Shown piece after piece: positions 1 through 64,000 of a stretch of 64,000 bases of DNA; position 1 is the stretch's first letter, and the number at the start of each line of letters is the position of its first letter. A program made the position numbers and the translations under genes. The stretch comes from Paenarthrobacter sp. GOM3 (GTDB lineage: Bacteria > Actinomycetota > Actinomycetes > Actinomycetales > Micrococcaceae), in assembly GCF_018215265.2 (NCBI RefSeq), contig NZ_CP136562.1:3534001-3598000 (forward strand), written 5' to 3'. Below the pieces are notes generated by a model. That model searched no databases, was not told where the DNA came from, and saw only the letters and a list, made by a program, of their open reading frames with translations.

Positions 1-895
<895 letters not shown>

Positions 896-997
896 TCACT
901 GCGGAGTTAACACAACCGTAGAAAATCGTTGGGAAATCAAGGGGGTGGCAGACTACAAAGAACTCACAATGTGAGTAGGATCACGCCAGGTTGCCCG

Positions 998-1531
998 CTA
1001 CCGCTTGCGGCCGAATTTGGGCAGGTTGGGAAGGTTCGGGAGATTGGCGAGGAGGTCGGCGGCCTTCGTGGCAGCCCGCCCCACGGTACGGCCAATCTGC
1101 TGGGGAACTGTGTCATCGGACGTCAGGTCCAAGGAAACCGGAGTCCCACTTGCATGGACTTTGACAGCCTGGCCCACTGCGTCCGCGCGGGTGGGCGCAA
1201 CCTCAGGCGCCGTGCTCGGCGCAGCGGCAGCCACCTCGCTGGAAGGCACGACGGCGGCGGGTGCCGCGGGTCCGACGTCGAACGTTTCAAGCCAACTCAC
1301 CACACCGGCGAGCGGCTTGGGATTCAGTGCGTAAAAACGCTTCTGGCCCTGCGCGCGCATGCTGACGAGGTCCGCCTCGCGGAGCACTTTCAAATGCTTG
1401 GAGATTGTGGGCTGGCTTGCAGCCAGTTCTTCCACCAGTTCGCCTACAGCTTTATCCCCAGAGCGGAGGGAGACCAGAATGTCGCGCCTGGTTGCCTCAG
1501 CTATGACGGCAAATACGTCGTCAGTCACCAT
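998..1531 (-). CDS. ArsR-family winged-helix regulator with long Ala/Pro-rich tail
   Basis: DNA-binding transcription regulator of 177 residues. The N-terminal ~80 residues are an ArsR/SmtB-type winged helix (VFAVIAEATRRDILVSLR; recognition helix around SQPTISKHLKVLREADLV; wing at RFYALNP). No paired Cys or His metal site is visible, so a metal-sensing role is not supported. The rest is Ala/Pro/Val-rich and ends in a basic segment with the repeated LPN triplet (LPNLPNLPKFGRKR). The ATG at 1531 lies only one base after a GGGAGG box; the next codon is GTG (1528), which has better spacing and may be the true start. It is separate from gdhA (different promoter spacer, same strand). Targets are unknown. 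Confidence 0.8.
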   Translation of the reverse strand: MVTDDVFAVIAEATRRDILVSLRSGDKAVGELVEELAASQPTISKHLKVLREADLVSMRAQGQKRFYALNPKPLAGVVSWLETFDVGPAAPAAVVPSSEVAAAAPSTAPEVAPTRADAVGQAVKVHASGTPVSLDLTSDDTVPQQIGRTVGRAATKAADLLANLPNLPNLPKFGRKR

Positions 1532-1622
1532 GCCTCCCACCCTAGCGACATATACGCCAAATGGCATCCCTATTTCGTTGTGATGCGGGCTGCACACACG
1601 AGGTCGCGCGGGCGACGCCCAC

Positions 1623-2849
1623 TCAATCGAACCAGGGATCCAGGCCGTACAACGGGAAGATCTCCTTGCGGGTGGCGATGACCGTCCGATCAACCTCATC
1701 GGCGGGATCGTAGCCAACCTCCCACGAGCGCCACCACACATCCACGTCGTCGCCCATTTTCTCCGGCGCCCACACCCCATACGTTTCCTTCACGTACGTC
1801 CGCCACGCTTCCGGGACGGGCGTGCTCAGCGGGACCGGCCGTTGGGTCACCATGCCGATCAGGTGGCTCCAGGCCCTGGGCACCACGCCCGTGACGTCGT
1901 AGCCGCCTCCCCCGGTGGCGATCCAGCGGTTGTCGCAGTAGCGGGCGGCGAGGCTACCGACGGCGGATGCCGCCTCGCGCTGTCCGTCGACGCTGAGGTT
2001 GAGGTGCGTCAGGGGGTCGTCCCTGTGCGAATCGCAGCCGTGCTGGCTCACGATCACTTCGGGTTGGAACGCCCCCACCAATTGGGGCACCACCGCGTGG
2101 AACGCCCGCAACCAGGCAGCGTCACCGGTGAACGTGGGGAGGGCAACATTGACCGCCGTTCCGGGTGCGTCCGGGCCGCCGGTCTCGTTGGCGAAACCGG
2201 TTCCGGGGAAAAGTGTCAGGCCCGTTTCGTGCAGTGAAATGGTCATGACGCGGGGATCGTTCCAGAAGATACTCTGCGTCCCGTCGCCGTGATGCGCGTC
2301 CACGTCGATGCTGACGATCCGCTGCACCCCGCCGTCGAGCAGTCTTTGGATGGCCATTGCGACGTCGTTGTAGACACAGAACCCGCTGGCCCGCTCCCGG
2401 GCCGCGTGGTGCATGCCGCCGCTGAAGTTCACGGCCCGTACGGCGCGGCCGGTCAGGATGGTGTCCGCCGCCAGCAAGGAACCCCCTGCCAGGCGTGCGC
2501 TGGCTTCATGCATACCGGCAAACGCGGGATCATCCTCGGTGCCAAGGCCGCGGCTTTCCTCGGGGCGGGTGGGGTCGGCGCTGACGCGGCGGACAGCGTC
2601 CACATACTCGCGGCTGTGAATGGTGTAAAGCTCGACGTCGGTGGCCACCTCAGGTGCCTCCACGGCCACGTGCTGGTGGTCGAAGAGCCCCAGGGAGCCC
2701 GCGAGCCGCGCCGTAAGTTCGAGTCGTTGCGGGGCCATGGGGTGGCCGGGGCCGAAGTTGTACGCAGTCATGGCTGGGTCCCACACCACCGTCGTTGGCA
2801 GTGCGGAGCGCGTAATGCTGGAAGCAGTTGTCCCAAGCCTGGAGTTCAT
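1623..2849 (-). CDS. acuC: AcuC-type histone deacetylase family protein
   Basis: Zn-dependent deacetylase of the arginase/HDAC fold. In Bacillus AcuC deacetylates, and so activates, acetyl-CoA synthetase; an acs gene lies 27 kb away in this window (30055), so the same substrate is possible but unproven. Visible motifs: the family entry motif NFGPGHPMAP (31-40), the active-site His pair in GGMHHAARERASGFCVYND (144-162) and the metal-binding DVDAHHGDG (182-190). The family is about 380-400 residues; 408 here includes an N-terminal extension of about 18 residues. No strong ribosome site precedes the ATG at 2849, so an internal start is possible. Divergent from ktrB, with a 103-bp spacer. Confidence 0.9.
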   Translation of the reverse strand: MNSRLGTTASSITRSALPTTVVWDPAMTAYNFGPGHPMAPQRLELTARLAGSLGLFDHQHVAVEAPEVATDVELYTIHSREYVDAVRRVSADPTRPEESRGLGTEDDPAFAGMHEASARLAGGSLLAADTILTGRAVRAVNFSGGMHHAARERASGFCVYNDVAMAIQRLLDGGVQRIVSIDVDAHHGDGTQSIFWNDPRVMTISLHETGLTLFPGTGFANETGGPDAPGTAVNVALPTFTGDAAWLRAFHAVVPQLVGAFQPEVIVSQHGCDSHRDDPLTHLNLSVDGQREAASAVGSLAARYCDNRWIATGGGGYDVTGVVPRAWSHLIGMVTQRPVPLSTPVPEAWRTYVKETYGVWAPEKMGDDVDVWWRSWEVGYDPADEVDRTVIATRKEIFPLYGLDPWFD

Positions 2850-2952
2850 CCAGAACAGGCTACCTGAGGCTGGCGGGGGCCAACGCCCGGTTACGCCGCA
2901 GGAATAGTGGTTTACTACTCAGGAAAGCTTGTTTCAACCGAGGAAGAGCGCC

Positions 2953-4386
2953 ATGTCTCAAAGCCAGTCGCGGTCCACCAGCCCGACCAACTGGCAACCC
3001 AACCAGCCGGAGCGGGAAGGCCTGTGGATCTTTACACGGGTGCGCGACTTCATCGACAACATTGCCAACACCTCACCGGCCCGCCTGGCACTGACCGTCT
3101 TCGCAGTGGTGATCCTGGTCTTCACGGGTTTGCTGTCCCTGCCCGCCGCTTCGTCTGCCGGTACCGTCACACCTTTGCACCAAGCCATGTTCACTGCGGT
3201 GTCCAGCGTCTGCGTCACCGGGCTGACCGTGGTTTCCACGGCAACCCACTGGACGTTCTTCGGTCAGCTGGTCATCCTGGTTGGCATCTTCGTTGGCGGT
3301 TTGGGCACCCTGACACTCGCCTCGCTCCTGGCCCTGATGGTCAGCAAGCGGCTGGGCGTGCGCGGCAAACTGATCGCGCAGGAAGCCATGAACAACGCGG
3401 GCCGCCTCGGTGAAGTGGGTACCCTCCTGCGGATCGTCATAGTCACCTCCGTGGTCATTGAGGGAGCCCTGGCGTTGGCATTGATTCCGCGCTTCATCGT
3501 GCTTGGCGAAGACTTCTGGCAGGCCGTCTGGCACGGCGTCTTCTATTCGATCTCATCCTTCAACAACGCCGGCTTCACGCCCCACTCCGACGGTATCGTC
3601 CCCTACGAAACCGACCTCTGGATCCTCATACCCCTCATGCTGGGCGTGTTCCTGGGCAGCCTTGGCTTCCCCGTGGTGATGGTTTTGCAGCAGAACGGGC
3701 TCAACTGGAAGAAATGGAACCTCCACACCAAGCTCACCATCCAGGTCTCGTTCATACTGCTGGCGGCCGGGACCGTTCTGTGGGGGCTCATGGAGTGGGA
3801 CAACGTGCGGACCATTGCCCACATGAACCTTGGTGACAAGATCACCCATTCGCTGTTTGCCTCCGTCATGACCCGTTCGGGCGGCTTTAGCCTGGTGGAC
3901 CAAAACCACATGGAATCCACCACCATGCTGCTCACCGATGCCCTCATGTTCGCCGGCGGCGGCTCAGCTTCCACGGCGGGCGGCATCAAGGTGACCACCA
4001 TCGCCGTCATGTTCCTCGCCATCATGGCCGAAGCCCGTGGCGACGCCGACGTGAAGGTCTACGGCCGCACCATTCCCCAAGGAACCATGCGGGTGGCCAT
4101 CTCCGTGATCGTCGCTGGCGCCACCCTGGTATCCGTGGCAGCATTTCTGTTGCTCTCCATCAGCGGAGCATCGCTGGACAGGGTGCTCTTCGAATCCATC
4201 TCTGCCTTTGCCACCGTGGGACTAAGCACCAACCTCAGCGCCGAGCTGCCGCCGTCGGGCGTTTACGTCCTCACAGCGCTCATGTTCGCCGGACGCGTCG
4301 GCACCGTGACCCTTGCTGCCGGGCTCGCCTTGCGCCAGCGCAGCCAGTTGTTCCACTACCCGGAAGAGAGGCCAATCATTGGCTAG
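2953..4386 (+). CDS. ktrB: TrkH/KtrB-family potassium transporter, membrane subunit
   Basis: Ion-translocating subunit of a Ktr-type K+ uptake system. The 477-residue protein has the repeated membrane-pore-membrane pattern of the TrkH/KtrB superfamily. Filter-like Gly segments are visible: SSVCVTGLT, SSFNNAGFTPH, TRSGGFSLVDQ and SAFATVGLSTN, the four P-loops expected. The third is followed by the Gly/Ser-rich loop GGGSASTAGGIK, typical of KtrB. The ATG at 2953 is preceded by GAGGAAG with seven bases of spacing, so it is preferred over the upstream in-frame ATG at 2929. The next gene starts inside the last codons, giving a two-gene operon with ktrA. Confidence 0.93.
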   Translation: MSQSQSRSTSPTNWQPNQPEREGLWIFTRVRDFIDNIANTSPARLALTVFAVVILVFTGLLSLPAASSAGTVTPLHQAMFTAVSSVCVTGLTVVSTATHWTFFGQLVILVGIFVGGLGTLTLASLLALMVSKRLGVRGKLIAQEAMNNAGRLGEVGTLLRIVIVTSVVIEGALALALIPRFIVLGEDFWQAVWHGVFYSISSFNNAGFTPHSDGIVPYETDLWILIPLMLGVFLGSLGFPVVMVLQQNGLNWKKWNLHTKLTIQVSFILLAAGTVLWGLMEWDNVRTIAHMNLGDKITHSLFASVMTRSGGFSLVDQNHMESTTMLLTDALMFAGGGSASTAGGIKVTTIAVMFLAIMAEARGDADVKVYGRTIPQGTMRVAISVIVAGATLVSVAAFLLLSISGASLDRVLFESISAFATVGLSTNLSAELPPSGVYVLTALMFAGRVGTVTLAAGLALRQRSQLFHYPEERPIIG

Positions 4387-5065
4387 TACCACGGGGGCCG
4401 CCAACCGCCCCGCCCACAACGCCCCAGTGCTGGTCATCGGCCTGGGCCGGTTCGGCTCAGCGACGGCCGAGCAACTGGTCAAGCAGGGCCGCGAGGTCCT
4501 GGCGATCGAGCGCGACAGGACCCTCGTCCAGAAATGGGCACCGGTCCTGACTCACGTGGTCGAAGCCGACGCCACCAACATCGACGCCCTGCGCCAACTC
4601 GGCGCACAGGAGTTCAGCTCTGCCGTGGTGGGTGTGGGCACATCCATTGAGTCCTCGGTGTTGATCACCGTAAACCTGGTGGACCTTGGCATCCAGCATC
4701 TGTGGGTCAAGGCCATCACGCCCTCGCACGGCAAGATCCTGACGCGGATCGGCGCCAACCATGTGATCTACCCTGAGGCCGACGCCGGCGTCCGCGCCGC
4801 GCACCTGGTGTCCGGCCGCATGCTTGACTTCATCGAGTTCGACGACGACTACGCGATCGTCAAGATGTACCCGCCCAAGGAAACGGTGGGCTTCACCCTG
4901 GAAGAATCCAAGGTCCGCTCCAAGTACGGCGTGACCATTGTCGGCGTCAAAACCCCGGGCGAAGACTTCACCTATGCCCGGCCGGAAACCAAAGTGTCCG
5001 GCCACGACATGTTGATCGTGTCCGGACACGTGGACCTGCTGGAGCGCTTCGCCGCGCGGCCCTAG
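4379..5065 (+). CDS. ktrA: KtrA-type RCK regulatory subunit of K+ uptake
   Basis: Cytoplasmic gating subunit that binds nucleotides and controls KtrB. The protein has 228 residues: RCK_N Rossmann domain (VLVIGLGRFGSATAEQLVKQG, then the acidic IERD that ends strand 2) and an RCK_C domain (about 140-225, including KYGVTIVGVK). The length fits KtrA (about 220) and not the duplicated TrkA. No ATG fits; the TTG at 4379 overlaps the end of ktrB by 8 bases and has GAAGAGAGG seven bases upstream, implying translational coupling. It ends 2 bp before the stop of the convergent proC. No riboswitch-like leader was seen ahead of the operon. Confidence 0.92.
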   Translation: MASTTGAANRPAHNAPVLVIGLGRFGSATAEQLVKQGREVLAIERDRTLVQKWAPVLTHVVEADATNIDALRQLGAQEFSSAVVGVGTSIESSVLITVNLVDLGIQHLWVKAITPSHGKILTRIGANHVIYPEADAGVRAAHLVSGRMLDFIEFDDDYAIVKMYPPKETVGFTLEESKVRSKYGVTIVGVKTPGEDFTYARPETKVSGHDMLIVSGHVDLLERFAARP

Positions 5066-5067
5066 GG

Positions 5068-5898
5068 TCAGCCGAGCTGCTTGGTGATCTCCGCCGCCCG
5101 GGCGGCCGCGGCCCGGGCGCCGTCGGCGATGATCTTGGGGATACCGCCGTCGTCGAAAGCCATGATGGCCCGCTCGGTGGTGCCGTTGGGGCTGGTGACA
5201 GCAACCCGCAATTGCGTGGGGTCCGCGCCTGGCTCAGCCAGCATGAAGCCAGCGCCGGCCACGGTTTCGCGGGCCAGCATCACAGACAGCTCCCGGTCCA
5301 GGCCAAGCTCGACGCCGGCCGCAGCCATGGCCTCGGCAAGGTAGAACGCATAGGCCGGTCCGGAACCGCTGATGGCCGAGAGCGCGTCAACCTGCTCTTC
5401 GGGGATCTCCACCACCGTGCCGGCCCCGGCGAGGGCCTTCTTGGCCTGCTCCAGTTGCTCCGGGGTGCAGTGCGTCCCGGGCGAAACGGAGACGACGCCA
5501 CGGCCCAGCCGGGCCGGCGTGTTGGGCATGGTGCGGATGACCGGCTGCCCCTCAGGTAAAGCGGCTTCAAGTTGGGCGATGGAGACGGCAGCAGCGACGC
5601 TGACCACCAAGGTGTCCTTGGCCAGTGCTGGGCTGATCTCGCGGGCCAGATCCAGGATGCCAACGGGTTTGACGCCCAGGATGACCATTCCCGCGCCCTT
5701 GGTGGCCAGTTTGTTGTTATCCGGCTCTTCCTCGCCGGCGATGGCCATGACGCCATGGCGCTGGGCCAACTCGTCCGCCCGTTCCGCCCGGCGGACGGTG
5801 GCAACAATATCGGACGGGTCCGCCCCCGCGGCCAGCAGACCGCCCAGGATTGCCTCGTTCATGGATCCACAGCCAAGGAATGCGATTCGGTTGCTCAT
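5068..5898 (-). CDS. proC: Pyrroline-5-carboxylate reductase
   Basis: Last step of proline synthesis: NAD(P)H-dependent reduction of 1-pyrroline-5-carboxylate to L-proline, in the cytosol. The protein has 276 residues (family about 270). N-terminal dinucleotide site IAFLGCGSMNEAILGGLL; strand VVSVAAAVS; the conserved IRTMPNTPARLGRGV; C-terminal helical dimer domain with the P5CR signature SGSGPAYAFYLAEAMAAAGVELGL and TSPNGTTERAI. It is the last gene of the ppx / isomerase / proC set seen on the same strand in other actinobacteria, but a 306-bp spacer with a large hairpin separates it from the isomerase, so it may have its own promoter. Confidence 0.96.
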   Translation of the reverse strand: MSNRIAFLGCGSMNEAILGGLLAAGADPSDIVATVRRAERADELAQRHGVMAIAGEEEPDNNKLATKGAGMVILGVKPVGILDLAREISPALAKDTLVVSVAAAVSIAQLEAALPEGQPVIRTMPNTPARLGRGVVSVSPGTHCTPEQLEQAKKALAGAGTVVEIPEEQVDALSAISGSGPAYAFYLAEAMAAAGVELGLDRELSVMLARETVAGAGFMLAEPGADPTQLRVAVTSPNGTTERAIMAFDDGGIPKIIADGARAAAARAAEITKQLG

Positions 5899-6204
5899 GG
5901 CTCCATCATTGCAGTTGGCATCCGACGCGGTCTAACGGGTTCAGCATTCCCAGCTTGTTCCCAAGGTTATTGCAGGCAGCACTCATGCTCGGTGCCTAAC
6001 GTAGTTATTACCTCATTGAGGGTGCGAGTGATGAGGCGGGCATGGGGATGTCCGCCACAAGCACCGGTGGCCGGGCGGGTTTTCCCCCATTTCCCGATTC
6101 GGCCACCGGTGCTTTCGCTTTTAAGCAGCGAAATCCCGCCCTCGTCCGCCTCCTGGCCGTAGTACGGCGGGGCAGGCGAACAAGAACGGGAAAGCCCGAC
6201 GCCG
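5899..6204. other. 306-bp spacer between proC and the isomerase gene
   Basis: No coding sequence is supported here. The only clear structure is the large inverted repeat at 6059-6114. The remainder should contain the proC promoter (reading leftward), but no convincing -35/-10 pair was identified. Confidence 0.5.
6059..6114 (-). terminator. Perfect 14-bp inverted repeat, probable terminator of the isomerase operon
   Basis: The arm AAGCACCGGTGGCC (6059-6072) is matched exactly by its reverse complement at 6101-6114 around a 28-nt loop. It lies about 90 bp downstream of the isomerase stop. The T-run expected on the minus strand after the stem is poor (the sequence continues TTGTGGCG), so termination may need a factor. 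The loop itself contains complementary G-rich and C-rich runs. Confidence 0.5.
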
Positions 6205-7038
6205 TTACTGCTCGGAGCTGCGCACCAGCGGAACGCTGAGGTGCTGCCGGGCGAAACGCAGGGTTTCGGCCAGCATCTCCTCGCGCTCCCCCGCTACCTT
6301 TGCTTTGCGGGTGGAAATCTCTGCCACCACCACGCCGTCGAAACCGGTCGCAGCCAAGTGCTGCAGGGCATCGGCGCACTGTTGCGTTCCGGTACCGGGC
6401 ACCAGGTGTTCGTCCTTCCCGGAACCCGACCCGTCCGTCAAATGGACGTGCCGCAGCTTGCTTCCCAGCGCCTTGATGGCTTCCAAACTGTTGGCCCCGG
6501 CAGTGGCAGCATGCGAGAAGTCCCACGTGACGTCGTCGTAGTCCTGGCCCAACGGATCCCAGTGCGGGAGGTAGGCGACGGCCTCCCGACCCCGGACCCG
6601 CCACGGATACATGTTCTCAACGGCGATGCGCACCTGGTACGTGGCGGCCATCTCCCGAACGCCCTCCACGAAGTTCTCCGCGTAATTGGACTGCCAGCGG
6701 AATGGTGGGTGCACCACGACGGTGTCGCAGTCCACCTCTGCCGCCATCTGGCACGACTTCTCGATCTTGCTCCACGCCGTACCCCACACCTGTTGCGTCA
6801 ACAACAGGGTGGGCGCGTGGATGGAAACGATCTTTTGGTGATACCGGTGGCTCAGCTGGATCAGGGCATCAGGGTTTTGGCTCACCGCGTTGTTGGTGAC
6901 CATCACCTCCACGCCCTCGTACCCCAGGTCCTGGGCCACTGCGAAGGCGTCATGGACGCTCAGGGGGTAGACGGACGCGCTGGACAGCGCCACTGGGATC
7001 TGGCGGTCATTCACTTCAGGTTCGACGTCGTTACTCAT
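6205..7038 (-). CDS. Sugar phosphate isomerase/epimerase (xylose-isomerase-like TIM barrel)
   Basis: Probable metal-dependent isomerase or epimerase of the AP-endonuclease-2/xylose isomerase-like TIM-barrel superfamily, 277 residues; the exact substrate is unknown. Supporting motifs: barrel strand with YEGVEVMV (about 34-41), the metal-type sequence SIHAPTLLLT, VVHPPFRW, IAVENMYPW with a conserved Glu, and HLTDGSGSGKDEHLVPGTG, typical of family members that bind metal through His/Asp/Glu. The start lies 1 bp after the ppx stop, so it is co-transcribed and probably coupled with ppx. M. tuberculosis Rv0498 holds the same position next to ppx and proC. Confidence 0.82.
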   Translation of the reverse strand: MSNDVEPEVNDRQIPVALSSASVYPLSVHDAFAVAQDLGYEGVEVMVTNNAVSQNPDALIQLSHRYHQKIVSIHAPTLLLTQQVWGTAWSKIEKSCQMAAEVDCDTVVVHPPFRWQSNYAENFVEGVREMAATYQVRIAVENMYPWRVRGREAVAYLPHWDPLGQDYDDVTWDFSHAATAGANSLEAIKALGSKLRHVHLTDGSGSGKDEHLVPGTGTQQCADALQHLAATGFDGVVVAEISTRKAKVAGEREEMLAETLRFARQHLSVPLVRSSEQ

Positions 7039-7039
7039 C

Positions 7040-8155
7040 TCAGGAGGCCAGCCCGCCTGCCACAGGGGCTGGGATGGGTGATGGGGGTGGGGTGTTTACC
7101 GGGACCGGGAATTCCGTGACCGGGTTGGGCTCGTCAATGTCCGTGGTCTTGCCGCTTTCTTTGGACTTCTTCTTGGATTTGTCCTTCTTGCGCTTACCCA
7201 CGTGCGGCGCAGGATCCAGGGCGTCCTCGAACACCAGCTGGTCCAGGCGGCGAAGGATCAGGCCTTCGCGCAGCGCCCAAGGGCAGATCACCATGGTGGG
7301 GAACTCGAAGAGCTCCAGGGCAGCCTCGGCAACCAGGGCGCCAGCCAACAACTGGCGTGCGCGGGCGTCCGATACACCCGGAAGGTACAGCCTGTCCTCC
7401 ACCGTCATAGCCGAAATGCGCTGCGCCCACAGCCCCAGGTCGGCCGCATGCAGTTCGCGCTTCACATAAGGGCCGGCCGCGCTGGGCGCTGCCCCCGCGA
7501 TACGCGCCAGCGAACGGAACGTCTTGGATGTCCCAGCCACCAGGTTGGCCCGGCCGAGGTCGTCGAATTGACGGACCACCGGTTTCAACGTGGAACGGAT
7601 ATAGCGCCGCAACTCCTTGACACTCTTGGCCGTAGGGGGATCATCATGAAGCCAATCGCGGGTCAGGCGGCTGGCACCCAACGGGACAGACGTGGCGAAT
7701 TCCGGGAGCTCGTCCGTTCCATAGGCCATTTCAAACGAACCGCCACCGATGTCGAGATCGAGGATGGGGCCGGCGCCCCACCCGTACCAACGGCGAACGG
7801 CGAAGAACGTCATGGACGCTTCCTCGCTGCCTGTGAGTTCCTGGAGGGTCACCGTGGTCTCGTGCTTGACCCTTGCCAGGACCTCAGGACCGTTCGTGGC
7901 CTCGCGGATGGCGGAGGTACAGAAGGCCAGGAGGTCCTCGGCCTTATGAGTGGCAGCGAACTCCCAGGCCTCCAACACGAACTCAATGAGCTCGTGTTGT
8001 CCGGCATCGTTGATGTTCCCGTCGCCGTCGAGGTATTGCACCAATGACAGCGGGCGCTTATGGGAAGCGAAAGGTACCGGGCGCGCGCCGGGATGAGCAT
8101 CCACCAGCAGGAGATGGACGGTGTTGGACCCGATGTCGAGAACGCCAAGACGCAT
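7040..8155 (-). CDS. Ppx/GppA phosphatase family protein (exopolyphosphatase type)
   Basis: Member of the ASKHA-fold Ppx/GppA family, which hydrolyses terminal phosphate from polyphosphate and/or pppGpp. It has 371 residues, shorter than E. coli Ppx (about 510), as is usual for actinobacterial single-module enzymes. Phosphate-1 loop LDIGSNTVHLLLVD (6-19), the catalytic-Glu region CTSAIREATN (about 108-117) and phosphate-2 loop LDLDIGGGSFEMAYG are visible. After about residue 325 there is a Lys-rich stretch (KRKKDKSKKKSKESGK) and a Pro-rich tail that are not part of the catalytic fold. First gene of the ppx-isomerase pair. Whether it prefers polyP or pppGpp cannot be told from sequence. Confidence 0.9.
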   Translation of the reverse strand: MRLGVLDIGSNTVHLLLVDAHPGARPVPFASHKRPLSLVQYLDGDGNINDAGQHELIEFVLEAWEFAATHKAEDLLAFCTSAIREATNGPEVLARVKHETTVTLQELTGSEEASMTFFAVRRWYGWGAGPILDLDIGGGSFEMAYGTDELPEFATSVPLGASRLTRDWLHDDPPTAKSVKELRRYIRSTLKPVVRQFDDLGRANLVAGTSKTFRSLARIAGAAPSAAGPYVKRELHAADLGLWAQRISAMTVEDRLYLPGVSDARARQLLAGALVAEAALELFEFPTMVICPWALREGLILRRLDQLVFEDALDPAPHVGKRKKDKSKKKSKESGKTTDIDEPNPVTEFPVPVNTPPPSPIPAPVAGGLAS

Positions 8156-8232
8156 TCTGCCATTATTCCCCGATTCGAAGGCCGCAAAGCAACTTGTGGA
8201 CTTCGTTTCGCGTTCGGGGATCTGGTTGGCCG

Positions 8233-8667
8233 CTATTCGGTGGGCTCGCCGGCGTCATCCGCTCGCTTGAAGTCGCGGCGGATGTTCGCGATGCCCTCGG
8301 GATCGATTTCGAAGCCGAACTCGCTGCCCGGATTGATGACCATGCCCAGCTCATCACCAATGTTGCCGAGGATGGCCGAACCCATGGTTCCCAGGACGTG
8401 CGGGGCTGCTTCGAGGAAGCGTTCGTCGACGCGGCTGGGGTGGCTGAACACAGCCAGGACGGGCTGGCCGTCAGCGTTGGAAAGCACCAAAGGCTCAACC
8501 GAGGAATCAGGGCCGTCCACGGCTTCCGAGCTGACAAGGTAAACCTCGTTGTTCAGGAAAGCGAGGATGACGTCCACCGGGTTCGCGTCCGGTTGTTCGG
8601 CCAAGGCGAGCTTCGCCTCGAGGTCGTTCAAGGGTTCGTTGTCCGGGGAAACGGTCTGTTCAGTCAT
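8233..8667 (-). CDS. SseB-like protein
   Basis: Small soluble protein of 144 residues matching the pattern of the SseB N-terminal domain family: an early helix (NPVDVILAFLNNEVYLVS), a strand-rich centre (LVLSNADGQPVLAVFSHPSRVDE) and the ending GMVINPGSEFGFEIDPEGIANI, where the Gly-Phe and Ile-Asp-Pro elements are characteristic. No catalytic residues or membrane segments are present. The family has no firmly known function in actinobacteria. It lies 66 bp after topA's convergence point on the same strand and 77 bp before ppx, each side with its own spacer. Confidence 0.75.
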   Translation of the reverse strand: MTEQTVSPDNEPLNDLEAKLALAEQPDANPVDVILAFLNNEVYLVSSEAVDGPDSSVEPLVLSNADGQPVLAVFSHPSRVDERFLEAAPHVLGTMGSAILGNIGDELGMVINPGSEFGFEIDPEGIANIRRDFKRADDAGEPTE

Positions 8668-8733
8668 GGTTCTACTCGACCACGATGCAGGCCGGGACGC
8701 AATTCGCGCATGCTGTCCCGGCCGGCACCGTTG

Positions 8734-11457
8734 TTACTTCTTGGCTGCGGCCTTACGTGCCGGTGCCTTACGGGTCGTGGTCCGTTTGACCGGGCCCTTG
8801 GCCCGCTTTTCAGCCAAAAGCTCGACGGCGCGTTCCCGGGTCAGTTCCTCAAGGGACGTCGAGCGGGGAACCGTGATGTTCGTGACGCCGTCGGTGATGT
8901 AAGGCCCGAAACGGCCTTCCTTCACCACGATGTTCTTCTCCGAAACCGGGTCAGGACCGAACTCGGCAAGAGGCGGCACCGCTGCCCGCGCACCACGTTG
9001 CTTGGGCTGCGAGTAGATCTCCAGGGCCTGTTCCAGGGTGATCGTGAAGATTTCCTCTTCCGATCCAATGGAACGGGAGTCGGTGCCCTTTTTCAGGTAA
9101 GGCCCAAAGCGGCCGTTCTGAACGGTGATGGGGTTGCCTTCGGCGTCCTCACCGAGGACCCGGGGAAGGCTCATGAGCTGAAGCGCTTCGTCCAGGGTGA
9201 CACTGTCCACTGTCATGGACTTGAACAGGGAACCCGTTCGGGGCTTGGCCTTGACGGGCTTCTTCGGCGGCTTCGGCTTGCCGTTCTTGTAGTACTCCAC
9301 GGGCTGGTTGGCCAATTGTTCCTCGGTCATCTCAGGGATGATCTCGGTGACGTATGCGCCGTAACGCCCGTTCTTCGCCACAACCGTGTGGCCGGTGTGC
9401 GGGTCCGTTCCCAGGACGCGTTCCTCCGGGGCTGCCGTTTCCATCAGCTCTTTGGCTTTGGCTGCGGTGAGTTCGTCCGGAGCCAGCTCCTCAGGAACGT
9501 TTGCCCTAGCGGACTCCACTACTTCGCCGGTCTTCTCATCCACGGTGGGAATGGAGCTTTCCAGGTACGGCCCGAACTTGCCCACCCGAAGGGTGATGCC
9601 TTCTGCAATGGGCACGGAGTTGATTTCGCGGGCATCGATTTCGCCGAGGTTGTTGACGATGCTCAACAGCCCGGGGTCGGCGTCTTCACCGTAGTAGAAG
9701 TGCTTAAGCCAGGCGGTGCCTGCGGCTTGGCCGTTGGCGATCTTGTCCAGGTCGCCTTCCATGTCCGCTGTGAACTCGTAGTCGACATAGTCGGTGAAGT
9801 GCTGTTCCAGCAGGCGGATCACAGAGAACGCAATCCAGCTCGGGACCAGGGCTGAGCCCTGCTTCCGGACATAGCCGCGGTCCTGGATGGTGGAGATGGT
9901 GGAAGCGTACGTGGAGGGGCGCCCGATGCCACGCTTTTCCAGCTCAGCAGTCAGTGACGCTTCTGTGTAGCGCGGGGGCGGCGAGGTTTCGTGGCCCACA
10001 GCCAGGATGTCCGAAGCGGTCAGGGCATCGCCCTTGGCGACGTTCGGCAGGCGCCGGGCTTCATCGGAGTCGTCGTCTCCGCGGCTTTCGTCCTTGCCCT
10101 CTTCGTAAGCGGCCAGGAAGCCGGGGAAGGTGATAACGGTGCCGGAGGCCGAGAACTCTGCGTCGCGGCCGTCAGCGGCAACCGCTCCGAGGCGGATGGT
10201 GGCCGTGGACCCCTTCGCGTCAGCCATCTGGGAGGCAACAGTCCGCTTCCAGATGAGCTCATACAGGCGGAACTCGTCACCGCTGAGTTGCTTGGCAACC
10301 TGGGCCGGGGTCCGGAAGGAGTCACCGGCAGGACGGATGGCTTCGTGCGCTTCCTGCGCGTTGGCCGCTTTGTTGGCGTAGACGCGGGGACTCTGCGGCA
10401 CATACTCGGGGCCGTAAAGCTCAGCTGCCTGGCGACGGGACGCGGTCAGGGCTTCGTCACTCAAGGCCGACGAATCCGTACGCATATAAGTGATGTAGCC
10501 GTTTTCATACAGGCGTTGGGCCACCTGCATGGTGCTCTTCGAGGAGAAGCGCAGTTTGCGGCCGGCTTCCTGCTGGAGGGTGGACGTGGTGAACGGCGCG
10601 GCCGGCCTGCGGGTGTACGGCTTGGTGTCCACCGAGCGCACGCGGAAGTCCGCGTTTTCCAGGCCGGACGCCAGGGACGTGGCGAGTTCCTCGTTGAGGT
10701 GCACCACGTTGGAGGAAGTGAGTTGGCCGTTGTCGTTGAAGTCACGGCCACTGGCAACCTTGGAGCCGTCCACGGCGGCGAGCTTGGCCTTGAACGAGCC
10801 GGAGTCCGCACCGAACTGTCCGGTGAGGTCCCAGTACGACGCTGCGCGGAAAGCCATGCGTTCACGTTCGCGGTCCACCACCATGCGGGTGACTACTGAC
10901 TGCACACGGCCGGCTGACAGCCCGCGGGCCACCTTGCGCCACAGGACAGGAGAAATTTCGTAGCCATAGAGGCGGTCAAGGATTCGGCGCGTCTCCTGCG
11001 CATCCACCAAGGCCGTATCGACGTCGCGCAGGTTGTCCATGGCGCGGTGGATGGCTTCCTTGGTGATTTCACCGAAGGTCATGCGGTATACGGGAACCTT
11101 GGGCTTCAGGACCTCCAGGAGGTGCCACGCGATGGCTTCGCCTTCGCGGTCCCCATCGGTTGCGAGGTAGAGCGCGTCAGCGTCTTTCAGCTGGGCCTTG
11201 AGCTCGGCAACCTTTTTCTTCTTATCCGGAGAAACAACGTAGTACGGCTTGAAGTCGTTTTCGACGTCGACGGCGAACTTGCCCAGCGAGGTCTTCTTCA
11301 GTTCTGCAGGCAGGTCAGAGGGCTGCGGAAGGTCACGGATATGGCCGATCGAAGCCTCGACGATGAAGCCCTCGCCAAGATACTTGGCGATGGTCTTGCT
11401 TTTGGCTGGAGACTCCACAATCACGAGTTTCTTGCCGGTTTTTGCCTTGCTGGGCAC
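8734..11457 (-). CDS. topA: DNA topoisomerase I (type IA)
   Basis: Relaxes negative supercoils through a 5'-phosphotyrosine intermediate. It has 907 residues, the size of actinobacterial TopA. TOPRIM domain (LVIVESPAKSKTIAKYLG; LATDGDREGEAIAWHLL), then the catalytic Tyr in NGYITYMRTDS, then C-terminal Topo_C repeats recognisable by the recurring G(R/K)FGPY motif, and a Lys/Arg/Ala-rich tail (KAPARKAAAKK) used for DNA binding and processivity in actinobacteria. It lacks Zn-finger cysteines, as mycobacterial TopA does. The GTG at 11457, preceded by TAGGAGCACC, is chosen over an in-frame ATG 14 codons upstream that has no ribosome site. Confidence 0.96.
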   Translation of the reverse strand: MPSKAKTGKKLVIVESPAKSKTIAKYLGEGFIVEASIGHIRDLPQPSDLPAELKKTSLGKFAVDVENDFKPYYVVSPDKKKKVAELKAQLKDADALYLATDGDREGEAIAWHLLEVLKPKVPVYRMTFGEITKEAIHRAMDNLRDVDTALVDAQETRRILDRLYGYEISPVLWRKVARGLSAGRVQSVVTRMVVDRERERMAFRAASYWDLTGQFGADSGSFKAKLAAVDGSKVASGRDFNDNGQLTSSNVVHLNEELATSLASGLENADFRVRSVDTKPYTRRPAAPFTTSTLQQEAGRKLRFSSKSTMQVAQRLYENGYITYMRTDSSALSDEALTASRRQAAELYGPEYVPQSPRVYANKAANAQEAHEAIRPAGDSFRTPAQVAKQLSGDEFRLYELIWKRTVASQMADAKGSTATIRLGAVAADGRDAEFSASGTVITFPGFLAAYEEGKDESRGDDDSDEARRLPNVAKGDALTASDILAVGHETSPPPRYTEASLTAELEKRGIGRPSTYASTISTIQDRGYVRKQGSALVPSWIAFSVIRLLEQHFTDYVDYEFTADMEGDLDKIANGQAAGTAWLKHFYYGEDADPGLLSIVNNLGEIDAREINSVPIAEGITLRVGKFGPYLESSIPTVDEKTGEVVESARANVPEELAPDELTAAKAKELMETAAPEERVLGTDPHTGHTVVAKNGRYGAYVTEIIPEMTEEQLANQPVEYYKNGKPKPPKKPVKAKPRTGSLFKSMTVDSVTLDEALQLMSLPRVLGEDAEGNPITVQNGRFGPYLKKGTDSRSIGSEEEIFTITLEQALEIYSQPKQRGARAAVPPLAEFGPDPVSEKNIVVKEGRFGPYITDGVTNITVPRSTSLEELTRERAVELLAEKRAKGPVKRTTTRKAPARKAAAKK

Positions 11458-11582
11458 GGTGCTCCTACAGAAAAAATGTGTCATTGGGCTGGTGCCCATA
11501 CTGGCCTAGTTCACCATAGTTTGTAGAATCCTGCGTTGCGGCAGGGAAACCAGGGCGGTGGTGCGAGGACCCGGATGGGCTC

Positions 11583-12284
11583 CTACTGTCCGGGTGCTAC
11601 GCGGTCATCCGGGATCATTGACCACAAGGTTGCCATACGTTCGGCACCTTCGGGTATTTGGGTGGGGTCGTCAAGTTCGTACTCGCGCAGAATTTCACGG
11701 ATCCGGTCCGAAAGCTCCTTGCGTTGCGGGTTGGTGAGGTACAGCAGGTTGCTGGCCAAGACCACGGCCGCAGGCTCCTCGGCGGCGCCGCCCCGCTGGC
11801 GGCGTTCGCCACGCGCCCTGGCGAACGCCGAAGCCCTCCGCCGGAAAGCATCGAGCTCCAGGTCAACCACTGCAATTTCAGGGCTGGCGACGCTGCCGCC
11901 GGAAATAGTGAAGTCCGTCCCCGCGGCCTTCCATCGCCGCTCGCGGGCATCTCCTGCGTTCTCCGCCGGGGCCACGATCCCCCATTTTTGGAGGGCCCGG
12001 AGGTGGTAGCTCATTGCGCTGGGGGTGAGACCGGTCCTTGCCGCGAGTTCGGTGGCCGTGTGGCTGACCTGGGTGGCGTAGAGCTCGGATATGACCTCGA
12101 TACGGGCAGCGTGTGCCAGTGCGCGGATGGCCTTGGGATCGGTGATCTCAATCGTCTTTTCGGCACGCTTGCGCCGCGGAACGTCGCCTGACGCTTGGGA
12201 TGGCTGGTTGTTCGCAATCACTTCATCAGTGTAGTCAGCGTCACTTCCGCGCGGATCGCTGGGCGGCGCATTGTCCTTTTTCAT
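11583..12284 (-). CDS. ArsR-like helix-turn-helix transcription regulator
   Basis: Regulator of 233 residues with a winged helix at about 45-125: AIRALAHAARIEVISEL, then the HTH TATELAARTGLTPSAMSYHLRALQKWGIV and a wing around RERRWKAAGTDF. This is the HTH_20/ArsR-like pattern. The C-terminal ~100 residues contain a helical region (LDAFRRRASAFARARGERR; NPQRKELSDRIREILREY), similar in outline to effector or dimer domains of that group. Its ATG overlaps the stop of the upstream methyltransferase in an ATGA junction, so the two are co-translated. The regulated genes and any ligand are unknown. Confidence 0.82.
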   Translation of the reverse strand: MKKDNAPPSDPRGSDADYTDEVIANNQPSQASGDVPRRKRAEKTIEITDPKAIRALAHAARIEVISELYATQVSHTATELAARTGLTPSAMSYHLRALQKWGIVAPAENAGDARERRWKAAGTDFTISGGSVASPEIAVVDLELDAFRRRASAFARARGERRQRGGAAEEPAAVVLASNLLYLTNPQRKELSDRIREILREYELDDPTQIPEGAERMATLWSMIPDDRVAPGQ

Positions 12285-13948
12285 GCCGTGGCCTGCCCGG
12301 CGTCGGGAAGAAGGAACGTGTCAGGGAACAGGAAGCCATCCAGGACGAGGTTGGTGACCTCCCGGGTCAGGCCTTCCCGAAAGGTATCCTCGTCAAAGTC
12401 TTCGCTGCCGCCCAGCAGGGCCACCAACGCCGATGCGATCTGCCCCACGGACAACTGTCCATCGCATGCCGAGACGAAGCCGGCGAGTTCGGTGCTGAGC
12501 AAATTGGTTCGGCGGAGGCCTGCACCCTGGCGCAGGAGAATGACCCCGGGGTGCTCTGCACCCGGACGCTGGTGGCGTTCCTCGGTGACGTCTTCCGCGA
12601 CCACCAGATGAGCTTCCAACAGCGAATTGGCTGCCACCCAGTCTGAGCGTTCCACGGCGGCGCCGAGGTGGGGTCCAATCGGCTGCTCGATGGCGTAGGT
12701 GATTTCTTCGAAGCGGCTGATGCTGGCCCCATTTGCGGAGACCGGACGGCGGAGCCAAATCATGCCAAACCCGATGCCCTCGACATTCCTCGACGCGAAG
12801 TCCCGCAGATAGGCAGCGTATGCCTCGCTATAGTGGCCGCCCTCACGGTTTTGCGAGGCGTCCTGCAACCACGTTTCCGCGTACTGCTCCGGACCAACCT
12901 GCTCGCGTTGAATGAACCAAACATCCAGGCCTGAGTCCTTCAGCCAGGCCGTGGGACGGTCCCTCCAGTCTGTCCCCGAGGTAACTTCCCAGTTCCCGAG
13001 CATTTGGGCGGTTCCTCCGGGTTGGAGGACACCCTCAAGTGACTGGACCAGCGAAGCCACGATCTCGTCGCCGGGCAGGCCACCGTCGCGGTAGGTGAAC
13101 TGCTCCGACGCCAATTCACCGCCTGTCCGGGGCGTGATCACGAACGGAGGGTTGGACACCACCAAACCGAACTGCTCCCCCTCCACGGGGTCAAGCAGCG
13201 ATCCCAACCGGAGGCTTACCCTGCTCCCCAAATCGGCGGGGTCCAGTTCCAACTCCTGTGCATTCAGGAGCAGGTTGAATCGGGTGAACGCCAAGGCCCG
13301 CTCGGAAATGTCTGTGGCGGTCACATGGTCGCAGTGGTGCAACAGGTGGAAGGTTTGGATGCCGCATCCGGTCCCCAAGTCGAGCGCCCGCTCCGTGTGG
13401 TGCCTGACAGTTGTTTGGACAAGTGTTGTTGATGCGCGGCCGATTCCCAGCACATGGTCGTGCCTCAGCACACCGGGCTGCTGGTGGGCGGCGAGGTCGC
13501 TTGCCACCCAGAGGTCCGCTCCCCCGCTGCCGTCTGGGTTGGCATCCCAGCCGTAGGGTCGCAGGTCCACCTTGGCTTGGACGATTCCGGACTCCGCCGT
13601 GACCAGCCCCAGCTCCACCAGTCCCTGCACGCCGGTCCGGGGGACGGCGGCCTCCATTGCGGTGGTGGATTGCGGGACGGCGAGCAGCCATAGCCGGACC
13701 ACGGTGGTCAGCGCCCGCACCACCGGGTCTTCAGAGACAGCGAGCCGTTCGCTGGCCAACAATGCGGGGATGAGTTGGTCCCTTCCCAGCGCATCTGACG
13801 CGGATTCGCCCAACAGCTCAGCCACCCCGTCCACGGTGTACGAAATTGCGCGGAGGTCCGCGGCGAGCGCCGTGAGCAGTTCGGGACGGTCGCTGCGTGG
13901 AGCATCGTCAGTGTTGCCGGCGGTAAAGAAGGTAGCTGTCTCAGTCAC
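12281..13948 (-). CDS. Class I SAM-dependent methyltransferase with N-terminal extension (RsmC/HemK-like NPPF type)
   Basis: Predicted methyltransferase of 555 residues. Residues 1-180 form an Ala/Leu-rich, probably helical domain of unknown role. The catalytic domain has motif I ALDLGTGCGIQ (188-198), the acidic end of strand 2 (TATDIS), and motif IV VVSNPPFV (263-270). NPPY/F is typical of enzymes that methylate planar nitrogens (N6-adenine, N2-guanine, or Gln in HemK/PrmC). The C-terminal ~190 residues are less conserved. The GTG at 13948 is preceded by AAG only, and longer in-frame starts exist, but the sequence upstream of it is not protein-like. It overlaps the HTH gene by 4 bases. Substrate could be rRNA, DNA or protein. 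Confidence 0.8.
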   Translation of the reverse strand: MTETATFFTAGNTDDAPRSDRPELLTALAADLRAISYTVDGVAELLGESASDALGRDQLIPALLASERLAVSEDPVVRALTTVVRLWLLAVPQSTTAMEAAVPRTGVQGLVELGLVTAESGIVQAKVDLRPYGWDANPDGSGGADLWVASDLAAHQQPGVLRHDHVLGIGRASTTLVQTTVRHHTERALDLGTGCGIQTFHLLHHCDHVTATDISERALAFTRFNLLLNAQELELDPADLGSRVSLRLGSLLDPVEGEQFGLVVSNPPFVITPRTGGELASEQFTYRDGGLPGDEIVASLVQSLEGVLQPGGTAQMLGNWEVTSGTDWRDRPTAWLKDSGLDVWFIQREQVGPEQYAETWLQDASQNREGGHYSEAYAAYLRDFASRNVEGIGFGMIWLRRPVSANGASISRFEEITYAIEQPIGPHLGAAVERSDWVAANSLLEAHLVVAEDVTEERHQRPGAEHPGVILLRQGAGLRRTNLLSTELAGFVSACDGQLSVGQIASALVALLGGSEDFDEDTFREGLTREVTNLVLDGFLFPDTFLLPDAGQATA

Positions 13949-14042
13949 CTTGCAAGTGTAGGTGCGGTAAACGGTGGCCGCGGGTGCTGGACCGATGCTA
14001 TGTGGACAAAGGTCAGTGGCCGAACCCGGTAGCGTTGATAAT

Positions 14043-14486
14043 ATGCTCAACTTTTCCTCCACAAGGCGCCGCACGGGCCTTGTTGCCATCACGGCTGCAG
14101 TCCTCTTGGGAGCCTGTGCCTGCCAGGCACCGGTCAACATCGCGGACGCGGACGTCCCAGCGTGGAAGGCGACAGCTCTCCCGGAAGCCAACGGTGTGGT
14201 GTTGGAGGACTCGGGAAAGATACTGAACAGGGACCCGCTGCTAAAGAAAGCGGCAAGTGTCCAGGCAGGAACCTACACCCTGACCATGGCATGCGATGGG
14301 AGCGGCAAGGCCTACTTCGCGGTCTCCTCGGGCGGGAACAAGATCACCGACGCGGCTGCGGCATGTAACGGCAACCGCGACATCGTCAAGATCAAGGTAC
14401 CGGTCACCGGCCCCCTCAGCATCTCCACCAGCAGTGTCGACGCCCCGCTGATCTTCGCCTATCACCTGGCCCCGGCAGCCAGTTAG
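14043..14486 (+). CDS. Small predicted lipoprotein, paralogue 1
   Basis: Exported lipoprotein of 147 residues, function unknown. Basic n-region (STRRR), hydrophobic core (GLVAITAAVLL) and a lipobox LLGAC with the acylated Cys at 25. The mature part has the pattern W-x5-LPE near the start, QAGTYTLTMACDGSGKAYFAV in the centre, a second Cys (CNGN), and LSIST...FAYHL at the end. The same pattern recurs in the next gene, so the two are paralogues; two conserved Cys in the mature domain could form a disulfide. The start is taken at the ATG at 14043, which gives a normal signal peptide; an upstream in-frame ATG would put 23 residues ahead of it. Confidence 0.78.
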   Translation: MLNFSSTRRRTGLVAITAAVLLGACACQAPVNIADADVPAWKATALPEANGVVLEDSGKILNRDPLLKKAASVQAGTYTLTMACDGSGKAYFAVSSGGNKITDAAAACNGNRDIVKIKVPVTGPLSISTSSVDAPLIFAYHLAPAAS

Positions 14487-14551
14487 GCGAGCGCTGCCAC
14501 CTCCCGCATTCGGGCCTTCAGCCGCCGGCCGGGCGGGCGTAAAGTCAGTGC

Positions 14552-15082
14552 ATGGGGAGCAACGCAGCTCGCTCGGTGATGGCGCGGCGGTTGGCGAGGG
14601 CCGCCGTCGTACTTCTTATTGCGCTGTGCGGTAGCTTGTCGGGCTGCGAATACACTGACGACGGCGACGGCAGCCCGGAGGCAGCTCCCACCGCTTCCGC
14701 GGGCAACGTGGTGCTGCCGCCCGATCCCGAGCTGGAACAGACCGTCACCGGGGAGGCACTGCAGGAATGGGCGACGGCGGCGCTGCCCGAATCCCAGGGC
14801 AAGTCTTTCTACTCAAGCAGTGGTTACCTCAACGCCGGCGAGTCGAAGTCGGAGCAGACGGTGCAGTTGCCGGGCGGAACGTACGCGGTGACACTGGCAT
14901 GCCGCGGCACACGAAGGGTGATGTTTGCGGTCAAAGTGGGCGAAGCGGAGCTCGTGGACCTCACGCTGGGGTGCGCCAATGCGCGCGTGAACGTGGTGCA
15001 GCTTGAAACGGACGCCGTGCTGTCCATCACGGTGGGATCCAGGTCAGAAGCGAACTTCGCCTACCGGGTGAGCAAACTGTAG
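14552..15082 (+). CDS. Small predicted lipoprotein, paralogue 2
   Basis: Exported lipoprotein of 176 residues, a paralogue of the gene just upstream. Signal peptide with an Arg-rich n-region and hydrophobic core AAVVLLIALCG; lipobox SLSGC (acylated Cys 32). An acidic, Pro/Ala-rich linker (about 35-60) is followed by the shared domain: EWATAALPESQGKSF, GGTYAVTLACRGTRRVMFAV, LGCANARVN and LSITVGSRSEANFAYRV. The alignable parts match the upstream protein in order and spacing, including both mature-domain Cys. No clear ribosome site precedes the ATG at 14552; an ATG nine codons further in also keeps the signal peptide. Function unknown; cell-envelope location is predicted. Confidence 0.78.
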   Translation: MGSNAARSVMARRLARAAVVLLIALCGSLSGCEYTDDGDGSPEAAPTASAGNVVLPPDPELEQTVTGEALQEWATAALPESQGKSFYSSSGYLNAGESKSEQTVQLPGGTYAVTLACRGTRRVMFAVKVGEAELVDLTLGCANARVNVVQLETDAVLSITVGSRSEANFAYRVSKL

Positions 15083-15091
15083 GTCAGCCGA

Positions 15092-15988
15092 TCACGCGGC
15101 TTCGCAGCCCCCGGGGCAACGCAGGGTTTCGGGACTGGAAGCACACTCGGCACAGTAAAGGGTCAGGGTGCGGCAGCTGAGGTTTGAGCAGTTCTCGAAC
15201 TTGTTGGTCGGAGCTGCACATCGGACGCATTCACCAATGGTTTTCGCTTCGTCGCTGAACTCAACGTGCATGCGCTTGTCGAACACGTAGAGGGAACCCT
15301 CCCAGAGTCCCTTGTCCTTAAACGTTTCGCCGTATCGGACGATTCCGCCATCCAGCTGGTAGACCTCTTCGAAGCCGCGGTTAACCATCAAACTGGACAG
15401 CACTTCGCAGCGGATACCCCCGGTGCAATAGGTCACGACGGGCTTGTCCTTGAGGTGGTCATACTTGCCCGAATCAAGTTCCTTGATGAAGTCGTGGGTG
15501 GTGTCCACCTCCGGAACGATCGCGTCCTTGAACTTGCCGATCTGCGCTTCGAAGGCGTTGCGCCCATCAAAGAACACCACGTCTTCGCCACTGGATTTCT
15601 TGGCATCAACCAAGGCGTGCAGTTCCTCCGGCTGAAGGTGTTTGCCACCGCCAACCACACCGCTGGCGTCCACCTTGAGTTCGCCGGGTGCGCCGAAGGA
15701 CACAATTTCGTCGCGCACTTTGACGCTCAGGCGCGGGAAGTCCGCGGCGCTTCCCTCCGACCATTTAAAGTCAATGCCGTGGAATCCCCGATACTCGCGG
15801 GTTGTCTTCACGTACTGCTTCATGTTGTTGAGTTCGCCGCCAACAGTGGCGTTGATGCCGTCCTTCGAGATAAGGATCCGGCCGGTCAGCCCGAGTTTTT
15901 CGCACAGGGCACGCTGCCACAGACGCACGGCGTCGGGGTCGGCAATCGGGGTAAAGCCGTAGAAGAGCACAATTCGGTTCAAAGCCAC
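15092..15988 (-). CDS. trhO: tRNA uridine-34 hydroxylase TrhO (rhodanese-domain YceA family)
   Basis: Oxygen-dependent hydroxylation of tRNA U34, first step of wobble 5-methoxyuridine formation in the family. The protein has 298 residues. N-terminal acylphosphatase-like domain ([19 protein letters not shown]), a rhodanese domain ([16 protein letters not shown]) with the active-site loop CTGGIRCE carrying the catalytic Cys, and a C-terminal Cys-rich region (CVRCAAP...CSNLSC...CAEC...CPGGC), probably a metal site. Start is GTG at 15988. It converges with the lipoprotein pair, with only 9 bp between stops. Confidence 0.92.
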
Positions 15989-16134
15989 TATTCAAGGGTA
16001 CTTGGTGCAGTAAAATCGGCTCCGCCGGGATCTCGACCGTCCCTCATCCATGGAGAAGTCACAATTGCATAAGCAACGATCCTCCGGCTGATGTCGCTCT
16101 GTTGCTTCCCCGGGCGCTGGCATACTCTCTCTAC

Positions 16135-16830
16135 ATGAGTCCAGACGCCTTGGTTGAAGACATTGCGCACCTCTTGGAGGTCTGGGTAGCCGGCTGGGCC
16201 GGCTGCCGTGGCTATGAGAAACGCCAGGAGGGACGCTTCCCTGCAGCCCTTCGAGCCGACAAAACCGGTGACTGGGAGTACTTCGCCCACGATCCCTCCG
16301 ACGAAGAGTTCACCACCCTCGCGGGAAAGACCTCGGAAGCACCAGCCCGCATCCTGACGGTCCTCACCAACGACGTTCAGAGGTACAAATACCTGGCCGA
16401 GCAGCACGGGCTGACCGTGACGTCCGCTTCCCAGACCATGATGATCGTGGACATGGAAACCCAGGACGCGGAGGATCCGTGGCTTCCTGATGACGACCTG
16501 GAGCTTGCTACGTCCGAGTCGAACGGAGTCCACCACGCGGTGGTCCACAGCGGGGAGAAAGTCGCTGCCAGCGGCCGGGTGTTCGTGGTGGATGGAACCG
16601 CCGTCTTTGACAAGATCGTCACCGAACCTGATTTCCAGCGACGGGGATTGGGAACCTTCATCATGAAAGCCCTCGCGGCCCAGGCCTTTTCGCACCACGT
16701 GGAGAACGGGCTTCTCCTGGCATCCTTGGATGGCCAGAAACTGTACTCGCACCTTGGGTGGGACGTGGTGTGCCATGTGCTGATGATGTCCGCCAGCGGA
16801 ACTGAAGGATCGGACCTTTCGGGCGCCTAA
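16135..16830 (+). CDS. GNAT-family N-acetyltransferase
   Basis: Acetyltransferase-type protein of 231 residues. The GNAT fold is in the C-terminal half: ASGRVFVVDGTAVFDKIVTEPDFQRRGLGTFIMKALAAQA holds the motif-A pyrophosphate loop (Q/R-R-x-G-x-G/A as QRRGLG), and LYSHLGWDVV is the usual end motif (Y-x-x-x-GF/W). The N-terminal 110 residues are not GNAT-like and contain an EYFAHDPSDEEF stretch. The ATG at 16135 follows no Shine-Dalgarno sequence; the message may be leaderless, or the start may be slightly different. Substrate unknown. Stands alone between trhO (opposite strand) and the helicase. Confidence 0.82.
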   Translation: MSPDALVEDIAHLLEVWVAGWAGCRGYEKRQEGRFPAALRADKTGDWEYFAHDPSDEEFTTLAGKTSEAPARILTVLTNDVQRYKYLAEQHGLTVTSASQTMMIVDMETQDAEDPWLPDDDLELATSESNGVHHAVVHSGEKVAASGRVFVVDGTAVFDKIVTEPDFQRRGLGTFIMKALAAQAFSHHVENGLLLASLDGQKLYSHLGWDVVCHVLMMSASGTEGSDLSGA

Positions 16831-16925
16831 CAACCCTCTGGAAGCCACGAACGACGGCGGCGCCCTTGGGTGCCACCGTTCGCGGCTCTGCGGGGCGACA
16901 GCATGAACAGTGACAGAATGATTCG

Positions 16926-19268
16926 GTGGCTTTACCAAATTCGCTGATCTCCTTGCTGGGCCGGACTCCCGACCCAGAGCAGCTGCGCCACGTCCACACC
17001 ATCCCTGCCCGAAAAGCCGTCAACGAGCCATGGCCCCAGTGGGTGCACCCGGACATCGTCGATGCCTACGGGACACTCGGCATCCAGGAACCGTACCGTC
17101 ACCAGGTCCAGGCTGCCGACATCGCCCACTCCGGCCAACACGTCGTCATCGCCACGGGTACAGCCTCCGGAAAGTCGCTCGCCTACCAGCTCCCCGCCTT
17201 GGACGCCATCCACCGTTCGGAACTGCGGGTCCTCTCCGACCCGGGAAAAATCCACGACGACGGCGCCGTCACCTTGTACCTGTCCCCCACCAAAGCCTTG
17301 GCGGCGGACCAGCTCGCGGCCATACGCGCGCTGAAGCTGCCCACGGTCAGGGCAGAAACGTACGACGGCGACACGGACGTCTCCGCGCGCCGTTGGATCC
17401 GGGACCACGCCAATTTCATCCTCGCCAACCCGGACATGCTGCATTTCGGGATTCTTCCCAATCACACTTGGTGGGCCCGGTTCTTCCGGCGGCTCCGATA
17501 CGTCATTGTGGACGAAGCACACAGTTACCGGGGCGTATTCGGTTCGCACGTGGCCAACCTCATGCGACGCCTCCGCCGGATCTGCGCGTACTATGGGGCT
17601 GGCACCTCTTTTCCGGAGCCGGTGTTTATCGCCGCTTCCGCCACCGCTTCCGACCCCGGAGTCTCGTTCGGCCGGCTGATCGGCGCCCCCGTCAGGGAAG
17701 TATCCGAAGACTGCTCTCCGCACGGTTCCACCACCGTGGCGTTCTGGGAACCCGCGCTGACCGACGTCAGGGGTGAAAACGGCGCCAAGCAGCGCAGGAC
17801 GGCCGTGGCGGAAACCGCGGACATCCTGGCCAACCTGGTCTCCTCCCGTGTCAGGACCATCGCCTTCATCAAGTCCAGACGCGGGGCCGAGTCCATTTCC
17901 TCCATCACCAAGAGGCTTCTGGACGAGGTTGACCCCAGCCTGCCGGGTAGGGTGGCCGCGTACAGGTCCGGTTACTTGCCCGAAGAACGGCGAGCCCTGG
18001 AACAAGCGTTGAGGTCCGGGCAGCTTTTGGGGGTCTCCAGCACATCTGCGCTGGAGCTCGGCATCGACATATCGGGGCTGGACGCCGTGCTGGTGGCTGG
18101 CTGGCCGGGAACACGGGCGTCCCTTTTCCAGCAGATCGGACGCGCGGGGCGCGCTGGACAAGACGCCATCGCGGCCTTCGTAGCCAGCGACGACCCCTTG
18201 GATACCTATCTGGTGAACCATCCGGAAGCCATCTTTGACGTGTCCGTTGAGGCCACCGTCTTCGATCCGGGTAACCCCTACGTCCTGGGTCCGCATTTGT
18301 GCGCGGCGGCGGCCGAGTTGCCCATCGGACCGGCAGAGCTGGAGCTCTTTGGTGCCACAGCCGAAGGTCTCCTGGATCGTTTGGTGGCCCAGGGGTATCT
18401 CCGCAAACGTCCGGCGGGATGGTTCTGGACCCACCCGGAGAGTGCGGCCGGAATGGTGAACCTCCGGGCCGACGGCGGCGGACCTGTGAGCATTGTCGAC
18501 GCCGGAACCGGATCCCTGCTGGGAACAATGGACTCGCCGCAGACGCACTACCAAGCCCACACCGGCGCTATCTATGTTCACCAAGGCGAAAGCTACTTGG
18601 TGGAGGACCTGAACGAGGCAGATCATTGCGTGATGGTTCGTCGGGTGAACCCCGACTTTTACACCACCGCCCGTGACGTCACCCAGATCGAAGTGCTTGA
18701 AACGTCCCGCACGGTCCAATGGGGAGACATCACGGTGCACTTCGGCGATGTCAAAGTAACGACGCAAGTGGTTTCCTTCCAGCGCAAGGCATTGATTTCG
18801 AACGAGATCCTCGGGGAGGAACCCCTTGAGCTCGGGGCCCGGGATCTGTTTACGAAGGCAGTCTGGTTCGTGGTGGACAACCGTTCGCTTCATGGTGCGG
18901 GACTGGTGGAGGCCCAGTTCCCTGGCGCATTGCATGCTGCCGAACATGCTGCCATTGGGCTCCTCCCTCTGGTTGCCTCCAGCGACCGATGGGACATTGG
19001 CGGTGTCTCGACTGCCTTGCATGCCGACACCGGAGTGCCCACGATCTTCGTCTATGACGGACACCCCGGAGGCGCCGGCTTCGCCGAACGCGGCTACGAG
19101 AAAGCCAAAATATGGTTGTCGGCCACCCGGGACGCCATCAAAGCCTGCGAGTGTGAGGCTGGCTGCCCGTCCTGTGTGCAGTCACCGAAGTGCGGCAATA
19201 AGAACAACCCGCTGGACAAGGCAGCCGCCGTCACCCTTCTGGACGTCCTGTTGAAGGACGCCATCTAG
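16926..19268 (+). CDS. DEAH-box helicase with C-terminal DUF1998 Zn-cluster (MrfA/YprA/Hrq1-like)
   Basis: Superfamily-2 DNA helicase of 780 residues. N-terminal RecA domain with Walker A IATGTASGKS (75-84), motif Ia YLSPTKALAADQL and Walker B VDEAH (195-199). Second RecA domain with STSALELGIDISGLD and the arginine-finger motif QQIGRAGRAGQDA. A winged-helix region follows, then the DUF1998 domain with four Cys in CECEAGCPSCVQSPKCGNKNNPLDK-type spacing. This set matches MrfA/Hrq1-like DNA-repair helicases. It is the 'helicase/secretion neighbourhood' helicase regularly found opposite Tad genes in actinobacteria (Rv3649 position). Start is GTG at 16926. It converges with the Tad operon, 36 bp between stops. 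Confidence 0.92.
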   Translation: MALPNSLISLLGRTPDPEQLRHVHTIPARKAVNEPWPQWVHPDIVDAYGTLGIQEPYRHQVQAADIAHSGQHVVIATGTASGKSLAYQLPALDAIHRSELRVLSDPGKIHDDGAVTLYLSPTKALAADQLAAIRALKLPTVRAETYDGDTDVSARRWIRDHANFILANPDMLHFGILPNHTWWARFFRRLRYVIVDEAHSYRGVFGSHVANLMRRLRRICAYYGAGTSFPEPVFIAASATASDPGVSFGRLIGAPVREVSEDCSPHGSTTVAFWEPALTDVRGENGAKQRRTAVAETADILANLVSSRVRTIAFIKSRRGAESISSITKRLLDEVDPSLPGRVAAYRSGYLPEERRALEQALRSGQLLGVSSTSALELGIDISGLDAVLVAGWPGTRASLFQQIGRAGRAGQDAIAAFVASDDPLDTYLVNHPEAIFDVSVEATVFDPGNPYVLGPHLCAAAAELPIGPAELELFGATAEGLLDRLVAQGYLRKRPAGWFWTHPESAAGMVNLRADGGGPVSIVDAGTGSLLGTMDSPQTHYQAHTGAIYVHQGESYLVEDLNEADHCVMVRRVNPDFYTTARDVTQIEVLETSRTVQWGDITVHFGDVKVTTQVVSFQRKALISNEILGEEPLELGARDLFTKAVWFVVDNRSLHGAGLVEAQFPGALHAAEHAAIGLLPLVASSDRWDIGGVSTALHADTGVPTIFVYDGHPGGAGFAERGYEKAKIWLSATRDAIKACECEAGCPSCVQSPKCGNKNNPLDKAAAVTLLDVLLKDAI

Positions 19269-19304
19269 GCTCCCGAAAGAGCCCGGCGCCCGGGGCCCGG
19301 CTGC

Positions 19305-19706
19305 CTAGGGTGGCCCCGATACCTGGGGTGGCGGCCCGGCACGAGCCCGTCCGGTGGCAGTGCCCCAGGCAATGGGGTACGCCAGTTCAGTGACGACTTC
19401 TACCTCGTCACCGCCGAGCACCTTGCAGGACGTGAGCCGGGCTTCTTGGCGCCCAGCAACATCGCCAGCCACTGCACAAGGTTCTCCCGACGCAAGACCC
19501 CGTTGGGCATCAGCCGCTGCCAGCGCCGCGAGGTCCGCCGCGGTGGCTGCCCGCGATGCCATAACGCCAGCCTGGGCCAGAAGCAGCAGTCCGCCCAGCA
19601 AGACCATCACCACAGCTCCCAGCGCCAAAGCCAGAACCGTCCCGGCCCCGCGGTCGGAATGGACATCGCCTGGTGGCGGATCATGGGATGTCGCAGTCGC
19701 TTTCAC
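19305..19706 (-). CDS. TadE-like pseudopilin-type protein (helicase/secretion neighbourhood)
   Basis: Last gene of the Tad operon; 133 residues. An N-terminal soluble part (DPPPGDVHSDRG) precedes the single membrane helix GTVLALALGAVVMVLLGGLLLLAQAG, then an Ala-rich amphipathic helix ASRAATAADLAALAAADAQRG, the typical TadE/TadG pattern; two Cys (about 78 and 94) follow. The Gly-Ala-Gly before the helix resembles a type IV pilin-like processing region. GTG start at 19706 overlaps the preceding tadE stop by 4 bases (GTGA). Probable minor pilin or assembly protein at the membrane; corresponds to Rv3654c by position. Confidence 0.8.
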   Translation of the reverse strand: MKATATSHDPPPGDVHSDRGAGTVLALALGAVVMVLLGGLLLLAQAGVMASRAATAADLAALAAADAQRGLASGEPCAVAGDVAGRQEARLTSCKVLGGDEVEVVTELAYPIAWGTATGRARAGPPPQVSGPP

Positions 19707-20089
19707 GGGGTACCCGACTCACTCCGGGCAGATGCAGTGGCCGTCATGGTCCAAGGGATCAGGTATCCCAAGGCCCCGCCAACCGGAGAGGAAGCTGTGA
19801 CCGTGCGCCAGCCGCCGTCCTCGGATAAGCCGGGAACTGCAGCTTCCCCGGCCAAGCGCTTCACGATGGCTTCCACCGACCCAGCGGACTCACCCCTTGC
19901 TGATGCACGCGCCCCCGCCCGGACCGCTTCCTCCAGCCGTACCTGAGTAATGCCCGCAGCGCCGCCTGCCAACAGGAAGGCAAGGAGCAACACCACCGCT
20001 GGCAAAGCGACGGCGAACTCGGCAGTGACAGCGCCCTGTTGTTTGCCCCAGCGGACCTCACTCCTGCGGGCAGGCAGCACTGGCGTCAT
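19703..20089 (-). CDS. TadE-family protein
   Basis: Minor pseudopilin-type membrane protein of 128 residues. The TadE signature QQGAVTAEFAVALPAVVLLLAFLLAGGAAG (17-46) shows the Gly-Ala-x-Thr-Ala-Glu-Phe processing/assembly motif leading into one membrane helix; the outside part is Gly/Ala/Ser-rich. In Tad systems TadE-like proteins are needed for pilus production. ATGA overlap with the upstream DUF4244 gene and GTGA overlap with the downstream TadE-like gene show tight coupling. Rv3655c occupies this position in M. tuberculosis. Confidence 0.85.
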   Translation of the reverse strand: MTPVLPARRSEVRWGKQQGAVTAEFAVALPAVVLLLAFLLAGGAAGITQVRLEEAVRAGARASARGESAGSVEAIVKRLAGEAAVPGLSEDGGWRTVTASSPVGGALGYLIPWTMTATASARSESGTP

Positions 20090-20502
20090 GGCAAGGACAG
20101 TGCCGTGCGGATCAGGTTGAGCAGGAAGCCGCGGACCTCTTCGCTGCGAAGGATGACCACCAGCAGCCCCGCCAAGCCCACGGCAGCCAACGTAGCAATG
20201 GCGTACTCCGCGGTAGCCATGCCCGCTTCCGAACCGAAAAGCCGGGCGTCAGTGCCCATGCGCCTGCCCCGCTCCCTCCGCCGCTTAATTGTCCCGGCTC
20301 CGTAGGGCCCAGGGAGATGAAGGTCAGTTGCGGGCCTTGGAGCAGGCATGTCCCCGAAGCCCGAATCCCTAAACGGCTCCAGTTCGAACTGCTCGATTCC
20401 GAAGGGTTCCATTGCATGTCCCTCCTCTGCAGTGGCGAGTGCCTGCCTTCCGCGGCGCAATTGGAAACGGCGTCCGGACGGAGCACGGAAAAGTGTTTTC
20501 AC
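20086..20502 (-). CDS. DUF4244 protein, candidate pilin subunit of the Tad system
   Basis: Membrane protein of 138 residues, the best candidate for the Flp-like major pilin. The C-terminal 50 residues are pilin-like: GSEAGMATAEYAIATLAAVGLAGLLVVILRSEEV shows the Gly-x-Ala-Thr-Ala-Glu-Tyr processing motif followed by one hydrophobic helix and a short C-terminal tail, as in Flp pilins. The N-terminal ~85 residues (Arg-rich, with an acidic patch) are longer than in typical Flp prepilins; an internal start (Met at about 81, MGTDARLFGSEAG) would give a 58-residue Flp-sized protein. GTG at 20502 has a GAAAGGAACC site. Confidence 0.8.
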   Translation of the reverse strand: MKTLFRAPSGRRFQLRRGRQALATAEEGHAMEPFGIEQFELEPFRDSGFGDMPAPRPATDLHLPGPYGAGTIKRRRERGRRMGTDARLFGSEAGMATAEYAIATLAAVGLAGLLVVILRSEEVRGFLLNLIRTALSLP

Positions 20503-20718
20503 GATTGGTTCCTTTCAAGAGATGTCAGCGGTTCTGCCGACGAATCAGACTCTTCCGTGGCCCAATCCGGCCTGGTAGGGGACGATTCCCGCAAGTGGAT
20601 AACCCCGGGCGCCGCGCCGTTTGTGGAGGAACAGTGGAACTGCAGAAATTCGGCACGACTGAGCGACCGGCAGGATTGCGCATCGGGCGCTCAGGGAGCT
20701 ATGTCGAGGCTGACCCAC

Positions 20719-21327
20719 TCAGCCGGAGGGGACCATGGCGATCAACACGGGCACGATGCCGAGGCAGATGAACGCGGGCAAGGAACACAGGCCCAATGGA
20801 ATGACGAGCTTCACTCCCAACGCGGCCGCCCGCTTCTCTGCGGCACGGAATGCTTCGCGGCGTTCCCGGGCAGCTTGGGCGTAGAGGATGGATGCTGACG
20901 GAGCCCCTGTGATCGCGGCGAAAGCCAACGCATCTTTCAACCGCCCCACTTCGGGGGCGTGCTGGGTGGGCATACGCCAGGCCGTCTCCCAATCGGCACC
21001 GATTGCCAGGGCGGCAACGACTGGTCTCAGCGACTGCTGGATCCCTGGGGAAGCGGCTCGAGAGATGAGTTCCAGCGCACGCCCGATGCTTGCACCGGCG
21101 TCGAGCATGGAAGCCACCAACTCCAGCATCATCGCGGTGTCCCGGAGACCGTCGGTCGGAGAGGCAGGATGGTCCGGATCGTTGGAAGGGTCGGGACCGG
21201 AGGCGTCCGCCGAGGCCCAAGGAAGCCCCTGCAATGTGCCGGGCGGGCCCTTACGACGCCCCCGCCCGGCACAACAGATGAACGAGGCCAAGGCCAGAAC
21301 GGCAACCATCAGCATGACTCCGGACAT
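20719..21327 (-). CDS. tadC: TadC-like type II/IV secretion inner-membrane platform protein
   Basis: Polytopic membrane protein of the GspF/TadC family, 202 residues, part of the assembly platform for the Tad pilus. N-terminal membrane helix (MLMVAVLALASFICC), a cytoplasmic T2SSF domain (AMMLELVASMLDAGASIGRALELISR, then GADWETAWRM and LAFAAITGAPSASILYAQA) and C-terminal helices (KLVIPLGLCSLPAFICLGIVPVLIAMV). The ATG at 21327 overlaps the tadB stop by one base (TGATG), fixing the start. A 216-bp gap separates it from DUF4244, so a separate pilin transcript is possible. Confidence 0.88.
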   Translation of the reverse strand: MSGVMLMVAVLALASFICCAGRGRRKGPPGTLQGLPWASADASGPDPSNDPDHPASPTDGLRDTAMMLELVASMLDAGASIGRALELISRAASPGIQQSLRPVVAALAIGADWETAWRMPTQHAPEVGRLKDALAFAAITGAPSASILYAQAARERREAFRAAEKRAAALGVKLVIPLGLCSLPAFICLGIVPVLIAMVPSG

Positions 21328-22103
21328 CAGAATCCGCCGGCAGCAGAGGCAACCAGCCGTGATGACCAGACCCGGCCCGCAACGGTCAGCAGGAGCCCGG
21401 CTCCAAAAGTGGCAACACCAAGGACGTTGTCCAGCAGGATTCCCAAGGGATCCACCCCCAGTGCCATCCCCAGGACCAGTCCGAAAACCGGGAGCCACGA
21501 CAACAACTTCACTGTGGCTTTGGGACCTGCGAGCGCAGTCTGCCGGGCAGCCTCCGCATCCTCTTCGGCAATAAGTTGGGCTGCGAAGCGGGTGAGGAGA
21601 TCTGCCAGTGGGCAGCCGCTGGTTTCGGCAACATCCAGGCAGGCGGCCAATTCCATCCATACACGCCGCTCAAGGCTCGCCCTGAGCGGGTATGACTTGG
21701 CTGCTGAGGTGCGGATTGCGTGGGCGGGTGAATTTCCCACGGCGGACGCTGCCCGTGCAGCGGTCAGGACCCTTTGCGATCCTTCCGAAAGCAGTGCCGC
21801 TTTGGCTGGTAGGAAGGGGTCTTCATCCGGCTGCGCTGCGTGGACGAGCCACAGTTCTTCCCACAGACGGGAAGGCCCGCGGCCACCACGCAACAAGGCA
21901 GCGAGCTGCTGGACCAGGACCACGAGGGACAGGGGCGCCGGGCGTTTTCTCTTTCGTAGGAAGCCCGAGGTGAAGCCGTGGATAATCCCGACCCACACCG
22001 ACTGTTTTCCCAGGCTCCGCCTGACACGTCGGCTGTCTGCTCGGGTACCTCGAAGATGCACCCACGCCGCGGACGCTGTGACGAGGACGAAGACGGCGAT
22101 CAT
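21327..22103 (-). CDS. tadB: TadB-like secretion platform protein
   Basis: Partner of TadC in the inner-membrane platform; 258 residues from the ATG at 22103, which overlaps the tadA stop (ATGA). N-terminal hydrophobic helix (IAVFVLVTASAAW), T2SSF-type helical domain (VLVQQLAALLRGGRGPSRLWEEL; ELAACLDVAETSGCPLADLLTRFA) and two C-terminal membrane helices (LLSWLPVFGLVLGMALGV; VLGVATFGAGLLLTVAG). A longer form from 22214 would run through tadA coding sequence and is not preferred. Confidence 0.86.
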   Translation of the reverse strand: MIAVFVLVTASAAWVHLRGTRADSRRVRRSLGKQSVWVGIIHGFTSGFLRKRKRPAPLSLVVLVQQLAALLRGGRGPSRLWEELWLVHAAQPDEDPFLPAKAALLSEGSQRVLTAARAASAVGNSPAHAIRTSAAKSYPLRASLERRVWMELAACLDVAETSGCPLADLLTRFAAQLIAEEDAEAARQTALAGPKATVKLLSWLPVFGLVLGMALGVDPLGILLDNVLGVATFGAGLLLTVAGRVWSSRLVASAAGGF

Positions 22104-23362
22104 GCGTTCTGGCCAATCCCAGGGAAAGGGGTCGAAGCATGCAGGCCGTCGTCCGTTGCCGCCACGTTCTGGTCGGCTGGCTCCAGCGCCAGCCGGGCGG
22201 CGAGTTCGGGCCACGCTGGTCCATGCTCCATTCCGGATGGACCACGTCGAAGTGCCGCTACTATCCGTTGCCCCTCGCTCGTGTCAGCCAGGACACCAAT
22301 GGATGCCACCTTTCGTCCCCTATGCGTCCGCTCTACGTGGATCACCACGTCCAGGGCACTTGAGACCTGCAACCGGACGGCCTCCGCGTTCAGCCCGGCG
22401 AGCGCGCCCAGCGCCACCAGCCGGGCCGGCACTGCCTCTGCTGTGTTGGCGTGGATGGTGCCCCCACCACCGGTGTGCCCGGTGTTGAGAGCCGTCAGTA
22501 ATTCCCGGACTTCAGCTCCCCGGCACTCTCCGACGATCAACCGGTCGGGGCGCATGCGCAATGCCTGCCTGACCAGGTCTCCCAGGTCCAATGCACCCCC
22601 ACCTTCCAGGTTCCCGTGCCGTGATTCCAGCGTCACCACGTGCGGGTGGACCGGGTTGAGCTCAGCCGCGTCCTCGATCAACACAAGGCGCTCCGTCGGA
22701 CTGCTCAGCCCGAGGAGCGTAGAGAGCAAAGTTGTCTTTCCCGAGCCTGTGGCACCACTGATCAGGAAGCTCAGCTTGCGGGCCATGATGGCGCGAAGGA
22801 CTACTTCCACGTGCTCCGGAAACATGCCCCGTTCCCGCAACTCCTCCAGCGCGAAGACTTCCTCACGTCGGATGCGGATGGACAGCAGGGTGCCTGCTGT
22901 CGATATGGGCGGGAGCACCGCGTGAATCCGATATCCGCCGTTCAGCCTGACGTCCACGCACGGCGAACCGTCATCCAGCCTTCGCCCGCCAGCCGAGATC
23001 AAACGGGATGCGAGCGACCTGACTTGTTGCTCTTGGTCGAAGCGGACAGCTGAACGTTCCAGGCCTTGGCCGCGGTCCACCCATACTGAATCCGGGCTGT
23101 TGACGAAGATGTCCGTGACCGCGGGGTCCCTTGCCAGCTGCTGCAGGGGACCCAGTCCGTTCAGTTCCGCATTGATCGACTCTGCTGCTTCCAGCGCACC
23201 GGCCGCGCCCAGGAGCCTGCCGCTCGCCTGGACTGCAGCCGCAACGGTGGACGGAGTAACAGGCCCGCTACCCGCGAGCACTGATTCGCGAACTGTTTCG
23301 AGAAGGACGGAGTCCAGCCGCCGGCTATGCCTCCTGCGTGCTGGATCGGGCAAGCGGTTCAT
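22100..23362 (-). CDS. tadA: TadA/CpaF-type secretion ATPase
   Basis: Hexameric ATPase that powers Tad pilus assembly; cytosolic, membrane-associated; 420 residues. N-terminal domain with NGLGPLQQLARDPAVTDIFVNSPDSVWVD, Walker A ISGATGSGKTTLL (201-213), Asp box LVLIEDAAEL, and the Walker B/His box RMRPDRLIVGECRGAEV (269-285) with NTGHTGGGGTIHANTAEA. These are the complete elements of the CpaF family, so it should be active. It overlaps both neighbours by 4 bases. Equivalent of Rv3659c. Confidence 0.94.
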   Translation of the reverse strand: MNRLPDPARRRHSRRLDSVLLETVRESVLAGSGPVTPSTVAAAVQASGRLLGAAGALEAAESINAELNGLGPLQQLARDPAVTDIFVNSPDSVWVDRGQGLERSAVRFDQEQQVRSLASRLISAGGRRLDDGSPCVDVRLNGGYRIHAVLPPISTAGTLLSIRIRREEVFALEELRERGMFPEHVEVVLRAIMARKLSFLISGATGSGKTTLLSTLLGLSSPTERLVLIEDAAELNPVHPHVVTLESRHGNLEGGGALDLGDLVRQALRMRPDRLIVGECRGAEVRELLTALNTGHTGGGGTIHANTAEAVPARLVALGALAGLNAEAVRLQVSSALDVVIHVERTHRGRKVASIGVLADTSEGQRIVAALRRGPSGMEHGPAWPELAARLALEPADQNVAATDDGLHASTPFPGIGQNA

Positions 23363-24471
23363 TGACCGGTTCCATTCAGTTCAAGGACAGCCGCTGCAAA
23401 ACGATCCACAGGTTTACGACGGCCGAGTTCCAGCAGGCGTCCCAGTTCGGTCCCGGACGCGACTCCCCGAAGCTCCGGAACCCGGCCTAGCAGCGGCAAC
23501 CCCAAGGAGTCGGCAATCAGCGAAGCATCCAGGGATGTGGCACTGTTTCCGCGGAGGAGCAGGCCCGAATCCACCGGCGGGAGCTCTTGCAGGATCCGCG
23601 CCGCCGCCACCGCGGACTTGAGGTGGGCCAGGGCTTGGAGCAGCAATCTGTCGCAGTCCCATGCGAGCGTTGCCATTCCTTCACCGCTGCGTCCAATGTC
23701 CACCACAATGAGTTCAAAGCTCCGGCGCGCGGCATCCATGACTGCAGCGACGGCACCTGCGTCAGGACTCGGGACTGCGTCCCGCGTTCCCGGCCACGAC
23801 AGGTACGCGAACCCACCGGCGATCGGCAGGGAATCCCGGAACTGGGTGGGATCAATGCTTCCCTTGGTTTCCGCGAAGTCGGGCCATCGAAGGCCGGAGA
23901 TATCGTCTGCCGTCACCGCCAGTTCCAGCCCACCACCCCAAGGATCGCCGTCGATAAGCATGGTGCTGATGCCATGGCTGGCTGCCGCCTGGGCCAGCCA
24001 GATGGCGGTGGTAGTGGCTCCTGCCCCGCCGCTGCCCCCGATAATGCCCACCACTGTCCCGCCCGGGTCAGGTGAACCGGACATGCTGAGGTGCTCGGCC
24101 AACCAGCCCGCCGCCTCAGGCAGTACCGCGACCCGTTCCGCTCCCAGGGCAGCTGCCAACCTCCACAGTCCATCGCCGTCCGAGGCTCTGCCCAGCAGCA
24201 CCGTAGGCGCTCTTCGCCGCGGTGGTAACTCCCGGACATCGCTGCCCACCAGCACAACGCCGGCGCTGTCCCAGCCATGGAGGGCTTCCCCAACATCCAC
24301 CGCGATCCTCAGGCTTCCTCCTGTGGCCGCGACGATTCGTTTGGCCTCCTCCCGAAGGTAGGTGTCACCGGAAACGAGGAGGACTTCGGCTGCATCCTGC
24401 GGCAGCCAGTTGGCACCCACCTCGACACCTTGACTGCCGGTTCGCTGTTGTCTTCGATCGTGCTTGCTCAT
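23359..24471 (-). CDS. ssd: CpaE-like/septum-site-determining (Ssd) MinD-family protein
   Basis: First gene of the Tad operon; 370 residues. N-terminal receiver-like region (EVLLVSGDTYLREEAKRIVAATG) without clear phospho-acceptor chemistry, then a ParA/MinD-like ATPase domain whose P-loop is IIGGSGGAGATTTAIWLAQ, a deviant Walker A in which the usual Lys before the two Thr is replaced by Ala. DGDPWGGGLE and IVVDIGRSGEG are the following motifs. In Caulobacter CpaE localises the pilus; M. tuberculosis Ssd (Rv3660c) affects septation. ATG at 24471. Divergent from the polymerase-like gene. Confidence 0.87.
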   Translation of the reverse strand: MSKHDRRQQRTGSQGVEVGANWLPQDAAEVLLVSGDTYLREEAKRIVAATGGSLRIAVDVGEALHGWDSAGVVLVGSDVRELPPRRRAPTVLLGRASDGDGLWRLAAALGAERVAVLPEAAGWLAEHLSMSGSPDPGGTVVGIIGGSGGAGATTTAIWLAQAAASHGISTMLIDGDPWGGGLELAVTADDISGLRWPDFAETKGSIDPTQFRDSLPIAGGFAYLSWPGTRDAVPSPDAGAVAAVMDAARRSFELIVVDIGRSGEGMATLAWDCDRLLLQALAHLKSAVAAARILQELPPVDSGLLLRGNSATSLDASLIADSLGLPLLGRVPELRGVASGTELGRLLELGRRKPVDRFAAAVLELNGTGQ

Positions 24472-24614
24472 GAAACCCACAATGGCGGCAGGGGGACGGC
24501 CCTTGAAGCCGCTATCGTCCGTATGTGCATAAACCGGCGCCCATGGCCGTGTGGAGGAATGGAGGGAAGGCCCCTGTGGGGAGGTACACCCCCGCACAAG
24601 GCAGAATGGAGACC

Positions 24615-26306
24615 ATGTATTTGCTGCTCGCCGCCCACCCGGAAGGCGCAGCCATACAGAGGATCTCCCCCACGGGAAAACCGACGGCCGACCCACGCCT
24701 TGTCACGCGAGGCGAGCTGCCCGGCGTCGTACGTGAGCTGGAAGCCCAGCGGCCACGCTGGGTGTGGCACCGGGCCCAGGATTGGTACCCGGAACTCCTG
24801 GGTCACGGAGTCGAGCTGGAACGCTGCCACGATCTTGCCCTGTGTGGGGCGATCCTGGCCCATTCGGAGTTCACAGCCCACACGGACTACGCCAAGCACG
24901 CCGTCAAGCTCACGCAGGACGACGACGCCGCACCTCCCCGCGTCCTGCAGCCCCCGCCCCCGCCCGCCGATCAAGGCGCACTCTTCGATGACATCATCAG
25001 CTCGACCCCGAAGGCAGGCCTGGTTGAACTCAAGGAAGAGTTCACGGCCCAACAGCACGCCGTCGCCCAGGTGTCCACGGACCAGCAGCAGCGGCAGCGC
25101 CTCCAACTGCTGCTCGCCGCTGAGTCAGCCTGCGCAATTATCGCCGTCGAGATGCAACACGCCGGTGTCCCCTGGCGGGAGGAACTCCATCAGCAAATTC
25201 TCGCGGATGTCCTCGGTCCACGGCCCCAACCGGGACACCGGCCGCCCGCACTTGAGGCCCTGTGCGCCGAGCTCCGGAGCATCCTTAACTCCCCCGGTTT
25301 GAACCCCGACTCCCCGCAGGACCTCATGCGTGCCCTGCACCGGAACGGAATCGAAGTGAAAAGTACGCGGCAGTGGGAGCTCCAGGAGTCGAAGCACCCT
25401 GCCATCCAGCCATTGCTTGCGTACAAGAAGCTTTCGCGCCTGCACACTGCCAACGGTTGGGCCTGGCTGGACGCATGGGTCAGTGACGGGCGGTTCCACC
25501 CGGAGTACGTCGTGGGCGGAGTAGTTTCCGGTCGCTGGGCTTCCCGGGGCGGCGGCGCCCTGCAGATTCCGCGCAACATCCGGGCAGCAGTCCACGCCGA
25601 CCCAGGCCATAAGCTCATCGTCGCTGACGCCTCCCAACTGGAACCCCGCGTCCTGGTGGCATTGGCCCAGGACACCAAAATGGCGGAAGCGGCGCGGGAC
25701 AAGGACCTCTACGCAGGCATCGCGGCGCAGGGCTTTGGCGGTGATCGAGCCAAGGCGAAGGTTGCCCTCCTGGGGGCGATTTATGGCGCTACCACCGGCG
25801 AGTCGGGCCGGCTCATGCCTCAGCTGACGCGCACCTATCCCCGCGCGGTGGGGTTCGTGGAGCAGGCAGCCCGTGAGGGCGAAGCGGGCCGGACCGTGAC
25901 CACGAGGTTGGGGCGAAGCAGCCCACCGCCGTCGGCCGGCTGGTTACGGAGCCAGCAATCCACCACCGCAGAGGAACAGCGCCGGGCGGATAACTTGGCC
26001 CGATCACGGGGCCGCTTCACCCGCAATTTCGTGGTCCAAGGCTCCGCGGCGGAATGGGCGGCCTGCTGGCTGGCGGAATTACGACGACGGCTGCGGGCTT
26101 TCCGGGCGGAAGGATCGCCTTCCGGGGAACTCGTCTTCTTCCTCCATGACGAAGTCATGGTTCACGCGCCTGACAACGCTGTGGACGACTGCATCAGGGC
26201 CATCGAAGAGGCGGCGGCAGCGGCGAAACTGCTCATGTTCGGGCAGGTGCCTGTGGAGTTCCCAGTGAGCGTCGCCGTCGTCGACTCCTACGACAAGGCG
26301 AAGTAA
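24615..26306 (+). CDS. Pol I-like 'bifunctional 3'-5' exonuclease/DNA polymerase' (family A), degenerate
   Basis: Family-A DNA polymerase homologue of 563 residues, much shorter than PolA (about 900) and without a 5' nuclease domain. The N-terminal ~190 residues correspond to a reduced exonuclease region in which the catalytic DxE residues are not recognisable. Polymerase motifs: A = VADASQLEPRVLVAL (catalytic Asp kept, the usual Tyr is Ala); B = DRAKAKVALLGAIYGAT (Arg, Lys and Tyr of the O-helix kept, the Phe is Leu); C = FFLHDEVMVH (His-Asp-Glu kept). It could still be a polymerase; its role (repair or bypass) is unknown. ATGs at 24606 and 24615 are both plausible starts. Confidence 0.82.
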   Translation: MYLLLAAHPEGAAIQRISPTGKPTADPRLVTRGELPGVVRELEAQRPRWVWHRAQDWYPELLGHGVELERCHDLALCGAILAHSEFTAHTDYAKHAVKLTQDDDAAPPRVLQPPPPPADQGALFDDIISSTPKAGLVELKEEFTAQQHAVAQVSTDQQQRQRLQLLLAAESACAIIAVEMQHAGVPWREELHQQILADVLGPRPQPGHRPPALEALCAELRSILNSPGLNPDSPQDLMRALHRNGIEVKSTRQWELQESKHPAIQPLLAYKKLSRLHTANGWAWLDAWVSDGRFHPEYVVGGVVSGRWASRGGGALQIPRNIRAAVHADPGHKLIVADASQLEPRVLVALAQDTKMAEAARDKDLYAGIAAQGFGGDRAKAKVALLGAIYGATTGESGRLMPQLTRTYPRAVGFVEQAAREGEAGRTVTTRLGRSSPPPSAGWLRSQQSTTAEEQRRADNLARSRGRFTRNFVVQGSAAEWAACWLAELRRRLRAFRAEGSPSGELVFFLHDEVMVHAPDNAVDDCIRAIEEAAAAAKLLMFGQVPVEFPVSVAVVDSYDKAK

Positions 26307-26466
26307 CAGGACCCGGCCCGGGTATCCAGTCACATCTCGCCATATGAGCCGCCATGACGAGTACCGAAAAGTAACTTTGGATATCCCGCCGTTCTGGATA
26401 CTTTCTCTGTGTGGACAGGTTTGCCCTTCCACATTCGCGTGCAAGGAAGCATCAGGGGGAAAAGCG

Positions 26467-26667
26467 ATGGCTGGCAGGTTTGAGATTCTCAAAGGCACCG
26501 ACGAGACGTACCGCTTCCGGCTCACGGCAGCCGACGGAACCGTCGTGGCCGAATCACCAACATTTAGTCATTTAGAGGGCGTTGTTGCGGGCATCAACGC
26601 CGTCCGTGAGAACGCCGCCACCGGCCTGATCGTGGACCGTTCGACGGCGGCCCGCACGGCCGCCTGA
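26467..26667 (+). CDS. YegP-like DUF1508 protein
   Basis: Small soluble protein of 66 residues with one DUF1508/YegP repeat: GRFEILKGTDETYRFRLTAADGTVVAESPTF, then the helix GVVAGINAVRENA. Family members usually have one or two such repeats (about 55-110 residues) and no established function. The ATG at 26467 has the purine-rich site GGGGGAAAAGCG in front; a longer in-frame reading from 26344 lacks family similarity. Monocistronic by position. Confidence 0.82.
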   Translation: MAGRFEILKGTDETYRFRLTAADGTVVAESPTFSHLEGVVAGINAVRENAATGLIVDRSTAARTAA

Positions 26668-26693
26668 ACGGCACCTCGGGTGGCGTCAAAGTC

Positions 26694-27371
26694 CTAGAGA
26701 TCGATGTCGTGGAGCTTGTTCTGGTCCCAGGGAACGGTCCAGCCCAGTTCGTCGAAAAGGCCGCTGAGAACCATCCCGGTAAAGCCCCACACCACCACGC
26801 CGTTAACGGTGAAGCCCGGGCTGGTATATGTACGCCCGAACCGCGAAATGGTGGCGCTTACACGGTTGACCGGATCAAGCAGGTCCCGGACGGGAACCCG
26901 AAAAACCTGGGCCGATTCGCCATAGTCCACCACGCGAACCGGTGATGGCGCATCCCACCAGGCCAGCACCGGCGTGACCCGGAAGTTACTGCGGATTAGG
27001 CCGAGCTCGGGCATGACGCCGAGAACCCGGACGCCGCTGGCGTCCAAGCCGGTTTCTTCCACTGCTTCCCGGAGCGCCGCGGCCACAACCGATTCGTCCT
27101 CCGGGTCCACGCTGCCACCCGGAAACGCCACCTGCCCCGGATGGTCGTCAAGGGTATGCGCCCGTTCCAACAGGAGGACGTCAAGGTCTGCCGGGGCGAT
27201 GGGACGCCCGGATTCCGCGGGCACATTGTCCAGCACGCCGAACAACATCAGGACGGCGGCGGCCCGGTTTGTCTCCTCAAGGACGGGCAGCTGGGCCCAA
27301 AGGCTTGAGTGCTGTTGTTCGCCGGACTCGTAGCGGGCAACGAGTGCGGACAACTCCTCAAGCGCGGTCAC
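26694..27371 (-). CDS. NUDIX CoA pyrophosphatase-like hydrolase
   Basis: Predicted Mn/Mg-dependent CoA diphosphatase, 225 residues. The Nudix box is complete: [29 protein letters not shown] spacing (G-x5-E-x7-R-E-x2-E-E-x-G), and the stretch just before it, [21 protein letters not shown], fits the upstream NuCoA motif of CoA pyrophosphatases. GTG start at 27371 overlaps the nth stop (GTGA). In M. tuberculosis the related Rv3672c also lies close to nth and marP. Specificity for CoA is inferred from the motif only. Confidence 0.85.
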
Positions 27372-28162
27372 CCGGGCCTCCTTTGCGATTCCATGCGGAT
27401 TTCCGCGGCCCGGTGGGTCTCAGCGAGCAATCGTTCAAGCAGCGCTTCATTTCCGGGCGCGAGCTCATACTTCAACAACTTGGCTGCTTTGACAGGGTCC
27501 GTCTCGCCGTCGCCGTAGCTGGGGCAGAGACTGGCGACGGGACAGGCGCCGCAGGCCGGCTTCTTGGCGTGGCAGATCCTGCGTCCGTGGAACACCACGC
27601 GGTGGGACAGCATGGTCCAGTCCCGGCGTTCAAACAGCTCGGCAACATCAAATTCGATCTTGACCGGATCATCGGAAGCAGTCCATCCGAACCGTCGTGC
27701 CAAGCGTCCAAAGTGCGTGTCGACGGTGATCCCCGGAACTCCGAAGGCATTGCCCAGCACAACGTTGGCGGTCTTCCGCCCGACTCCCGGCAACGTCACC
27801 AGGTCTTCCAAGCGGCCCGGGACCTCGCCGTCGTACTCGTCCACCAACCGGGTGCTCAGCGCCAGGACGTTGCGCGCTTTTGCCCTGAAGAAACCCGTGG
27901 GTTGAAGGATTGCTTCAAGTTCGAAGGGATCCGCTTCAGCCATGGTCCGCGCGTCCGGGTAGCGGGCAAACAGGATCTTGGTTACCTGATTGACCAGGAC
28001 GTCGGTTGTCTGGGCGGAAAGGACCGTGGCCACTACCAGTTCAAACGGGTTCCGGAAGTCCAACTCCGCATGCGCGTAAGGGTACTTGTCAGCGAGGACC
28101 CTGTTGATCTTGCGTGCCCGGCGTTTGAGTGCGAGCAGCGAACCAGCTTCGGCGATGGCCAC
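27368..28162 (-). CDS. nth: Endonuclease III
   Basis: Base-excision-repair DNA glycosylase/AP lyase that removes oxidised pyrimidines. The protein has 264 residues. The helix-hairpin-helix [14 protein letters not shown] carries the catalytic Lys (130), and the catalytic Asp (148) is in [10 protein letters not shown]. The 4Fe-4S cluster ligands Cys 197, 204, 207 and 213 have the canonical C-x6-C-x2-C-x5-C spacing. GTG start at 28162. It lies 12 bp after the stop of the membrane protein gene and overlaps the NUDIX gene, giving a three-gene transcription unit. Confidence 0.95.
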
Positions 28163-28174
28163 GGTGTCCTCGCC

Positions 28175-29581
28175 CTAGCCGCGTTCGATGTTGCTGAGCT
28201 CCCTGAGGACCCCAACCTTGCCGTCAGTGTCCTGCACCAGGAATTCGTGGCCTCGGTCCTCAAGCGCGAGGACCCAGCCGCCGGGTTCTATGGTGAAGGA
28301 AGGAGCGCCGGAGTGTTCGTCGTACGCCGTGCGCGGCTGGGCGACCGCGAACCAGAAGGCCTCGTACGCGGGGGAATCGGACTCCTCGGGACGACTTGCT
28401 GGGTCCACGGTGGCGCCAATGGAGTCGCTGACCCGGCGGGTGTCACCGGAAACGATGGGCGTAGCCATGGTGGCGGCCCACGGCTGCTGCGCGGGGGGCT
28501 GCTGCGCGGCGGCCTGGGCGGCAGCGGGCTGGGTCGCGTGCTGGGTGGTGGCGGGCTCCGGAGCGGACGCCGGGGCTTTGTCCCCTTCACTGGACCCAGC
28601 AGCCCCGTTCCTCGTGGCTTCGTGAGCCGCAGGAGTTGCCGGCGACGCACCTGCACCTGACGGAGCAGGTGCGGTTCCGGAGGCACCGGCGGCACCGGAC
28701 GGAGCAGGCGCGGTCCCAGGCGTGCCGTCGGCTGAATGAACGACGGCGGGCGCCGCGGCGGCCTGCGCCGGGTTGGCCTCCGCCACAGTGGCCTGCGCTG
28801 CCTTGGCCTCTGCCGGGGCAGCCGGAGCGAACGGGCTGGAACCTGCGGCGGCGCCGGGGGCGCCGGATGAAACTACGGGACTGGGAGCCTGGTATCCGGG
28901 CGCCGATCCTTGGAAGCCAGGAGTAGACGAACTTGCAGCCGGTTTGGGAGCTTTGGGCGCCTTGGGAGCGGCAGGTTTACGGCTAGGCACAACTGCTTCG
29001 CGGGCCACAATATGCGCCGGCGTTTCAGCGCGGCCCTTGAAATCGGCAGACAGCCACGGAAGATGCGGGCCAAGTACCGTCGCAGCCAGCAGGCCAACCG
29101 AACCGACCAAGCCCAGCAGCACACCGCCGTTGAAGGAGTTGGCGATCGTCAGGAAGAACAGGGGGAAAGCGAAGGAAGCCGTGACCGACGCGAACTGGTC
29201 AATGGACAAGGAGCCGACGCGCACAATGGTCTTCGGCTGCAGCCTACGGGCGACGAACAGCGCCGTCACCACCAGGGGCAGGATGATGCCCAGCAGCAGG
29301 AAGAACAGGTTTCCAAGGTTCCACAGGTTGTAGCGGTCCCCGAACATAGGCAGGAGGGACGCAACGAACATCAGAAGGGTGGAGCCGAAGACGGTGAGGT
29401 CCCGGATAGTGAAGGGGCCGGCGACAGCGTCGTAGGTGGCAGGTGCTCCGGAGGAGTCCTTTGCGGGACCGCTGGCGGCGTTGCTGGCGGCGGCGTTGCC
29501 ACCTGCAGGGGTGGCCGTTCCAGCCGTGGTGTCCGGTCCCGTCGGTTGTGAGTCGTGCGGGCCTGGGCTCAGCTGGTTCAT
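28175..29581 (-). CDS. Membrane protein with long Ala/Pro-rich linker and C-terminal globular domain, unknown function
   Basis: Unrecognised protein of 468 residues. A polar, Thr/Ala/Gly-rich N-terminus (1-55) is followed by about four membrane helices (TVFGSTLLMFVASLLPMF; LFFLLLGIILPLVVTALFV; FAFPLFFLTIANSF; VLLGLVGSVGLLAATVLG). Next comes about 180 residues of low-complexity Ala/Pro/Ser sequence containing KAPKAPKP and two copies of GTAPAPSGA. The last ~70 residues (AYEAFWFAVAQPRTAYDE...GWVLALEDRGHEFLVQDTDGKVGVL) look folded, possibly cytoplasmic. It is first in the operon with nth and nudix. Its composition resembles other actinobacterial envelope proteins, but no function is assigned. Confidence 0.72.
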   Translation of the reverse strand: MNQLSPGPHDSQPTGPDTTAGTATPAGGNAAASNAASGPAKDSSGAPATYDAVAGPFTIRDLTVFGSTLLMFVASLLPMFGDRYNLWNLGNLFFLLLGIILPLVVTALFVARRLQPKTIVRVGSLSIDQFASVTASFAFPLFFLTIANSFNGGVLLGLVGSVGLLAATVLGPHLPWLSADFKGRAETPAHIVAREAVVPSRKPAAPKAPKAPKPAASSSTPGFQGSAPGYQAPSPVVSSGAPGAAAGSSPFAPAAPAEAKAAQATVAEANPAQAAAAPAVVHSADGTPGTAPAPSGAAGASGTAPAPSGAGASPATPAAHEATRNGAAGSSEGDKAPASAPEPATTQHATQPAAAQAAAQQPPAQQPWAATMATPIVSGDTRRVSDSIGATVDPASRPEESDSPAYEAFWFAVAQPRTAYDEHSGAPSFTIEPGGWVLALEDRGHEFLVQDTDGKVGVLRELSNIERG

Positions 29582-30054
29582 CTATTTCTCCTTCGTACGG
29601 CGGTGCCTTGGACAGTCCGGCCCGGTCCTCTCCGCAGGATTCCGCGGAGAAACCGGACACGCCAGAAGATGCGTCCCAAGGCCTCTTCAGCCTATGCCAC
29701 CCCACTGACAGGGTTCCAGCAGAAAACGGTCATACGGCTTCGCCCACAGCAAACTCCAAGGTCCCTTACAGTAATCGCCGCCCGACTTCCGCCCCGACAG
29801 CGCCGGCCCGGGTCCGCCGTCGTCGTCATGTAAACGGTTCCTCATAACCCCAGCCGCCATTCGGCGCTAAATTTACGCCGCTCACGGCCACGTTTGTGAC
29901 CACGCACACGTAGGACCTTTCAAAGCGATAGTGTTGTTGGCGGACAGCACTCTGCGGACCTTCCGCGGGACCTGCACGACGCCGGAACGCGGCTCGGGCG
30001 CGGACCCCCGGAAAGGCTCCGCGAAGCAAAGATCGATGAATAATGAGGTTCACC
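29582..30054. other. 473-bp divergent spacer between the membrane-protein operon and acs
   Basis: No gene is supported. It contains the hairpin at 29622-29656 close to the leftward gene and a TGTGA-N6-ACACG stretch at 29895-29910, which is a partial match to CRP/GlxR-type sites. GlxR-type control of acs is known in other actinobacteria, so this is a weak candidate operator. The acs ribosome site is AATGAGG before 30055. Confidence 0.45.
29622..29656 (-). repeat. Inverted repeat in the leader of the membrane-protein operon
   Basis: Stem of CCGGT (29622-29626) with ACCGG (29652-29656) and TCTCCGC (29629-29635) with GCGGAGA (29644-29650), separated by a small two-base/one-base internal bulge and an 8-nt loop. 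It lies about 40 bp ahead of the leftward ATG at 29581 and could be a leader RNA hairpin or a protein-binding site. Confidence 0.4.
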
Positions 30055-32058
30055 ATGTCCCAGGACACCACCGGATCCACACACGTCGAGGCCCTCGAAA
30101 ACCTCCTGCACGAGAACCGCAAGTTCGCGCCGTCGGCAGAGTTCGCGGCCGACGCCGTCACCAGCGCTGACGCCTATGCAGAGGCTGAGGCGGACCGCCC
30201 GGCGTTTTGGGCCAAGCAGGCCCGCGAGCTGCTGACCTGGGACAAGGACTTCAGTGAAGCCCTTGACTGGTCCAACCCGCCGTTTGCCAAGTGGTTCGTT
30301 GGCGGCGAGGTCAACGCTGCCTACAACGCGCTGGATCGGCACGTGGAGAACGGACTGGGCGACCGCGTTGCCATCTACTTTGAAGGCGAACCCGGCGACA
30401 CCCGCAGCTACACGTATGCGGAGCTGACGGAAGCGGTAAAGAAGGCTGCCAACGCGTTCCAAACCCTCGGTGTTGCCAAGGGTGACCGCGTGGCTGTGTA
30501 CCTGCCCATGATTCCTGAGGCCGTCATCACGCTGCTTGCCTGCGCCCGGATCGGGGCCGTGCATTCGGTGGTCTTCGGTGGTTTCTCCGCTGATGCCCTG
30601 CGCTCCCGGATCGAGGACGCTGAAGCCAAGCTCGTTGTCACCGCAGATGGCACCTACCGCCGCGGCAAGCCCTCACCGCTCAAGCCAGCCGTGGACGAAG
30701 CCCTCTCCAAAGAAGGACACACTGTCCAGAACGTTGTGGTGGTCAAGCGCAACGGCGAGGACGTCAACTGGGTGGAAGGCCGCGACCTCTGGTGGTCCGA
30801 GACGGTTGATAAAGCCGAAAGCGAGCACATGGCGGTCGGGCATGACTCCGAGCACCCGCTATTCATCCTTTACACCTCCGGAACCACCGGTAAGCCCAAG
30901 GGCATCCTGCACACAACCGGTGGCTACCTCACCCAGACCGCCTACACGCACAAGGCAGTATTCGACCTCCACCCGGAAACGGACGTGTACTGGTGCACCG
31001 CCGACGTCGGATGGGTCACCGGCCACTCGTACGTCACCTACGCGCCGCTGGTCAATGGCGCCACCCAGGTCATGTACGAAGGCACGCCGGACTCCCCGCA
31101 CCAGGGCCGCTGGTGGGAAATCGTTGAAAAGTACAAGGTCTCCATCCTGTACACGGCACCCACCGCGATCCGTACGTTCATGAAGTGGGGCCGCGAGATC
31201 CCGGACAAGTACGATCTCTCCTCCATCCGGGTGCTGGGCTCGGTGGGCGAATCCATCAACCCCGAGGCCTGGATGTGGTACCGCAACGTGATCGGCGCCA
31301 ACGCAGGTAAGAACGGCGAGAAGAAGGAGAACCCGGCACCCATCGTGGACACCTGGTGGCAAACCGAAACCGGCGCCCAGATGATCGCACCGCTGCCGGG
31401 CGTCACCGCCACCAAGCCCGGGTCGGCGCAGGTCCCGCTGCCCGGTATCGCCGTGGACGTCGTGGACGAAAACGGCCAGTCCGTGGCCAACGGCGAAGGC
31501 GGCTACCTTGTGGTCCGCGAACCGTGGCCCTCCATGCTCCGCGGGATTTGGGGCGACCCCGAGCGTTTCAAGGACACCTACTGGTCCCGGTTCGAGGCCA
31601 TGTACTTCGCCGGCGATGGCGCCAAGAAGGACGAAGACGGCGATGTCTGGCTCCTTGGCCGCGTTGACGACGTCATGAACGTCTCCGGCCACCGGCTCTC
31701 CACCACCGAGATCGAGTCCGCCCTTGTCAGCCACCCGTCCGTGGCCGAAGCGGCCGTGGTTGGTGCCGCCGACGAGACCACGGGGCAGGCGGTCGTCGCG
31801 TTCGTCATCCTCCGTGGCGATGCCGTGAACAACGGCGACGAAACCGTCCTGGAACTGCGCAACCACGTGGGCAAGGAAATCGGTCCGATCGCCAAGCCCA
31901 AGCAGTTGCTCATTGTGCCGGAACTGCCAAAGACCCGCTCCGGCAAGATCGTCCGCCGTCTTCTCAAGGACATCGCCGAGGGTCGCGACACCGGCGACGC
32001 CACCACCCTGGCAGACCCGGGCATCATGACCCAGATCGCCGACTCGCTCCGCAAGTAG
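30055..32058 (+). CDS. acs: Acetyl-CoA synthetase (AMP-forming)
   Basis: Activates acetate with ATP and CoA to acetyl-CoA. The protein has 667 residues (family about 650). Adenylation motifs: [11 protein letters not shown] (P-loop A3), [25 protein letters not shown] (A5), [31 protein letters not shown] (A7/A8), and the C-terminal [13 protein letters not shown], whose Lys is the site of regulatory acetylation in this family; an AcuC-type deacetylase is encoded at 1623. The ATG at 30055 is chosen because of AATGAGG upstream. Rv3667 occupies the same syntenic place. No acetyltransferase partner is adjacent. Confidence 0.96.
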
Positions 32059-32223
32059 CGTTTCCCGGCCGGATTATCGACGGCGTCGCTCGCCTCCCGT
32101 GGTGAGCGGCGCCGTCGTGCGTTCCTGCTGCGGTGGGGCGCCTTACCGCCCTCGGGGAGTCCTGCGTCCTAGACTGGAGCCAGACTCAGCCGCACGTTTG
32201 ACGAGGTTCCCAGAAAGGCCCTG

Positions 32224-33021
32224 ATGCTTCAGGCAGCACGCCACTCCGCCATCATCGACGCCGTCCAGCGCGAACGCGTCGTACGGGTCTCGGACCTCGC
32301 CCAACTCCTTGGCGTCTCCCCCATGACCGTGCGGCGCGACATCGAAGCCCTGGAGGAATCCGGCCGGGTGGAGCGCATCCACGGCGGCGCCAAACTGCCC
32401 GGCGATGCGAGCACCCACGAGCCCGGTTTCGAGCTCAAGTCCACGCAGCTGACTGCCGAGAAGCACGCAATTGCCGTTGAAGCCGCTTCGATAGTCCAGG
32501 AGGGCATGGCGATTGGGCTCGGTGCCGGCACCACCACCTGGGCGCTGGCAAAGGAACTCGTCAACGGTCCCCGCATCACAGTGGTGACCAACTCTGTCCG
32601 GATCGCCGACCTTTTTCATCACGGCGCCTCTTCCGGCCCTGCCCGGTTTGGTTCCACCGTCATCCTGATCGGTGGCGAGCGCACGCCGTCGGACGCTTTG
32701 GTTGGACCCATTGCCACCGCATCCTTGAAGCAACTCCACCTGGACGTCCTGTTCCTTGGCGTCCACGGCATGGACGCCCAAGCAGGCTTCACCACGCCCA
32801 ATCTGCTTGAAGCTGAGACCAACCGTGCCTTCATGGCCTCCGCGCGGAGCACGGTCATTTTGGCCGATCACAGCAAATGGGGCGTGGTGGGCATTGCTTC
32901 GATCGCCCAGTTGGAGCAGGCCGACGAACTCATCACGGACTCGTTGCTGGGTGAGGACGCCCGGCGGGTGCTGGAAGAGAACGTGGCGAAGCTTCGGATT
33001 GCGGATGCCCAACCCAGCTAG
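32224..33021 (+). CDS. DeoR-family transcription regulator
   Basis: Sugar-phosphate-responsive repressor type, 265 residues. N-terminal DeoR helix-turn-helix: RHSAIIDAVQRERVVRVSDLAQLLGVSPMTVRRDIEALEESGRVERIHGGAKL (about 6-58, the conserved V-S-x-x-T-x-R-R-D core and the R-x-H-G-G wing). C-terminal DeoRC sensor domain: MAIGLGAGTTTWALAKEL, VVTNS and the GVHGMDAQAGFTTPN loop, with DHSKWG near the end, typical of sugar-phosphate binding. ATG at 32224 after AGAAAGG. No sugar gene is directly adjacent; the next genes encode an ABC/FtsX pair. The regulated genes are unknown. Confidence 0.9.
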   Translation: MLQAARHSAIIDAVQRERVVRVSDLAQLLGVSPMTVRRDIEALEESGRVERIHGGAKLPGDASTHEPGFELKSTQLTAEKHAIAVEAASIVQEGMAIGLGAGTTTWALAKELVNGPRITVVTNSVRIADLFHHGASSGPARFGSTVILIGGERTPSDALVGPIATASLKQLHLDVLFLGVHGMDAQAGFTTPNLLEAETNRAFMASARSTVILADHSKWGVVGIASIAQLEQADELITDSLLGEDARRVLEENVAKLRIADAQPS

Positions 33022-33111
33022 GCCGCTCTCATACCGCGGGTGGATGGCTGGCCGCGGAGTTCAACCGGTGGACTGACGCGCGGCGATGGTCCGTTTCGGG
33101 ATGCTGGATGT

Positions 33112-33852
33112 ATGAACGCCATCCTCCACGCCCAGCAACTCACCAAGCACTATCCAGGCAGCCTCGCCTTGGACCACGTCGACTTCACTGTGAACACCGG
33201 CGAATCCATTGCGATCATTGGAGCCTCGGGTTCCGGCAAGACCACTCTGCTGCACTGCCTCGCCGGGATTTTGAGGCCCGACGCCGGTTCGGTCACCTTG
33301 AACACCCCCTCGTCAGCTTTACGACTGGACACCTTGGGTGACGCTGCGCTGTCCCGTTTGCGGCGCGAGGAGTTCGGTTTCGTATTCCAGCAAGGCATGC
33401 TCCTTCCGGAACTGACGGCCATCGAAAACGTGGCTCTCGCCTTGATGCTGAACGGCACCGACAGGGCCACCTCCGAATCCCGAGCCGCGGAATGGCTGGC
33501 CGCACTTGGCCTTGGCGGGATGGAGCAGCGCCGCCTGGGTGAGTTGTCCGGCGGGCAGGTCCAGCGCGTCGCCATTGCCCGGGCCCAAGTGACCGGCGCC
33601 CGGGTGGTCTTTGCCGATGAACCCACGGGAGCCCTCGATTCAGCCACGTCCAGTGAAGTGCTGGACATACTGCTTGGTTCCGTTGCAGCCAACGGCCGAA
33701 CCTTGCTGGTGGTTACGCACGATCCCAACGTCGCTGCCCGTTGCCAACGCGTCGTGGAATTGCGGGACGGCCGGATCGTGGCCGACAACGGTGGACCCTC
33801 CAGTCCGGCCGCGCCCGCAGCAACCAACTTCAAGGGTGCCTTCAATGTCTAG
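33112..33852 (+). CDS. MacB/LolD-type ABC transporter ATPase
   Basis: ATP-binding subunit of 246 residues that works with the permease gene overlapping its 3' end. Walker A IGASGSGKTTLLH, Q-loop FVFQQGMLLPELTAIENV, signature LSGGQVQRVAIARA, Walker B VVFADEPTGALD, and switch VTHD are complete. The LPELTAIENV sequence is typical of the lipoprotein/antibiotic MacB-FtsX subclass rather than importers. The ATG at 33112 is preferred; an upstream frame extension has no family similarity. Substrate unknown (antimicrobial resistance or envelope function are usual roles). Confidence 0.92.
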   Translation: MNAILHAQQLTKHYPGSLALDHVDFTVNTGESIAIIGASGSGKTTLLHCLAGILRPDAGSVTLNTPSSALRLDTLGDAALSRLRREEFGFVFQQGMLLPELTAIENVALALMLNGTDRATSESRAAEWLAALGLGGMEQRRLGELSGGQVQRVAIARAQVTGARVVFADEPTGALDSATSSEVLDILLGSVAANGRTLLVVTHDPNVAARCQRVVELRDGRIVADNGGPSSPAAPAATNFKGAFNV

Positions 33853-35215
33853 CCTCACCATGGCCCTCCGCCTCGTCCCTTATCTCGCCCGGAGCAATGG
33901 CAGCAGCGTCCGGGAAACGGGCCTTCGGGACGCCGGGCTGCCCATTCTTGCGTTCGGCACAGTCACTGCACTGCTGCTCACTGTGGCAGGAGGCTCGCAG
34001 GTTTTCTGGTCCTGGACGGACGATATCGCCGGCACCTACCAGGCCTTGGCCGTCGTCGCGATGGTGCTGCTGATCATCCCGCTGCTGACCCTTGGCGCCT
34101 CGGCCGCCCGACTGGCAGCCCGGCGTCGTGATGACCGCTTGGCCTCCTTGCGACTTTTGGGCGCGAACAGCGCCACGGTCGTCTGGATGACGGTCATGGA
34201 GTCCACTGCGCTGGCGGCCGTGGGCGCGCTGGCCGGGGCCGGCCTGTACGCCTGCACCGCCCCGTTCCTGGGGCTGATTCAGTTCCGCGGACAGGCCATA
34301 GGAAGCCACGCGTGGCTCTCCGTGCCCTCCATCCTTGGTTGCGTTCTTGCCGTCTGCGTCCTGGCCGCCGCGAGCGCGGCGCTTGGGCTTCGGAAGGTTG
34401 TGGTGACGCCTTTGGGCGTCAGGACAAGGCAAACGGCCGACGGCGCCCATTGGGTTCGCGGGCTCATCGCGGCTGTTGTTGTGGTCATCGGCGTGGTGGC
34501 GATGGGGATGCTCAGCAGCTTCGGCGCGTTCATCGTGATCATCGCGGTCATGGGTGGCTGCTTTGGCTTGGCTCTGCTGGCGTTGAACCTCATGGGCCCG
34601 TGGATCCTGCGGTTGCGGGCATCGTCGCAGCTCAAGCGCGCCAAACGTCCTGAGCAACTTTTGGCTGCCAGGACTGTGCTCGAAAGCCCTAAGGAATCGT
34701 GGCGGCAAGTTGGGGGCGTCGCGATGACCAGTTTCGTGGGGGTGTTCGTTGGGGTGGGCATGGCCGTCGCGGACACCATGGGCGGCAGTGCCGGCGACGA
34801 AACTGCCTTGCTGGTGCGGGACATCAACACCGGCGTGATGATCACCCTGTTGGGCTCGTTCCTGATGGTGGCGTGTTCCGCGGGCGTGAACCAGGCCGCG
34901 GCGGTGCTCGACCGGGCGCCGATGCTGGTGGCCCTGGACCGGGTAGGCATGCCGCGGAAGCTCATGGTGGCGGCCAGGGTCAAGGCCGTGATGTCGCCGC
35001 TCTTCCTGGTAGCAGGTATTTCGGCGGCAGCGGCGGCCGTCCTGGTCCTCCCGCTCACCGGTGCCGTGTTGTTGACCCAGCCCGTGGTGTTCGTGACCAT
35101 CGGCGGGGTGTTCGCGGCCGGATTCTTGCTGGTCCGCTTGGCCGTCGCAGCGGGGACGGCGCAGATCAGCCAGGTGCTCGCCCGGCCGGAGCGCTACGCG
35201 AGCATGGACTCCTGA
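33845..35215 (+). CDS. FtsX-like ABC transporter permease
   Basis: Membrane partner of the preceding ATPase, 456 residues. It overlaps the ATPase stop by 8 bases, fixing the ATG at 33845. Visible membrane helices include LPILAFGTVTALLLTVAGG, LAVVAMVLLIIPLLTLGASAARLA, the basic coupling motif RRRDDRLASLRLLGANSATVVWMTVMES (the FtsX-type coupling helix), LIAAVVVVIGVVAMGML and several C-terminal helices. A second coupling-helix-like block, PMLVALDRVGMPRKLMVAARVKAVMSPLF, indicates two FtsX-like halves. No large extracellular MacB domain is present, consistent with a small actinobacterial FtsX-type exporter. Confidence 0.88.
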   Translation: MSSLTMALRLVPYLARSNGSSVRETGLRDAGLPILAFGTVTALLLTVAGGSQVFWSWTDDIAGTYQALAVVAMVLLIIPLLTLGASAARLAARRRDDRLASLRLLGANSATVVWMTVMESTALAAVGALAGAGLYACTAPFLGLIQFRGQAIGSHAWLSVPSILGCVLAVCVLAAASAALGLRKVVVTPLGVRTRQTADGAHWVRGLIAAVVVVIGVVAMGMLSSFGAFIVIIAVMGGCFGLALLALNLMGPWILRLRASSQLKRAKRPEQLLAARTVLESPKESWRQVGGVAMTSFVGVFVGVGMAVADTMGGSAGDETALLVRDINTGVMITLLGSFLMVACSAGVNQAAAVLDRAPMLVALDRVGMPRKLMVAARVKAVMSPLFLVAGISAAAAAVLVLPLTGAVLLTQPVVFVTIGGVFAAGFLLVRLAVAAGTAQISQVLARPERYASMDS

Positions 35216-35258
35216 CCCTCCCTCACATCCCTACCGCTTCCCGCCACCCCTCGCTCAC
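35215..35258 (+). repeat. 44-nt intergenic repeat, left copy
   Basis: 42 of 44 bases match the copy at 43398-43441 in the same orientation; the differences are one G/C change near the left end and one A/C change in the right third. The shared core begins ACCCTC and contains CTACCGCTTCCCGCCA and ends CCCTCGCTCAC. It starts at the last base of the permease stop codon. Confidence 0.85.
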
Positions 35259-35286
35259 TCCTTTGAGGGAAGTGAGCGAGGGGTGG
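35244..35286. terminator. Inverted repeat between the convergent permease and LacI genes
   Basis: A 15-bp perfect stem, CCACCCCTCGCTCAC (35244-35258) with GTGAGCGAGGGGTGG (35272-35286), around a 13-nt loop. It lies 29 bp beyond the permease stop and 32 bp beyond the stop of the convergent LacI gene, a suitable place for a bidirectional terminator, although no U-run follows on either strand. The left arm is also the right end of the 44-nt repeat. Confidence 0.5.
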
Positions 35287-35317
35287 GGAGAAGGCAGCGG
35301 GAAGTGAGCTAGGGCTG

Positions 35318-36337
35318 CTAGGGGCAGCCGCAGGATTGCCGCACGATCAGTTCGGTCGGCAGGATGTTGTGCTGCAGTTCCTCACCGCGTCCCTTGCCCA
35401 CAAGGGCACGGACGGCAGCTTCGGCCATGGCTTTGACCGGTTGAGCCACCGTGGTCAATGCCGGCCAGCTGTATTCGGAATCCAGGGAGCCGTCGAATGA
35501 CACCAGCGCCACGTCCTCCGGCACCCTCACGCCCGCCTCGTGAAGCGCACGGAGGATGCCAATCGCTTGCATGTCGTTGCTGGCGAAGATCGCGGTGGGC
35601 CTGTTGGCCATGGCCAGGAACCGCTTGCCGACTTCGTATCCGCCAGGCCGCGAGAAGGGGCCGTGCAGCATGGGACCGTCCGGAAGTCCGGCATCCCGCA
35701 GCGCACCGAGCCAACCAACTTCGCGTCCGTCCAGCTGGTTGCCGGTGTTGGTACCGATGGCCAGGCCGATGTTGGTGTGCCCATGTCCGATGAGGTGGGA
35801 GACGGCCGCCCGTGCACCGGCTTCCAGGTCGACGCCTACGCTGGCGAAACCCGGTGGAGAACCTGCGTTATTCAGCAGGACGAACGGGATTTCCGACGCT
35901 TCCAACTCCGCAACGTCGGGGTCAAACACACAGCTGGCCAGAAATACCCCGTCTACTTGGCGGGCGGCCAGTGTCCGGATGTTCTTGCCCTCCCGGGTGA
36001 GGCTGCCGTCAGAGTTGGTGAGCACCATTCCGAACCCCAGTTCCGAGGCCGCGTCTTCCACCGCGTGTGCCAACTGTGTGAAGAAGGGGTTGGTGTTATC
36101 CGGGACCACGACGCCGATGGTCTCGCTGGAACCCAGCTTCAAGGCCCGGGCGGCAGCGTTCGGCCGATAACCGAGGACACGGATGGCGTCGCGCACCTTG
36201 GCTTCGGTAGCCGGGGCAACATTCTTGGGCCCACCATTCACCACATAACTCACGACGGCGGTACTCACCCCGGCGTACCGGGCCACGTCTTTGCGTGTGA
36301 CCGGGCCGCGCGGGGTTCGTACTGCTGTTGTCGTCAT
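35318..36337 (-). CDS. LacI-family transcription regulator of the alpha-galactoside cluster
   Basis: Repressor-type regulator of 339 residues. N-terminal LacI HTH TRKDVARYAGVSTAVVSYVVNGG with hinge TEAKVRDAIRVLGYRPNAAARALK (about 14-67). The C-terminal sugar-binding domain begins IGVVVPDNTNPFFTQLAHAVED and contains FVLLNNAGSPPGFASVGVD, IFASNDMQAIGILRAL and DVALVSFDGS. It follows the oxidoreductase gene by 13 bp on the same strand and is divergent from the sugar ABC operon. Local control of both is very likely, probably through the three operator-like sites at 37604-37720. The inducer is presumably an alpha-galactoside or galactose. Confidence 0.92.
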   Translation of the reverse strand: MTTTAVRTPRGPVTRKDVARYAGVSTAVVSYVVNGGPKNVAPATEAKVRDAIRVLGYRPNAAARALKLGSSETIGVVVPDNTNPFFTQLAHAVEDAASELGFGMVLTNSDGSLTREGKNIRTLAARQVDGVFLASCVFDPDVAELEASEIPFVLLNNAGSPPGFASVGVDLEAGARAAVSHLIGHGHTNIGLAIGTNTGNQLDGREVGWLGALRDAGLPDGPMLHGPFSRPGGYEVGKRFLAMANRPTAIFASNDMQAIGILRALHEAGVRVPEDVALVSFDGSLDSEYSWPALTTVAQPVKAMAEAAVRALVGKGRGEELQHNILPTELIVRQSCGCP

Positions 36338-36350
36338 GGGTAAATGCTAG

Positions 36351-37550
36351 CTACTCGGTGGGGGCATCACCGAAGTCGCGAATGGGAAGGCGTTCGCCTC
36401 CGCGCAGGGCGGACTCATGGGCAACAATCCCGGGCAGTGTAAAGCGGGCCGCGACCCAGGCGTTGACCGGCGGCAGGGTGCGGTTGTTCACGGCGGTCAC
36501 AAAGTCATCCACCAGGAACTGATGGCTGCCTTCGTGTCCGTTCGGGGCACCGCGGAATTCCTGGGGGAGCCGTGATTGATCATGCACCGGGGCCAGTCCG
36601 GAGATGAAGGCATCGCGCAGTTCAGGTGCCACATCTGCGAGGGATGGGTCATCGGCGGACATGCTGGGCTTGGTTTCCAACAGTTCGGAGACGTCTTCAA
36701 CCGTCGTCTTGTCCTGCCACACGGTGGTTGTGGCGAGCTGCTCGAAGCTGGCGTCCGTGCCGAAGAAGCGGAACCGTGATTCCCGGATGTGGGAGGGGTA
36801 CCCGACGCGGCGCATCTCGTTGGTGCGCATCGCACCGCCGTCGTGCATTTCAAACAGCGCCGTTGCGTTCGAGAAGTCGTTGGAAAACATGCTGACGTCC
36901 TTATCGAAGACGCCATCCCCGCGGTGATCCTTCACACCGATGCAGCTCACGCTGACCGCATGCCCGGGCACCGCCCCAAGAACGCCACCGATTGCGTGGG
37001 TGGGGTACAGCATGGGCGGGTAGCTGGCGGTTTCCTTCCAGCGCTCACCGCCGCTGTACTGGTACGCCTCGTAGAAACCCAGGTCCATGTCGTGGACGTA
37101 GTCACCCTCGGTGTAAAAGATCCGCCCGAATTTGCCGGCCTGGTGCTGTTCGCGGGCAAAGACCGTGGCGGGGTTGTAATAGCTGGTCTCCCCCATGGCA
37201 TAGACGAGCTTCGTCTCACGGACGGCCTCGATGATGCGTGCGATTTCGTCCTCGGAGATAGCCATGGGTACCGCTGAGTAGACGTGCTTCCCGGCCCGCA
37301 GTGCACGCTCCACCAACGGCCCGTGGGTCCACCGCTGCGTGAAGATGGCGACAGCATCGACGTCGGACTCCAGCAACTCTTCAAAGCTGCCTTTGACGCC
37401 ATCCAGACCCCAGCGTTCCTGCGCTGCAGCGGCGCGCTCGGGAAGCTCGTCCACAGCGTAAACGGCGCTGACGCCGGGGTGGAGCTTGAACAGGTGCGCG
37501 AACTGGCTACCGAACTGCCCGACGCCTAGAACTCCGATCGAAAACGTCAT
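36351..37550 (-). CDS. Gfo/Idh/MocA-family oxidoreductase (atypical, EKP lysine absent)
   Basis: NAD(P)-dependent sugar or inositol dehydrogenase family, 399 residues. Rossmann motif GVLGVGQFGSQFAHLF, acidic VYAVDELPERA, and a C-terminal substrate domain. At the position of the usual catalytic Glu-Lys-Pro motif the sequence reads KHVYSAVPMAISEDE, so the catalytic Lys is missing. Later motifs GDYVHDMDLGFYEAYQYSGGERWKE and YPTHAIGGVLGAVPGHAVSV give His and Tyr candidates. It is first in the leftward operon with the LacI gene, so a role in processing a sugar released by the alpha-galactosidase is inferred. The reaction is unknown. ATG at 37550 has AGGAAAGG upstream. Confidence 0.85.
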   Translation of the reverse strand: MTFSIGVLGVGQFGSQFAHLFKLHPGVSAVYAVDELPERAAAAQERWGLDGVKGSFEELLESDVDAVAIFTQRWTHGPLVERALRAGKHVYSAVPMAISEDEIARIIEAVRETKLVYAMGETSYYNPATVFAREQHQAGKFGRIFYTEGDYVHDMDLGFYEAYQYSGGERWKETASYPPMLYPTHAIGGVLGAVPGHAVSVSCIGVKDHRGDGVFDKDVSMFSNDFSNATALFEMHDGGAMRTNEMRRVGYPSHIRESRFRFFGTDASFEQLATTTVWQDKTTVEDVSELLETKPSMSADDPSLADVAPELRDAFISGLAPVHDQSRLPQEFRGAPNGHEGSHQFLVDDFVTAVNNRTLPPVNAWVAARFTLPGIVAHESALRGGERLPIRDFGDAPTE

Positions 37551-37603
37551 TGTTTGCCTTTCCTGAGCCGCCTTCCAGCGGCTGCTTGTGGTGGCCCTTG
37601 CGG

Positions 37604-37617
37604 GATCTACCCGAGTC
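37604..37617. promoter_or_regulatory. Operator-like site 1 (LacI)
   Basis: GATCTACCCGAGTC, the first of three copies of an ATCTAC[AC]CGAGT motif in the divergent spacer, 54 bp in front of the oxidoreductase ATG. Binding by the adjacent LacI regulator is inferred. Confidence 0.55.
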
Positions 37618-37626
37618 TTCCACCGC

Positions 37627-37640
37627 GATCTACACGAGTC
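37627..37640. promoter_or_regulatory. Operator-like site 2 (LacI)
   Basis: GATCTACACGAGTC, differing from site 1 by one base and placed exactly 23 bp further from the oxidoreductase, about two helical turns. Confidence 0.55.
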
Positions 37641-37676
37641 AACAAAGAAAACATTAGCGAACATTTTTCAACAAAT

Positions 37677-37720
37677 TTGCTGATCAGCTATTGCGCTTCC
37701 AAAATCTACTCGTGTAGATT
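37677..37720 (+). promoter_or_regulatory. Predicted sugar-operon promoter with operator-like site 3
   Basis: TTGCTG (37677-37682) and CAAAAT (37700-37705) are 17 bp apart. AATCTACTCGTGTAGATT (37703-37720) overlaps and follows the -10 region: a near-palindrome with 7-bp arms and, on the other strand, the same AATCTACACGAGTAG core as sites 1 and 2. Placement fits direct repression by LacI. A GCTGATCAGC palindrome lies inside the spacer (37679-37688). Confidence 0.55.
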
Positions 37721-37763
37721 CAACGCAGCTTGTTAGACACGTCACAGCCAGGAAAGGTCGACG

Positions 37764-38726
37764 ATGACCACGCTAACCAAACAACCAGGGAGCGCGCCGG
37801 AACGCTCCCGGAAGAACCACGGTTTCAAGAATCAGCCGGGCAAACGCAGCAGGACCGGCCGTCTCGGCGACCTGAAGATCGCCCTATTCTTCATCTTTCC
37901 GGCCGTCATCGGCTTCGTAGCTTTCTTCCTGATCCCCACCATTAGGGGTATCTACCTCAGCTTCACCGAGTACAGCATCCTGGGCGAGCCCACGTGGATC
38001 GGTCTGAAGAATTACACGGCGATCTTCGCCGACGAGCTGTTCTGGAACGCCATGGGCGTCACCCTCCAATACGTCGTCCTCAACATCGGCTTCCAAACGG
38101 TGATCGCGCTGGGCCTGGCACTCCTGATGCACCGGGTGGCTAAATCCACCTTCATCAGGGGCGCGCTCCTGCTCCCGTTCCTCGTGGCCAACGTGATCGT
38201 GGCGCTGCTCTGGTTCTGGATGCTGGACTACCAACTGGGCATCGTCAACGAAATCATGAGCTGGGTTGGCCTCCCCCGCGTTGCCTTCTTCGGCAGCGAG
38301 CAGTGGGCCATTCCCACCATCGCGTTCGTCAATGTCTGGCGGCACATGGGCTACACGGCCCTGCTGATTTTCGCCGGACTGCAATCCATCCCCAACCACC
38401 TCTATGAGGTCGCAAACCTCGACGGCGCGTCTCCCACACGTACGTTCTGGAGCGTCACCATGCCGCTGCTCCGCCCGGTATTGGTGCTGGTGCTGGTGGT
38501 TACCGTGATCGGCTCCTTCCAGGTGTTCGACACCGTGGCCGTCACCACCAATGGAGGACCCGTCAACGCCTCCCGGGTGATCCAGCTGTACATCTACCAA
38601 AAGGCCTTCGGCGAGTCCGACTTCGGGTACGCCTCTGCACTGTCCGTCATCCTGTTCGTCATTCTTGCCCTGGTGGCCTTCGTCCAAATGAAGTTCCTCA
38701 AGGGCAATGAATCGGACCTGGACTAA
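37764..38726 (+). CDS. Carbohydrate ABC transporter permease 1 (MalF/UgpA type)
   Basis: Inner-membrane subunit of a CUT1-family sugar importer, 320 residues with six membrane helices. First helix KIALFFIFPAVIGFVAFFLIPTIRGIYLSF; the EAA coupling motif is in LYEVANLDGASPTRTFWSVTMPLLRPVL (E-A-x3-G-x9-I-x-L-P pattern). The Arg/Lys-rich N-terminus is cytoplasmic. ATG at 37764 follows CAGGAAAGG. First gene of the rightward operon: two permeases, binding protein, alpha-galactosidase. No ATPase is encoded here; a shared MsiK-type ATPase elsewhere is the usual actinobacterial solution. Confidence 0.93.
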   Translation: MTTLTKQPGSAPERSRKNHGFKNQPGKRSRTGRLGDLKIALFFIFPAVIGFVAFFLIPTIRGIYLSFTEYSILGEPTWIGLKNYTAIFADELFWNAMGVTLQYVVLNIGFQTVIALGLALLMHRVAKSTFIRGALLLPFLVANVIVALLWFWMLDYQLGIVNEIMSWVGLPRVAFFGSEQWAIPTIAFVNVWRHMGYTALLIFAGLQSIPNHLYEVANLDGASPTRTFWSVTMPLLRPVLVLVLVVTVIGSFQVFDTVAVTTNGGPVNASRVIQLYIYQKAFGESDFGYASALSVILFVILALVAFVQMKFLKGNESDLD

Positions 38727-38752
38727 TCCGGATCCGGACCAAGGAAACCGCC

Positions 38753-39688
38753 ATGACAACCTCAACCATGCCCCGAAACCACCACAGCCACCGCACCAGC
38801 CCGTCCCACAAGAAGCCGCTCAATTGGCGCCGTGTCGGCGCATGGGTGCTGGTCGCCGCCGCCCTCGCAGTGACCATCGCCCCGTTCCTCTGGATGCTGC
38901 GAACCGCGCTCTCCAGCAACAGTGCGCTGGCGTCCAACGCAGGAAATCTCCTGCCCGCAGATTTCAGCTGGGGTGCCTTCAAGCGCGTTCTCGGGCTGCA
39001 GAGCACAGAGGAAGCGATAGCCGACGGCGGCTCAGGTGCTGCCATCAATTTCTGGCTCTACCTCCGCAACTCCATCATCTTCGCCAGCATCACCACGGCC
39101 GGCCAGGTGTTCTTCAGCGCGATGGCGGCCTATGCCTTCGCCCGCCTGCGCTGGCCGGGCCGGAACAAAGTGTTCGCGGTCTTCCTGACCACCATGATGG
39201 TGCCGCCAATTTTCACGGCGCTGCCCAACTTCCTCATGATCAAGAACCTGGGACTGCTCAACACCATGGCCGGGATGTCCCTGCCATTCCTGTTCATGAC
39301 CCCGTTCGCTATCTTCTTCCTCCGCCAGTTCTTCCTGAGCATGTCCCGTGAGGTGGAGGAAGCAGCAATGCTCGACGGCGCCAAGCACCTTCGCATCTTC
39401 TTCCAGATTGTGCTTCCCAACGCCGCCGCCCCCATCGCCACCCTCGCGCTGCTGACCTTCATAGGCCAGTGGAACGAATACTTCTGGCCTCTGCTGGTGG
39501 GCCAGGACGAGAACGTCCGCGTCCTGACGGTCGGACTCAGCGTCTTCAAGTCCCAATCCCCGCAGGGCGCCCTGGACTGGTCCGGGCTCATGGCCGGAAC
39601 CTTGGTCGCTGCCCTGCCGATCTTCATCCTGTTCATCGCCTTCGGCAAAAAAGTCGTCAACTCCATCGGATTCTCCGGAATCAAATAA
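38753..39688 (+). CDS. Carbohydrate ABC transporter permease 2 (MalG/UgpE type)
   Basis: Second inner-membrane subunit of the sugar importer, 311 residues. Helix WVLVAAALAVTIAPFLWMLRTALS near the N-terminus; the ABC permease fold continues with FAVFLTTMMVPPIFTALPNFLMI and the EAA loop EVEEAAMLDGAKHLRIFFQIVLPNAAAP. TFIGQWNEYFWPLLV is a typical MalG element. It lies 26 bp after permease 1 and 35 bp before the binding-protein gene. Confidence 0.93.
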   Translation: MTTSTMPRNHHSHRTSPSHKKPLNWRRVGAWVLVAAALAVTIAPFLWMLRTALSSNSALASNAGNLLPADFSWGAFKRVLGLQSTEEAIADGGSGAAINFWLYLRNSIIFASITTAGQVFFSAMAAYAFARLRWPGRNKVFAVFLTTMMVPPIFTALPNFLMIKNLGLLNTMAGMSLPFLFMTPFAIFFLRQFFLSMSREVEEAAMLDGAKHLRIFFQIVLPNAAAPIATLALLTFIGQWNEYFWPLLVGQDENVRVLTVGLSVFKSQSPQGALDWSGLMAGTLVAALPIFILFIAFGKKVVNSIGFSGIK

Positions 39689-39723
39689 GCCCCTCCACGT
39701 AAAAACTCCTTGAAAGGTTCCTC

Positions 39724-41064
39724 ATGAAGAAGACCCTCGGTGTCGCCGCTGCTGCCGCCGCCATTGCCTTGACCCTGTCCGCCTGTGGCGGTTCCTCCCT
39801 CCCCTCGTCAGAAGCCAAGGGCGAAATCAACTATTGGCTCTGGGACGCCAACCAGCTTCCCGCCTACCAGCAGTGCGCTGACGACTTCACCAAGGCCAAC
39901 CCTGACATCAAGGTCAAGATCACCCAGCGCGGTTGGGATGATTACTGGACCACGCTGACCAACGGCTTTGTCGCCGGAACCGCCCCCGATGTCTTTACCA
40001 ACCACCTCTCCAAGTACCCCGAGTACGCGGCCAAGAAGCAGCTCCTGCCGCTGGATGAAGCCGTGCAAAAGGACGGCATCAAGCTGGATGCCTACACCAA
40101 GGGGCTCCCCGAGCTTTGGGTTGGCCAAGATGGGAAGCGCTACGGCCTGCCGAAGGACTGGGACACTGTGGGCCTGTTCTACAACAAGGGCATGACGGAC
40201 GCCGCCGGGATCTCCGCGGAGCAGATGGCTTCGCTGGATTGGAACCCGAAGGACGGCGGTTCATATGAGAAAGCCATCGCCCACCTGACCGTGGATAAGA
40301 ACGGCAAGCGCGGCGACGAAAGCGGCTTCGACAAGAACAACGTGGCTACGTACGGTTTGGGCCTGACAGGCAGCGGATCGGGCCAAGGCCAGACGGAGTG
40401 GAGCTTCCTCACGGCAACCACCGGGTGGACCGCCACGGACAAGAACCCTTGGGGCAGCAAGTTCAACTACGACGCCCCCCGCTTCCAGGAGACCATCGCA
40501 TGGTGGGCCGGCCTGGTGGACAAGGGCTTCATGCCAAAGCTCGAGACCACGGTGGGCGCCAGCATGCCCGACAGCTTCGGTGCAGGCAAGGCTGCCATCA
40601 ACACCAACGGCGACTGGCTGATCGGACAATACAAAACCTACAAGGGCATCGAAACCGCCTTCGCGCCCACCCCCAAGGGTCCTGATGGCAAGCGCGCCTC
40701 CATGTTCAACGGTCTGGCCGACTCAGTGTGGGCCGGCACCAAGAACCCCGGCGCAAGCGTGAAGTGGGTTGAATACCTCGGCTCCACCGCGTGCCAGGAT
40801 GTCGTTGCCAGCAAGGCTGTGGTCTTCCCGGCCATCTCCAGCTCCTCCGACATTGCGGCCAAGGCCTTCGCGGACAAAGGGATCGATGTGTCCGCATTCA
40901 CCACCCATGTGAAGGACGGCACCACGTTCCTCTTCCCCATCGCGGACAAGGCAGCCAAGGTTGACGGCATCATGAAGCCGGCCATGGATGCGGTGCTCTC
41001 GGGCAAGAAACCCGCCTCTTCCCTGACCGAGGCCAACAACCAGGTCAACAACCTCTTCAAGTAG
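39724..41064 (+). CDS. Extracellular sugar-binding lipoprotein of the ABC importer
   Basis: Family-1 solute-binding protein of 446 residues. Signal peptide MKKTLGVAAAAAAIALTL with lipobox LSAC (acylated Cys 21), so it is membrane-anchored outside. The mature part shows SBP features: INYWLWDANQLPAYQQCADDFTKANPDIKVKI at the start, GTAPDVFTNHLSKYPEYAAKKQLLPLDEAV, GLPKDWDTVGLFYNKGMTDAAGI, and DSFGAGKAAINTNGDWLIG. The operon suggests melibiose, raffinose or another alpha-galactoside as ligand. It is the third rather than first gene of the operon. A ribosome site TGAAAGG precedes the ATG. Confidence 0.93.
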   Translation: MKKTLGVAAAAAAIALTLSACGGSSLPSSEAKGEINYWLWDANQLPAYQQCADDFTKANPDIKVKITQRGWDDYWTTLTNGFVAGTAPDVFTNHLSKYPEYAAKKQLLPLDEAVQKDGIKLDAYTKGLPELWVGQDGKRYGLPKDWDTVGLFYNKGMTDAAGISAEQMASLDWNPKDGGSYEKAIAHLTVDKNGKRGDESGFDKNNVATYGLGLTGSGSGQGQTEWSFLTATTGWTATDKNPWGSKFNYDAPRFQETIAWWAGLVDKGFMPKLETTVGASMPDSFGAGKAAINTNGDWLIGQYKTYKGIETAFAPTPKGPDGKRASMFNGLADSVWAGTKNPGASVKWVEYLGSTACQDVVASKAVVFPAISSSSDIAAKAFADKGIDVSAFTTHVKDGTTFLFPIADKAAKVDGIMKPAMDAVLSGKKPASSLTEANNQVNNLFK

Positions 41065-41089
41065 CCCGGCCAAACCGGTGCGTAGCTGC

Positions 41090-41117
41090 AGAACATGCCG
41101 TGCGCGCGGCATGTTCT
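41090..41117 (+). terminator. Hairpin between binding protein and alpha-galactosidase genes
   Basis: An 11-bp stem: AGAACATGCCG (41090-41100) with CGGCATGTTCT (41107-41117), loop TGCGCG. It lies 26 bp beyond the binding-protein stop and is followed only by TCAGCT, so partial termination or mRNA stabilisation (raising transport over enzyme expression) is as likely as full termination. Confidence 0.45.
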
Positions 41118-41185
41118 TCAGCTAACCCCCGAACCGGCCCCACCCGTTAGCCCGCACCTCCCGATTCTGAAAGCGATCCATATCC

Positions 41186-43366
41186 ATGCACCCGCTCCAT
41201 CTCCGTTCTGCAGGTACCAGCCTGGTGATCAGCACCCATCGCGGAGAGGCTGAGATCACCCACTGGGGAGCCGATCTTGGCGAAACCCTGCCCGACCTTG
41301 CCATCCTCAACGAGCCCATCCCGCCGTCCTCCATCGACGCCAACGTCCCAGCCGGGCTCCTTCCCCAGGCGTCGTCGTCCTGGCAGGGCCGCCCCGGTCT
41401 GCGGGGCCACCGCGTCATCGACGGCGTACCCGGCTTTGACTTCTCGGTGCGCCTTCGCGTGGTGAGTGCTACCGCGGACGGCAACACCGCCGTCGTGCTT
41501 CAGTCAGATCCCGACGCCGGCATCACGGTGACCAGCCGCCTCACCCTTCATCCGGGCGGACTTCTCGAACTGAAGCACACGGCCAGCAACGACGGCACGT
41601 CGCCTTTCCAACTGGACGAGTTGGCGACGTTGCTCCCGGTAGCGCCTGACGCCGTCGAACTCCTGGACCTGACCGGCCGGTGGTGCCGGGAACGGCACCC
41701 GCAGCGCCGTTCCATCCAGCAGGGCACCTGGGTCCGGACAGGACGCCATGGCCGGACCGGGCACGATTCCTCGCTGCTGCTCGCCGCAGGAACGGCAGGG
41801 TTCGGCAACCGCCATGGCAAGGTCTGGGCCACGCATCTGGCGTGGAGCGGAAACCACGAGCAATTCGCGGACAGCGTGGGTGATGGTCGGACCTTGGTGG
41901 GCGGCTCGGAGCTCCTTGGTCCAGCCGAGGTGGTGCTGCAGCCCGGTGAAAGTTACACCACCCCGGCACTGTTTGCGGCCTACTCCGATCATGGCCTGGA
42001 TGGCATCACGGAGGCGTTCTACAGCTGGTTCCGCTCACGTCCGCACCATGTTGGGCCGCGTTCCGGCAAGCCCCGCCCAGTAGTCCTCAACACCTGGGAA
42101 GCGGTCTACTTCGACCACAGCCTGGACACGCTGGTCGAGCTGGCGGCGTCCGCTGCGGACCTGGGCGTGGAGCGTTTCGTGCTCGACGACGGCTGGTTCC
42201 GTGGGCGCCGGGACGACCATGCGGGCCTGGGCGACTGGTACGTGGACCAGACCGTGTGGCCCTCGGGCCTGACCCCGCTCATCAATGCCGTGACCACCCA
42301 CGGCATGGAGTTCGGGCTCTGGGTGGAGCCGGAAATGATCAACCTGGATTCAGACGTTGCCCGTGCTCATCCCGAGTGGATCGTGGGTCCGTCAGCAGTT
42401 TCCTACAAGGAAGGGGGCCGGCTGCCGCTTGAGTGGCGGCAGCAGCACGTCATCGATCTGGTGAACCCGGAGGCGTGGCAGTACATCTTCGATCGCATCC
42501 ACACCCTGCTGAGCGAGAACAACATCAGCTACCTCAAGTGGGACCAGAACCGCGATCTGCTGGAGCACGGCCATGCCGGGCGCTCTTCAGTGCATGAGCA
42601 GACCCTGGCCGCCTACCGGCTGTTCGATGCTTTGCGGGCGGCCCATCCGGGCGTCGAGATCGAAAGCTGCTCCTCGGGCGGGGCACGCGTGGACTTGGGA
42701 ATCCTTGAACGGACGGACCGGATCTGGGCCTCGGACTGCAATGACGCCCTCGAGCGGCAGACCATCCAGCGCTGGACGGGCATGGTGGTTCCGCCGGAGC
42801 TGGTGGGCGGGCATATTGGGCCCACAACGTCACACACCACTGCCCGCACGCACGATCTCTCCTTCCGTGCCATTACCGCGCTGTTCGGGCACTTCGGGAT
42901 GGAGTGGGATGTCCGATCGGTGGCGGGGGCTGAGCGCGAAGAACTCAAGCGCTTCATCGGGTTGTACAAGGAACACCGCGGGCTCATCCACAGTGGACGA
43001 ATGGTCCGCGCCGAAGTGCCCGACGAGTCGCTGATGGTGCACGGTGTTGTGGACACTCGCGACGGCGGCACTCCTCCCGGTGCCACCACTGCGCTGTTCG
43101 CTGTGGTCAAGACAAGGACAGGGTTCGCAGAGCACGTGGGAAGAGTCGCGATACCCGGGCTCGATCCGCTGCGCTCTCACCGTGTGGAGCTGCTGTTCCC
43201 GACGCCGGAAGATGCTGACTATGGGCACACGTTCATCGAAGCCAAGCCTGCACCGTGGCTTGCGGGCGGAGCCGAAGCGTCAGGACGGTTCCTGGCCGAG
43301 GTGGGGCTTCCGATGCCCGTCCTGAACCCGGAGCACGCCATCCTGCTGCGGCTCACCGCCCTCTAA
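41186..43366 (+). CDS. Alpha-galactosidase, GH36
   Basis: Hydrolyses terminal alpha-1,6-galactose from melibiose/raffinose-type sugars; 726 residues (family about 720), no signal peptide, so intracellular. N-terminal beta-sandwich (to about 300), then the TIM barrel with DDGWFRGRRDDHAGLGDW, the nucleophile Asp 453 in LKWDQNRD, CSSGGARVDLGIL, and the acid/base Asp 517 in ASDCNDALERQTIQ. C-terminal beta domain follows. This matches AgaA/RafA-type enzymes and explains the importer: sugar is imported intact, then cut. It has no strong ribosome site and follows the hairpin at 41090. Confidence 0.93.
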   Translation: MHPLHLRSAGTSLVISTHRGEAEITHWGADLGETLPDLAILNEPIPPSSIDANVPAGLLPQASSSWQGRPGLRGHRVIDGVPGFDFSVRLRVVSATADGNTAVVLQSDPDAGITVTSRLTLHPGGLLELKHTASNDGTSPFQLDELATLLPVAPDAVELLDLTGRWCRERHPQRRSIQQGTWVRTGRHGRTGHDSSLLLAAGTAGFGNRHGKVWATHLAWSGNHEQFADSVGDGRTLVGGSELLGPAEVVLQPGESYTTPALFAAYSDHGLDGITEAFYSWFRSRPHHVGPRSGKPRPVVLNTWEAVYFDHSLDTLVELAASAADLGVERFVLDDGWFRGRRDDHAGLGDWYVDQTVWPSGLTPLINAVTTHGMEFGLWVEPEMINLDSDVARAHPEWIVGPSAVSYKEGGRLPLEWRQQHVIDLVNPEAWQYIFDRIHTLLSENNISYLKWDQNRDLLEHGHAGRSSVHEQTLAAYRLFDALRAAHPGVEIESCSSGGARVDLGILERTDRIWASDCNDALERQTIQRWTGMVVPPELVGGHIGPTTSHTTARTHDLSFRAITALFGHFGMEWDVRSVAGAEREELKRFIGLYKEHRGLIHSGRMVRAEVPDESLMVHGVVDTRDGGTPPGATTALFAVVKTRTGFAEHVGRVAIPGLDPLRSHRVELLFPTPEDADYGHTFIEAKPAPWLAGGAEASGRFLAEVGLPMPVLNPEHAILLRLTAL

Positions 43367-43379
43367 CGCTCGCTCACGT
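43366..43379. repeat. Short GTGAGCGAGCGT repeat, inverted copy
   Basis: ACGCTCGCTCACGT directly after the alpha-galactosidase stop is the reverse complement of the GTGAGCGAGCGT unit present twice at 46167-46213. Confidence 0.6.
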
Positions 43380-43397
43380 ACCAGCGGCTCCCCGGGA

Positions 43398-43441
43398 ACC
43401 CTCGCTCACATCCCTACCGCTTCCCGCCAACCCTCGCTCAC
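43398..43441 (+). repeat. 44-nt intergenic repeat, right copy
   Basis: Same sequence and orientation as 35215-35258 with two differences. It lies between the alpha-galactosidase stop (43366) and the aroQ stop (43454). Unlike the left copy it has no downstream complementary arm. Confidence 0.85.
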
Positions 43442-43453
43442 CTACGTCGGCTT

Positions 43454-43918
43454 TTAGACGGCGTCGGCCAGGTAATCGATAGCGAGCTTGTATCCGAGTA
43501 CGCCGGCACCCACGATGATCGCGCTGCACACACCCGACAGGTACGAGTGGTGCCTGAATTCTTCGCGCTGGTGGACGTTGGTGATGTGGACTTCGACGGC
43601 GGGGAGCTGCACAGCGGCCAAGGCGTCACGAAGTGCCACGGATGTGTGCGTGTAAGCACCGGCGTTGATCACGATTCCCACAGCGCTGCCCCGCGCCGCA
43701 TGGATGGCGTCAAGAAGATCGCCCTCGTGGTTTGACTGCACGCAATCCACGGTGAAGCCGTGGGCGGCCGCGGCAGTCATGGCGAGTTGTTCGACGTCGG
43801 CCAGTGTGGACGTGCCGTACTTTTCGGGCTCCCGGGTGCCCAGGAGGTTCAGGTTGGGGCCGTTGATCACAAGGATGGTGCCGCGACCGGCTTCGGTGGC
43901 GGGAGTGGCTTCAGTCAT
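43454..43918 (-). CDS. aroQ: Type II 3-dehydroquinate dehydratase
   Basis: Third step of the shikimate pathway: dehydration of 3-dehydroquinate, in the cytosol. The protein has 154 residues (family about 145-150). [21 protein letters not shown] carries the catalytic Tyr and the flexible lid Arg; [29 protein letters not shown] with the substrate-binding Asn, and [18 protein letters not shown] complete the family motifs. The ATG at 43918 is chosen; an upstream in-frame reading to 44140 is antisense to marP. Stands alone downstream of marP on the same strand. Confidence 0.95.
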
Positions 43919-43968
43919 GGCTTCCAATCTATAGCCGTGTAGAAGCCTCAGGGAACTCCGCCCACCAA

Positions 43969-44009
43969 GTGAGAGAGCGTTCCTCAAAACCGCCACTATG
44001 TGAGAGAGG
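43969..44009. repeat. Two copies of a GTGAGAGAG motif
   Basis: GTGAGAGAGCG (43969-43979) and GTGAGAGAGG (44000-44009), 31 bp apart, in the short spacer between aroQ and marP. They resemble, but are distinct from, the GTGAGCGAG family elsewhere in the window. Confidence 0.5.
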
Positions 44010-44015
44010 GATGCG

Positions 44016-45200
44016 TTACTTACGCGTGCACTGGCCGGCTGAAACCGCGCTGTTGAGTCCGGGCGCCTGGGCTGCCACGGGCTCAAGGTCTTCCATGGTG
44101 AGGGCAAAGCCAAGGGCGGCGTCCGTGGTGGTCTTCGCAAAGATCAGGCCTGCCACTTGCCCCTGCGTCGTCAGCAGCGGTCCGCCCGAGTTTCCAGGCT
44201 GGACGTCGCCGGCGAGCTTGTACACCAGCTCCGGTGACGGGTTATTGCCGTAAATATCCGGAACCAGGATGGTGGAGATACCTTGCACGGTAGCCGGTTT
44301 CGACTGGAACGGGCCACCATGCGGGTACCCTGCGAAAGCAGCCGGGGTGCCAGCCGGCAGGTCGTCGCTGAGCGGCAACGGTGCGGACCGGAGGCCGTCA
44401 ACGGCCAGCACTGCGATGTCCCGCTGGGAGTCGAAGTAGACCACGCGACCCGGCAGCGCACCGCCGTCGGGAATTTCCACCACGGGCTGCGACACGCCCG
44501 CCACCACATGCGCGTTGGTGACGACGCGCCCGGGCGAAACAACGAATCCGGATCCGGTCTGGTTTTGACCGCATTCGTAGGCCGTGCCAGCGATCTTCAG
44601 GACGGACTGGGCGGCCTGGTTCAGCGCGGGAGTGTCAGTTGACTCGTTCGGGATGGTCACAGGCGTCGTCGGCCCGATGCCCTCGATGAGCTTGGGAATC
44701 CCATCGCCGATCACCGTGGACCTGAGTTGCGCCATGGTGCTCTTGACCGGCGTCGGTGTCAGATTGTCGATGGAACGAATGACTCGCGACTCCGCGATTT
44801 GCTGCGAAACGAACGGCACGCCCAGAGAACTGATGCTGAATGCGAGCATGGACATCACCAGCGCAGCGACCACTACGCTCACCACGCCACCGATCAGCCG
44901 GTCGACAGCGTGCAGCGGCTTGATCCGGACAGCGTGGCGGATACGACGCCCAATCATGGTTCCCAGTCCATGACCGACAGCAATAAGTACGACGGCGGCG
45001 CCCACCGTGGCGGTAAGCCTCCAGCCGCTGTCGCTTACCCAGCCACTGACGAGCGGGACCGCTACGAAGGCAGCGATGGCGCCGACCACGAAACCGGCAA
45101 TTCCGCCCAAAGTGACCATGAAGCCGTTGCGTAGGCCGTAGATCAAGTAGGAGAGCAGCATCAGGATCAATGCCAAATCCAATATCGTCAAGCCAAACAC
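44016..45200 (-). CDS. marP: MarP-like membrane serine protease
   Basis: CvpA-type four-helix membrane region (about 1-130: [68 protein letters not shown]) followed by a periplasmic trypsin-like protease. Catalytic triad: His in [10 protein letters not shown] (about 231), Asp in QRDIAVLAV (about 261), Ser in [13 protein letters not shown] (about 338). Cys 210 and Cys 391 match the disulfide pair of M. tuberculosis MarP (Rv3671c), which acts in acid and oxidative stress resistance. TTG (45203) and GTG (45200) are both possible starts; GTG has better spacing to AGGAG. Divergent from crp. Confidence 0.92.
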
Positions 45201-45433
45201 CAATGCTCCTCATAGCCGGGTAGCGACAATTCTAGTTGCGGACCCTGACAGCCAACCGTTAGTCACATCACGCCGGATGACGCATTTGGGCTGATTACTG
45301 GCCAGAGAAGGGCGCTGATGGCGGCAAACCCGCGCCGTTTCAGCGTTTCGCATGCCAAGTACGTCACAGAAGCCCAAAAATTCTGAAACAATGGCTGAAG
45401 CGCCACGACCGAAACTTATATTCAGGAGATTTC

Positions 45434-46111
45434 ATGGACATCGAGGTATTGCGCCGCGCACCCCTCTTCGCCACCCTTGACGACGACGCATTCCGCCTGC
45501 TGACGGACGAACTCACAGAGGTGGACCTTTCACGCGGGGCTTCCGTGTTCCGCGAAGGCGACCAGGGTGACCAGCTCTACTTCATCGTTTCCGGCAAGGT
45601 GAAGCTCGGCCGCACCTCCCCCGACGGCCGCGAGTCCCTGCTCGCCATCCTCGGCCCGGGTGAACTCTTCGGTGAAATGGCTTTGTTCGACCCCAGCCCG
45701 CGCACCGCCACGGCTACAGCCGTCTCCGAGACCCGCTTGGCCGGCCTCAAGAACGAGAGCCTCAACGCGCTCCTGCGCACACGCCCGGAAGTTTCCGCGC
45801 AGCTGCTTCAGGCCCTGGCCCGCCGCCTTCGCCGCACCAACGACTCCCTCTCGGACCTCGTCTTCTCTGACGTTCCGGGCCGCGTCGCCAAGGCCCTCCT
45901 GGACCTGGCTGACCGCTTCGGCCGCCCGGCCACCGACGGTGTCCTGGTTGCCCACGAGCTTACGCAGGAAGAACTTGCCCAGCTCGTTGGCGCTTCCCGC
46001 GAGACCGTGAACAAAGCACTGGCCGAATTCGTACAGCGCGGCTGGCTCCGCCTCGAGGCCCGCGCAGTGGTCATCCTCGACATGCAGCGCCTGCGCCAGC
46101 GCTCCCGCTAG
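45434..46111 (+). CDS. Crp/Fnr-family transcription regulator (GlxR/Crp orthologue)
   Basis: Cyclic-nucleotide-type global regulator, 225 residues. N-terminal sensor domain: PLFATLDDDAFRLLTDELTEVDLSRGASVFREGDQGDQLYFIVSGKVKLGR, GPGELFGEMALFDPSPRTATATAVSETRLA with the phosphate-binding Glu-Met-Ala-Leu-x6-Arg-(T/S) motif. C-terminal winged helix: LTQEELAQLVGASRETVNKALAEFVQRGWLRL. Orthologue position of Rv3676. It ends with a strong terminator. A good site (TTCAGGAGATTTC) precedes the ATG. Confidence 0.94.
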   Translation: MDIEVLRRAPLFATLDDDAFRLLTDELTEVDLSRGASVFREGDQGDQLYFIVSGKVKLGRTSPDGRESLLAILGPGELFGEMALFDPSPRTATATAVSETRLAGLKNESLNALLRTRPEVSAQLLQALARRLRRTNDSLSDLVFSDVPGRVAKALLDLADRFGRPATDGVLVAHELTQEELAQLVGASRETVNKALAEFVQRGWLRLEARAVVILDMQRLRQRSR

Positions 46112-46118
46112 AGCATTC

Positions 46119-46157
46119 AAAAAAGCCGCCCCGGTTGATGACCGGGGCGGCTTTTTT
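46119..46157. terminator. Strong bidirectional rho-independent terminator after crp
   Basis: GCCGCCCCGGT (46125-46135) pairs with ACCGGGGCGGC (46141-46151) around TGATG; flanked by six A on the left and six T on the right, so it works on both strands, serving crp and the convergent NUDIX gene. Confidence 0.93.
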
Positions 46158-46166
46158 GTTGCCTTG

Positions 46167-46213
46167 GTGAGCGAGCGTCCGGCTCAAGCAGGCGGAACGT
46201 GAGCGAGCGTCCG
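46167..46213. repeat. Two direct copies of GTGAGCGAGCGTCCG
   Basis: Exact 15-nt copies at 46167-46181 and 46199-46213, 32 bp apart, between the crp terminator and the NUDIX stop codon. Same family as the short repeat at 43366 and the arms of the hairpin at 35244. Confidence 0.75.
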
Positions 46214-47125
46214 TCAGCGTTCGCGCTGGGGTTCGCCGGCTATGGTCCTGGCGGCTTCGACTTCGAGCATCAGGATGCCGCCTTCGTCCACCAGCTTTGC
46301 CTGGTACACGTGGGCTTTGCGCTTGTAGCTCAGGTACGCGATACAGCCGTTGGCGGCGGCCATTTTCTCGAGCATGATTTCGGAGCCAGGCACCAGGAGT
46401 TGGCCCAACGTGAGCCCAACGGTATTAGGTTGGCCGATTTCGTCGCCGAGCGCAGGAGTGTCCCGCAGGGAGATAGCCTCGGCAGCGCACACCCAACGGC
46501 CCCAGACACCCTTGCTTCCAAGGATCGAAGGCTGCTGGTTCACTGGGACCGTGGCGGCGAAGTACCGGGTATTGAAGCGGGTGTGCGCAAAGTCCGGGCT
46601 CAGCCAATTCACCAGGGGCTTCAACAGGTCAGTACGCAGAGAGAGACCACGCTTGGACAGCATCTCGGTAAAGGACTTCTCCTGCGCCGCTACTGCTTCC
46701 CGGGCCCGCATCCAGTCCACCGTGGAGTTTGACTCAACCGTGGAGGACGCGTCCGGCCCTGCGAGCAGCACGCCGGTCTCCTCAAAGAGTTCGCGGATGG
46801 CGCCCACCACGTGGCGGCGGGCGAGTCCGACGTCGTCCGTTCCCATCTGCTCAGCCCAATGCTGCGGTGAGGGACCCAACCAGCCGACGGGATCGTCGTC
46901 GGACGGGTCCAGGGAGCCGCCGGGGAAAGCGACAACGCCCAAGGGCGAAGACCCCGGCCTGTAACCAAGCCAGGTCTCCAGACCCGTGGGCGAGTCCCGC
47001 AAAAGGACAACAGATGAGGCGTAGCGGGCGGCCCTGGGGGTCCGCTCGCCGAGATCAAGCCAGTTTCGGGCTGCCCCTTCGAGTTCGGGGGGCAGAACGA
47101 ACAGACGGCGTGCAAGCTGCGGCAA
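46214..47125 (-). CDS. NUDIX hydrolase, long type
   Basis: 303 residues, larger than simple Nudix proteins and similar in outline to the NUDT19-like class. The Nudix box is interrupted by an insertion: GVVAFPGGSLDPSDDD..., about 28 residues, then RRHVVGAIRELFEETGVLL, so the Gly-Gly part and the R-E-x2-E-E-x-G part are far apart, as in NUDT19-type acyl-CoA diphosphatases. FAATVPVNQQPSI and GRWVCAAEAI follow. Substrate not determinable. It follows RidA by 17 bp on the same strand. The first codon is TTG at 47125; the start is uncertain. Confidence 0.83.
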   Translation of the reverse strand: MPQLARRLFVLPPELEGAARNWLDLGERTPRAARYASSVVLLRDSPTGLETWLGYRPGSSPLGVVAFPGGSLDPSDDDPVGWLGPSPQHWAEQMGTDDVGLARRHVVGAIRELFEETGVLLAGPDASSTVESNSTVDWMRAREAVAAQEKSFTEMLSKRGLSLRTDLLKPLVNWLSPDFAHTRFNTRYFAATVPVNQQPSILGSKGVWGRWVCAAEAISLRDTPALGDEIGQPNTVGLTLGQLLVPGSEIMLEKMAAANGCIAYLSYKRKAHVYQAKLVDEGGILMLEVEAARTIAGEPQRER

Positions 47126-47142
47126 TTGGGTGAACCGGTTCC

Positions 47143-47679
47143 TTAGCTGAATTCAGCAATGAGCTCGACCTCTACGGGAGAGTCGAGCGGCAACACAGAA
47201 ACGCCGACGGCGGAACGTGCGTGCTTGCCTGCCTCGCCCAAAACCTGGCCGAGGAGTTCGGAGGCACCGTTGATCACACCGGGCTGGCCGGTGAACGTGG
47301 GGTCGGAGGATACAAATCCGACAACCTTGACGATGCGGGTGATGCGGTCGAGATCGCCGATGACGCTCTTGACGGCGGCGAGGGCGTTGATCGCGCACAC
47401 TGCGGCGTAGCGCTTTGCGTCCTCGGGACTGACGGTGGGCTCGTCGGAGGTGCCCAACTCGCCGAGCGAGACCTTGCCCGTAGCTTCGAGTTTGCCGTTA
47501 ATAAAAGGCAACTGTCCGGACGTGTATACGTAATTGCCGGAGACGACGGCGGGTACGTAGTCGGCTACGGGGGCGGCGACCTCGGGGAGGGTCAAGCCGA
47601 GCTCGGCCAGACGCTGCTCAACGGCAGACGTCGGGGCGGCGGATTCCGCGGCAGACGTGGTTTCTGCGGGGGTGGTCAT
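47143..47679 (-). CDS. RidA-family protein (YjgF/YER057c/UK114)
   Basis: Reactive-enamine/imine deaminase-type protein, 178 residues. A 20-residue Ala/Thr/Ser-rich N-terminal stretch precedes the core that starts VEQRLAELGLTLP and continues with VPAVVSGNYVYTSGQLPFING. The conserved central part AVCAINALAAVKSVIGDLDRITRIVKVVGFV and end VGVSVLPLDSPVEVELIAEF match the family; the usual catalytic Arg position (x-A-R-S-A-V) is present as HARSAVGVSVLP. This is the Rv3678c type. ATG at 47679, 2 bp after the DUF4177 stop. Probably detoxifies 2-aminoacrylate-like intermediates. Confidence 0.9.
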   Translation of the reverse strand: MTTPAETTSAAESAAPTSAVEQRLAELGLTLPEVAAPVADYVPAVVSGNYVYTSGQLPFINGKLEATGKVSLGELGTSDEPTVSPEDAKRYAAVCAINALAAVKSVIGDLDRITRIVKVVGFVSSDPTFTGQPGVINGASELLGQVLGEAGKHARSAVGVSVLPLDSPVEVELIAEFS

Positions 47680-47681
47680 AG

Positions 47682-47837
47682 TTACTGCTTCTCCCTCTTC
47701 AGGTATGCAACAAGGCCTTTGCCATCGGGTCCACCGACGACCTGAACAAGCTCCCAGCCGTCCTCGCCCCACTGGTCCAGGATCTGCTTCGTGGCGTGGA
47801 TAATGAGCGGAATCGTGGCGTACTCCCATTTGGTCAT
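47682..47837 (-). CDS. DUF4177 small protein
   Basis: Very short protein of 51 residues: MTKWEYATIPLIIHATKQIL, then DQWGEDGWELVQVV and a Lys-rich end. The W-E-Y start and G-x-x-G-W-E-L-V core are the DUF4177 signature. It begins the leftward operon DUF4177 / RidA / NUDIX and is divergent from the PBP gene with only 37 bp between starts. In M. tuberculosis the same position is held by Rv3678A. Function unknown. Confidence 0.88.
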   Translation of the reverse strand: MTKWEYATIPLIIHATKQILDQWGEDGWELVQVVGGPDGKGLVAYLKREKQ

Positions 47838-47874
47838 GACAGAAAGCCTAGCCCTTGCCGGTAAAGTGGAAAAC

Positions 47875-50157
47875 ATGGTGACTCGCAAGAACCCACTATT
47901 CGACACTGCCACCACCCTCGGAAAGATTCTAGGTTTCCTTGGCGTGAGTGCGATCTGTGGCGTCCTGGTAGCGGGCCTTTTGGTCCCCGCCGCGGCCGTC
48001 TCAGGCAGTGCCGCAAGCGGTTCAATCCAGTTCTTTGACACTCTGCCGGCGGAACTCCAGGTGGATCCGCCCAGCCAGAACACGACGATCCTGGCGAAGG
48101 ACGGTTCGCCGATCGCCTCGATCTACGCAGAGAACCGGACCAAGGTTCCGCTGGACCAGATGAGCCCGTATATCAAGGACGCTGTCATCGCTATCGAGGA
48201 CAGCCGCTTCTACGAGCACGGCGGCATCGACACTACCGGCATCCTGCGAGCCATCGTCAGCACTGCACGCGGTAACAAGCAGGGCGCGTCCACCATCACG
48301 CAGCAGTATGTGAACAACGTCATCAACGAGTCACTGGTGGCATCCGGCAACGACTCCGACGTCAAGCTCAACGGTGTCAACAAAGGCGTCGGCGACAAGC
48401 TTCGCGAAATGAAGTTGGCTATCGCACTGGAGAAGAAGTTCTCCAAGGAACAGATCCTTGAGGGCTACCTCAACATCGTGTTCTTCAACCGCGACGCTTA
48501 CGGCATTGAGGCGGCGGCAAAATTCTTCTTCAGCACCTCAGCCAAGGACCTCACCCTCCCCCAGGCTGCCCTGCTGGCGGGCCTGGTCAACAGCCCGTCC
48601 GCTTTTGATCCGATCACCAACCCGGATAACGCCAAGGTCCGCCGTGACCTGGTGCTGGCAGCCATGGTCAACCAGAACAAGATCACCAAGGCGGAATACG
48701 ACGCCGCTGTGGCTACCCCGGTGACTACCAAGGTCACCCCGGCCCGCCAGGGTTGCGCCTACGCCACCATGGCACCGTACTTCTGCGACTACGTGCTGCA
48801 CCTGCTCTTCAACAACCCGGCCTACGGCGACACGCAGGAAGAGCGCATCAAGCGCGTCCAGCGCGGTGGCCTCACCATCAAGACCACCCTTGATCCCACT
48901 GCGCAGGCAGTGGCCCAGCAGCAGGTTGACGGCACGGCAGGCGCAAACCCGGACAAGTGGGGCGCCTCCATCACCTCCGTCCAGCCGGGCACCGGTCAGA
49001 TTGTGAGCATGGCCCAGAACACGGTGTGGCTGCCTCAAGAGGGCAAGTTTGATCAAACCCAGAACTTCAACGTCGATGTTTTGGACGCCAATGGCAACGA
49101 CCTCAACGGCATCGGCGGTTTCCAGCCCGGTTCCACGATGAAGCCCTTCACGTTCGCCCAGTGGCTGAACGAGGGCAAGTCGATGAACACCATCATCAAC
49201 GCGTCCCGCCGGACCTACCCACAGAATTTCCCGTGGCGTAACACGTGCCCGACGCCCGTCAATGGTTTCTACGACAAGAGCGTTCCAGGCAGCTTCGATC
49301 TGCAGAACTCCGACGAGGGTTACTACAGGAACATGACCGTCCTGTATGGCCTCATGAACTCCATCAACACGGCAACCTTCGCGTCGGCATCCCAGGTGGA
49401 CCTCTGCGGCATCCAGGGAATCGTGGACGCAACCGGGATCCACGGCGGACTTCCTGCCCGCGATGAAAACGGCAAGATCACGGACCCGAACCCCAAGGTC
49501 ACCATGACCACGCTGGCCAACCTGATCGGTTCTACTCAGACGGCTCCGCTGACCATGGCCGCTGCGTTCGCTACGTTTGCTGCTGACGGCAAGTACTGCG
49601 AGCCGATTGCCATCACGTCCGTGAAGGACCAATCGGGTGCTGATCTGCCAGCCCAATCATCGAACTGCAAGGACGCCATCAAGCCCGAGGTTGCCCGCGG
49701 TGTGGCTTACGCAATGCAGGAAGTGCTGAATGCCGGATCCGGTTCGCTGATCCGCCCCGCCCTGTCTACCAGGAACAACTTCCCGGTTGCTGCCAAGACC
49801 GGTACCAACGACTCCAACGGCTCCACCTGGGTTGTCGGTTACACCACCGGCCTTGCAACGGCTTCCTGGTTCGGTGATCCGCTGGACAACCAGCTCCGTC
49901 CCGGCCGGAACATCACGGTCAACGGCAAGTTCTACCCATCCATCGACGGTTACATGATCGCCGGTCCGCAGTTCACCAACTACATGTTGTCGGTGGCTCC
50001 CGCCTACGGAACCAACCCGTTCCAAGCGCCGCCATCCAACCTGCTGGGCGGTGCCGCTCCCCAGCGGAACACTACGCCGGCACCCACCACGCAGAACGCG
50101 CCCCCCGCTACAGACAACGGGAACAATGGCAATGGCAACGGTCCGGGCAAGGACTAG
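47875..50157 (+). CDS. Class A penicillin-binding protein (PonA-type)
   Basis: Bifunctional peptidoglycan synthase, 760 residues. Short cytoplasmic N-terminus and one membrane helix (LGFLGVSAICGVLVAGLLV). Glycosyltransferase GT51 domain: AIEDSRFYEHGGID (catalytic Glu 108), QGASTITQQYVNN, and an EKKFSKEQILEGYLN helix. Transpeptidase domain: Ser 420 in GSTMKPF (SxxK), NSIN (SxN) and Lys 641 in AKTGT (KTG). The C-terminal ~35 residues are Pro/Asn/Gly-rich. Orthologue position of M. tuberculosis PonA2 (Rv3682); no PASTA domain is seen. ATG at 47875 lacks a strong ribosome site. Confidence 0.95.
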   Translation: MVTRKNPLFDTATTLGKILGFLGVSAICGVLVAGLLVPAAAVSGSAASGSIQFFDTLPAELQVDPPSQNTTILAKDGSPIASIYAENRTKVPLDQMSPYIKDAVIAIEDSRFYEHGGIDTTGILRAIVSTARGNKQGASTITQQYVNNVINESLVASGNDSDVKLNGVNKGVGDKLREMKLAIALEKKFSKEQILEGYLNIVFFNRDAYGIEAAAKFFFSTSAKDLTLPQAALLAGLVNSPSAFDPITNPDNAKVRRDLVLAAMVNQNKITKAEYDAAVATPVTTKVTPARQGCAYATMAPYFCDYVLHLLFNNPAYGDTQEERIKRVQRGGLTIKTTLDPTAQAVAQQQVDGTAGANPDKWGASITSVQPGTGQIVSMAQNTVWLPQEGKFDQTQNFNVDVLDANGNDLNGIGGFQPGSTMKPFTFAQWLNEGKSMNTIINASRRTYPQNFPWRNTCPTPVNGFYDKSVPGSFDLQNSDEGYYRNMTVLYGLMNSINTATFASASQVDLCGIQGIVDATGIHGGLPARDENGKITDPNPKVTMTTLANLIGSTQTAPLTMAAAFATFAADGKYCEPIAITSVKDQSGADLPAQSSNCKDAIKPEVARGVAYAMQEVLNAGSGSLIRPALSTRNNFPVAAKTGTNDSNGSTWVVGYTTGLATASWFGDPLDNQLRPGRNITVNGKFYPSIDGYMIAGPQFTNYMLSVAPAYGTNPFQAPPSNLLGGAAPQRNTTPAPTTQNAPPATDNGNNGNGNGPGKD

Positions 50158-50161
50158 CCGA

Positions 50162-51109
50162 GTGTCGTTTGGAGATTCACTGGCAAACCGCGTCCGCAGT
50201 GTGGGGCGCGGTTTCGCCGTCACCACAGCAATCGGTGCAACGGCAGGCGCGGCTGCCGCGGCTTATGGCTGGTGGGAGAAGGATCAATTCGAAGTTCGCC
50301 ACGAGACCCTTCCCATCCTCCCCGAGGGCTTCGGCCCGCTCAGGGTCCTGCACGTGAGCGACATCCACTTTGTCCCCGGCCAGGAGAAAAAGGCCGAATG
50401 GCTGAAGTCCCTCGCCGAACTCAAGCCGGACCTTGTGGTGAACACGGGCGACAACTTGAGCCACGCCAAAGCGATCGATCCCCTGGTCCAGGCACTGAGG
50501 CCCTTGTTGGATTTCCCTGGCGTCTTCGTCCCGGGATCCAACGACTATTACGCGCCGAGAATCAAGAACCCTGCCGGCTACTTCCGCGGTCCTTCCAAGC
50601 CGAAGAATGAGCCAAAAAAGCTGGATTGGCCCAAGCTCAGGTCAGCGTTTGGCATGAGTGGCTGGATCGACCTCACCAACCGTGCACAGTCTGTTGTGTT
50701 GAATAGCCTGCGTATCGACTTTTCCGGGGTCGATGATCCCCATTTGAAGCGCGAACGCTACGCGGGCTGGCCGCGCGGCACGGTTAACCAGGACGCTCGA
50801 CCGCACCTGAAGGTCGCCGTCGTCCACGCGCCGTACCAGCGCGTGCTCGACCACTTCACCCAAGCCCAGGCAGACCTCATCATCGCCGGCCACACCCACG
50901 GCGGACAGATCTGCATCCCCGGCTACGGCGCTTTGGTCTCCAATTGCGATCTGCCAACCTGGCGCGCCAAGGGCCTCCACGACTGGGAAAGCAACGGATT
51001 CACGACGCCGGTGAACGTCTCGGGCGGCATCGGCACCTCACGCTTCTCACCGGTCCGCATCGCGTGCCGCCCGGAAGCGGTCCTGCTCACCCTCACGGCA
51101 CGCAGCTAG
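50162..51109 (+). CDS. Metallophosphoesterase, membrane-anchored
   Basis: Calcineurin-like phosphoesterase of 315 residues. One N-terminal hydrophobic segment (FAVTTAIGATAGAAAAAYGWW) suggests a membrane anchor or signal. Metal motifs in order: LHVSDIHFVPGQ (D-x-H), LVVNTGDNLSH (G-D-N), VPGSNDYYAP (G-N/S-D), VVHAPYQR and IIAGHTHGGQICIPG (G-H-x-H). The substrate is unknown; relatives act on lipid or nucleotide phosphates. GTG at 50162 lies 4 bp after the PBP stop, with AAGGA upstream, so it is translated from the PBP message. Matches Rv3683. Confidence 0.92.
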   Translation: MSFGDSLANRVRSVGRGFAVTTAIGATAGAAAAAYGWWEKDQFEVRHETLPILPEGFGPLRVLHVSDIHFVPGQEKKAEWLKSLAELKPDLVVNTGDNLSHAKAIDPLVQALRPLLDFPGVFVPGSNDYYAPRIKNPAGYFRGPSKPKNEPKKLDWPKLRSAFGMSGWIDLTNRAQSVVLNSLRIDFSGVDDPHLKRERYAGWPRGTVNQDARPHLKVAVVHAPYQRVLDHFTQAQADLIIAGHTHGGQICIPGYGALVSNCDLPTWRAKGLHDWESNGFTTPVNVSGGIGTSRFSPVRIACRPEAVLLTLTARS

Positions 51110-51261
51110 AACCGCGGCACGCATTACGATCCTGAATAACTGGGTCAAACATTTCACCGACGTTGCGTTGTCCTGTGAAACGAATCACGCCATGACATAG
51201 GGTAGTTGCTACGGGAAACTACCTCCGCACCATCTGAAGATCCAGCTGTTGAGAAGCGGGC

Positions 51262-53061
51262 ATGTCCAAGCAAACGTCATTTTTCACCTCCGTCGGCCGC
51301 CTGTACCCTCATGTGCGGCCCATCCTCCCCCGCCTGTTCATGGGCCTGATTTGCGCCCTGCTGGCAAGCATCGTGGCGCTGACGATTCCGCAGATACTGC
51401 GGGTCCTCGTCAATAACTCCCTGCAGCCCGGCGGTTCCACGGACGCAGTCTGGATTGCCGCCGTCGTGATCCTTGGCTTGGGTATTGCCGAAGCCGGGCT
51501 GGTGGCGCTGCGTCGCCAGTTCGTCATCAACCCGGCCACCACCGTTGAGACCAGGATGCGCGTGACCCTGTACGGCCACCTCCAGGAGCTCACGGTCGCA
51601 TTCCACAATCGCTGGGGTTCGGGCCAGCTCCTTTCGCGGGCCATGACGGATCTCAGCTTCCTTCGCCGCTGGATGGCGTTCGGCGCGATCATGCTGGTGG
51701 TCACGACGTTGACGGTGATTATCGGCGTCGGCGTCATGTTTTCGATGAGTTGGCAGCTCGCGCTGATCTTCCTCGCCGCTGCTGTGCCGATCATGATCAA
51801 TTCCTTCCGTTTCCGCCGCCGCTTCAGCTTGGTGACACGCCTCAGCCAGGACCAGGCGGGCGACCTCGCCACCACAGTGGAGGAATCCGTCCACGGCATC
51901 CGGGTGCTTAAAGCGTTCGGCCGCAGCCGGGAAGCGCTGGAGAACTTCAACGGCCAAGCCGAGGAACTGCGCCAGACCGAGATCGCAAAGGCCAAGCAAC
52001 AAGCAGGCTTCACGCTGGTGGTTACGTTGCTGCCGGAGCTGGCGCTGGGCGTAGGGCTGGTGGTCGGCGTCATGCTAGCGGCCAGCGGGGAACTCAGCAT
52101 CGGCGCGTTGGTGGCGTTCTTCGCAACGGCGGCCGTCGTTGCTACCCCGGTTGAATTCTCCGGCATGCTGCTGGCAATGGCCCTGACGGCCAAGACTGCA
52201 CTGGATCGCCATTTCGAGGTCATGGATACCGAAAACACCATCACCTCCCCGGACAACGCCGTGGTGCCGAAAACCGTCAAAGGCGCCTTGCGTTTTGAAC
52301 ACGCGGGTTTCGGGTTCGACGACGGCGGCACCCTGCTTCACGACGTCACACTCGACATTCGCCCCGGTGAGACCATGGCCCTGGTGGGCATCACGGGAAG
52401 CGGAAAGAGCGCCCTGCTCCAGCTGGTCCCACGCCTGTATGACGTTACCGAGGGCGCGGTGACCATTGATGGCGTCGACGTGCGTGACTACGACATCGAC
52501 GAGCTTCGACGGATCGTTGCGGTCGCGTTCGAGGACACCACGCTGTTCTCCAGCTCCGTGCGGGACAACGTGCTCCTTGGCGCTCCGGATCCCAGTGATG
52601 CCGCGCTGGACGAGGCCTTGGACGTTGCCCAGGCACAGTTCGCGTACTCGTTGCCGGACGGTGTGGACACGCTGATCGGCGAGGAAGGGCTGAGCTTGTC
52701 AGGCGGCCAGCGCCAGCGCATTGCCTTGGCCCGTGCCATTGCAGCAAAGCCGAAAGTACTTGTCCTGGATGACCCCCTGTCCGCGCTGGATGTGAACACT
52801 GAAGAACGTGTAGAGGCTCGTTTGCGCGAGGTCCTCCGCGACACGACAACGCTCATCGTGGCGCACCGGCCTTCCACCGTGGCCTTGGCGGACCGGGTCG
52901 CTTTGCTCGAAAACGGAACCATTACCGCCGTCGGGACCCACACGGAACTGTTGGCCGAAAACGACCATTACCGCTACGTCATCGCCAGCCTTGACGCCGG
53001 TCCAAAGGATCTGGACAGCGAACTGGACGAGCTCGAAGAAGCTGAGGAGGCCCGCCGGTGA
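51262..53061 (+). CDS. ABC exporter half-transporter, degenerate-site subunit
   Basis: Fused six-helix membrane domain and ATPase, 599 residues. ABC domain motifs: Walker [15 protein letters not shown], signature [16 protein letters not shown], Walker [13 protein letters not shown] in which the catalytic Glu is Asp, and switch VAHRPST. Together with the next gene (GTGA overlap) it forms a heterodimeric exporter of the type with one catalytic and one degenerate ATP site. Substrate unknown (lipid, peptide or drug). ATG at 51262 after GAGAAGCGGGC. Confidence 0.92.
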
Positions 53062-54890
53062 GCGCCACAACATTTGGAACCGCCAACGAGGACAACACAC
53101 ACCTCACCAAAGCGGACAGCAAAGCCGTACGACGCCGGTCCCTCGCCTTGCTTGCCTCGCTCATCCGCCCGGTACGGTTGCGTTTCTGGATGACGATCGT
53201 CATGGTGGTGGTCTCGCAACTCACCCGTGTGGCTGGGCCTGCGCTGATCGCTTTCGGAGTCGACCGTGCGCTCCCGGCACTGCAATCCGGCGATAACGGT
53301 CCCTTGGTTCTGGCCGGTTCGTTGTATCTGGCCGCCGCCATTGCAACGGCCGGAATGACGGCGCTGTATGTCACGTCCACGGCCCGGCTGAGCCAGGCCA
53401 TGCTCCTGGATCTCCGGCTTCGAGTCTTCCGTCACACCCAGCGCCTGAGCCTGGAATTCCACGAGAAGTACACCTCCGGCCGCATCATTGCCCGGCAAAC
53501 CTCGGACCTTGAGGCACTGCGGGAACTTCTCGACTCCGGAGTCAGCTCCCTGGCCTCCGGAATGCTGTTCATGGTGTTCACAGCCGTGACCGTGTTTGCC
53601 TTGGACTGGCGCAGTGGCCTGATCATGCTCGCAGCCGGTGTCCCCATGTTCTTCCTGGCCCGCTGGTACCAGAAGCACTCACAGATCGCTTTCCGGGAAT
53701 CACGGGTGGTTTCAGCACGGCTGATCGTGCATTTCGTGGAAACCATGACCGGCATCCGTGCCGTAAAGGCCTTCCGCAAGGAGCGCGAGAATGCCGCTGA
53801 ATACGGGCAATTAGCTGAGGATTACCGCAAGAACACCGTACGGTCCATCAACCTCAACGGCATTTTCCAACCGGGCCTGGTGTTGATCGGTAACGTCTGC
53901 GTCGCCGTCGTCCTGCTATTCGGGGGCTTCCGGGTGCTGAGCGGTGACCTCGCCGTCGGCGTCCTGCTGGCCTTGATCCTGTCCACCAAGCGCTTCTTCC
54001 AGCCGGTGGACCAGATGGCCATGTTCTACAACTCGTTCCAGAGTGCCCAGGCGGCGTTGGAGAAGGTATCCGGCCTGCTGGAGGAAGTTCCAACCGTCCG
54101 GCCGCCGAAGAACCCCGTGCCATTGAAGAGTCCGCGCGGCGAGATCGATTTCAACGACGTGGAGTTCGGCTACAACGACGGCAGCATTGTGGTCCCGCGG
54201 CTTGACCTCCACATCCCCGCCGGACAGACCGTTGCGCTCGTGGGCCAGACAGGCGCCGGGAAATCCACGTTGGCCAAGCTCGTGGCGCGGTTCTACGACG
54301 TCACATCGGGCGCGATCACCCTGGACGGCGTCGATCTGCGGGACCTCGCCACCACCGATCTCCGCCGCGCCGTGGTGATGGTCACCCAGGAGGCCTTCCT
54401 GTTCAGTGGATCGGTGGCAGACAACATCGCCTTGGGCCGGCCCGAAGCATCGCGTTCGGAGATCGAAGCCGCGGCCGCAGCGGTGGGGGCCCACGAGTTC
54501 ATCATGAGCCTCCCCGAAGGCTACGACACCGACGTCAACAAGCGAGGCGGGCGCGTGTCCTCGGGCCAGCGCCAACTCATCGGCTTTGCCCGCGCTTTCC
54601 TGGCGGCACCAGCCGTGCTGATCCTGGACGAGGCAACGTCTTCCTTGGACATCCCCTCGGAACGCATGGTCCAGCAAGGGCTGTCCAACTTGTTGGAGGG
54701 AGTGGCCGGTGGCAGAGGAGCCCGTACAGCCATCATCATCGCCCACCGCCTATCCACCGTGGAAACAGCGGACCGGGTCCTGGTGGTGCACGACGGCCGC
54801 ATTGTGGAAGACGGAACCCCCGCCGAACTGATCAGCGGCGGTGGCCGGTTCGCCCAACTGCACGGGGCTTGGCGGGACTCGCTGGTGTAG
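53058..54890 (+). CDS. ABC exporter half-transporter, catalytic subunit
   Basis: 610 residues; N-terminal six-helix domain ([66 protein letters not shown]) and ABC domain with Walker [15 protein letters not shown], signature [14 protein letters not shown] (the canonical LSGGQ is altered), Walker [13 protein letters not shown] with the catalytic Glu, and switch IAHRLST. The altered signature pairs with the other subunit's Asp-type Walker B to make the degenerate site. GTG start at 53058 overlaps the previous gene by 4 bases. Confidence 0.93.
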
Positions 54891-54989
54891 CCCCCTCATT
54901 TGTGGATGCTGTGAGGAGCGACACCCGGTCCTCGATTTCGCATCACGGGGCTATTCAGCTATCCTTGAACAGTTGCTTTCGCAGCGGAT

Positions 54990-55066
<77 letters not shown>

Positions 55067-55072
55067 AACACG

Positions 55073-55103
55073 AAAATGGCGTCGAGAAATCGGCGCCATT
55101 TTT
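55073..55103 (+). terminator. Rho-independent terminator of the tRNA-Pro gene
   Basis: AAAATGGCG (55073-55081) pairs with CGCCATTTT (55094-55102) around a 12-nt loop, followed by T at 55103, giving a five-T run, on the plus strand. Confidence 0.85.
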
Positions 55104-55120
55104 GCTTGCCCAAATGACGG

Positions 55121-55162
55121 CAAAAAGAAACCCCCGGGGCCTCGCTCGTCACGCCCCGGGGG
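55121..55162 (-). terminator. Rho-independent terminator of the peptide precursor gene
   Basis: Stem CCCCCGGGGC (55131-55140) with GCCCCGGGGG (55153-55162) and a 12-nt loop. Reading leftward it is followed by TTTCTTTTTG, a good U-tract. It lies 19 bp beyond the peptide stop codon. Confidence 0.9.
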
Positions 55163-55181
55163 CTTCTTCACTACACTGGAC

Positions 55182-55397
55182 TTACATAGGATCCGGCCAG
55201 TTGCCAATGGACATCGGCGTGTACGTGGTGTCCGCTGACTTGGTCGGCGCCGCCACGCGCATGGGATCGGGCCAGTTGCCGATAGCACTTACCGTGCTGG
55301 AGTCTCCTGCCGAAGCAGCGGAGACGACTGCGGGAGCCGCGACTGCCAGCGACAGCGCGCCTGCCAAAGCCGCTGAAGCGATGATTTTCTTGAACAT
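55182..55397 (-). CDS. Secreted peptide-pheromone-like precursor with two IGNWPDPM repeats
   Basis: 71-residue precursor. Residues 1-30 are a textbook Sec signal peptide (Lys-Lys n-region, hydrophobic core ASAALAGALSLAVAAPAVV, likely AxA cleavage ASA|GD at 30/31). The remaining 41 residues contain IGNWPDPM at 39-46 and again at 64-71, where it forms the exact C-terminus; the connecting segment is MRVAAPTKSADTTYTPMS-like and unrelated. Start ATG has GGGGAAG at good spacing; promoter, 5' leader and terminator are all identifiable, so this is a real gene. It is divergent from an HTH-TPR regulator, which suggests a signal peptide and receptor pair. Alternatives: a small exported effector or antimicrobial. 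No known family is recognised. Confidence 0.85.
   Translation of the reverse strand: MFKKIIASAALAGALSLAVAAPAVVSAASAGDSSTVSAIGNWPDPMRVAAPTKSADTTYTPMSIGNWPDPM
55185..55208 (-). repeat. Peptide-coding repeat, C-terminal copy of IGNWPDPM
   Basis: Encodes IGNWPDPM followed directly by the TAA stop. Compared with the other copy, 3 of 24 bases differ, all silent third-position changes (Ile, first Pro, last Pro). Confidence 0.9.
55260..55283 (-). repeat. Peptide-coding repeat, internal copy of IGNWPDPM
   Basis: Encodes IGNWPDPM exactly 25 codons upstream of the C-terminal copy; preceded by Ser-Ala instead of Met-Ser and followed by Arg. Confidence 0.9.
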
Positions 55398-55455
55398 GGT
55401 ACTTCCCCAATGCGAGTCGGATTCGTTACGGAAATTGCGTGGTCCCTGTTGACAT

Positions 55456-55469
55456 ACATTGTAAAATGT
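55456..55469. promoter_or_regulatory. Inverted repeat overlapping the peptide promoter
   Basis: ACATTGTAAAATGT: 5-bp arms around GTAA. It covers the predicted -10 region of the leftward peptide promoter, so it is a candidate binding site for the divergent HTH regulator. Confidence 0.5.
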
Positions 55470-55488
55470 TTTCCACAGAGACTGTCAA
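55458..55488 (-). promoter_or_regulatory. Predicted promoter of the peptide precursor gene
   Basis: A perfect -35 TTGACA (minus strand, 55488-55483) with a -10 of TACAAT (55463-55458, 19-bp spacer) or TTTACA (55465-55460, 17-bp spacer). A leader of about 55 nt would precede the ATG at 55397. Confidence 0.6.
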
Positions 55489-55490
55489 GG

Positions 55491-55502
55491 TTTTGGTCAA
55501 AA
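55491..55502. promoter_or_regulatory. Second small inverted repeat in the divergent spacer
   Basis: TTTTGGTCAAAA, 5-bp arms around GT, 20 bp ahead of the regulator GTG. Could be an autoregulatory site; weak evidence. Confidence 0.3.
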
Positions 55503-55522
55503 GACACCTGTAGGAGGAACCC

Positions 55523-56797
55523 GTGGGAAACGGATTCGGCGAGAAGCTACGTGCCGAACGGCTCGAACGTGGGTTAACGCAGGCAGAGCTGGGCAAAAAC
55601 CTGTATTCGCCTAGCTACATTTCGCTCCTGGAGACCGGACGCCGGGAACCCACTGCCGAGGTCATCGAAGAGCTGGCACGGCGGCTGGAACTTGCCCCCA
55701 AGGCTTTGGAAGCGTGGAGCCAACCGGTTTCCGTCAGCGACGCCGAGTATGTCCTCGCCGGCCTCTACGCCCGGCAGGCATGGGACCTTCGCGACTACCA
55801 ACTCGCAGCCAGCCACGCGGCCACCGCAGCGCAGATCGCCCTTGAGGCCAAGAACAACAGCGCCTGGTGGAACATGACATACATGCAGGCCGAGTGTGTC
55901 ATGAAGCAAGGCCAACTCAAGGAATGCCAGCAGATTGTTGAGCATCTCCTGGAACACCCCATGGCCACCGAATCCGCAGGCCTGGGAGTGCGCGCCTGGC
56001 AGATGCTTGCCGCCGTGTGTCACGGACAAGGTCAGCTGGCCACCGCCGTCGAGCATGCAAAGCAAGCGGTCAAGCTGTGTGAGCAGCTGCCGAAAGGTTC
56101 CACCCTTATCATCGGTGCGCACCGCGCGCTGATCGGCGCACTCGCCGAAAGCGGCAAGCTGGACGAAGCATGGACGTACTGCCTGGCCATGATTGAGCAC
56201 ATGGACGAGCACTCCATGTCGCAACTGGCCGGCGAGGTCGCGTGGGTTGTGGGCAACGTTGCCTTCATGCGGCACGACTATGTGGAAGGCATCAAGCACC
56301 ACGAGCGTGCCGCCAAGCTGCTCTCCCCCGCTAACGACATCGAACTCTGGGCCCGGTTCAACAAAGCCTCCGCCGCAGTCCGGCTGTCCTCTGGGATCGT
56401 GGAACCGGAAACACTGTCCGCTATCGAACGCGCGGAACTGGCCCTGTCCATCGTGGGCGGCAACAAGACAGACCAGCTCGAAGTGGCTTTCATCCGGGCC
56501 CGCTGGCTCTACCTGACCGGCGACATCCTCGCTGCGGTGGAGAAACTGCGCGAAATTTACGCCGACCGCAAAGTCCTGGCCCGGCACACTGCAGGCGAGG
56601 TTTCGCTGCTGCTGGGCAAGTCCCTGAAAGCCGCAGGCGAAACCACCGAAGCACTGCATTATCTGGAAGAGGCCCAGCACGACTTCAGTGCTGCCGGAGC
56701 CTCGGACCGGGTTCAGCAGGCCATGGATGCGGTGCTGGAGATCCGGCTCGCCGAGCGCCGCGCCGCTGCAACACACCCGGAACATTCTCAGGCCTGA
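55523..56797 (+). CDS. XRE-HTH regulator with TPR-like C-terminal domain, candidate RRNPP-type peptide receptor
   Basis: 424 residues. N-terminal Cro/CI-type HTH (about 5-60): GEKLRAERLERGLTQAELGKNL, YSPSYISLLETGRREPTAEVIEELARRLEL. The rest is a continuous all-helical region with TPR-like pairs, e.g. ARQAWDLRDYQLAASHAATA, NSAWWNMTYMQAECVMKQGQLKECQQIVEHLL, GQGQLATAVEHAKQAVKL, ALIGALAESGKLDEAWTYCLAMI and KAAGETTEALHYLEEAQHDF. HTH plus about 8-9 TPR-like units in about 400 residues is the layout of RRNPP receptors, though those of Firmicutes are usually 280-420 residues with 5-9 TPRs. GTG at 55523 has a strong TAGGAGGA site. The 125-bp divergent spacer and peptide gene suggest an autocrine circuit. 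Confidence 0.85.
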   Translation: MGNGFGEKLRAERLERGLTQAELGKNLYSPSYISLLETGRREPTAEVIEELARRLELAPKALEAWSQPVSVSDAEYVLAGLYARQAWDLRDYQLAASHAATAAQIALEAKNNSAWWNMTYMQAECVMKQGQLKECQQIVEHLLEHPMATESAGLGVRAWQMLAAVCHGQGQLATAVEHAKQAVKLCEQLPKGSTLIIGAHRALIGALAESGKLDEAWTYCLAMIEHMDEHSMSQLAGEVAWVVGNVAFMRHDYVEGIKHHERAAKLLSPANDIELWARFNKASAAVRLSSGIVEPETLSAIERAELALSIVGGNKTDQLEVAFIRARWLYLTGDILAAVEKLREIYADRKVLARHTAGEVSLLLGKSLKAAGETTEALHYLEEAQHDFSAAGASDRVQQAMDAVLEIRLAERRAAATHPEHSQA

Positions 56798-56808
56798 TTA
56801 ACCAAGTA

Positions 56809-56858
56809 AGTCGCAGTTAAGCGCGTTTTGAGGGGTCAAAACGCGCTTAACTGCGACT
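56809..56858. repeat. Perfect 23-bp inverted repeat between convergent genes
   Basis: Arms 56809-56831 and 56836-56858 are exact reverse complements with the 4-nt loop GGGG; the left arm begins AGTCGCAGTTAAGCGCG and ends TTTTGA. It sits 12 bp after the regulator stop and 14 bp before the purC stop. It lacks a U-tract in the usual place, but the length makes a very stable RNA hairpin on both strands, suited to bidirectional termination or to a dispersed palindrome family. Confidence 0.85.
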
Positions 56859-56871
56859 CAGTTGGGGGCTT

Positions 56872-57810
56872 CTAGGCGAAGGTGCGGCCTGTGAGCTTCT
56901 CGTAGGCCTCGACGTAGCGGGCGCGCGTGCGCTCAACAACGTCGGCGGGCAACGCCGGCGGCGGGGTGTCCGAGGACTTGTCCCAGCCCGACTCCGCCGA
57001 GGTCAACCAGTCGCGGACGTACTGCTTGTCGTACGAAGGCTGGGACTGGCCCGGCGCGTACGTGGATGCATCCCAGAAACGTGAAGAATCCGGGGTGAGG
57101 ACCTCGTCACCCAACGTAATCACGCCGGTGGCGGCATCGATGCCGAACTCCACCTTGGTATCGGCCAGGATGATGCCGCGTTCGCGGGCGATCTCCTCGG
57201 CGCGGGTGTAGATCTTTAACGTGAGTTCGCTCAGGCGGGCGGCGATGTCGTCACCCACCATGGCCACGACGTCGTCATAGGTGATGTTCTCGTCGTGCTC
57301 GCCAACTTCGGCCTTGGCAGAAGGCGTGAAGAGCGCTTCCTCCAAGCGCGAACCATCAACCAGGCCCTCGGGCAGCGGGATGTCACACACCGTGCCGGAT
57401 GCCTTGTACTCGGCCAGGCCTGAACCTGTCAGGTACCCGCGGGCGATGCACTCCACGGGGAACATGTCCAGCTTCTTGCAGATCATGGCCCGGCCCTCGA
57501 CGGCGGCAGGAACGCCACCGTCCACCGTGGACGCCAGCACGTGGTGCTCAACGTCCAACTGATCGAACCACCACAGGCTCAGCTGCGTCAGGACGCGACC
57601 CTTGTCCGGGATCTCGCTGCTCAGCACGTGATCGTAGGCGCTGATGCGGTCACTGGCCACCACCAGGACGCATTCCTGGCCGATCTTTTCCGTGATGGCT
57701 TCGTCGGCCGGGACGTAGAGATCACGGACCTTGCCGGAGTAGACGTGCGTCCAGCCCGGAAGCTGCAGGGCATCTGTTTCCAGGCCGCCTGTGGGAAGGG
57801 AATCAGTCAT
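56872..57810 (-). CDS. purC: SAICAR synthase
   Basis: Purine synthesis: ATP-dependent ligation of aspartate to CAIR. The protein has 312 residues, as for the longer actinobacterial/fungal type (about 300). Motifs: HVYSGKVRDLYVP at the ATP site, SDRISAYDHVLSSEIPDKGRVLTQLSLWWF, PVECIARGYLTGSGLAEYK, and DTKVEFGIDAATGVITLGDEVLTPDSSRFWD. ATG at 57810 is 2 bp after the purD stop, so the two form one operon (purD first). Confidence 0.96.
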   Translation of the reverse strand: MTDSLPTGGLETDALQLPGWTHVYSGKVRDLYVPADEAITEKIGQECVLVVASDRISAYDHVLSSEIPDKGRVLTQLSLWWFDQLDVEHHVLASTVDGGVPAAVEGRAMICKKLDMFPVECIARGYLTGSGLAEYKASGTVCDIPLPEGLVDGSRLEEALFTPSAKAEVGEHDENITYDDVVAMVGDDIAARLSELTLKIYTRAEEIARERGIILADTKVEFGIDAATGVITLGDEVLTPDSSRFWDASTYAPGQSQPSYDKQYVRDWLTSAESGWDKSSDTPPPALPADVVERTRARYVEAYEKLTGRTFA

Positions 57811-57812
57811 GG

Positions 57813-59123
57813 TCAGGCCTTCACTTTCGGGATGGTTCCAGTGCCCGTGTAGGGGACCCGGATTTCGCCGCGGGCGGCCTTGCCTCCGATATCCGTACGG
57901 AACTGCGAGCCTTCAAGCTGAACCAGCTCCACGCCGTCGTACGCTTTTTCGCGGGCTTCCACCAGATCGGAACCGAGCGCCACAACGGCCAGGACGCGGC
58001 CGCCAGCGGAAACCACTTTGCCTTCGTCATCCAGCTTGGTGCCGGCATGGACCACGTGGACGCCGTCCAACTCGTCAACCTTTTTCAGGCCCCGGATCCG
58101 GTCACCCGTGCGGGGCGCGTCCGGGTAGTTCTCGGCAGCAACCACGACGGCGACTGCGGTGTCCTTGGACCAGCGCAGCTCTTCGGCGGTGTCCAGTTCG
58201 CCCTTGGCAGCTGCCAGCAGCAGCGCACCGAGCGGGGTCTTGAGGCGGGCCAGGACGGCCTGGGTTTCCGGGTCGCCGAAGCGGACGTTGAATTCGATGA
58301 CGCGGGTGCCACGCGAAGTCAAGGCGAGTCCGCAGTACAACACGCCGACGAAGGGCGTGCCGCGGCGGGCCATCTCGTCCACGGTGGGCTGGGCCACGCG
58401 GTCGATGACTTCCTGGACCAGGCCCTCGGGGGCCCACTCAAGCGGCGTGTAAGCTCCCATGCCGCCGGTGTTGGGGCCTTCGTCGTTGTCGAAGATGCGC
58501 TTGAAGTCCTGCGCCGGGGACAGCGGCACAGTGGTGCGGCCGTCGCAGAGGACGAACAGGGAAACCTCAGGGCCGTCAAGGAATTCCTCGATGACCACAG
58601 TTCCACCGGCGTCGAAGCACGCCTGGGCGTGTGCCAGTGCTTCCTCGCGGTCCTTGGTCACCACCACGCCCTTGCCGGCAGCCAGGCCGTCGTCCTTGAC
58701 CACATGCGGTGCGCCGAAGGTGTCCAGCGCGTCCGCAGCTTCCTCCGCGTTGGTGGCAACGCGGGCCATGGCCGTTGGGACGTTGGCCTCGGCCATGATC
58801 TGCTTGGCGAAGGCCTTTGAAGCCTCCAGCTGTGCCGCTTCCTTGCTGGGTCCGAACACCGGAATCCCTGCTTCACGCACGGCGTCGGACACACCGGCAG
58901 CCAGTGGCGCCTCGGGGCCGACCACCACCAGGTCCACGCCCAGCTTGGTGGCGAGGGCGGACACGGCTTCCGGGTTGTTCCCGTCGATCGCGTGGGTGGG
59001 AACGAGTTTGCTGATGCCCGCGTTGCCCGGGGCCGCGTGGACCTCCGAAACGTTTGGGTCTTCAAGCAGAGAGCGGACAATGGCGTGTTCGCGGCCGCCT
59101 GGGCCAATGACGAGTACCTTCAC
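57813..59123 (-). CDS. purD: Phosphoribosylamine-glycine ligase (GARS)
   Basis: Purine synthesis: ATP-dependent joining of phosphoribosylamine and glycine. The protein has 436 residues. N-terminal VLVIGPGGREHAIVRSL, ATP-grasp domain with HVVKDDGLAAGKGVVVTKD, the metal-binding loop FLDGPEVSLFVLCDG, GPNTGGMGAYTPLEWAPE, and the final FNVRFGDPETQAVLARL. Complete. Start is GTG at 59123. First gene of the purD-purC operon. The 100 bp between it and the RidA gene (59224) show no other feature. Confidence 0.96.
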   Translation of the reverse strand: MKVLVIGPGGREHAIVRSLLEDPNVSEVHAAPGNAGISKLVPTHAIDGNNPEAVSALATKLGVDLVVVGPEAPLAAGVSDAVREAGIPVFGPSKEAAQLEASKAFAKQIMAEANVPTAMARVATNAEEAADALDTFGAPHVVKDDGLAAGKGVVVTKDREEALAHAQACFDAGGTVVIEEFLDGPEVSLFVLCDGRTTVPLSPAQDFKRIFDNDEGPNTGGMGAYTPLEWAPEGLVQEVIDRVAQPTVDEMARRGTPFVGVLYCGLALTSRGTRVIEFNVRFGDPETQAVLARLKTPLGALLLAAAKGELDTAEELRWSKDTAVAVVVAAENYPDAPRTGDRIRGLKKVDELDGVHVVHAGTKLDDEGKVVSAGGRVLAVVALGSDLVEAREKAYDGVELVQLEGSQFRTDIGGKAARGEIRVPYTGTGTIPKVKA

Positions 59124-59223
59124 GGCTTCAAGGGTACTTTGTGAAGGGCGCGCGGCCTAAGCTGTGTCACTTCCCGGACCCCGGATGGTTTCAGCGGCCC
59201 AGGAAAATGCGGGGCTCTGGCTT

Positions 59224-59688
59224 TTAGCTCCGGAGGGCCGCGATTGCCTCCACCTCCACCAGTTGATTGTCGTACCCCAGGACTGTCTCGCCCATGAGGG
59301 TGCTCGGAGGCATGCTCTTCACACCGAAGGCATCACGGACTACTTGCCAGGCAGTGACCAGGTCCGCTTGTTTGGTGGAGGCAACCAGCACCCGGGTGCT
59401 GATCACGTCCTGGAGCGACGCGCCCGCCTCGTGCAATGCGATTTTCATGTTGTGGATGCACTTTGCAGCTTGCTCGGCATAGTTGCCCTCACCTGCAACA
59501 GTCCCATCCTCTTCAAGAGGACATGCCCCGGCCAGGAAGACCATGCGGGCACCTGCGGGAGCAATGGCTGCGTAGGCGTACTCGGCGGCATCCGAAAGTT
59601 GCTCAGAGTGGATAAGCGTCACAGCTGGAGGCATGGGTGCGGTCCCTACTTTTCGTTTGTCCGTGTTCCTGAACTGCCAGTCTTCCAT
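59224..59688 (-). CDS. RidA-family protein, second type
   Basis: 154 residues, a RidA/UK114-like protein distinct from the one at 47143. After a short N-terminus: AVTLIHSEQLSDAAEYAYAAIAPAGARMVFLAGACPLEEDG; central CIHNMKIALHEAGASLQDVISTRVLVAS and AWQVVRDAFG; end VLGYDNQLVEVEAIAAL. The last-strand Glu (VEVEA) is kept, but the catalytic Arg that in RidA lies in the R-x-(C/A)-V region is not evident (the region reads STLMGETVLGYDN), so this may be a Rid-subfamily member without imine deaminase activity. ATG at 59688 has a GGGAAG site. Divergent from asparaginase. Confidence 0.86.
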   Translation of the reverse strand: MEDWQFRNTDKRKVGTAPMPPAVTLIHSEQLSDAAEYAYAAIAPAGARMVFLAGACPLEEDGTVAGEGNYAEQAAKCIHNMKIALHEAGASLQDVISTRVLVASTKQADLVTAWQVVRDAFGVKSMPPSTLMGETVLGYDNQLVEVEAIAALRS

Positions 59689-59760
59689 TCGCTGTCTTCC
59701 CTACGGCTCTTGCCCTGCCCGAATGATCGGCAACCACCTTCCGCGCCATAGACTTGCATC

Positions 59761-60786
59761 ATGCCCATGAGTTCGCATGAAACGTTCAACGTTGAGTCAG
59801 CCGTCGAACTGGCAGTGATCGAACGCAGTGGCTTTATCGAGTCCCGGCACGTAGGCGCTGCAGTCGTTCTTGCCGGTGACGGGTCCGTAGTCACCCGGCT
59901 TGGTGACATCGACGCCCCGGTGCTGGCCCGCTCCACCCTCAAGCCCTTCCAAGCACTGGCTTCCATGCAGTCCGGGGTTCCCCTCCGCGGCGCCCAGGTT
60001 GCCATCGCCTGCGGAAGCCACACCGGTTCCCTGGACCACATGGACGTGGTGGAAGGGATGCTCAAAGCAGCAGGCGTGAAAGAGGAAAACCTCCAGTGCC
60101 CTGCCGCCTGGCCCCAGGACGAAACAGCCCGCAACTGGCTGGTCCGCTCCGAACGCGGGCAATCCCGGCTGGCCTTCAATTGCTCCGGCAAGCACGCAGC
60201 TTTCCTGTGGGCATGTACCGAGAACGGCTGGGACCTGCGCAGCTACCTCGAACCGAACCACCCGCTCCAGCAGCGCGTGCGTTCCGTCATTGAGGAATAC
60301 AGTGAAGAAACGATCTCCCACCTGGGCATCGACGGTTGCGGGGCCCCCGTTGCGGCTCTTTCCCTGACCGGCCTGGCCCGGGCCTACTCGCGTCTGGCCA
60401 AGTCCCCCAGCGATTCCTCATCCAACGCACGCGCGGCCACCATCGCCACGTCCATGCTCGACTACCCGTGGGCGGTCCAGGGCCAGGGCGAGTCGAACAC
60501 GGTGGTCATGGAAGAACTTGAGGTCCTGGCCAAGATCGGCGCCGAGGGCGTCCTGGTCCTCGCAACGTCCACCGGTGCCACCGTGGCCGTCAAGATGCTG
60601 GACGGTAACCTCCGCGCCACATCCTTGGTAGGCCTGACCCTGCTGGCAGTGAGCGGAGCCGTGGACATTCCGGCGGTATCCAACGTTCTGGAACGCGTGG
60701 TGGAACCCGTACTCGGCGGCGGTCGTGCAGTAGGCAGGATCCGTCTTGGGCACGCCGTCTCTGCCTTGCTCGACCAGTCGGCCTGA
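59761..60786 (+). CDS. Asparaginase (Rhizobium etli-type, class 3 family)
   Basis: L-asparagine to aspartate and ammonia; 341 residues. The family marker is the ARSTLKPFQALA loop (S-x-x-K at about 58-61), which forms the Ser-Lys tandems of the R. etli enzyme ReAV; IACGSHTGSLDHMDVVEGML follows, then FNCSGKHAAFLWACT, IDGCGAPVAALSLTGLARAY and LDYPWAVQGQGESNTVVME. This is not the bacterial EcAI/II fold. Two ATGs, at 59761 and 59767, are possible starts. The next gene starts 13 bp after its stop. Confidence 0.88.
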   Translation: MPMSSHETFNVESAVELAVIERSGFIESRHVGAAVVLAGDGSVVTRLGDIDAPVLARSTLKPFQALASMQSGVPLRGAQVAIACGSHTGSLDHMDVVEGMLKAAGVKEENLQCPAAWPQDETARNWLVRSERGQSRLAFNCSGKHAAFLWACTENGWDLRSYLEPNHPLQQRVRSVIEEYSEETISHLGIDGCGAPVAALSLTGLARAYSRLAKSPSDSSSNARAATIATSMLDYPWAVQGQGESNTVVMEELEVLAKIGAEGVLVLATSTGATVAVKMLDGNLRATSLVGLTLLAVSGAVDIPAVSNVLERVVEPVLGGGRAVGRIRLGHAVSALLDQSA

Positions 60787-60799
60787 GAGGGAAGAACGA

Positions 60800-61204
60800 A
60801 TGGCTGTTGCACGACGCCGTGTCGATATCTCGGAGGGCCGCGCTGCGCTGGCAGGCTGGCAAACCGCCGTCGAACGTTCCGAAACTGCCGGCGGGGCAGG
60901 CACTGAGGCCGCCGCGCCGCCGTCGCGCGCCTTAATCGCGACGGCGGTGCGCTACTCCCTGGAGGAGGTCACCGCCCGGGCGCCCGGCAATTCGGTGGAA
61001 GTCCGGGTACCGCCGTTCGGCGTCACCCAGTGCGTCGAGGGGCCCCGCCACACGCGCGGCACTCCCCCCAACGTGATTGAGTGCGACGCCGCCACCTGGC
61101 TTGCGCTGGTGACCGGCAGGATCTCGTGGGGAGAAGCGGTGTCGTCACACAAAGTGACAGCCTCCGGTTTGAGGGCCAACCTCTCCGAACTACTCCCGCT
61201 TTAA
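60800..61204 (+). CDS. Sterol carrier family protein
   Basis: 134-residue protein of the actinobacterial sterol-carrier-like (SCP2-related) family. Core: ALIATAVRYSLEEVTARAPGNSVEVRVPPFGVTQCVEGPRHTRGTPPNVIECDAATWLALVTGRISWGEAV, ending KVTASGLRANLSELLPL. The VRVPPFGV and W-x-A-L-V-T-G motifs are characteristic; the ligand is unknown. ATG at 60800 has GAGAGGGAAGAACG. It is in the asparaginase operon and ends 3 bp before a strong hairpin. Confidence 0.86.
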   Translation: MAVARRRVDISEGRAALAGWQTAVERSETAGGAGTEAAAPPSRALIATAVRYSLEEVTARAPGNSVEVRVPPFGVTQCVEGPRHTRGTPPNVIECDAATWLALVTGRISWGEAVSSHKVTASGLRANLSELLPL

Positions 61205-61207
61205 GCA

Positions 61208-61243
61208 GATGATGCCCTCCGGAGCTATCCGGAGGGCATCATC
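61208..61243. terminator. Strong hairpin between convergent sterol-carrier and symporter genes
   Basis: 16-bp perfect stem, GATGATGCCCTCCGGA (61208-61223) with its complement at 61228-61243, loop GCTA; flanked by ATTT on the right, so it can terminate rightward transcripts and, less well, leftward ones. Confidence 0.88.
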
Positions 61244-61250
61244 ATTTAAG

Positions 61251-62738
61251 TCAGTCGGGGCAGATCGGGTCCTGTGACTTGCCCGGCTTGCTCATCTCGA
61301 ACTGCGGGATCTCATCGGAGGTCGGGCCGCCGCGGAATTTCGGCGACGGGTTCTGGCCGCTGCTGATGCGCTCCAGTTCCTGCTGCGCGAAGACGTCTTC
61401 CTTGCCGAGCATGATGGCGGTGTCCTCATTGGTGATCTCACCGTTGAAGGCGCGGACCATGACGCTGCGGTCGAACTGGCCTTCCCACTTGGCGACGACG
61501 AACGTTGCCACACAGTTGCCAAGCAGGTTCACCACGACTCGCATGGAATCCATGAGGCGGTCGGCTCCGAGGAGGAGTGCCACACCGGCAACCGGGAAGA
61601 TGCCCAGGGCTGCGGCCGTGGCAGAGAGCGCCAGGAAGGACGATCCCGGTACACCGGCCATTCCCTTGGAGGTCAGGAGCAGTACACCAAGGGCGGCCAA
61701 CTGCTGACCCAGGTCCAGATGGTGGCCGAAGGCCTGCGCCAGGAACAGCAGCGAGATCGAAAGGTAAATCGCTGCGCCGTCCAGGTTGAAGGAGTAACCG
61801 GTGGGAACCACCAGGCCGGTGGTTGCCCTTGAGCAGCCGGCGTTGGTGAGCTTGGTCATGATGCGCGGCATGACCGCTTCCGTTGAGGCTGTACCAAGCG
61901 CCAGAAGGAATTCTTCGCGGGTGTACTTGAGGAATTGCCACAACGGAACCCGCGCGAAGCCCCACGCCACCAGGAACAGCAAGCCGATGAAGATGATCGC
62001 CGCTCCGTAGCAGGAGGCGATCAACAGGGCGTAGGTCCCAAGCGTCCCCACACCGTACTGGCCGATGATGAAGGCCATGGCACCAAAGGCACCGATCGGG
62101 GCCACCCTCATGATCCAGGACATGATCTTGAAGATCAGCTCAAGGACCGTCTCCATGAGGCTGATGACCGGCAAGCAACGTTCCCGGCCGATGACAACGA
62201 TTGCCGCGCCGAAGAAGACGGAGAAGAACAGGACCTGGAGCAGGCTGTTGCTGGCGAAGGCACCGATCACGCTTGAAGGAATGACATCCAGGATGAAGGC
62301 GGCCGCGTCCTTGGGGACTGCGTGGCCGGTCTTGGCGTCGAGCGCCTCCTGGGAAAGTGTCGACGGATCGATATTCAGTCCGGCACCCGGCTGGACGATG
62401 TTTCCTACGATGAGCCCGAAAACGAGGGCGAAGAGCGTGGCGCCGGTGAAGTACAGGAGTGCTTTGACCCCAACCCTTCCGACCGCCTTGACGTCGCCCA
62501 CTGCCGAGATTCCCGTGACGATCACGAGGAAAATCAGCGGGGCGATAATCATTTTGATGAGTTGAATGAATCCATCACCCAGTGGCCGGAGGGCGGACCC
62601 GATATTCGGCCAAAAATGACCGATGAGCACACCTGCGACGACGGCGATCAGGATTTGAAAAAAGAGCGACTGGTACAGCCGCTTTTTCTTCTGCGGGGCC
62701 GAACTCGCCTTCAGCGCCGCGGGGTCTGGGATCTTCAT
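61251..62738 (-). CDS. dctA: Dicarboxylate/amino acid:cation symporter (DctA/GltP family)
   Basis: Secondary importer of C4-dicarboxylates or glutamate, inner membrane, 495 residues with eight helices and two hairpin loops. First helix LFFQILIAVVAGVLIGHFWP; FIQLIKMIIAPLIFLVIVTGIS is the conserved MIxPLIF region; the serine-rich hairpin ALGTASTEAVMPRIM; the substrate motif GYSFNLDGAAIYLSISLLFLAQA (the NxDGxxIY signature); LGVLLLTSKGMAGVPGSSFLALSAT; and DRLMDSMRVVVNLLGNCVATFVVAKWEG with the D-x-x-R-x-x-x-N-x-x-G-N motif. Complete; hence functional. A 70-residue soluble C-terminus follows. No two-component regulator is adjacent. Confidence 0.95.
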   Translation of the reverse strand: MKIPDPAALKASSAPQKKKRLYQSLFFQILIAVVAGVLIGHFWPNIGSALRPLGDGFIQLIKMIIAPLIFLVIVTGISAVGDVKAVGRVGVKALLYFTGATLFALVFGLIVGNIVQPGAGLNIDPSTLSQEALDAKTGHAVPKDAAAFILDVIPSSVIGAFASNSLLQVLFFSVFFGAAIVVIGRERCLPVISLMETVLELIFKIMSWIMRVAPIGAFGAMAFIIGQYGVGTLGTYALLIASCYGAAIIFIGLLFLVAWGFARVPLWQFLKYTREEFLLALGTASTEAVMPRIMTKLTNAGCSRATTGLVVPTGYSFNLDGAAIYLSISLLFLAQAFGHHLDLGQQLAALGVLLLTSKGMAGVPGSSFLALSATAAALGIFPVAGVALLLGADRLMDSMRVVVNLLGNCVATFVVAKWEGQFDRSVMVRAFNGEITNEDTAIMLGKEDVFAQQELERISSGQNPSPKFRGGPTSDEIPQFEMSKPGKSQDPICPD

Positions 62739-62906
62739 TGATCTGAACCAATCAGTTTGGGAACAGCCCCTCGTTTTGGGGGGATGTTTTCAATGTAAGC
62801 CGGGTCACATGATTCCGCAAGGGGAAATTGAGTTTCCATATTGTGGAAGTCACATTCGGTTGGAAGGCTCCGGATGCGGGCGCCCCCAAACCCCCTTTGA
62901 CGCAGA

Positions 62907-62948
62907 AATGCCCGGGGCACACCCCTCCTCAGGCGTGTCCCGGGCATT
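62907..62948 (-). terminator. Probable terminator downstream of the SDR gene
   Basis: AATGCCCGGG (62907-62916) pairs with CCCGGGCATT (62939-62948), with partial pairing further inside. It is 59 bp beyond the SDR stop and is followed on the minus strand by TCTGCG, so the U-tract is weak. Confidence 0.5.
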
Positions 62949-63006
62949 CAAAAGCAAAAAGGGTGGGGGCGGTACATCCAGTCCCCCGGCGGGCGCCCCT
63001 AACTCG

Positions 63007-63774
63007 CTAGCCGCGACCCACGAACGGCATGCCGGCTGCAGTGACCACCAATGATCCGACACTGGCCGACGCCGGCATGTTGGCCATCATCAGCACGGCA
63101 CGGGCTGCGTCGTCCACCGGGAACATCGGCTCCACCTTGCGGCTACCGTCGGCCTGCAGGGCTCCTGATCCGACACCAATCGTGTCCATGATTTCCGTGC
63201 GCGTGTTGCCGATATCGATCTGTCCGCACGTGATCCCGAACTCCCGGCCGTCCAGTTCGATGCTCTTGGTGAGGCCAGTCATCGCATGCTTGGTAACTGT
63301 GTAAGCCACGGATCTGGGCCTGGGTGAATGCGCCGAAATGGAACCATTATTGATGATCCGCCCACCTTGGGGCTCCTGGGCTTTCATGGTTCGCACCGCT
63401 TCCGCTGCGCACAGCATGGAACCGGTGACATTGACCCGCAGGGTTGCTTCCCATTCGTCCACGCCGATCTCGCCGACATCGCCGGCCGGGCCGAAAATCC
63501 CCGCGTTGTTGAACAGCACATCAACCCGGCCCCAGCGCTGGCGGACCTCGGCGAAGAGGCGAGCGACGTCGTCGGGCGCTGTTAGGTCGCAAGGAACCGC
63601 AAGCGCGTGCGGATGATCGCCCGCAGTCTCAAGCAGCTGCGCCTCCCGGCGGCCGGCCAGCGCCACCCGGTAACCCTCCGCAAGCATCAGCCGGGCGACC
63701 GCCCGCCCTATGCCGGAACCGGCCCCGGTGACGACGGCGACCCTCGGGTGGGCGGGCAGGCTGGACTCAGTCAT
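63007..63774 (-). CDS. Short-chain dehydrogenase/reductase (SDR)
   Basis: Classical SDR of 255 residues, substrate unknown. Cofactor motif VVTGAGSGIGRAVARLM (TGxxxGxG; Ala-Gly-Arg-Arg-Glu in strand 2, suggesting NADP), VLFNNAGIFGPAGDV (NNAG), INNGSISAHS with the catalytic Ser, and the Tyr/Lys pair in VAYTVTKHAMTG (Y-x3-K). A complete active site. It is followed by the terminator at 62907 and preceded by the racemase gene 32 bp upstream on the same strand, so it may act with that gene. Confidence 0.9.
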   Translation of the reverse strand: MTESSLPAHPRVAVVTGAGSGIGRAVARLMLAEGYRVALAGRREAQLLETAGDHPHALAVPCDLTAPDDVARLFAEVRQRWGRVDVLFNNAGIFGPAGDVGEIGVDEWEATLRVNVTGSMLCAAEAVRTMKAQEPQGGRIINNGSISAHSPRPRSVAYTVTKHAMTGLTKSIELDGREFGITCGQIDIGNTRTEIMDTIGVGSGALQADGSRKVEPMFPVDDAARAVLMMANMPASASVGSLVVTAAGMPFVGRG

Positions 63775-63806
63775 GTGTTGCCTTTCGGAAAATGCTTTGG
63801 GCAGCG

Positions 63807-64000
63807 TCAGCGTGCGGCTTCGGACTGCTCTGTGGAATGCCGGGCTGCGGTTATCGGCCAGCCTATGACAGTCTTCGGGCGCGGCGTGGCATAGGTTCGC
63901 ACCTTGGATGTGGACAGGCCAAGGCGGACCAGTGACTCGGCGATGGTGACGGCCGAGGCTACGCCATCCACCACGGGAACGCCGGTCCGCTGGCGGATCT
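63807..64000 (-). CDS. Asp/Glu/hydantoin racemase family protein, C-terminal part (start outside window)
   Basis: Only the last 63 codons are in the window. The visible segment contains RQRTGVPVVDGVASAVTIAE and SLVRLGLSTSK, the usual C-terminal region of hydantoin/Asp-Glu racemases where the G-V-P-V-x-D-G-V element holds the second substrate loop, followed by a short tail TEQSEAAR. The substrate and the catalytic Cys pair cannot be checked because the N-terminus is missing. It precedes the SDR gene on the same strand. Confidence 0.75.
   Translation of the reverse strand, partial: IRQRTGVPVVDGVASAVTIAESLVRLGLSTSKVRTYATPRPKTVIGWPITAARHSTEQSEAAR

Follow-up and report, generated by a model that had tools for sequence, protein, structure and literature searches.

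Two genes that point away from each other in the genome of Paenarthrobacter sp. GOM3 raise the question of whether an actinobacterium can signal by a short secreted peptide that is read by a receptor in the cytoplasm. In the portions of the literature considered here, surveys treat RRNPP signalling, which works in this manner, as a matter of the Bacillota (Firmicutes) (PMC10075063; PMC9765709), and, according to one of the two, the signals typical of Actinomycetota are small molecules that enzymes make. We analysed the pair in a stretch of 64,000 nucleotides, hereafter the window, together with its counterparts in related genomes.

The proposed precursor and receptor, and the DNA between them

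The precursor gene (55182..55397, minus strand, ATG start), taken from the list of open reading frames, encodes 71 residues, MFKK...SAIGNWPDPMRVAAPTKSADTTYTPMSIGNWPDPM as translated from the window. Its N-terminus, MFKKIIASAALAGALSLAVAAPAVVSAA, looks Sec-like on inspection and on a simple score of hydrophobicity and charge, and a probable Sec signal sequence covers about residues 1–28 (55314..55397, minus strand), with an estimated boundary. The octapeptide IGNWPDPM is read twice, at residues 39–46 (55260..55283, minus strand) and as the last eight residues (55185..55208, minus strand), and the DNA of the two copies differs at synonymous positions only. A terminator-like hairpin lies 3′ of the precursor (55127..55143, minus strand); one was found where 0.7 is expected by chance. 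A tRNA gene is located at 54990–55063, just past the precursor.

The receptor gene is divergent from the precursor and starts with a GTG preceded by AGGAGG (55523..56797, plus strand). The open reading frame, Pfam and a structure model describe a regulator of 424 residues with an XRE-type HTH domain at residues 4–65 (55532..55717, plus strand), where Pfam matches HTH_31 and HTH_3 at residues 5–64; TPR_12 is matched above the cut-off. The AlphaFold2 model is confident (mean pLDDT 89.5, pTM 0.78) and places behind the HTH a TPR superhelix of eight helix pairs and a last helix (residues 71–417; 55733..56773, plus strand). First helices of TPR pairs line the concave face of such a superhelix. Asn245 (codon 56255..56257, plus strand) and Asn280 (codon 56360..56362, plus strand) lie in pairs 5 and 6, respectively, each in the first helix of its pair, and are candidate peptide clamps. 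The sequence-only reading had described a Sec-type precursor of 71 residues with two IGNWPDPM copies, divergent from a 424-residue XRE-HTH/TPR regulator, and open reading frames and Pfam agree with it.

Between the two genes lies a conserved element, TTGACATACATTGTAAAATGT (55449..55469), which holds the palindrome ACATT-GTAA-AATGT and is a candidate operator or promoter part. Its consensus, TTGACANNNATTGTAAA, occurs between both genes without mismatch at all 80 of the named loci, which are close relatives of one another (the best 80 of 305), whereas each of 78 control windows has at least 4 mismatches; the pattern was derived from the alignment of the same 80 loci in which it was then counted. 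Forms related to TTGACANNNATTGTAAA were recognised by eye in more distant HTH pairs. The window site is the single place in this genome that matches TTGACANNNATTGTAAA without mismatch, and no other place matches with fewer than 2 mismatches (at 2 mismatches there are two places for the palindrome and one for TTGACANNNATTGTAAA). Because TTGACANNNATTGTAAA occurs only once in this form, the simplest reading is local autoregulation of the pair through the intergenic element. The TTGACA in the element may be a −35 element; a sigma-70-type consensus scan of the control region found no promoter.

Neither a protease gene nor an importer gene was seen at the window locus. The genome holds 11 SBP_bac_5 matches, and importers of the oligopeptide-permease type may exist in it. 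Between the receptor and purC, at 56810–56857, is a perfect inverted repeat with 22-bp arms; the arm recurs at six further places in the genome with 1–3 mismatches and is REP-like.

Pairing across relatives and variation of the peptide

A scan of genome contigs for relatives yielded 305 stretches, of which the best 80 were analysed. These named loci come from Paenarthrobacter, Arthrobacter and Pseudarthrobacter, the closest being that of Paenarthrobacter sp. AR 02 (99 %), and the precursor is present and open at every one of the 80. Searches with the receptor found matches in 104 of 197 genomes of its family (some of them to the HTH only) and, beyond the family, in 18 of 297 genomes of the order and 4 of 396 of the phylum, two of the latter four from the window's genus; since few candidates were scored in each genome (no more than 9 in the family, 5 in the phylum and 7 in the order search), the misses are soft. 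For pairing, 131 loci of the one family were sampled among the matches listed, leaving out those with E of 5e-11 or above, which were to the HTH or to short pieces, and 135 receptor ORFs were found therein.

Precursors were sought with a filter that accepts signal-like ORFs up to 160 aa long that contain W.?P and lie within 700 bp of the receptor. At the divergent upstream position 90 of the 135 receptor ORFs were positive, whereas the same filter at the three other positions of strand and side gave 2, 8 and 3 of 135. At least two of the downstream control hits are true precursors, belonging to tandem second pairs in L064 and L065. When a repeat of at least 5 residues with W and P was required, the divergent upstream position kept 56, against 0, 2 and 0 elsewhere (n = 135). 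With no W-P required, 82 receptor ORFs had a signal-like ATG ORF, the best of which contained W.?P in 78 cases; the other 53 of 135 had none. Two of the 90 positives were later set aside, L106, a false positive of the filter, and L086, which is doubtful. Classing was done on the 134 receptor rows of at least 250 aa, with the 46-aa piece L034 left out and the split L120 receptor counted as two rows. A divergent, signal-bearing W-P precursor accompanies 89 rows (88 by the filter, and L090, which is too long for it), a leaderless peptide sharing the W-P core accompanies 12 (11 loci), and 33 have none or a doubtful one (32 peptide-less, and L086).

Outside the family but within the order, three genomes of one other family also encode receptors, with W-P precursors at two of their four loci. 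One of these, at L171, carries TVGGSWPT three times, and the other, at L172, ends in DTWPA. No convincing precursor was seen at L154, L155 and L182; a 23-aa ORF ending in WP at L155 lies far from the receptor start and was judged by eye to be due to chance. Spread by phage or plasmid was rejected, as tblastn with the receptor gave no match in phage and plasmid collections at the limits used.

The peptide core differs by clade, for instance IGNWPDPM, IGWWPN, VGDWPH, GNNNWPL and GGLWPY, and is conserved while linkers and copy number vary. Among the named loci (the best 80 of 305), 79 of 80 precursors are distinct, copy numbers range from 1 to 4, and the motif or a close variant of it forms the C-terminus of 77 of 80. 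The 88 precursors found by the filter carry 1–8 copies in HTH pairs and 1–4 in HTH-less pairs; 37 of 49 in HTH-less pairs end one residue past the W-P, and 18 of 39 in HTH pairs end three residues past it. Comparison of copies within precursors (285 pairs, 76 of them identical in DNA) gave a pS of 0.49 against a pN of 0.031, where pN is biased low by the picking of units through W.?P and both values are lowered by recent duplication; despite both biases, the contrast indicates that the core is kept. Core differences rise as receptor identity falls (Mantel r = −0.56 over 100 pairs; none of 1000 permutations was as low), a codivergence that shared descent alone could give. Covariation with the peptide did not differ between the first and second TPR helices (p = 0.32).

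These results bear on several expectations from the sequence-only reading. That the octapeptide would be conserved among relatives is borne out for the core. That the small ORF would stand beside orthologous regulators holds at all of the best 80 of 305 loci but not throughout the family, with 33 of 134 rows lacking it or doubtful. Covariation of peptide and TPR pocket may be reflected in the codivergence, which shared descent alone could also give, but not in the test of first TPR helices. Matching pairs with different peptides in relatives point to a peptide language among these bacteria.

A relaxed scan followed by inspection by eye revealed the leaderless ORFs. At eight loci of one genus (L062, L063, L068, L069, L070, L074, L077 and L120), all with HTH receptors, a divergent ORF of 19–23 aa has no signal sequence; its last six residues are VGDWPD or VGNWPD, and the remainder varies. 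This conservation supports the view that the eight ORFs are real genes. Similar short leaderless ORFs of 16–32 aa were found at L054, L056 and L057, that of L057 standing alone, and none was seen at L061, L066 and L067, which share the receptor clade of the leaderless loci. The L120 receptor is split into two frames.

Asn245 and Asn280 are both present in 89 of 89 receptors paired with a signal-bearing precursor. Among the peptide-less receptors, both are kept in 20 of 32, and 12 of 32 have lost one or the other to K, D, H or S: N245K at L043, L045 and L046; N245D at L089, L094 and L100; N280H at L097, L103, L106, L112 and L117; and N280S at L058. The receptor of L086, the locus with the doubtful precursor, has Ile at position 280. 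In the part of a study of RapF considered here, the protein binds the peptide backbone through a conserved Asn, whose substitution by Ala impairs binding (PMC3601957); by analogy, Asn245 and Asn280 may be counterparts of this residue (N227). The 20 peptide-less receptors with both Asn count against the reading as a peptide and receptor pair, as do the 33 rows with no peptide or a doubtful one. In genus g24, nine of ten loci (L037, L039, L047–L052 and L071) have no peptide, although their receptors sit next to purC and retain both Asn. A weak test for a precursor elsewhere in the g24 genomes gave, outside G143, weak matches only, the best at E 0.012 in G052. These receptors might listen to the peptides of others.

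Relation to RRNPP systems, and the alternatives

The system has several features of the RRNPP class: receptors built on a TPR superhelix, some with an XRE HTH at the N-terminus; a small propeptide gene beside the receptor, signal-bearing or leaderless, with export as a prediction; and similarity of fold, as seen in the predicted model. By Foldseek and a second structural comparison, the model resembles PlcR, Rap, NprR and AimR, with modest TM-scores to PlcR and Rap, and MalT and eukaryotic TPR proteins score equal to or above the RRNPP proteins. Sequence gave no support for membership: no RRNPP-specific Pfam family is among the 15 families listed at E up to 1, and none of the 48 sequence matches in the PDB (E up to 0.1) is a chain named as RRNPP. 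The best reading is that the system is RRNPP-like and not a shown RRNPP homologue, with distant homology possible. The analogous RRNPP circuit proposed from the sequence alone is thereby upheld in layout, conservation and fold, but narrowed to RRNPP-like by the missing sequence match.

The closest parallel in layout is PlcR-PapR of the Bacillus cereus group, in which an XRE HTH and TPR regulator neighbours a small exported precursor that carries the signal at its C-terminus, and PlcR complexes are among the fold matches. The window pair differs in its divergent genes, two identical copies, W-P core and actinobacterial host. NprR and AimR, likewise HTH and TPR receptors of short imported peptides, match the receptor model by fold; the peptides and hosts of NprR-NprX and AimR-AimP are different. 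Rap proteins are TPR receptors without a DNA-binding HTH and act on response regulators or ComA. Rap-Phr, of Bacillus and its phages, is similar here in fold and in its small exported precursors, for which several pheromone copies per propeptide are known from the part of the source considered (PMC11343458), but the HTH-less receptors in our set adjoin GGDEF-EAL genes. The 11 leaderless loci recall Rgg-SHP and RopB-SIP of streptococci, where a short leaderless signal meets an intracellular receptor, as the portion of the article used describes for SIP (PMC6565748); those systems have Bacillota hosts, and no sequence match with the receptors here was found. A literature search of open-licence full texts, preprints excluded, in which titles and the beginnings of abstracts were considered, recognised no description of this system, and a search by exact peptide strings returned unrelated papers only.

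Taken together, the two genes probably form an RRNPP-like pair of peptide signal and cytoplasmic receptor; we infer export, maturation, uptake, binding, output and density dependence. The precursor would be exported through Sec, and proteases would release one or more short peptides ending in ...GNWPDPM, which an oligopeptide permease could re-import. The peptide would then occupy the groove on the concave side of the TPR superhelix, where Asn245 and Asn280 would hold its backbone. Its binding would alter how the HTH engages DNA at the intergenic element common to both genes, with an effect on expression of the pair and perhaps of other genes.

Alternatively, the receptor may sense its own precursor or fragments of it inside the cell or during secretion, as a monitor of envelope secretion or proteolysis, and not other cells. 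The same genes and the same Asn pattern would be expected in that case, and the leaderless variants show that the signal sequence is missing from some lineages. Nevertheless, a signal-like sequence is retained in the 88 filter-found precursors and in L090, and a leaderless signal can still be secreted, as the part of the SIP-RopB article considered describes (PMC6565748). We therefore regard self-sensing as unlikely. Chance or an annotation artefact, for which nothing speaks except the small size of the ORF, has a negligible probability in view of the positional controls and the conservation.

The small protein may otherwise serve as an antimicrobial, envelope or surface effector, or be a modified peptide, with the regulator merely controlling it. 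Ribosomally made, modified peptides also carry several copies of one short core, which counts for this possibility, as do the ABC transporter genes upstream in the window. An ABC gene was matched beside 20 of 131 loci, but purC stands beside more, 49 of 131, including the nine peptide-less g24 loci; as the flanks reach only about 1.5 kb, absence of either neighbour means little. Moreover, no modification enzyme is among the eight neighbour proteins (representatives) scanned with Pfam, the core diverges together with the receptor, though shared descent may explain this, and the losses of Asn fall in peptide-less clades. An effector is thus quite improbable, even more so than self-sensing. Under the preferred RRNPP-like reading, peptide communication in common soil bacteria would be directly testable with synthetic octapeptides, and the peptide-less receptor clades would be natural controls.

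Receptors without an HTH and their GGDEF-EAL neighbours

The sequence-only reading had named a single pair; this pair is confirmed, but the system is wider, with a second pair in the genome, HTH-less receptors and leaderless peptides. About half of the paired receptors have no HTH. The second receptor of this genome, the sole other match (43 % identity), is of this kind, with TPR and no HTH, and opposite to it (L002) is a divergent 56-aa ORF with a signal-like start and IGWWPN twice, the second copy C-terminal. This HTH-less pair lies between histidine kinase and GGDEF-EAL genes (L132:5652-10358; own genome C1:3437000-3453000), and the own-genome GGDEF-EAL ORF, taken from its longest-ORF start, overlaps the stop of the HTH-less receptor by 4 bp.

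In the short flanks, a GGDEF-EAL gene is found at 35 of 48 HTH-less loci versus 0 of 83 HTH loci, the class being set by a receptor length of at least 395 aa and not by the HTH regular expression, which mislabels many peptide-less rows as HTH-less. Among 20 wider loci chosen for diversity, the same GGDEF-EAL protein cluster occurs in 19; at one locus of this set, L139, the receptor was missed by the gene caller. Other neighbour clusters, named by Pfam on representatives only, are a family 2 glycosyltransferase (7/20), CBM_5_12 (7/20), DUF7793 (9/20) and a histidine kinase (5/20). Three GGDEF-EAL proteins were scanned, and each matches both domains and HAMP, the latter above the cut-off in one.

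In the HTH-less paralogues, including the one here, the TPR protein, once it has bound its peptide, probably targets the GGDEF-EAL protein encoded next to it and hence influences c-di-GMP, and the same contact may reach exopolysaccharide. The Micrococcales system is best read as having a DNA-binding branch and a c-di-GMP branch. We hold more tentatively, at slightly less than an even chance, that it is a receptor class of the Micrococcales' own, independent of or very distant from Bacillota RRNPP, with W-P signals diversified by clade and outputs through DNA and through GGDEF-EAL contact, c-di-GMP and exopolysaccharide. In one actinobacterial family there are about a hundred candidate peptide-receptor loci, whose peptides are clade-specific and one branch of which is tied to c-di-GMP genes.

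Two loci carry two tandem HTH-less receptor and peptide pairs each, with different peptides: LIDDWPH and KVGNWPG at L064, and MIDNWPN and KVGNWPD at L065.
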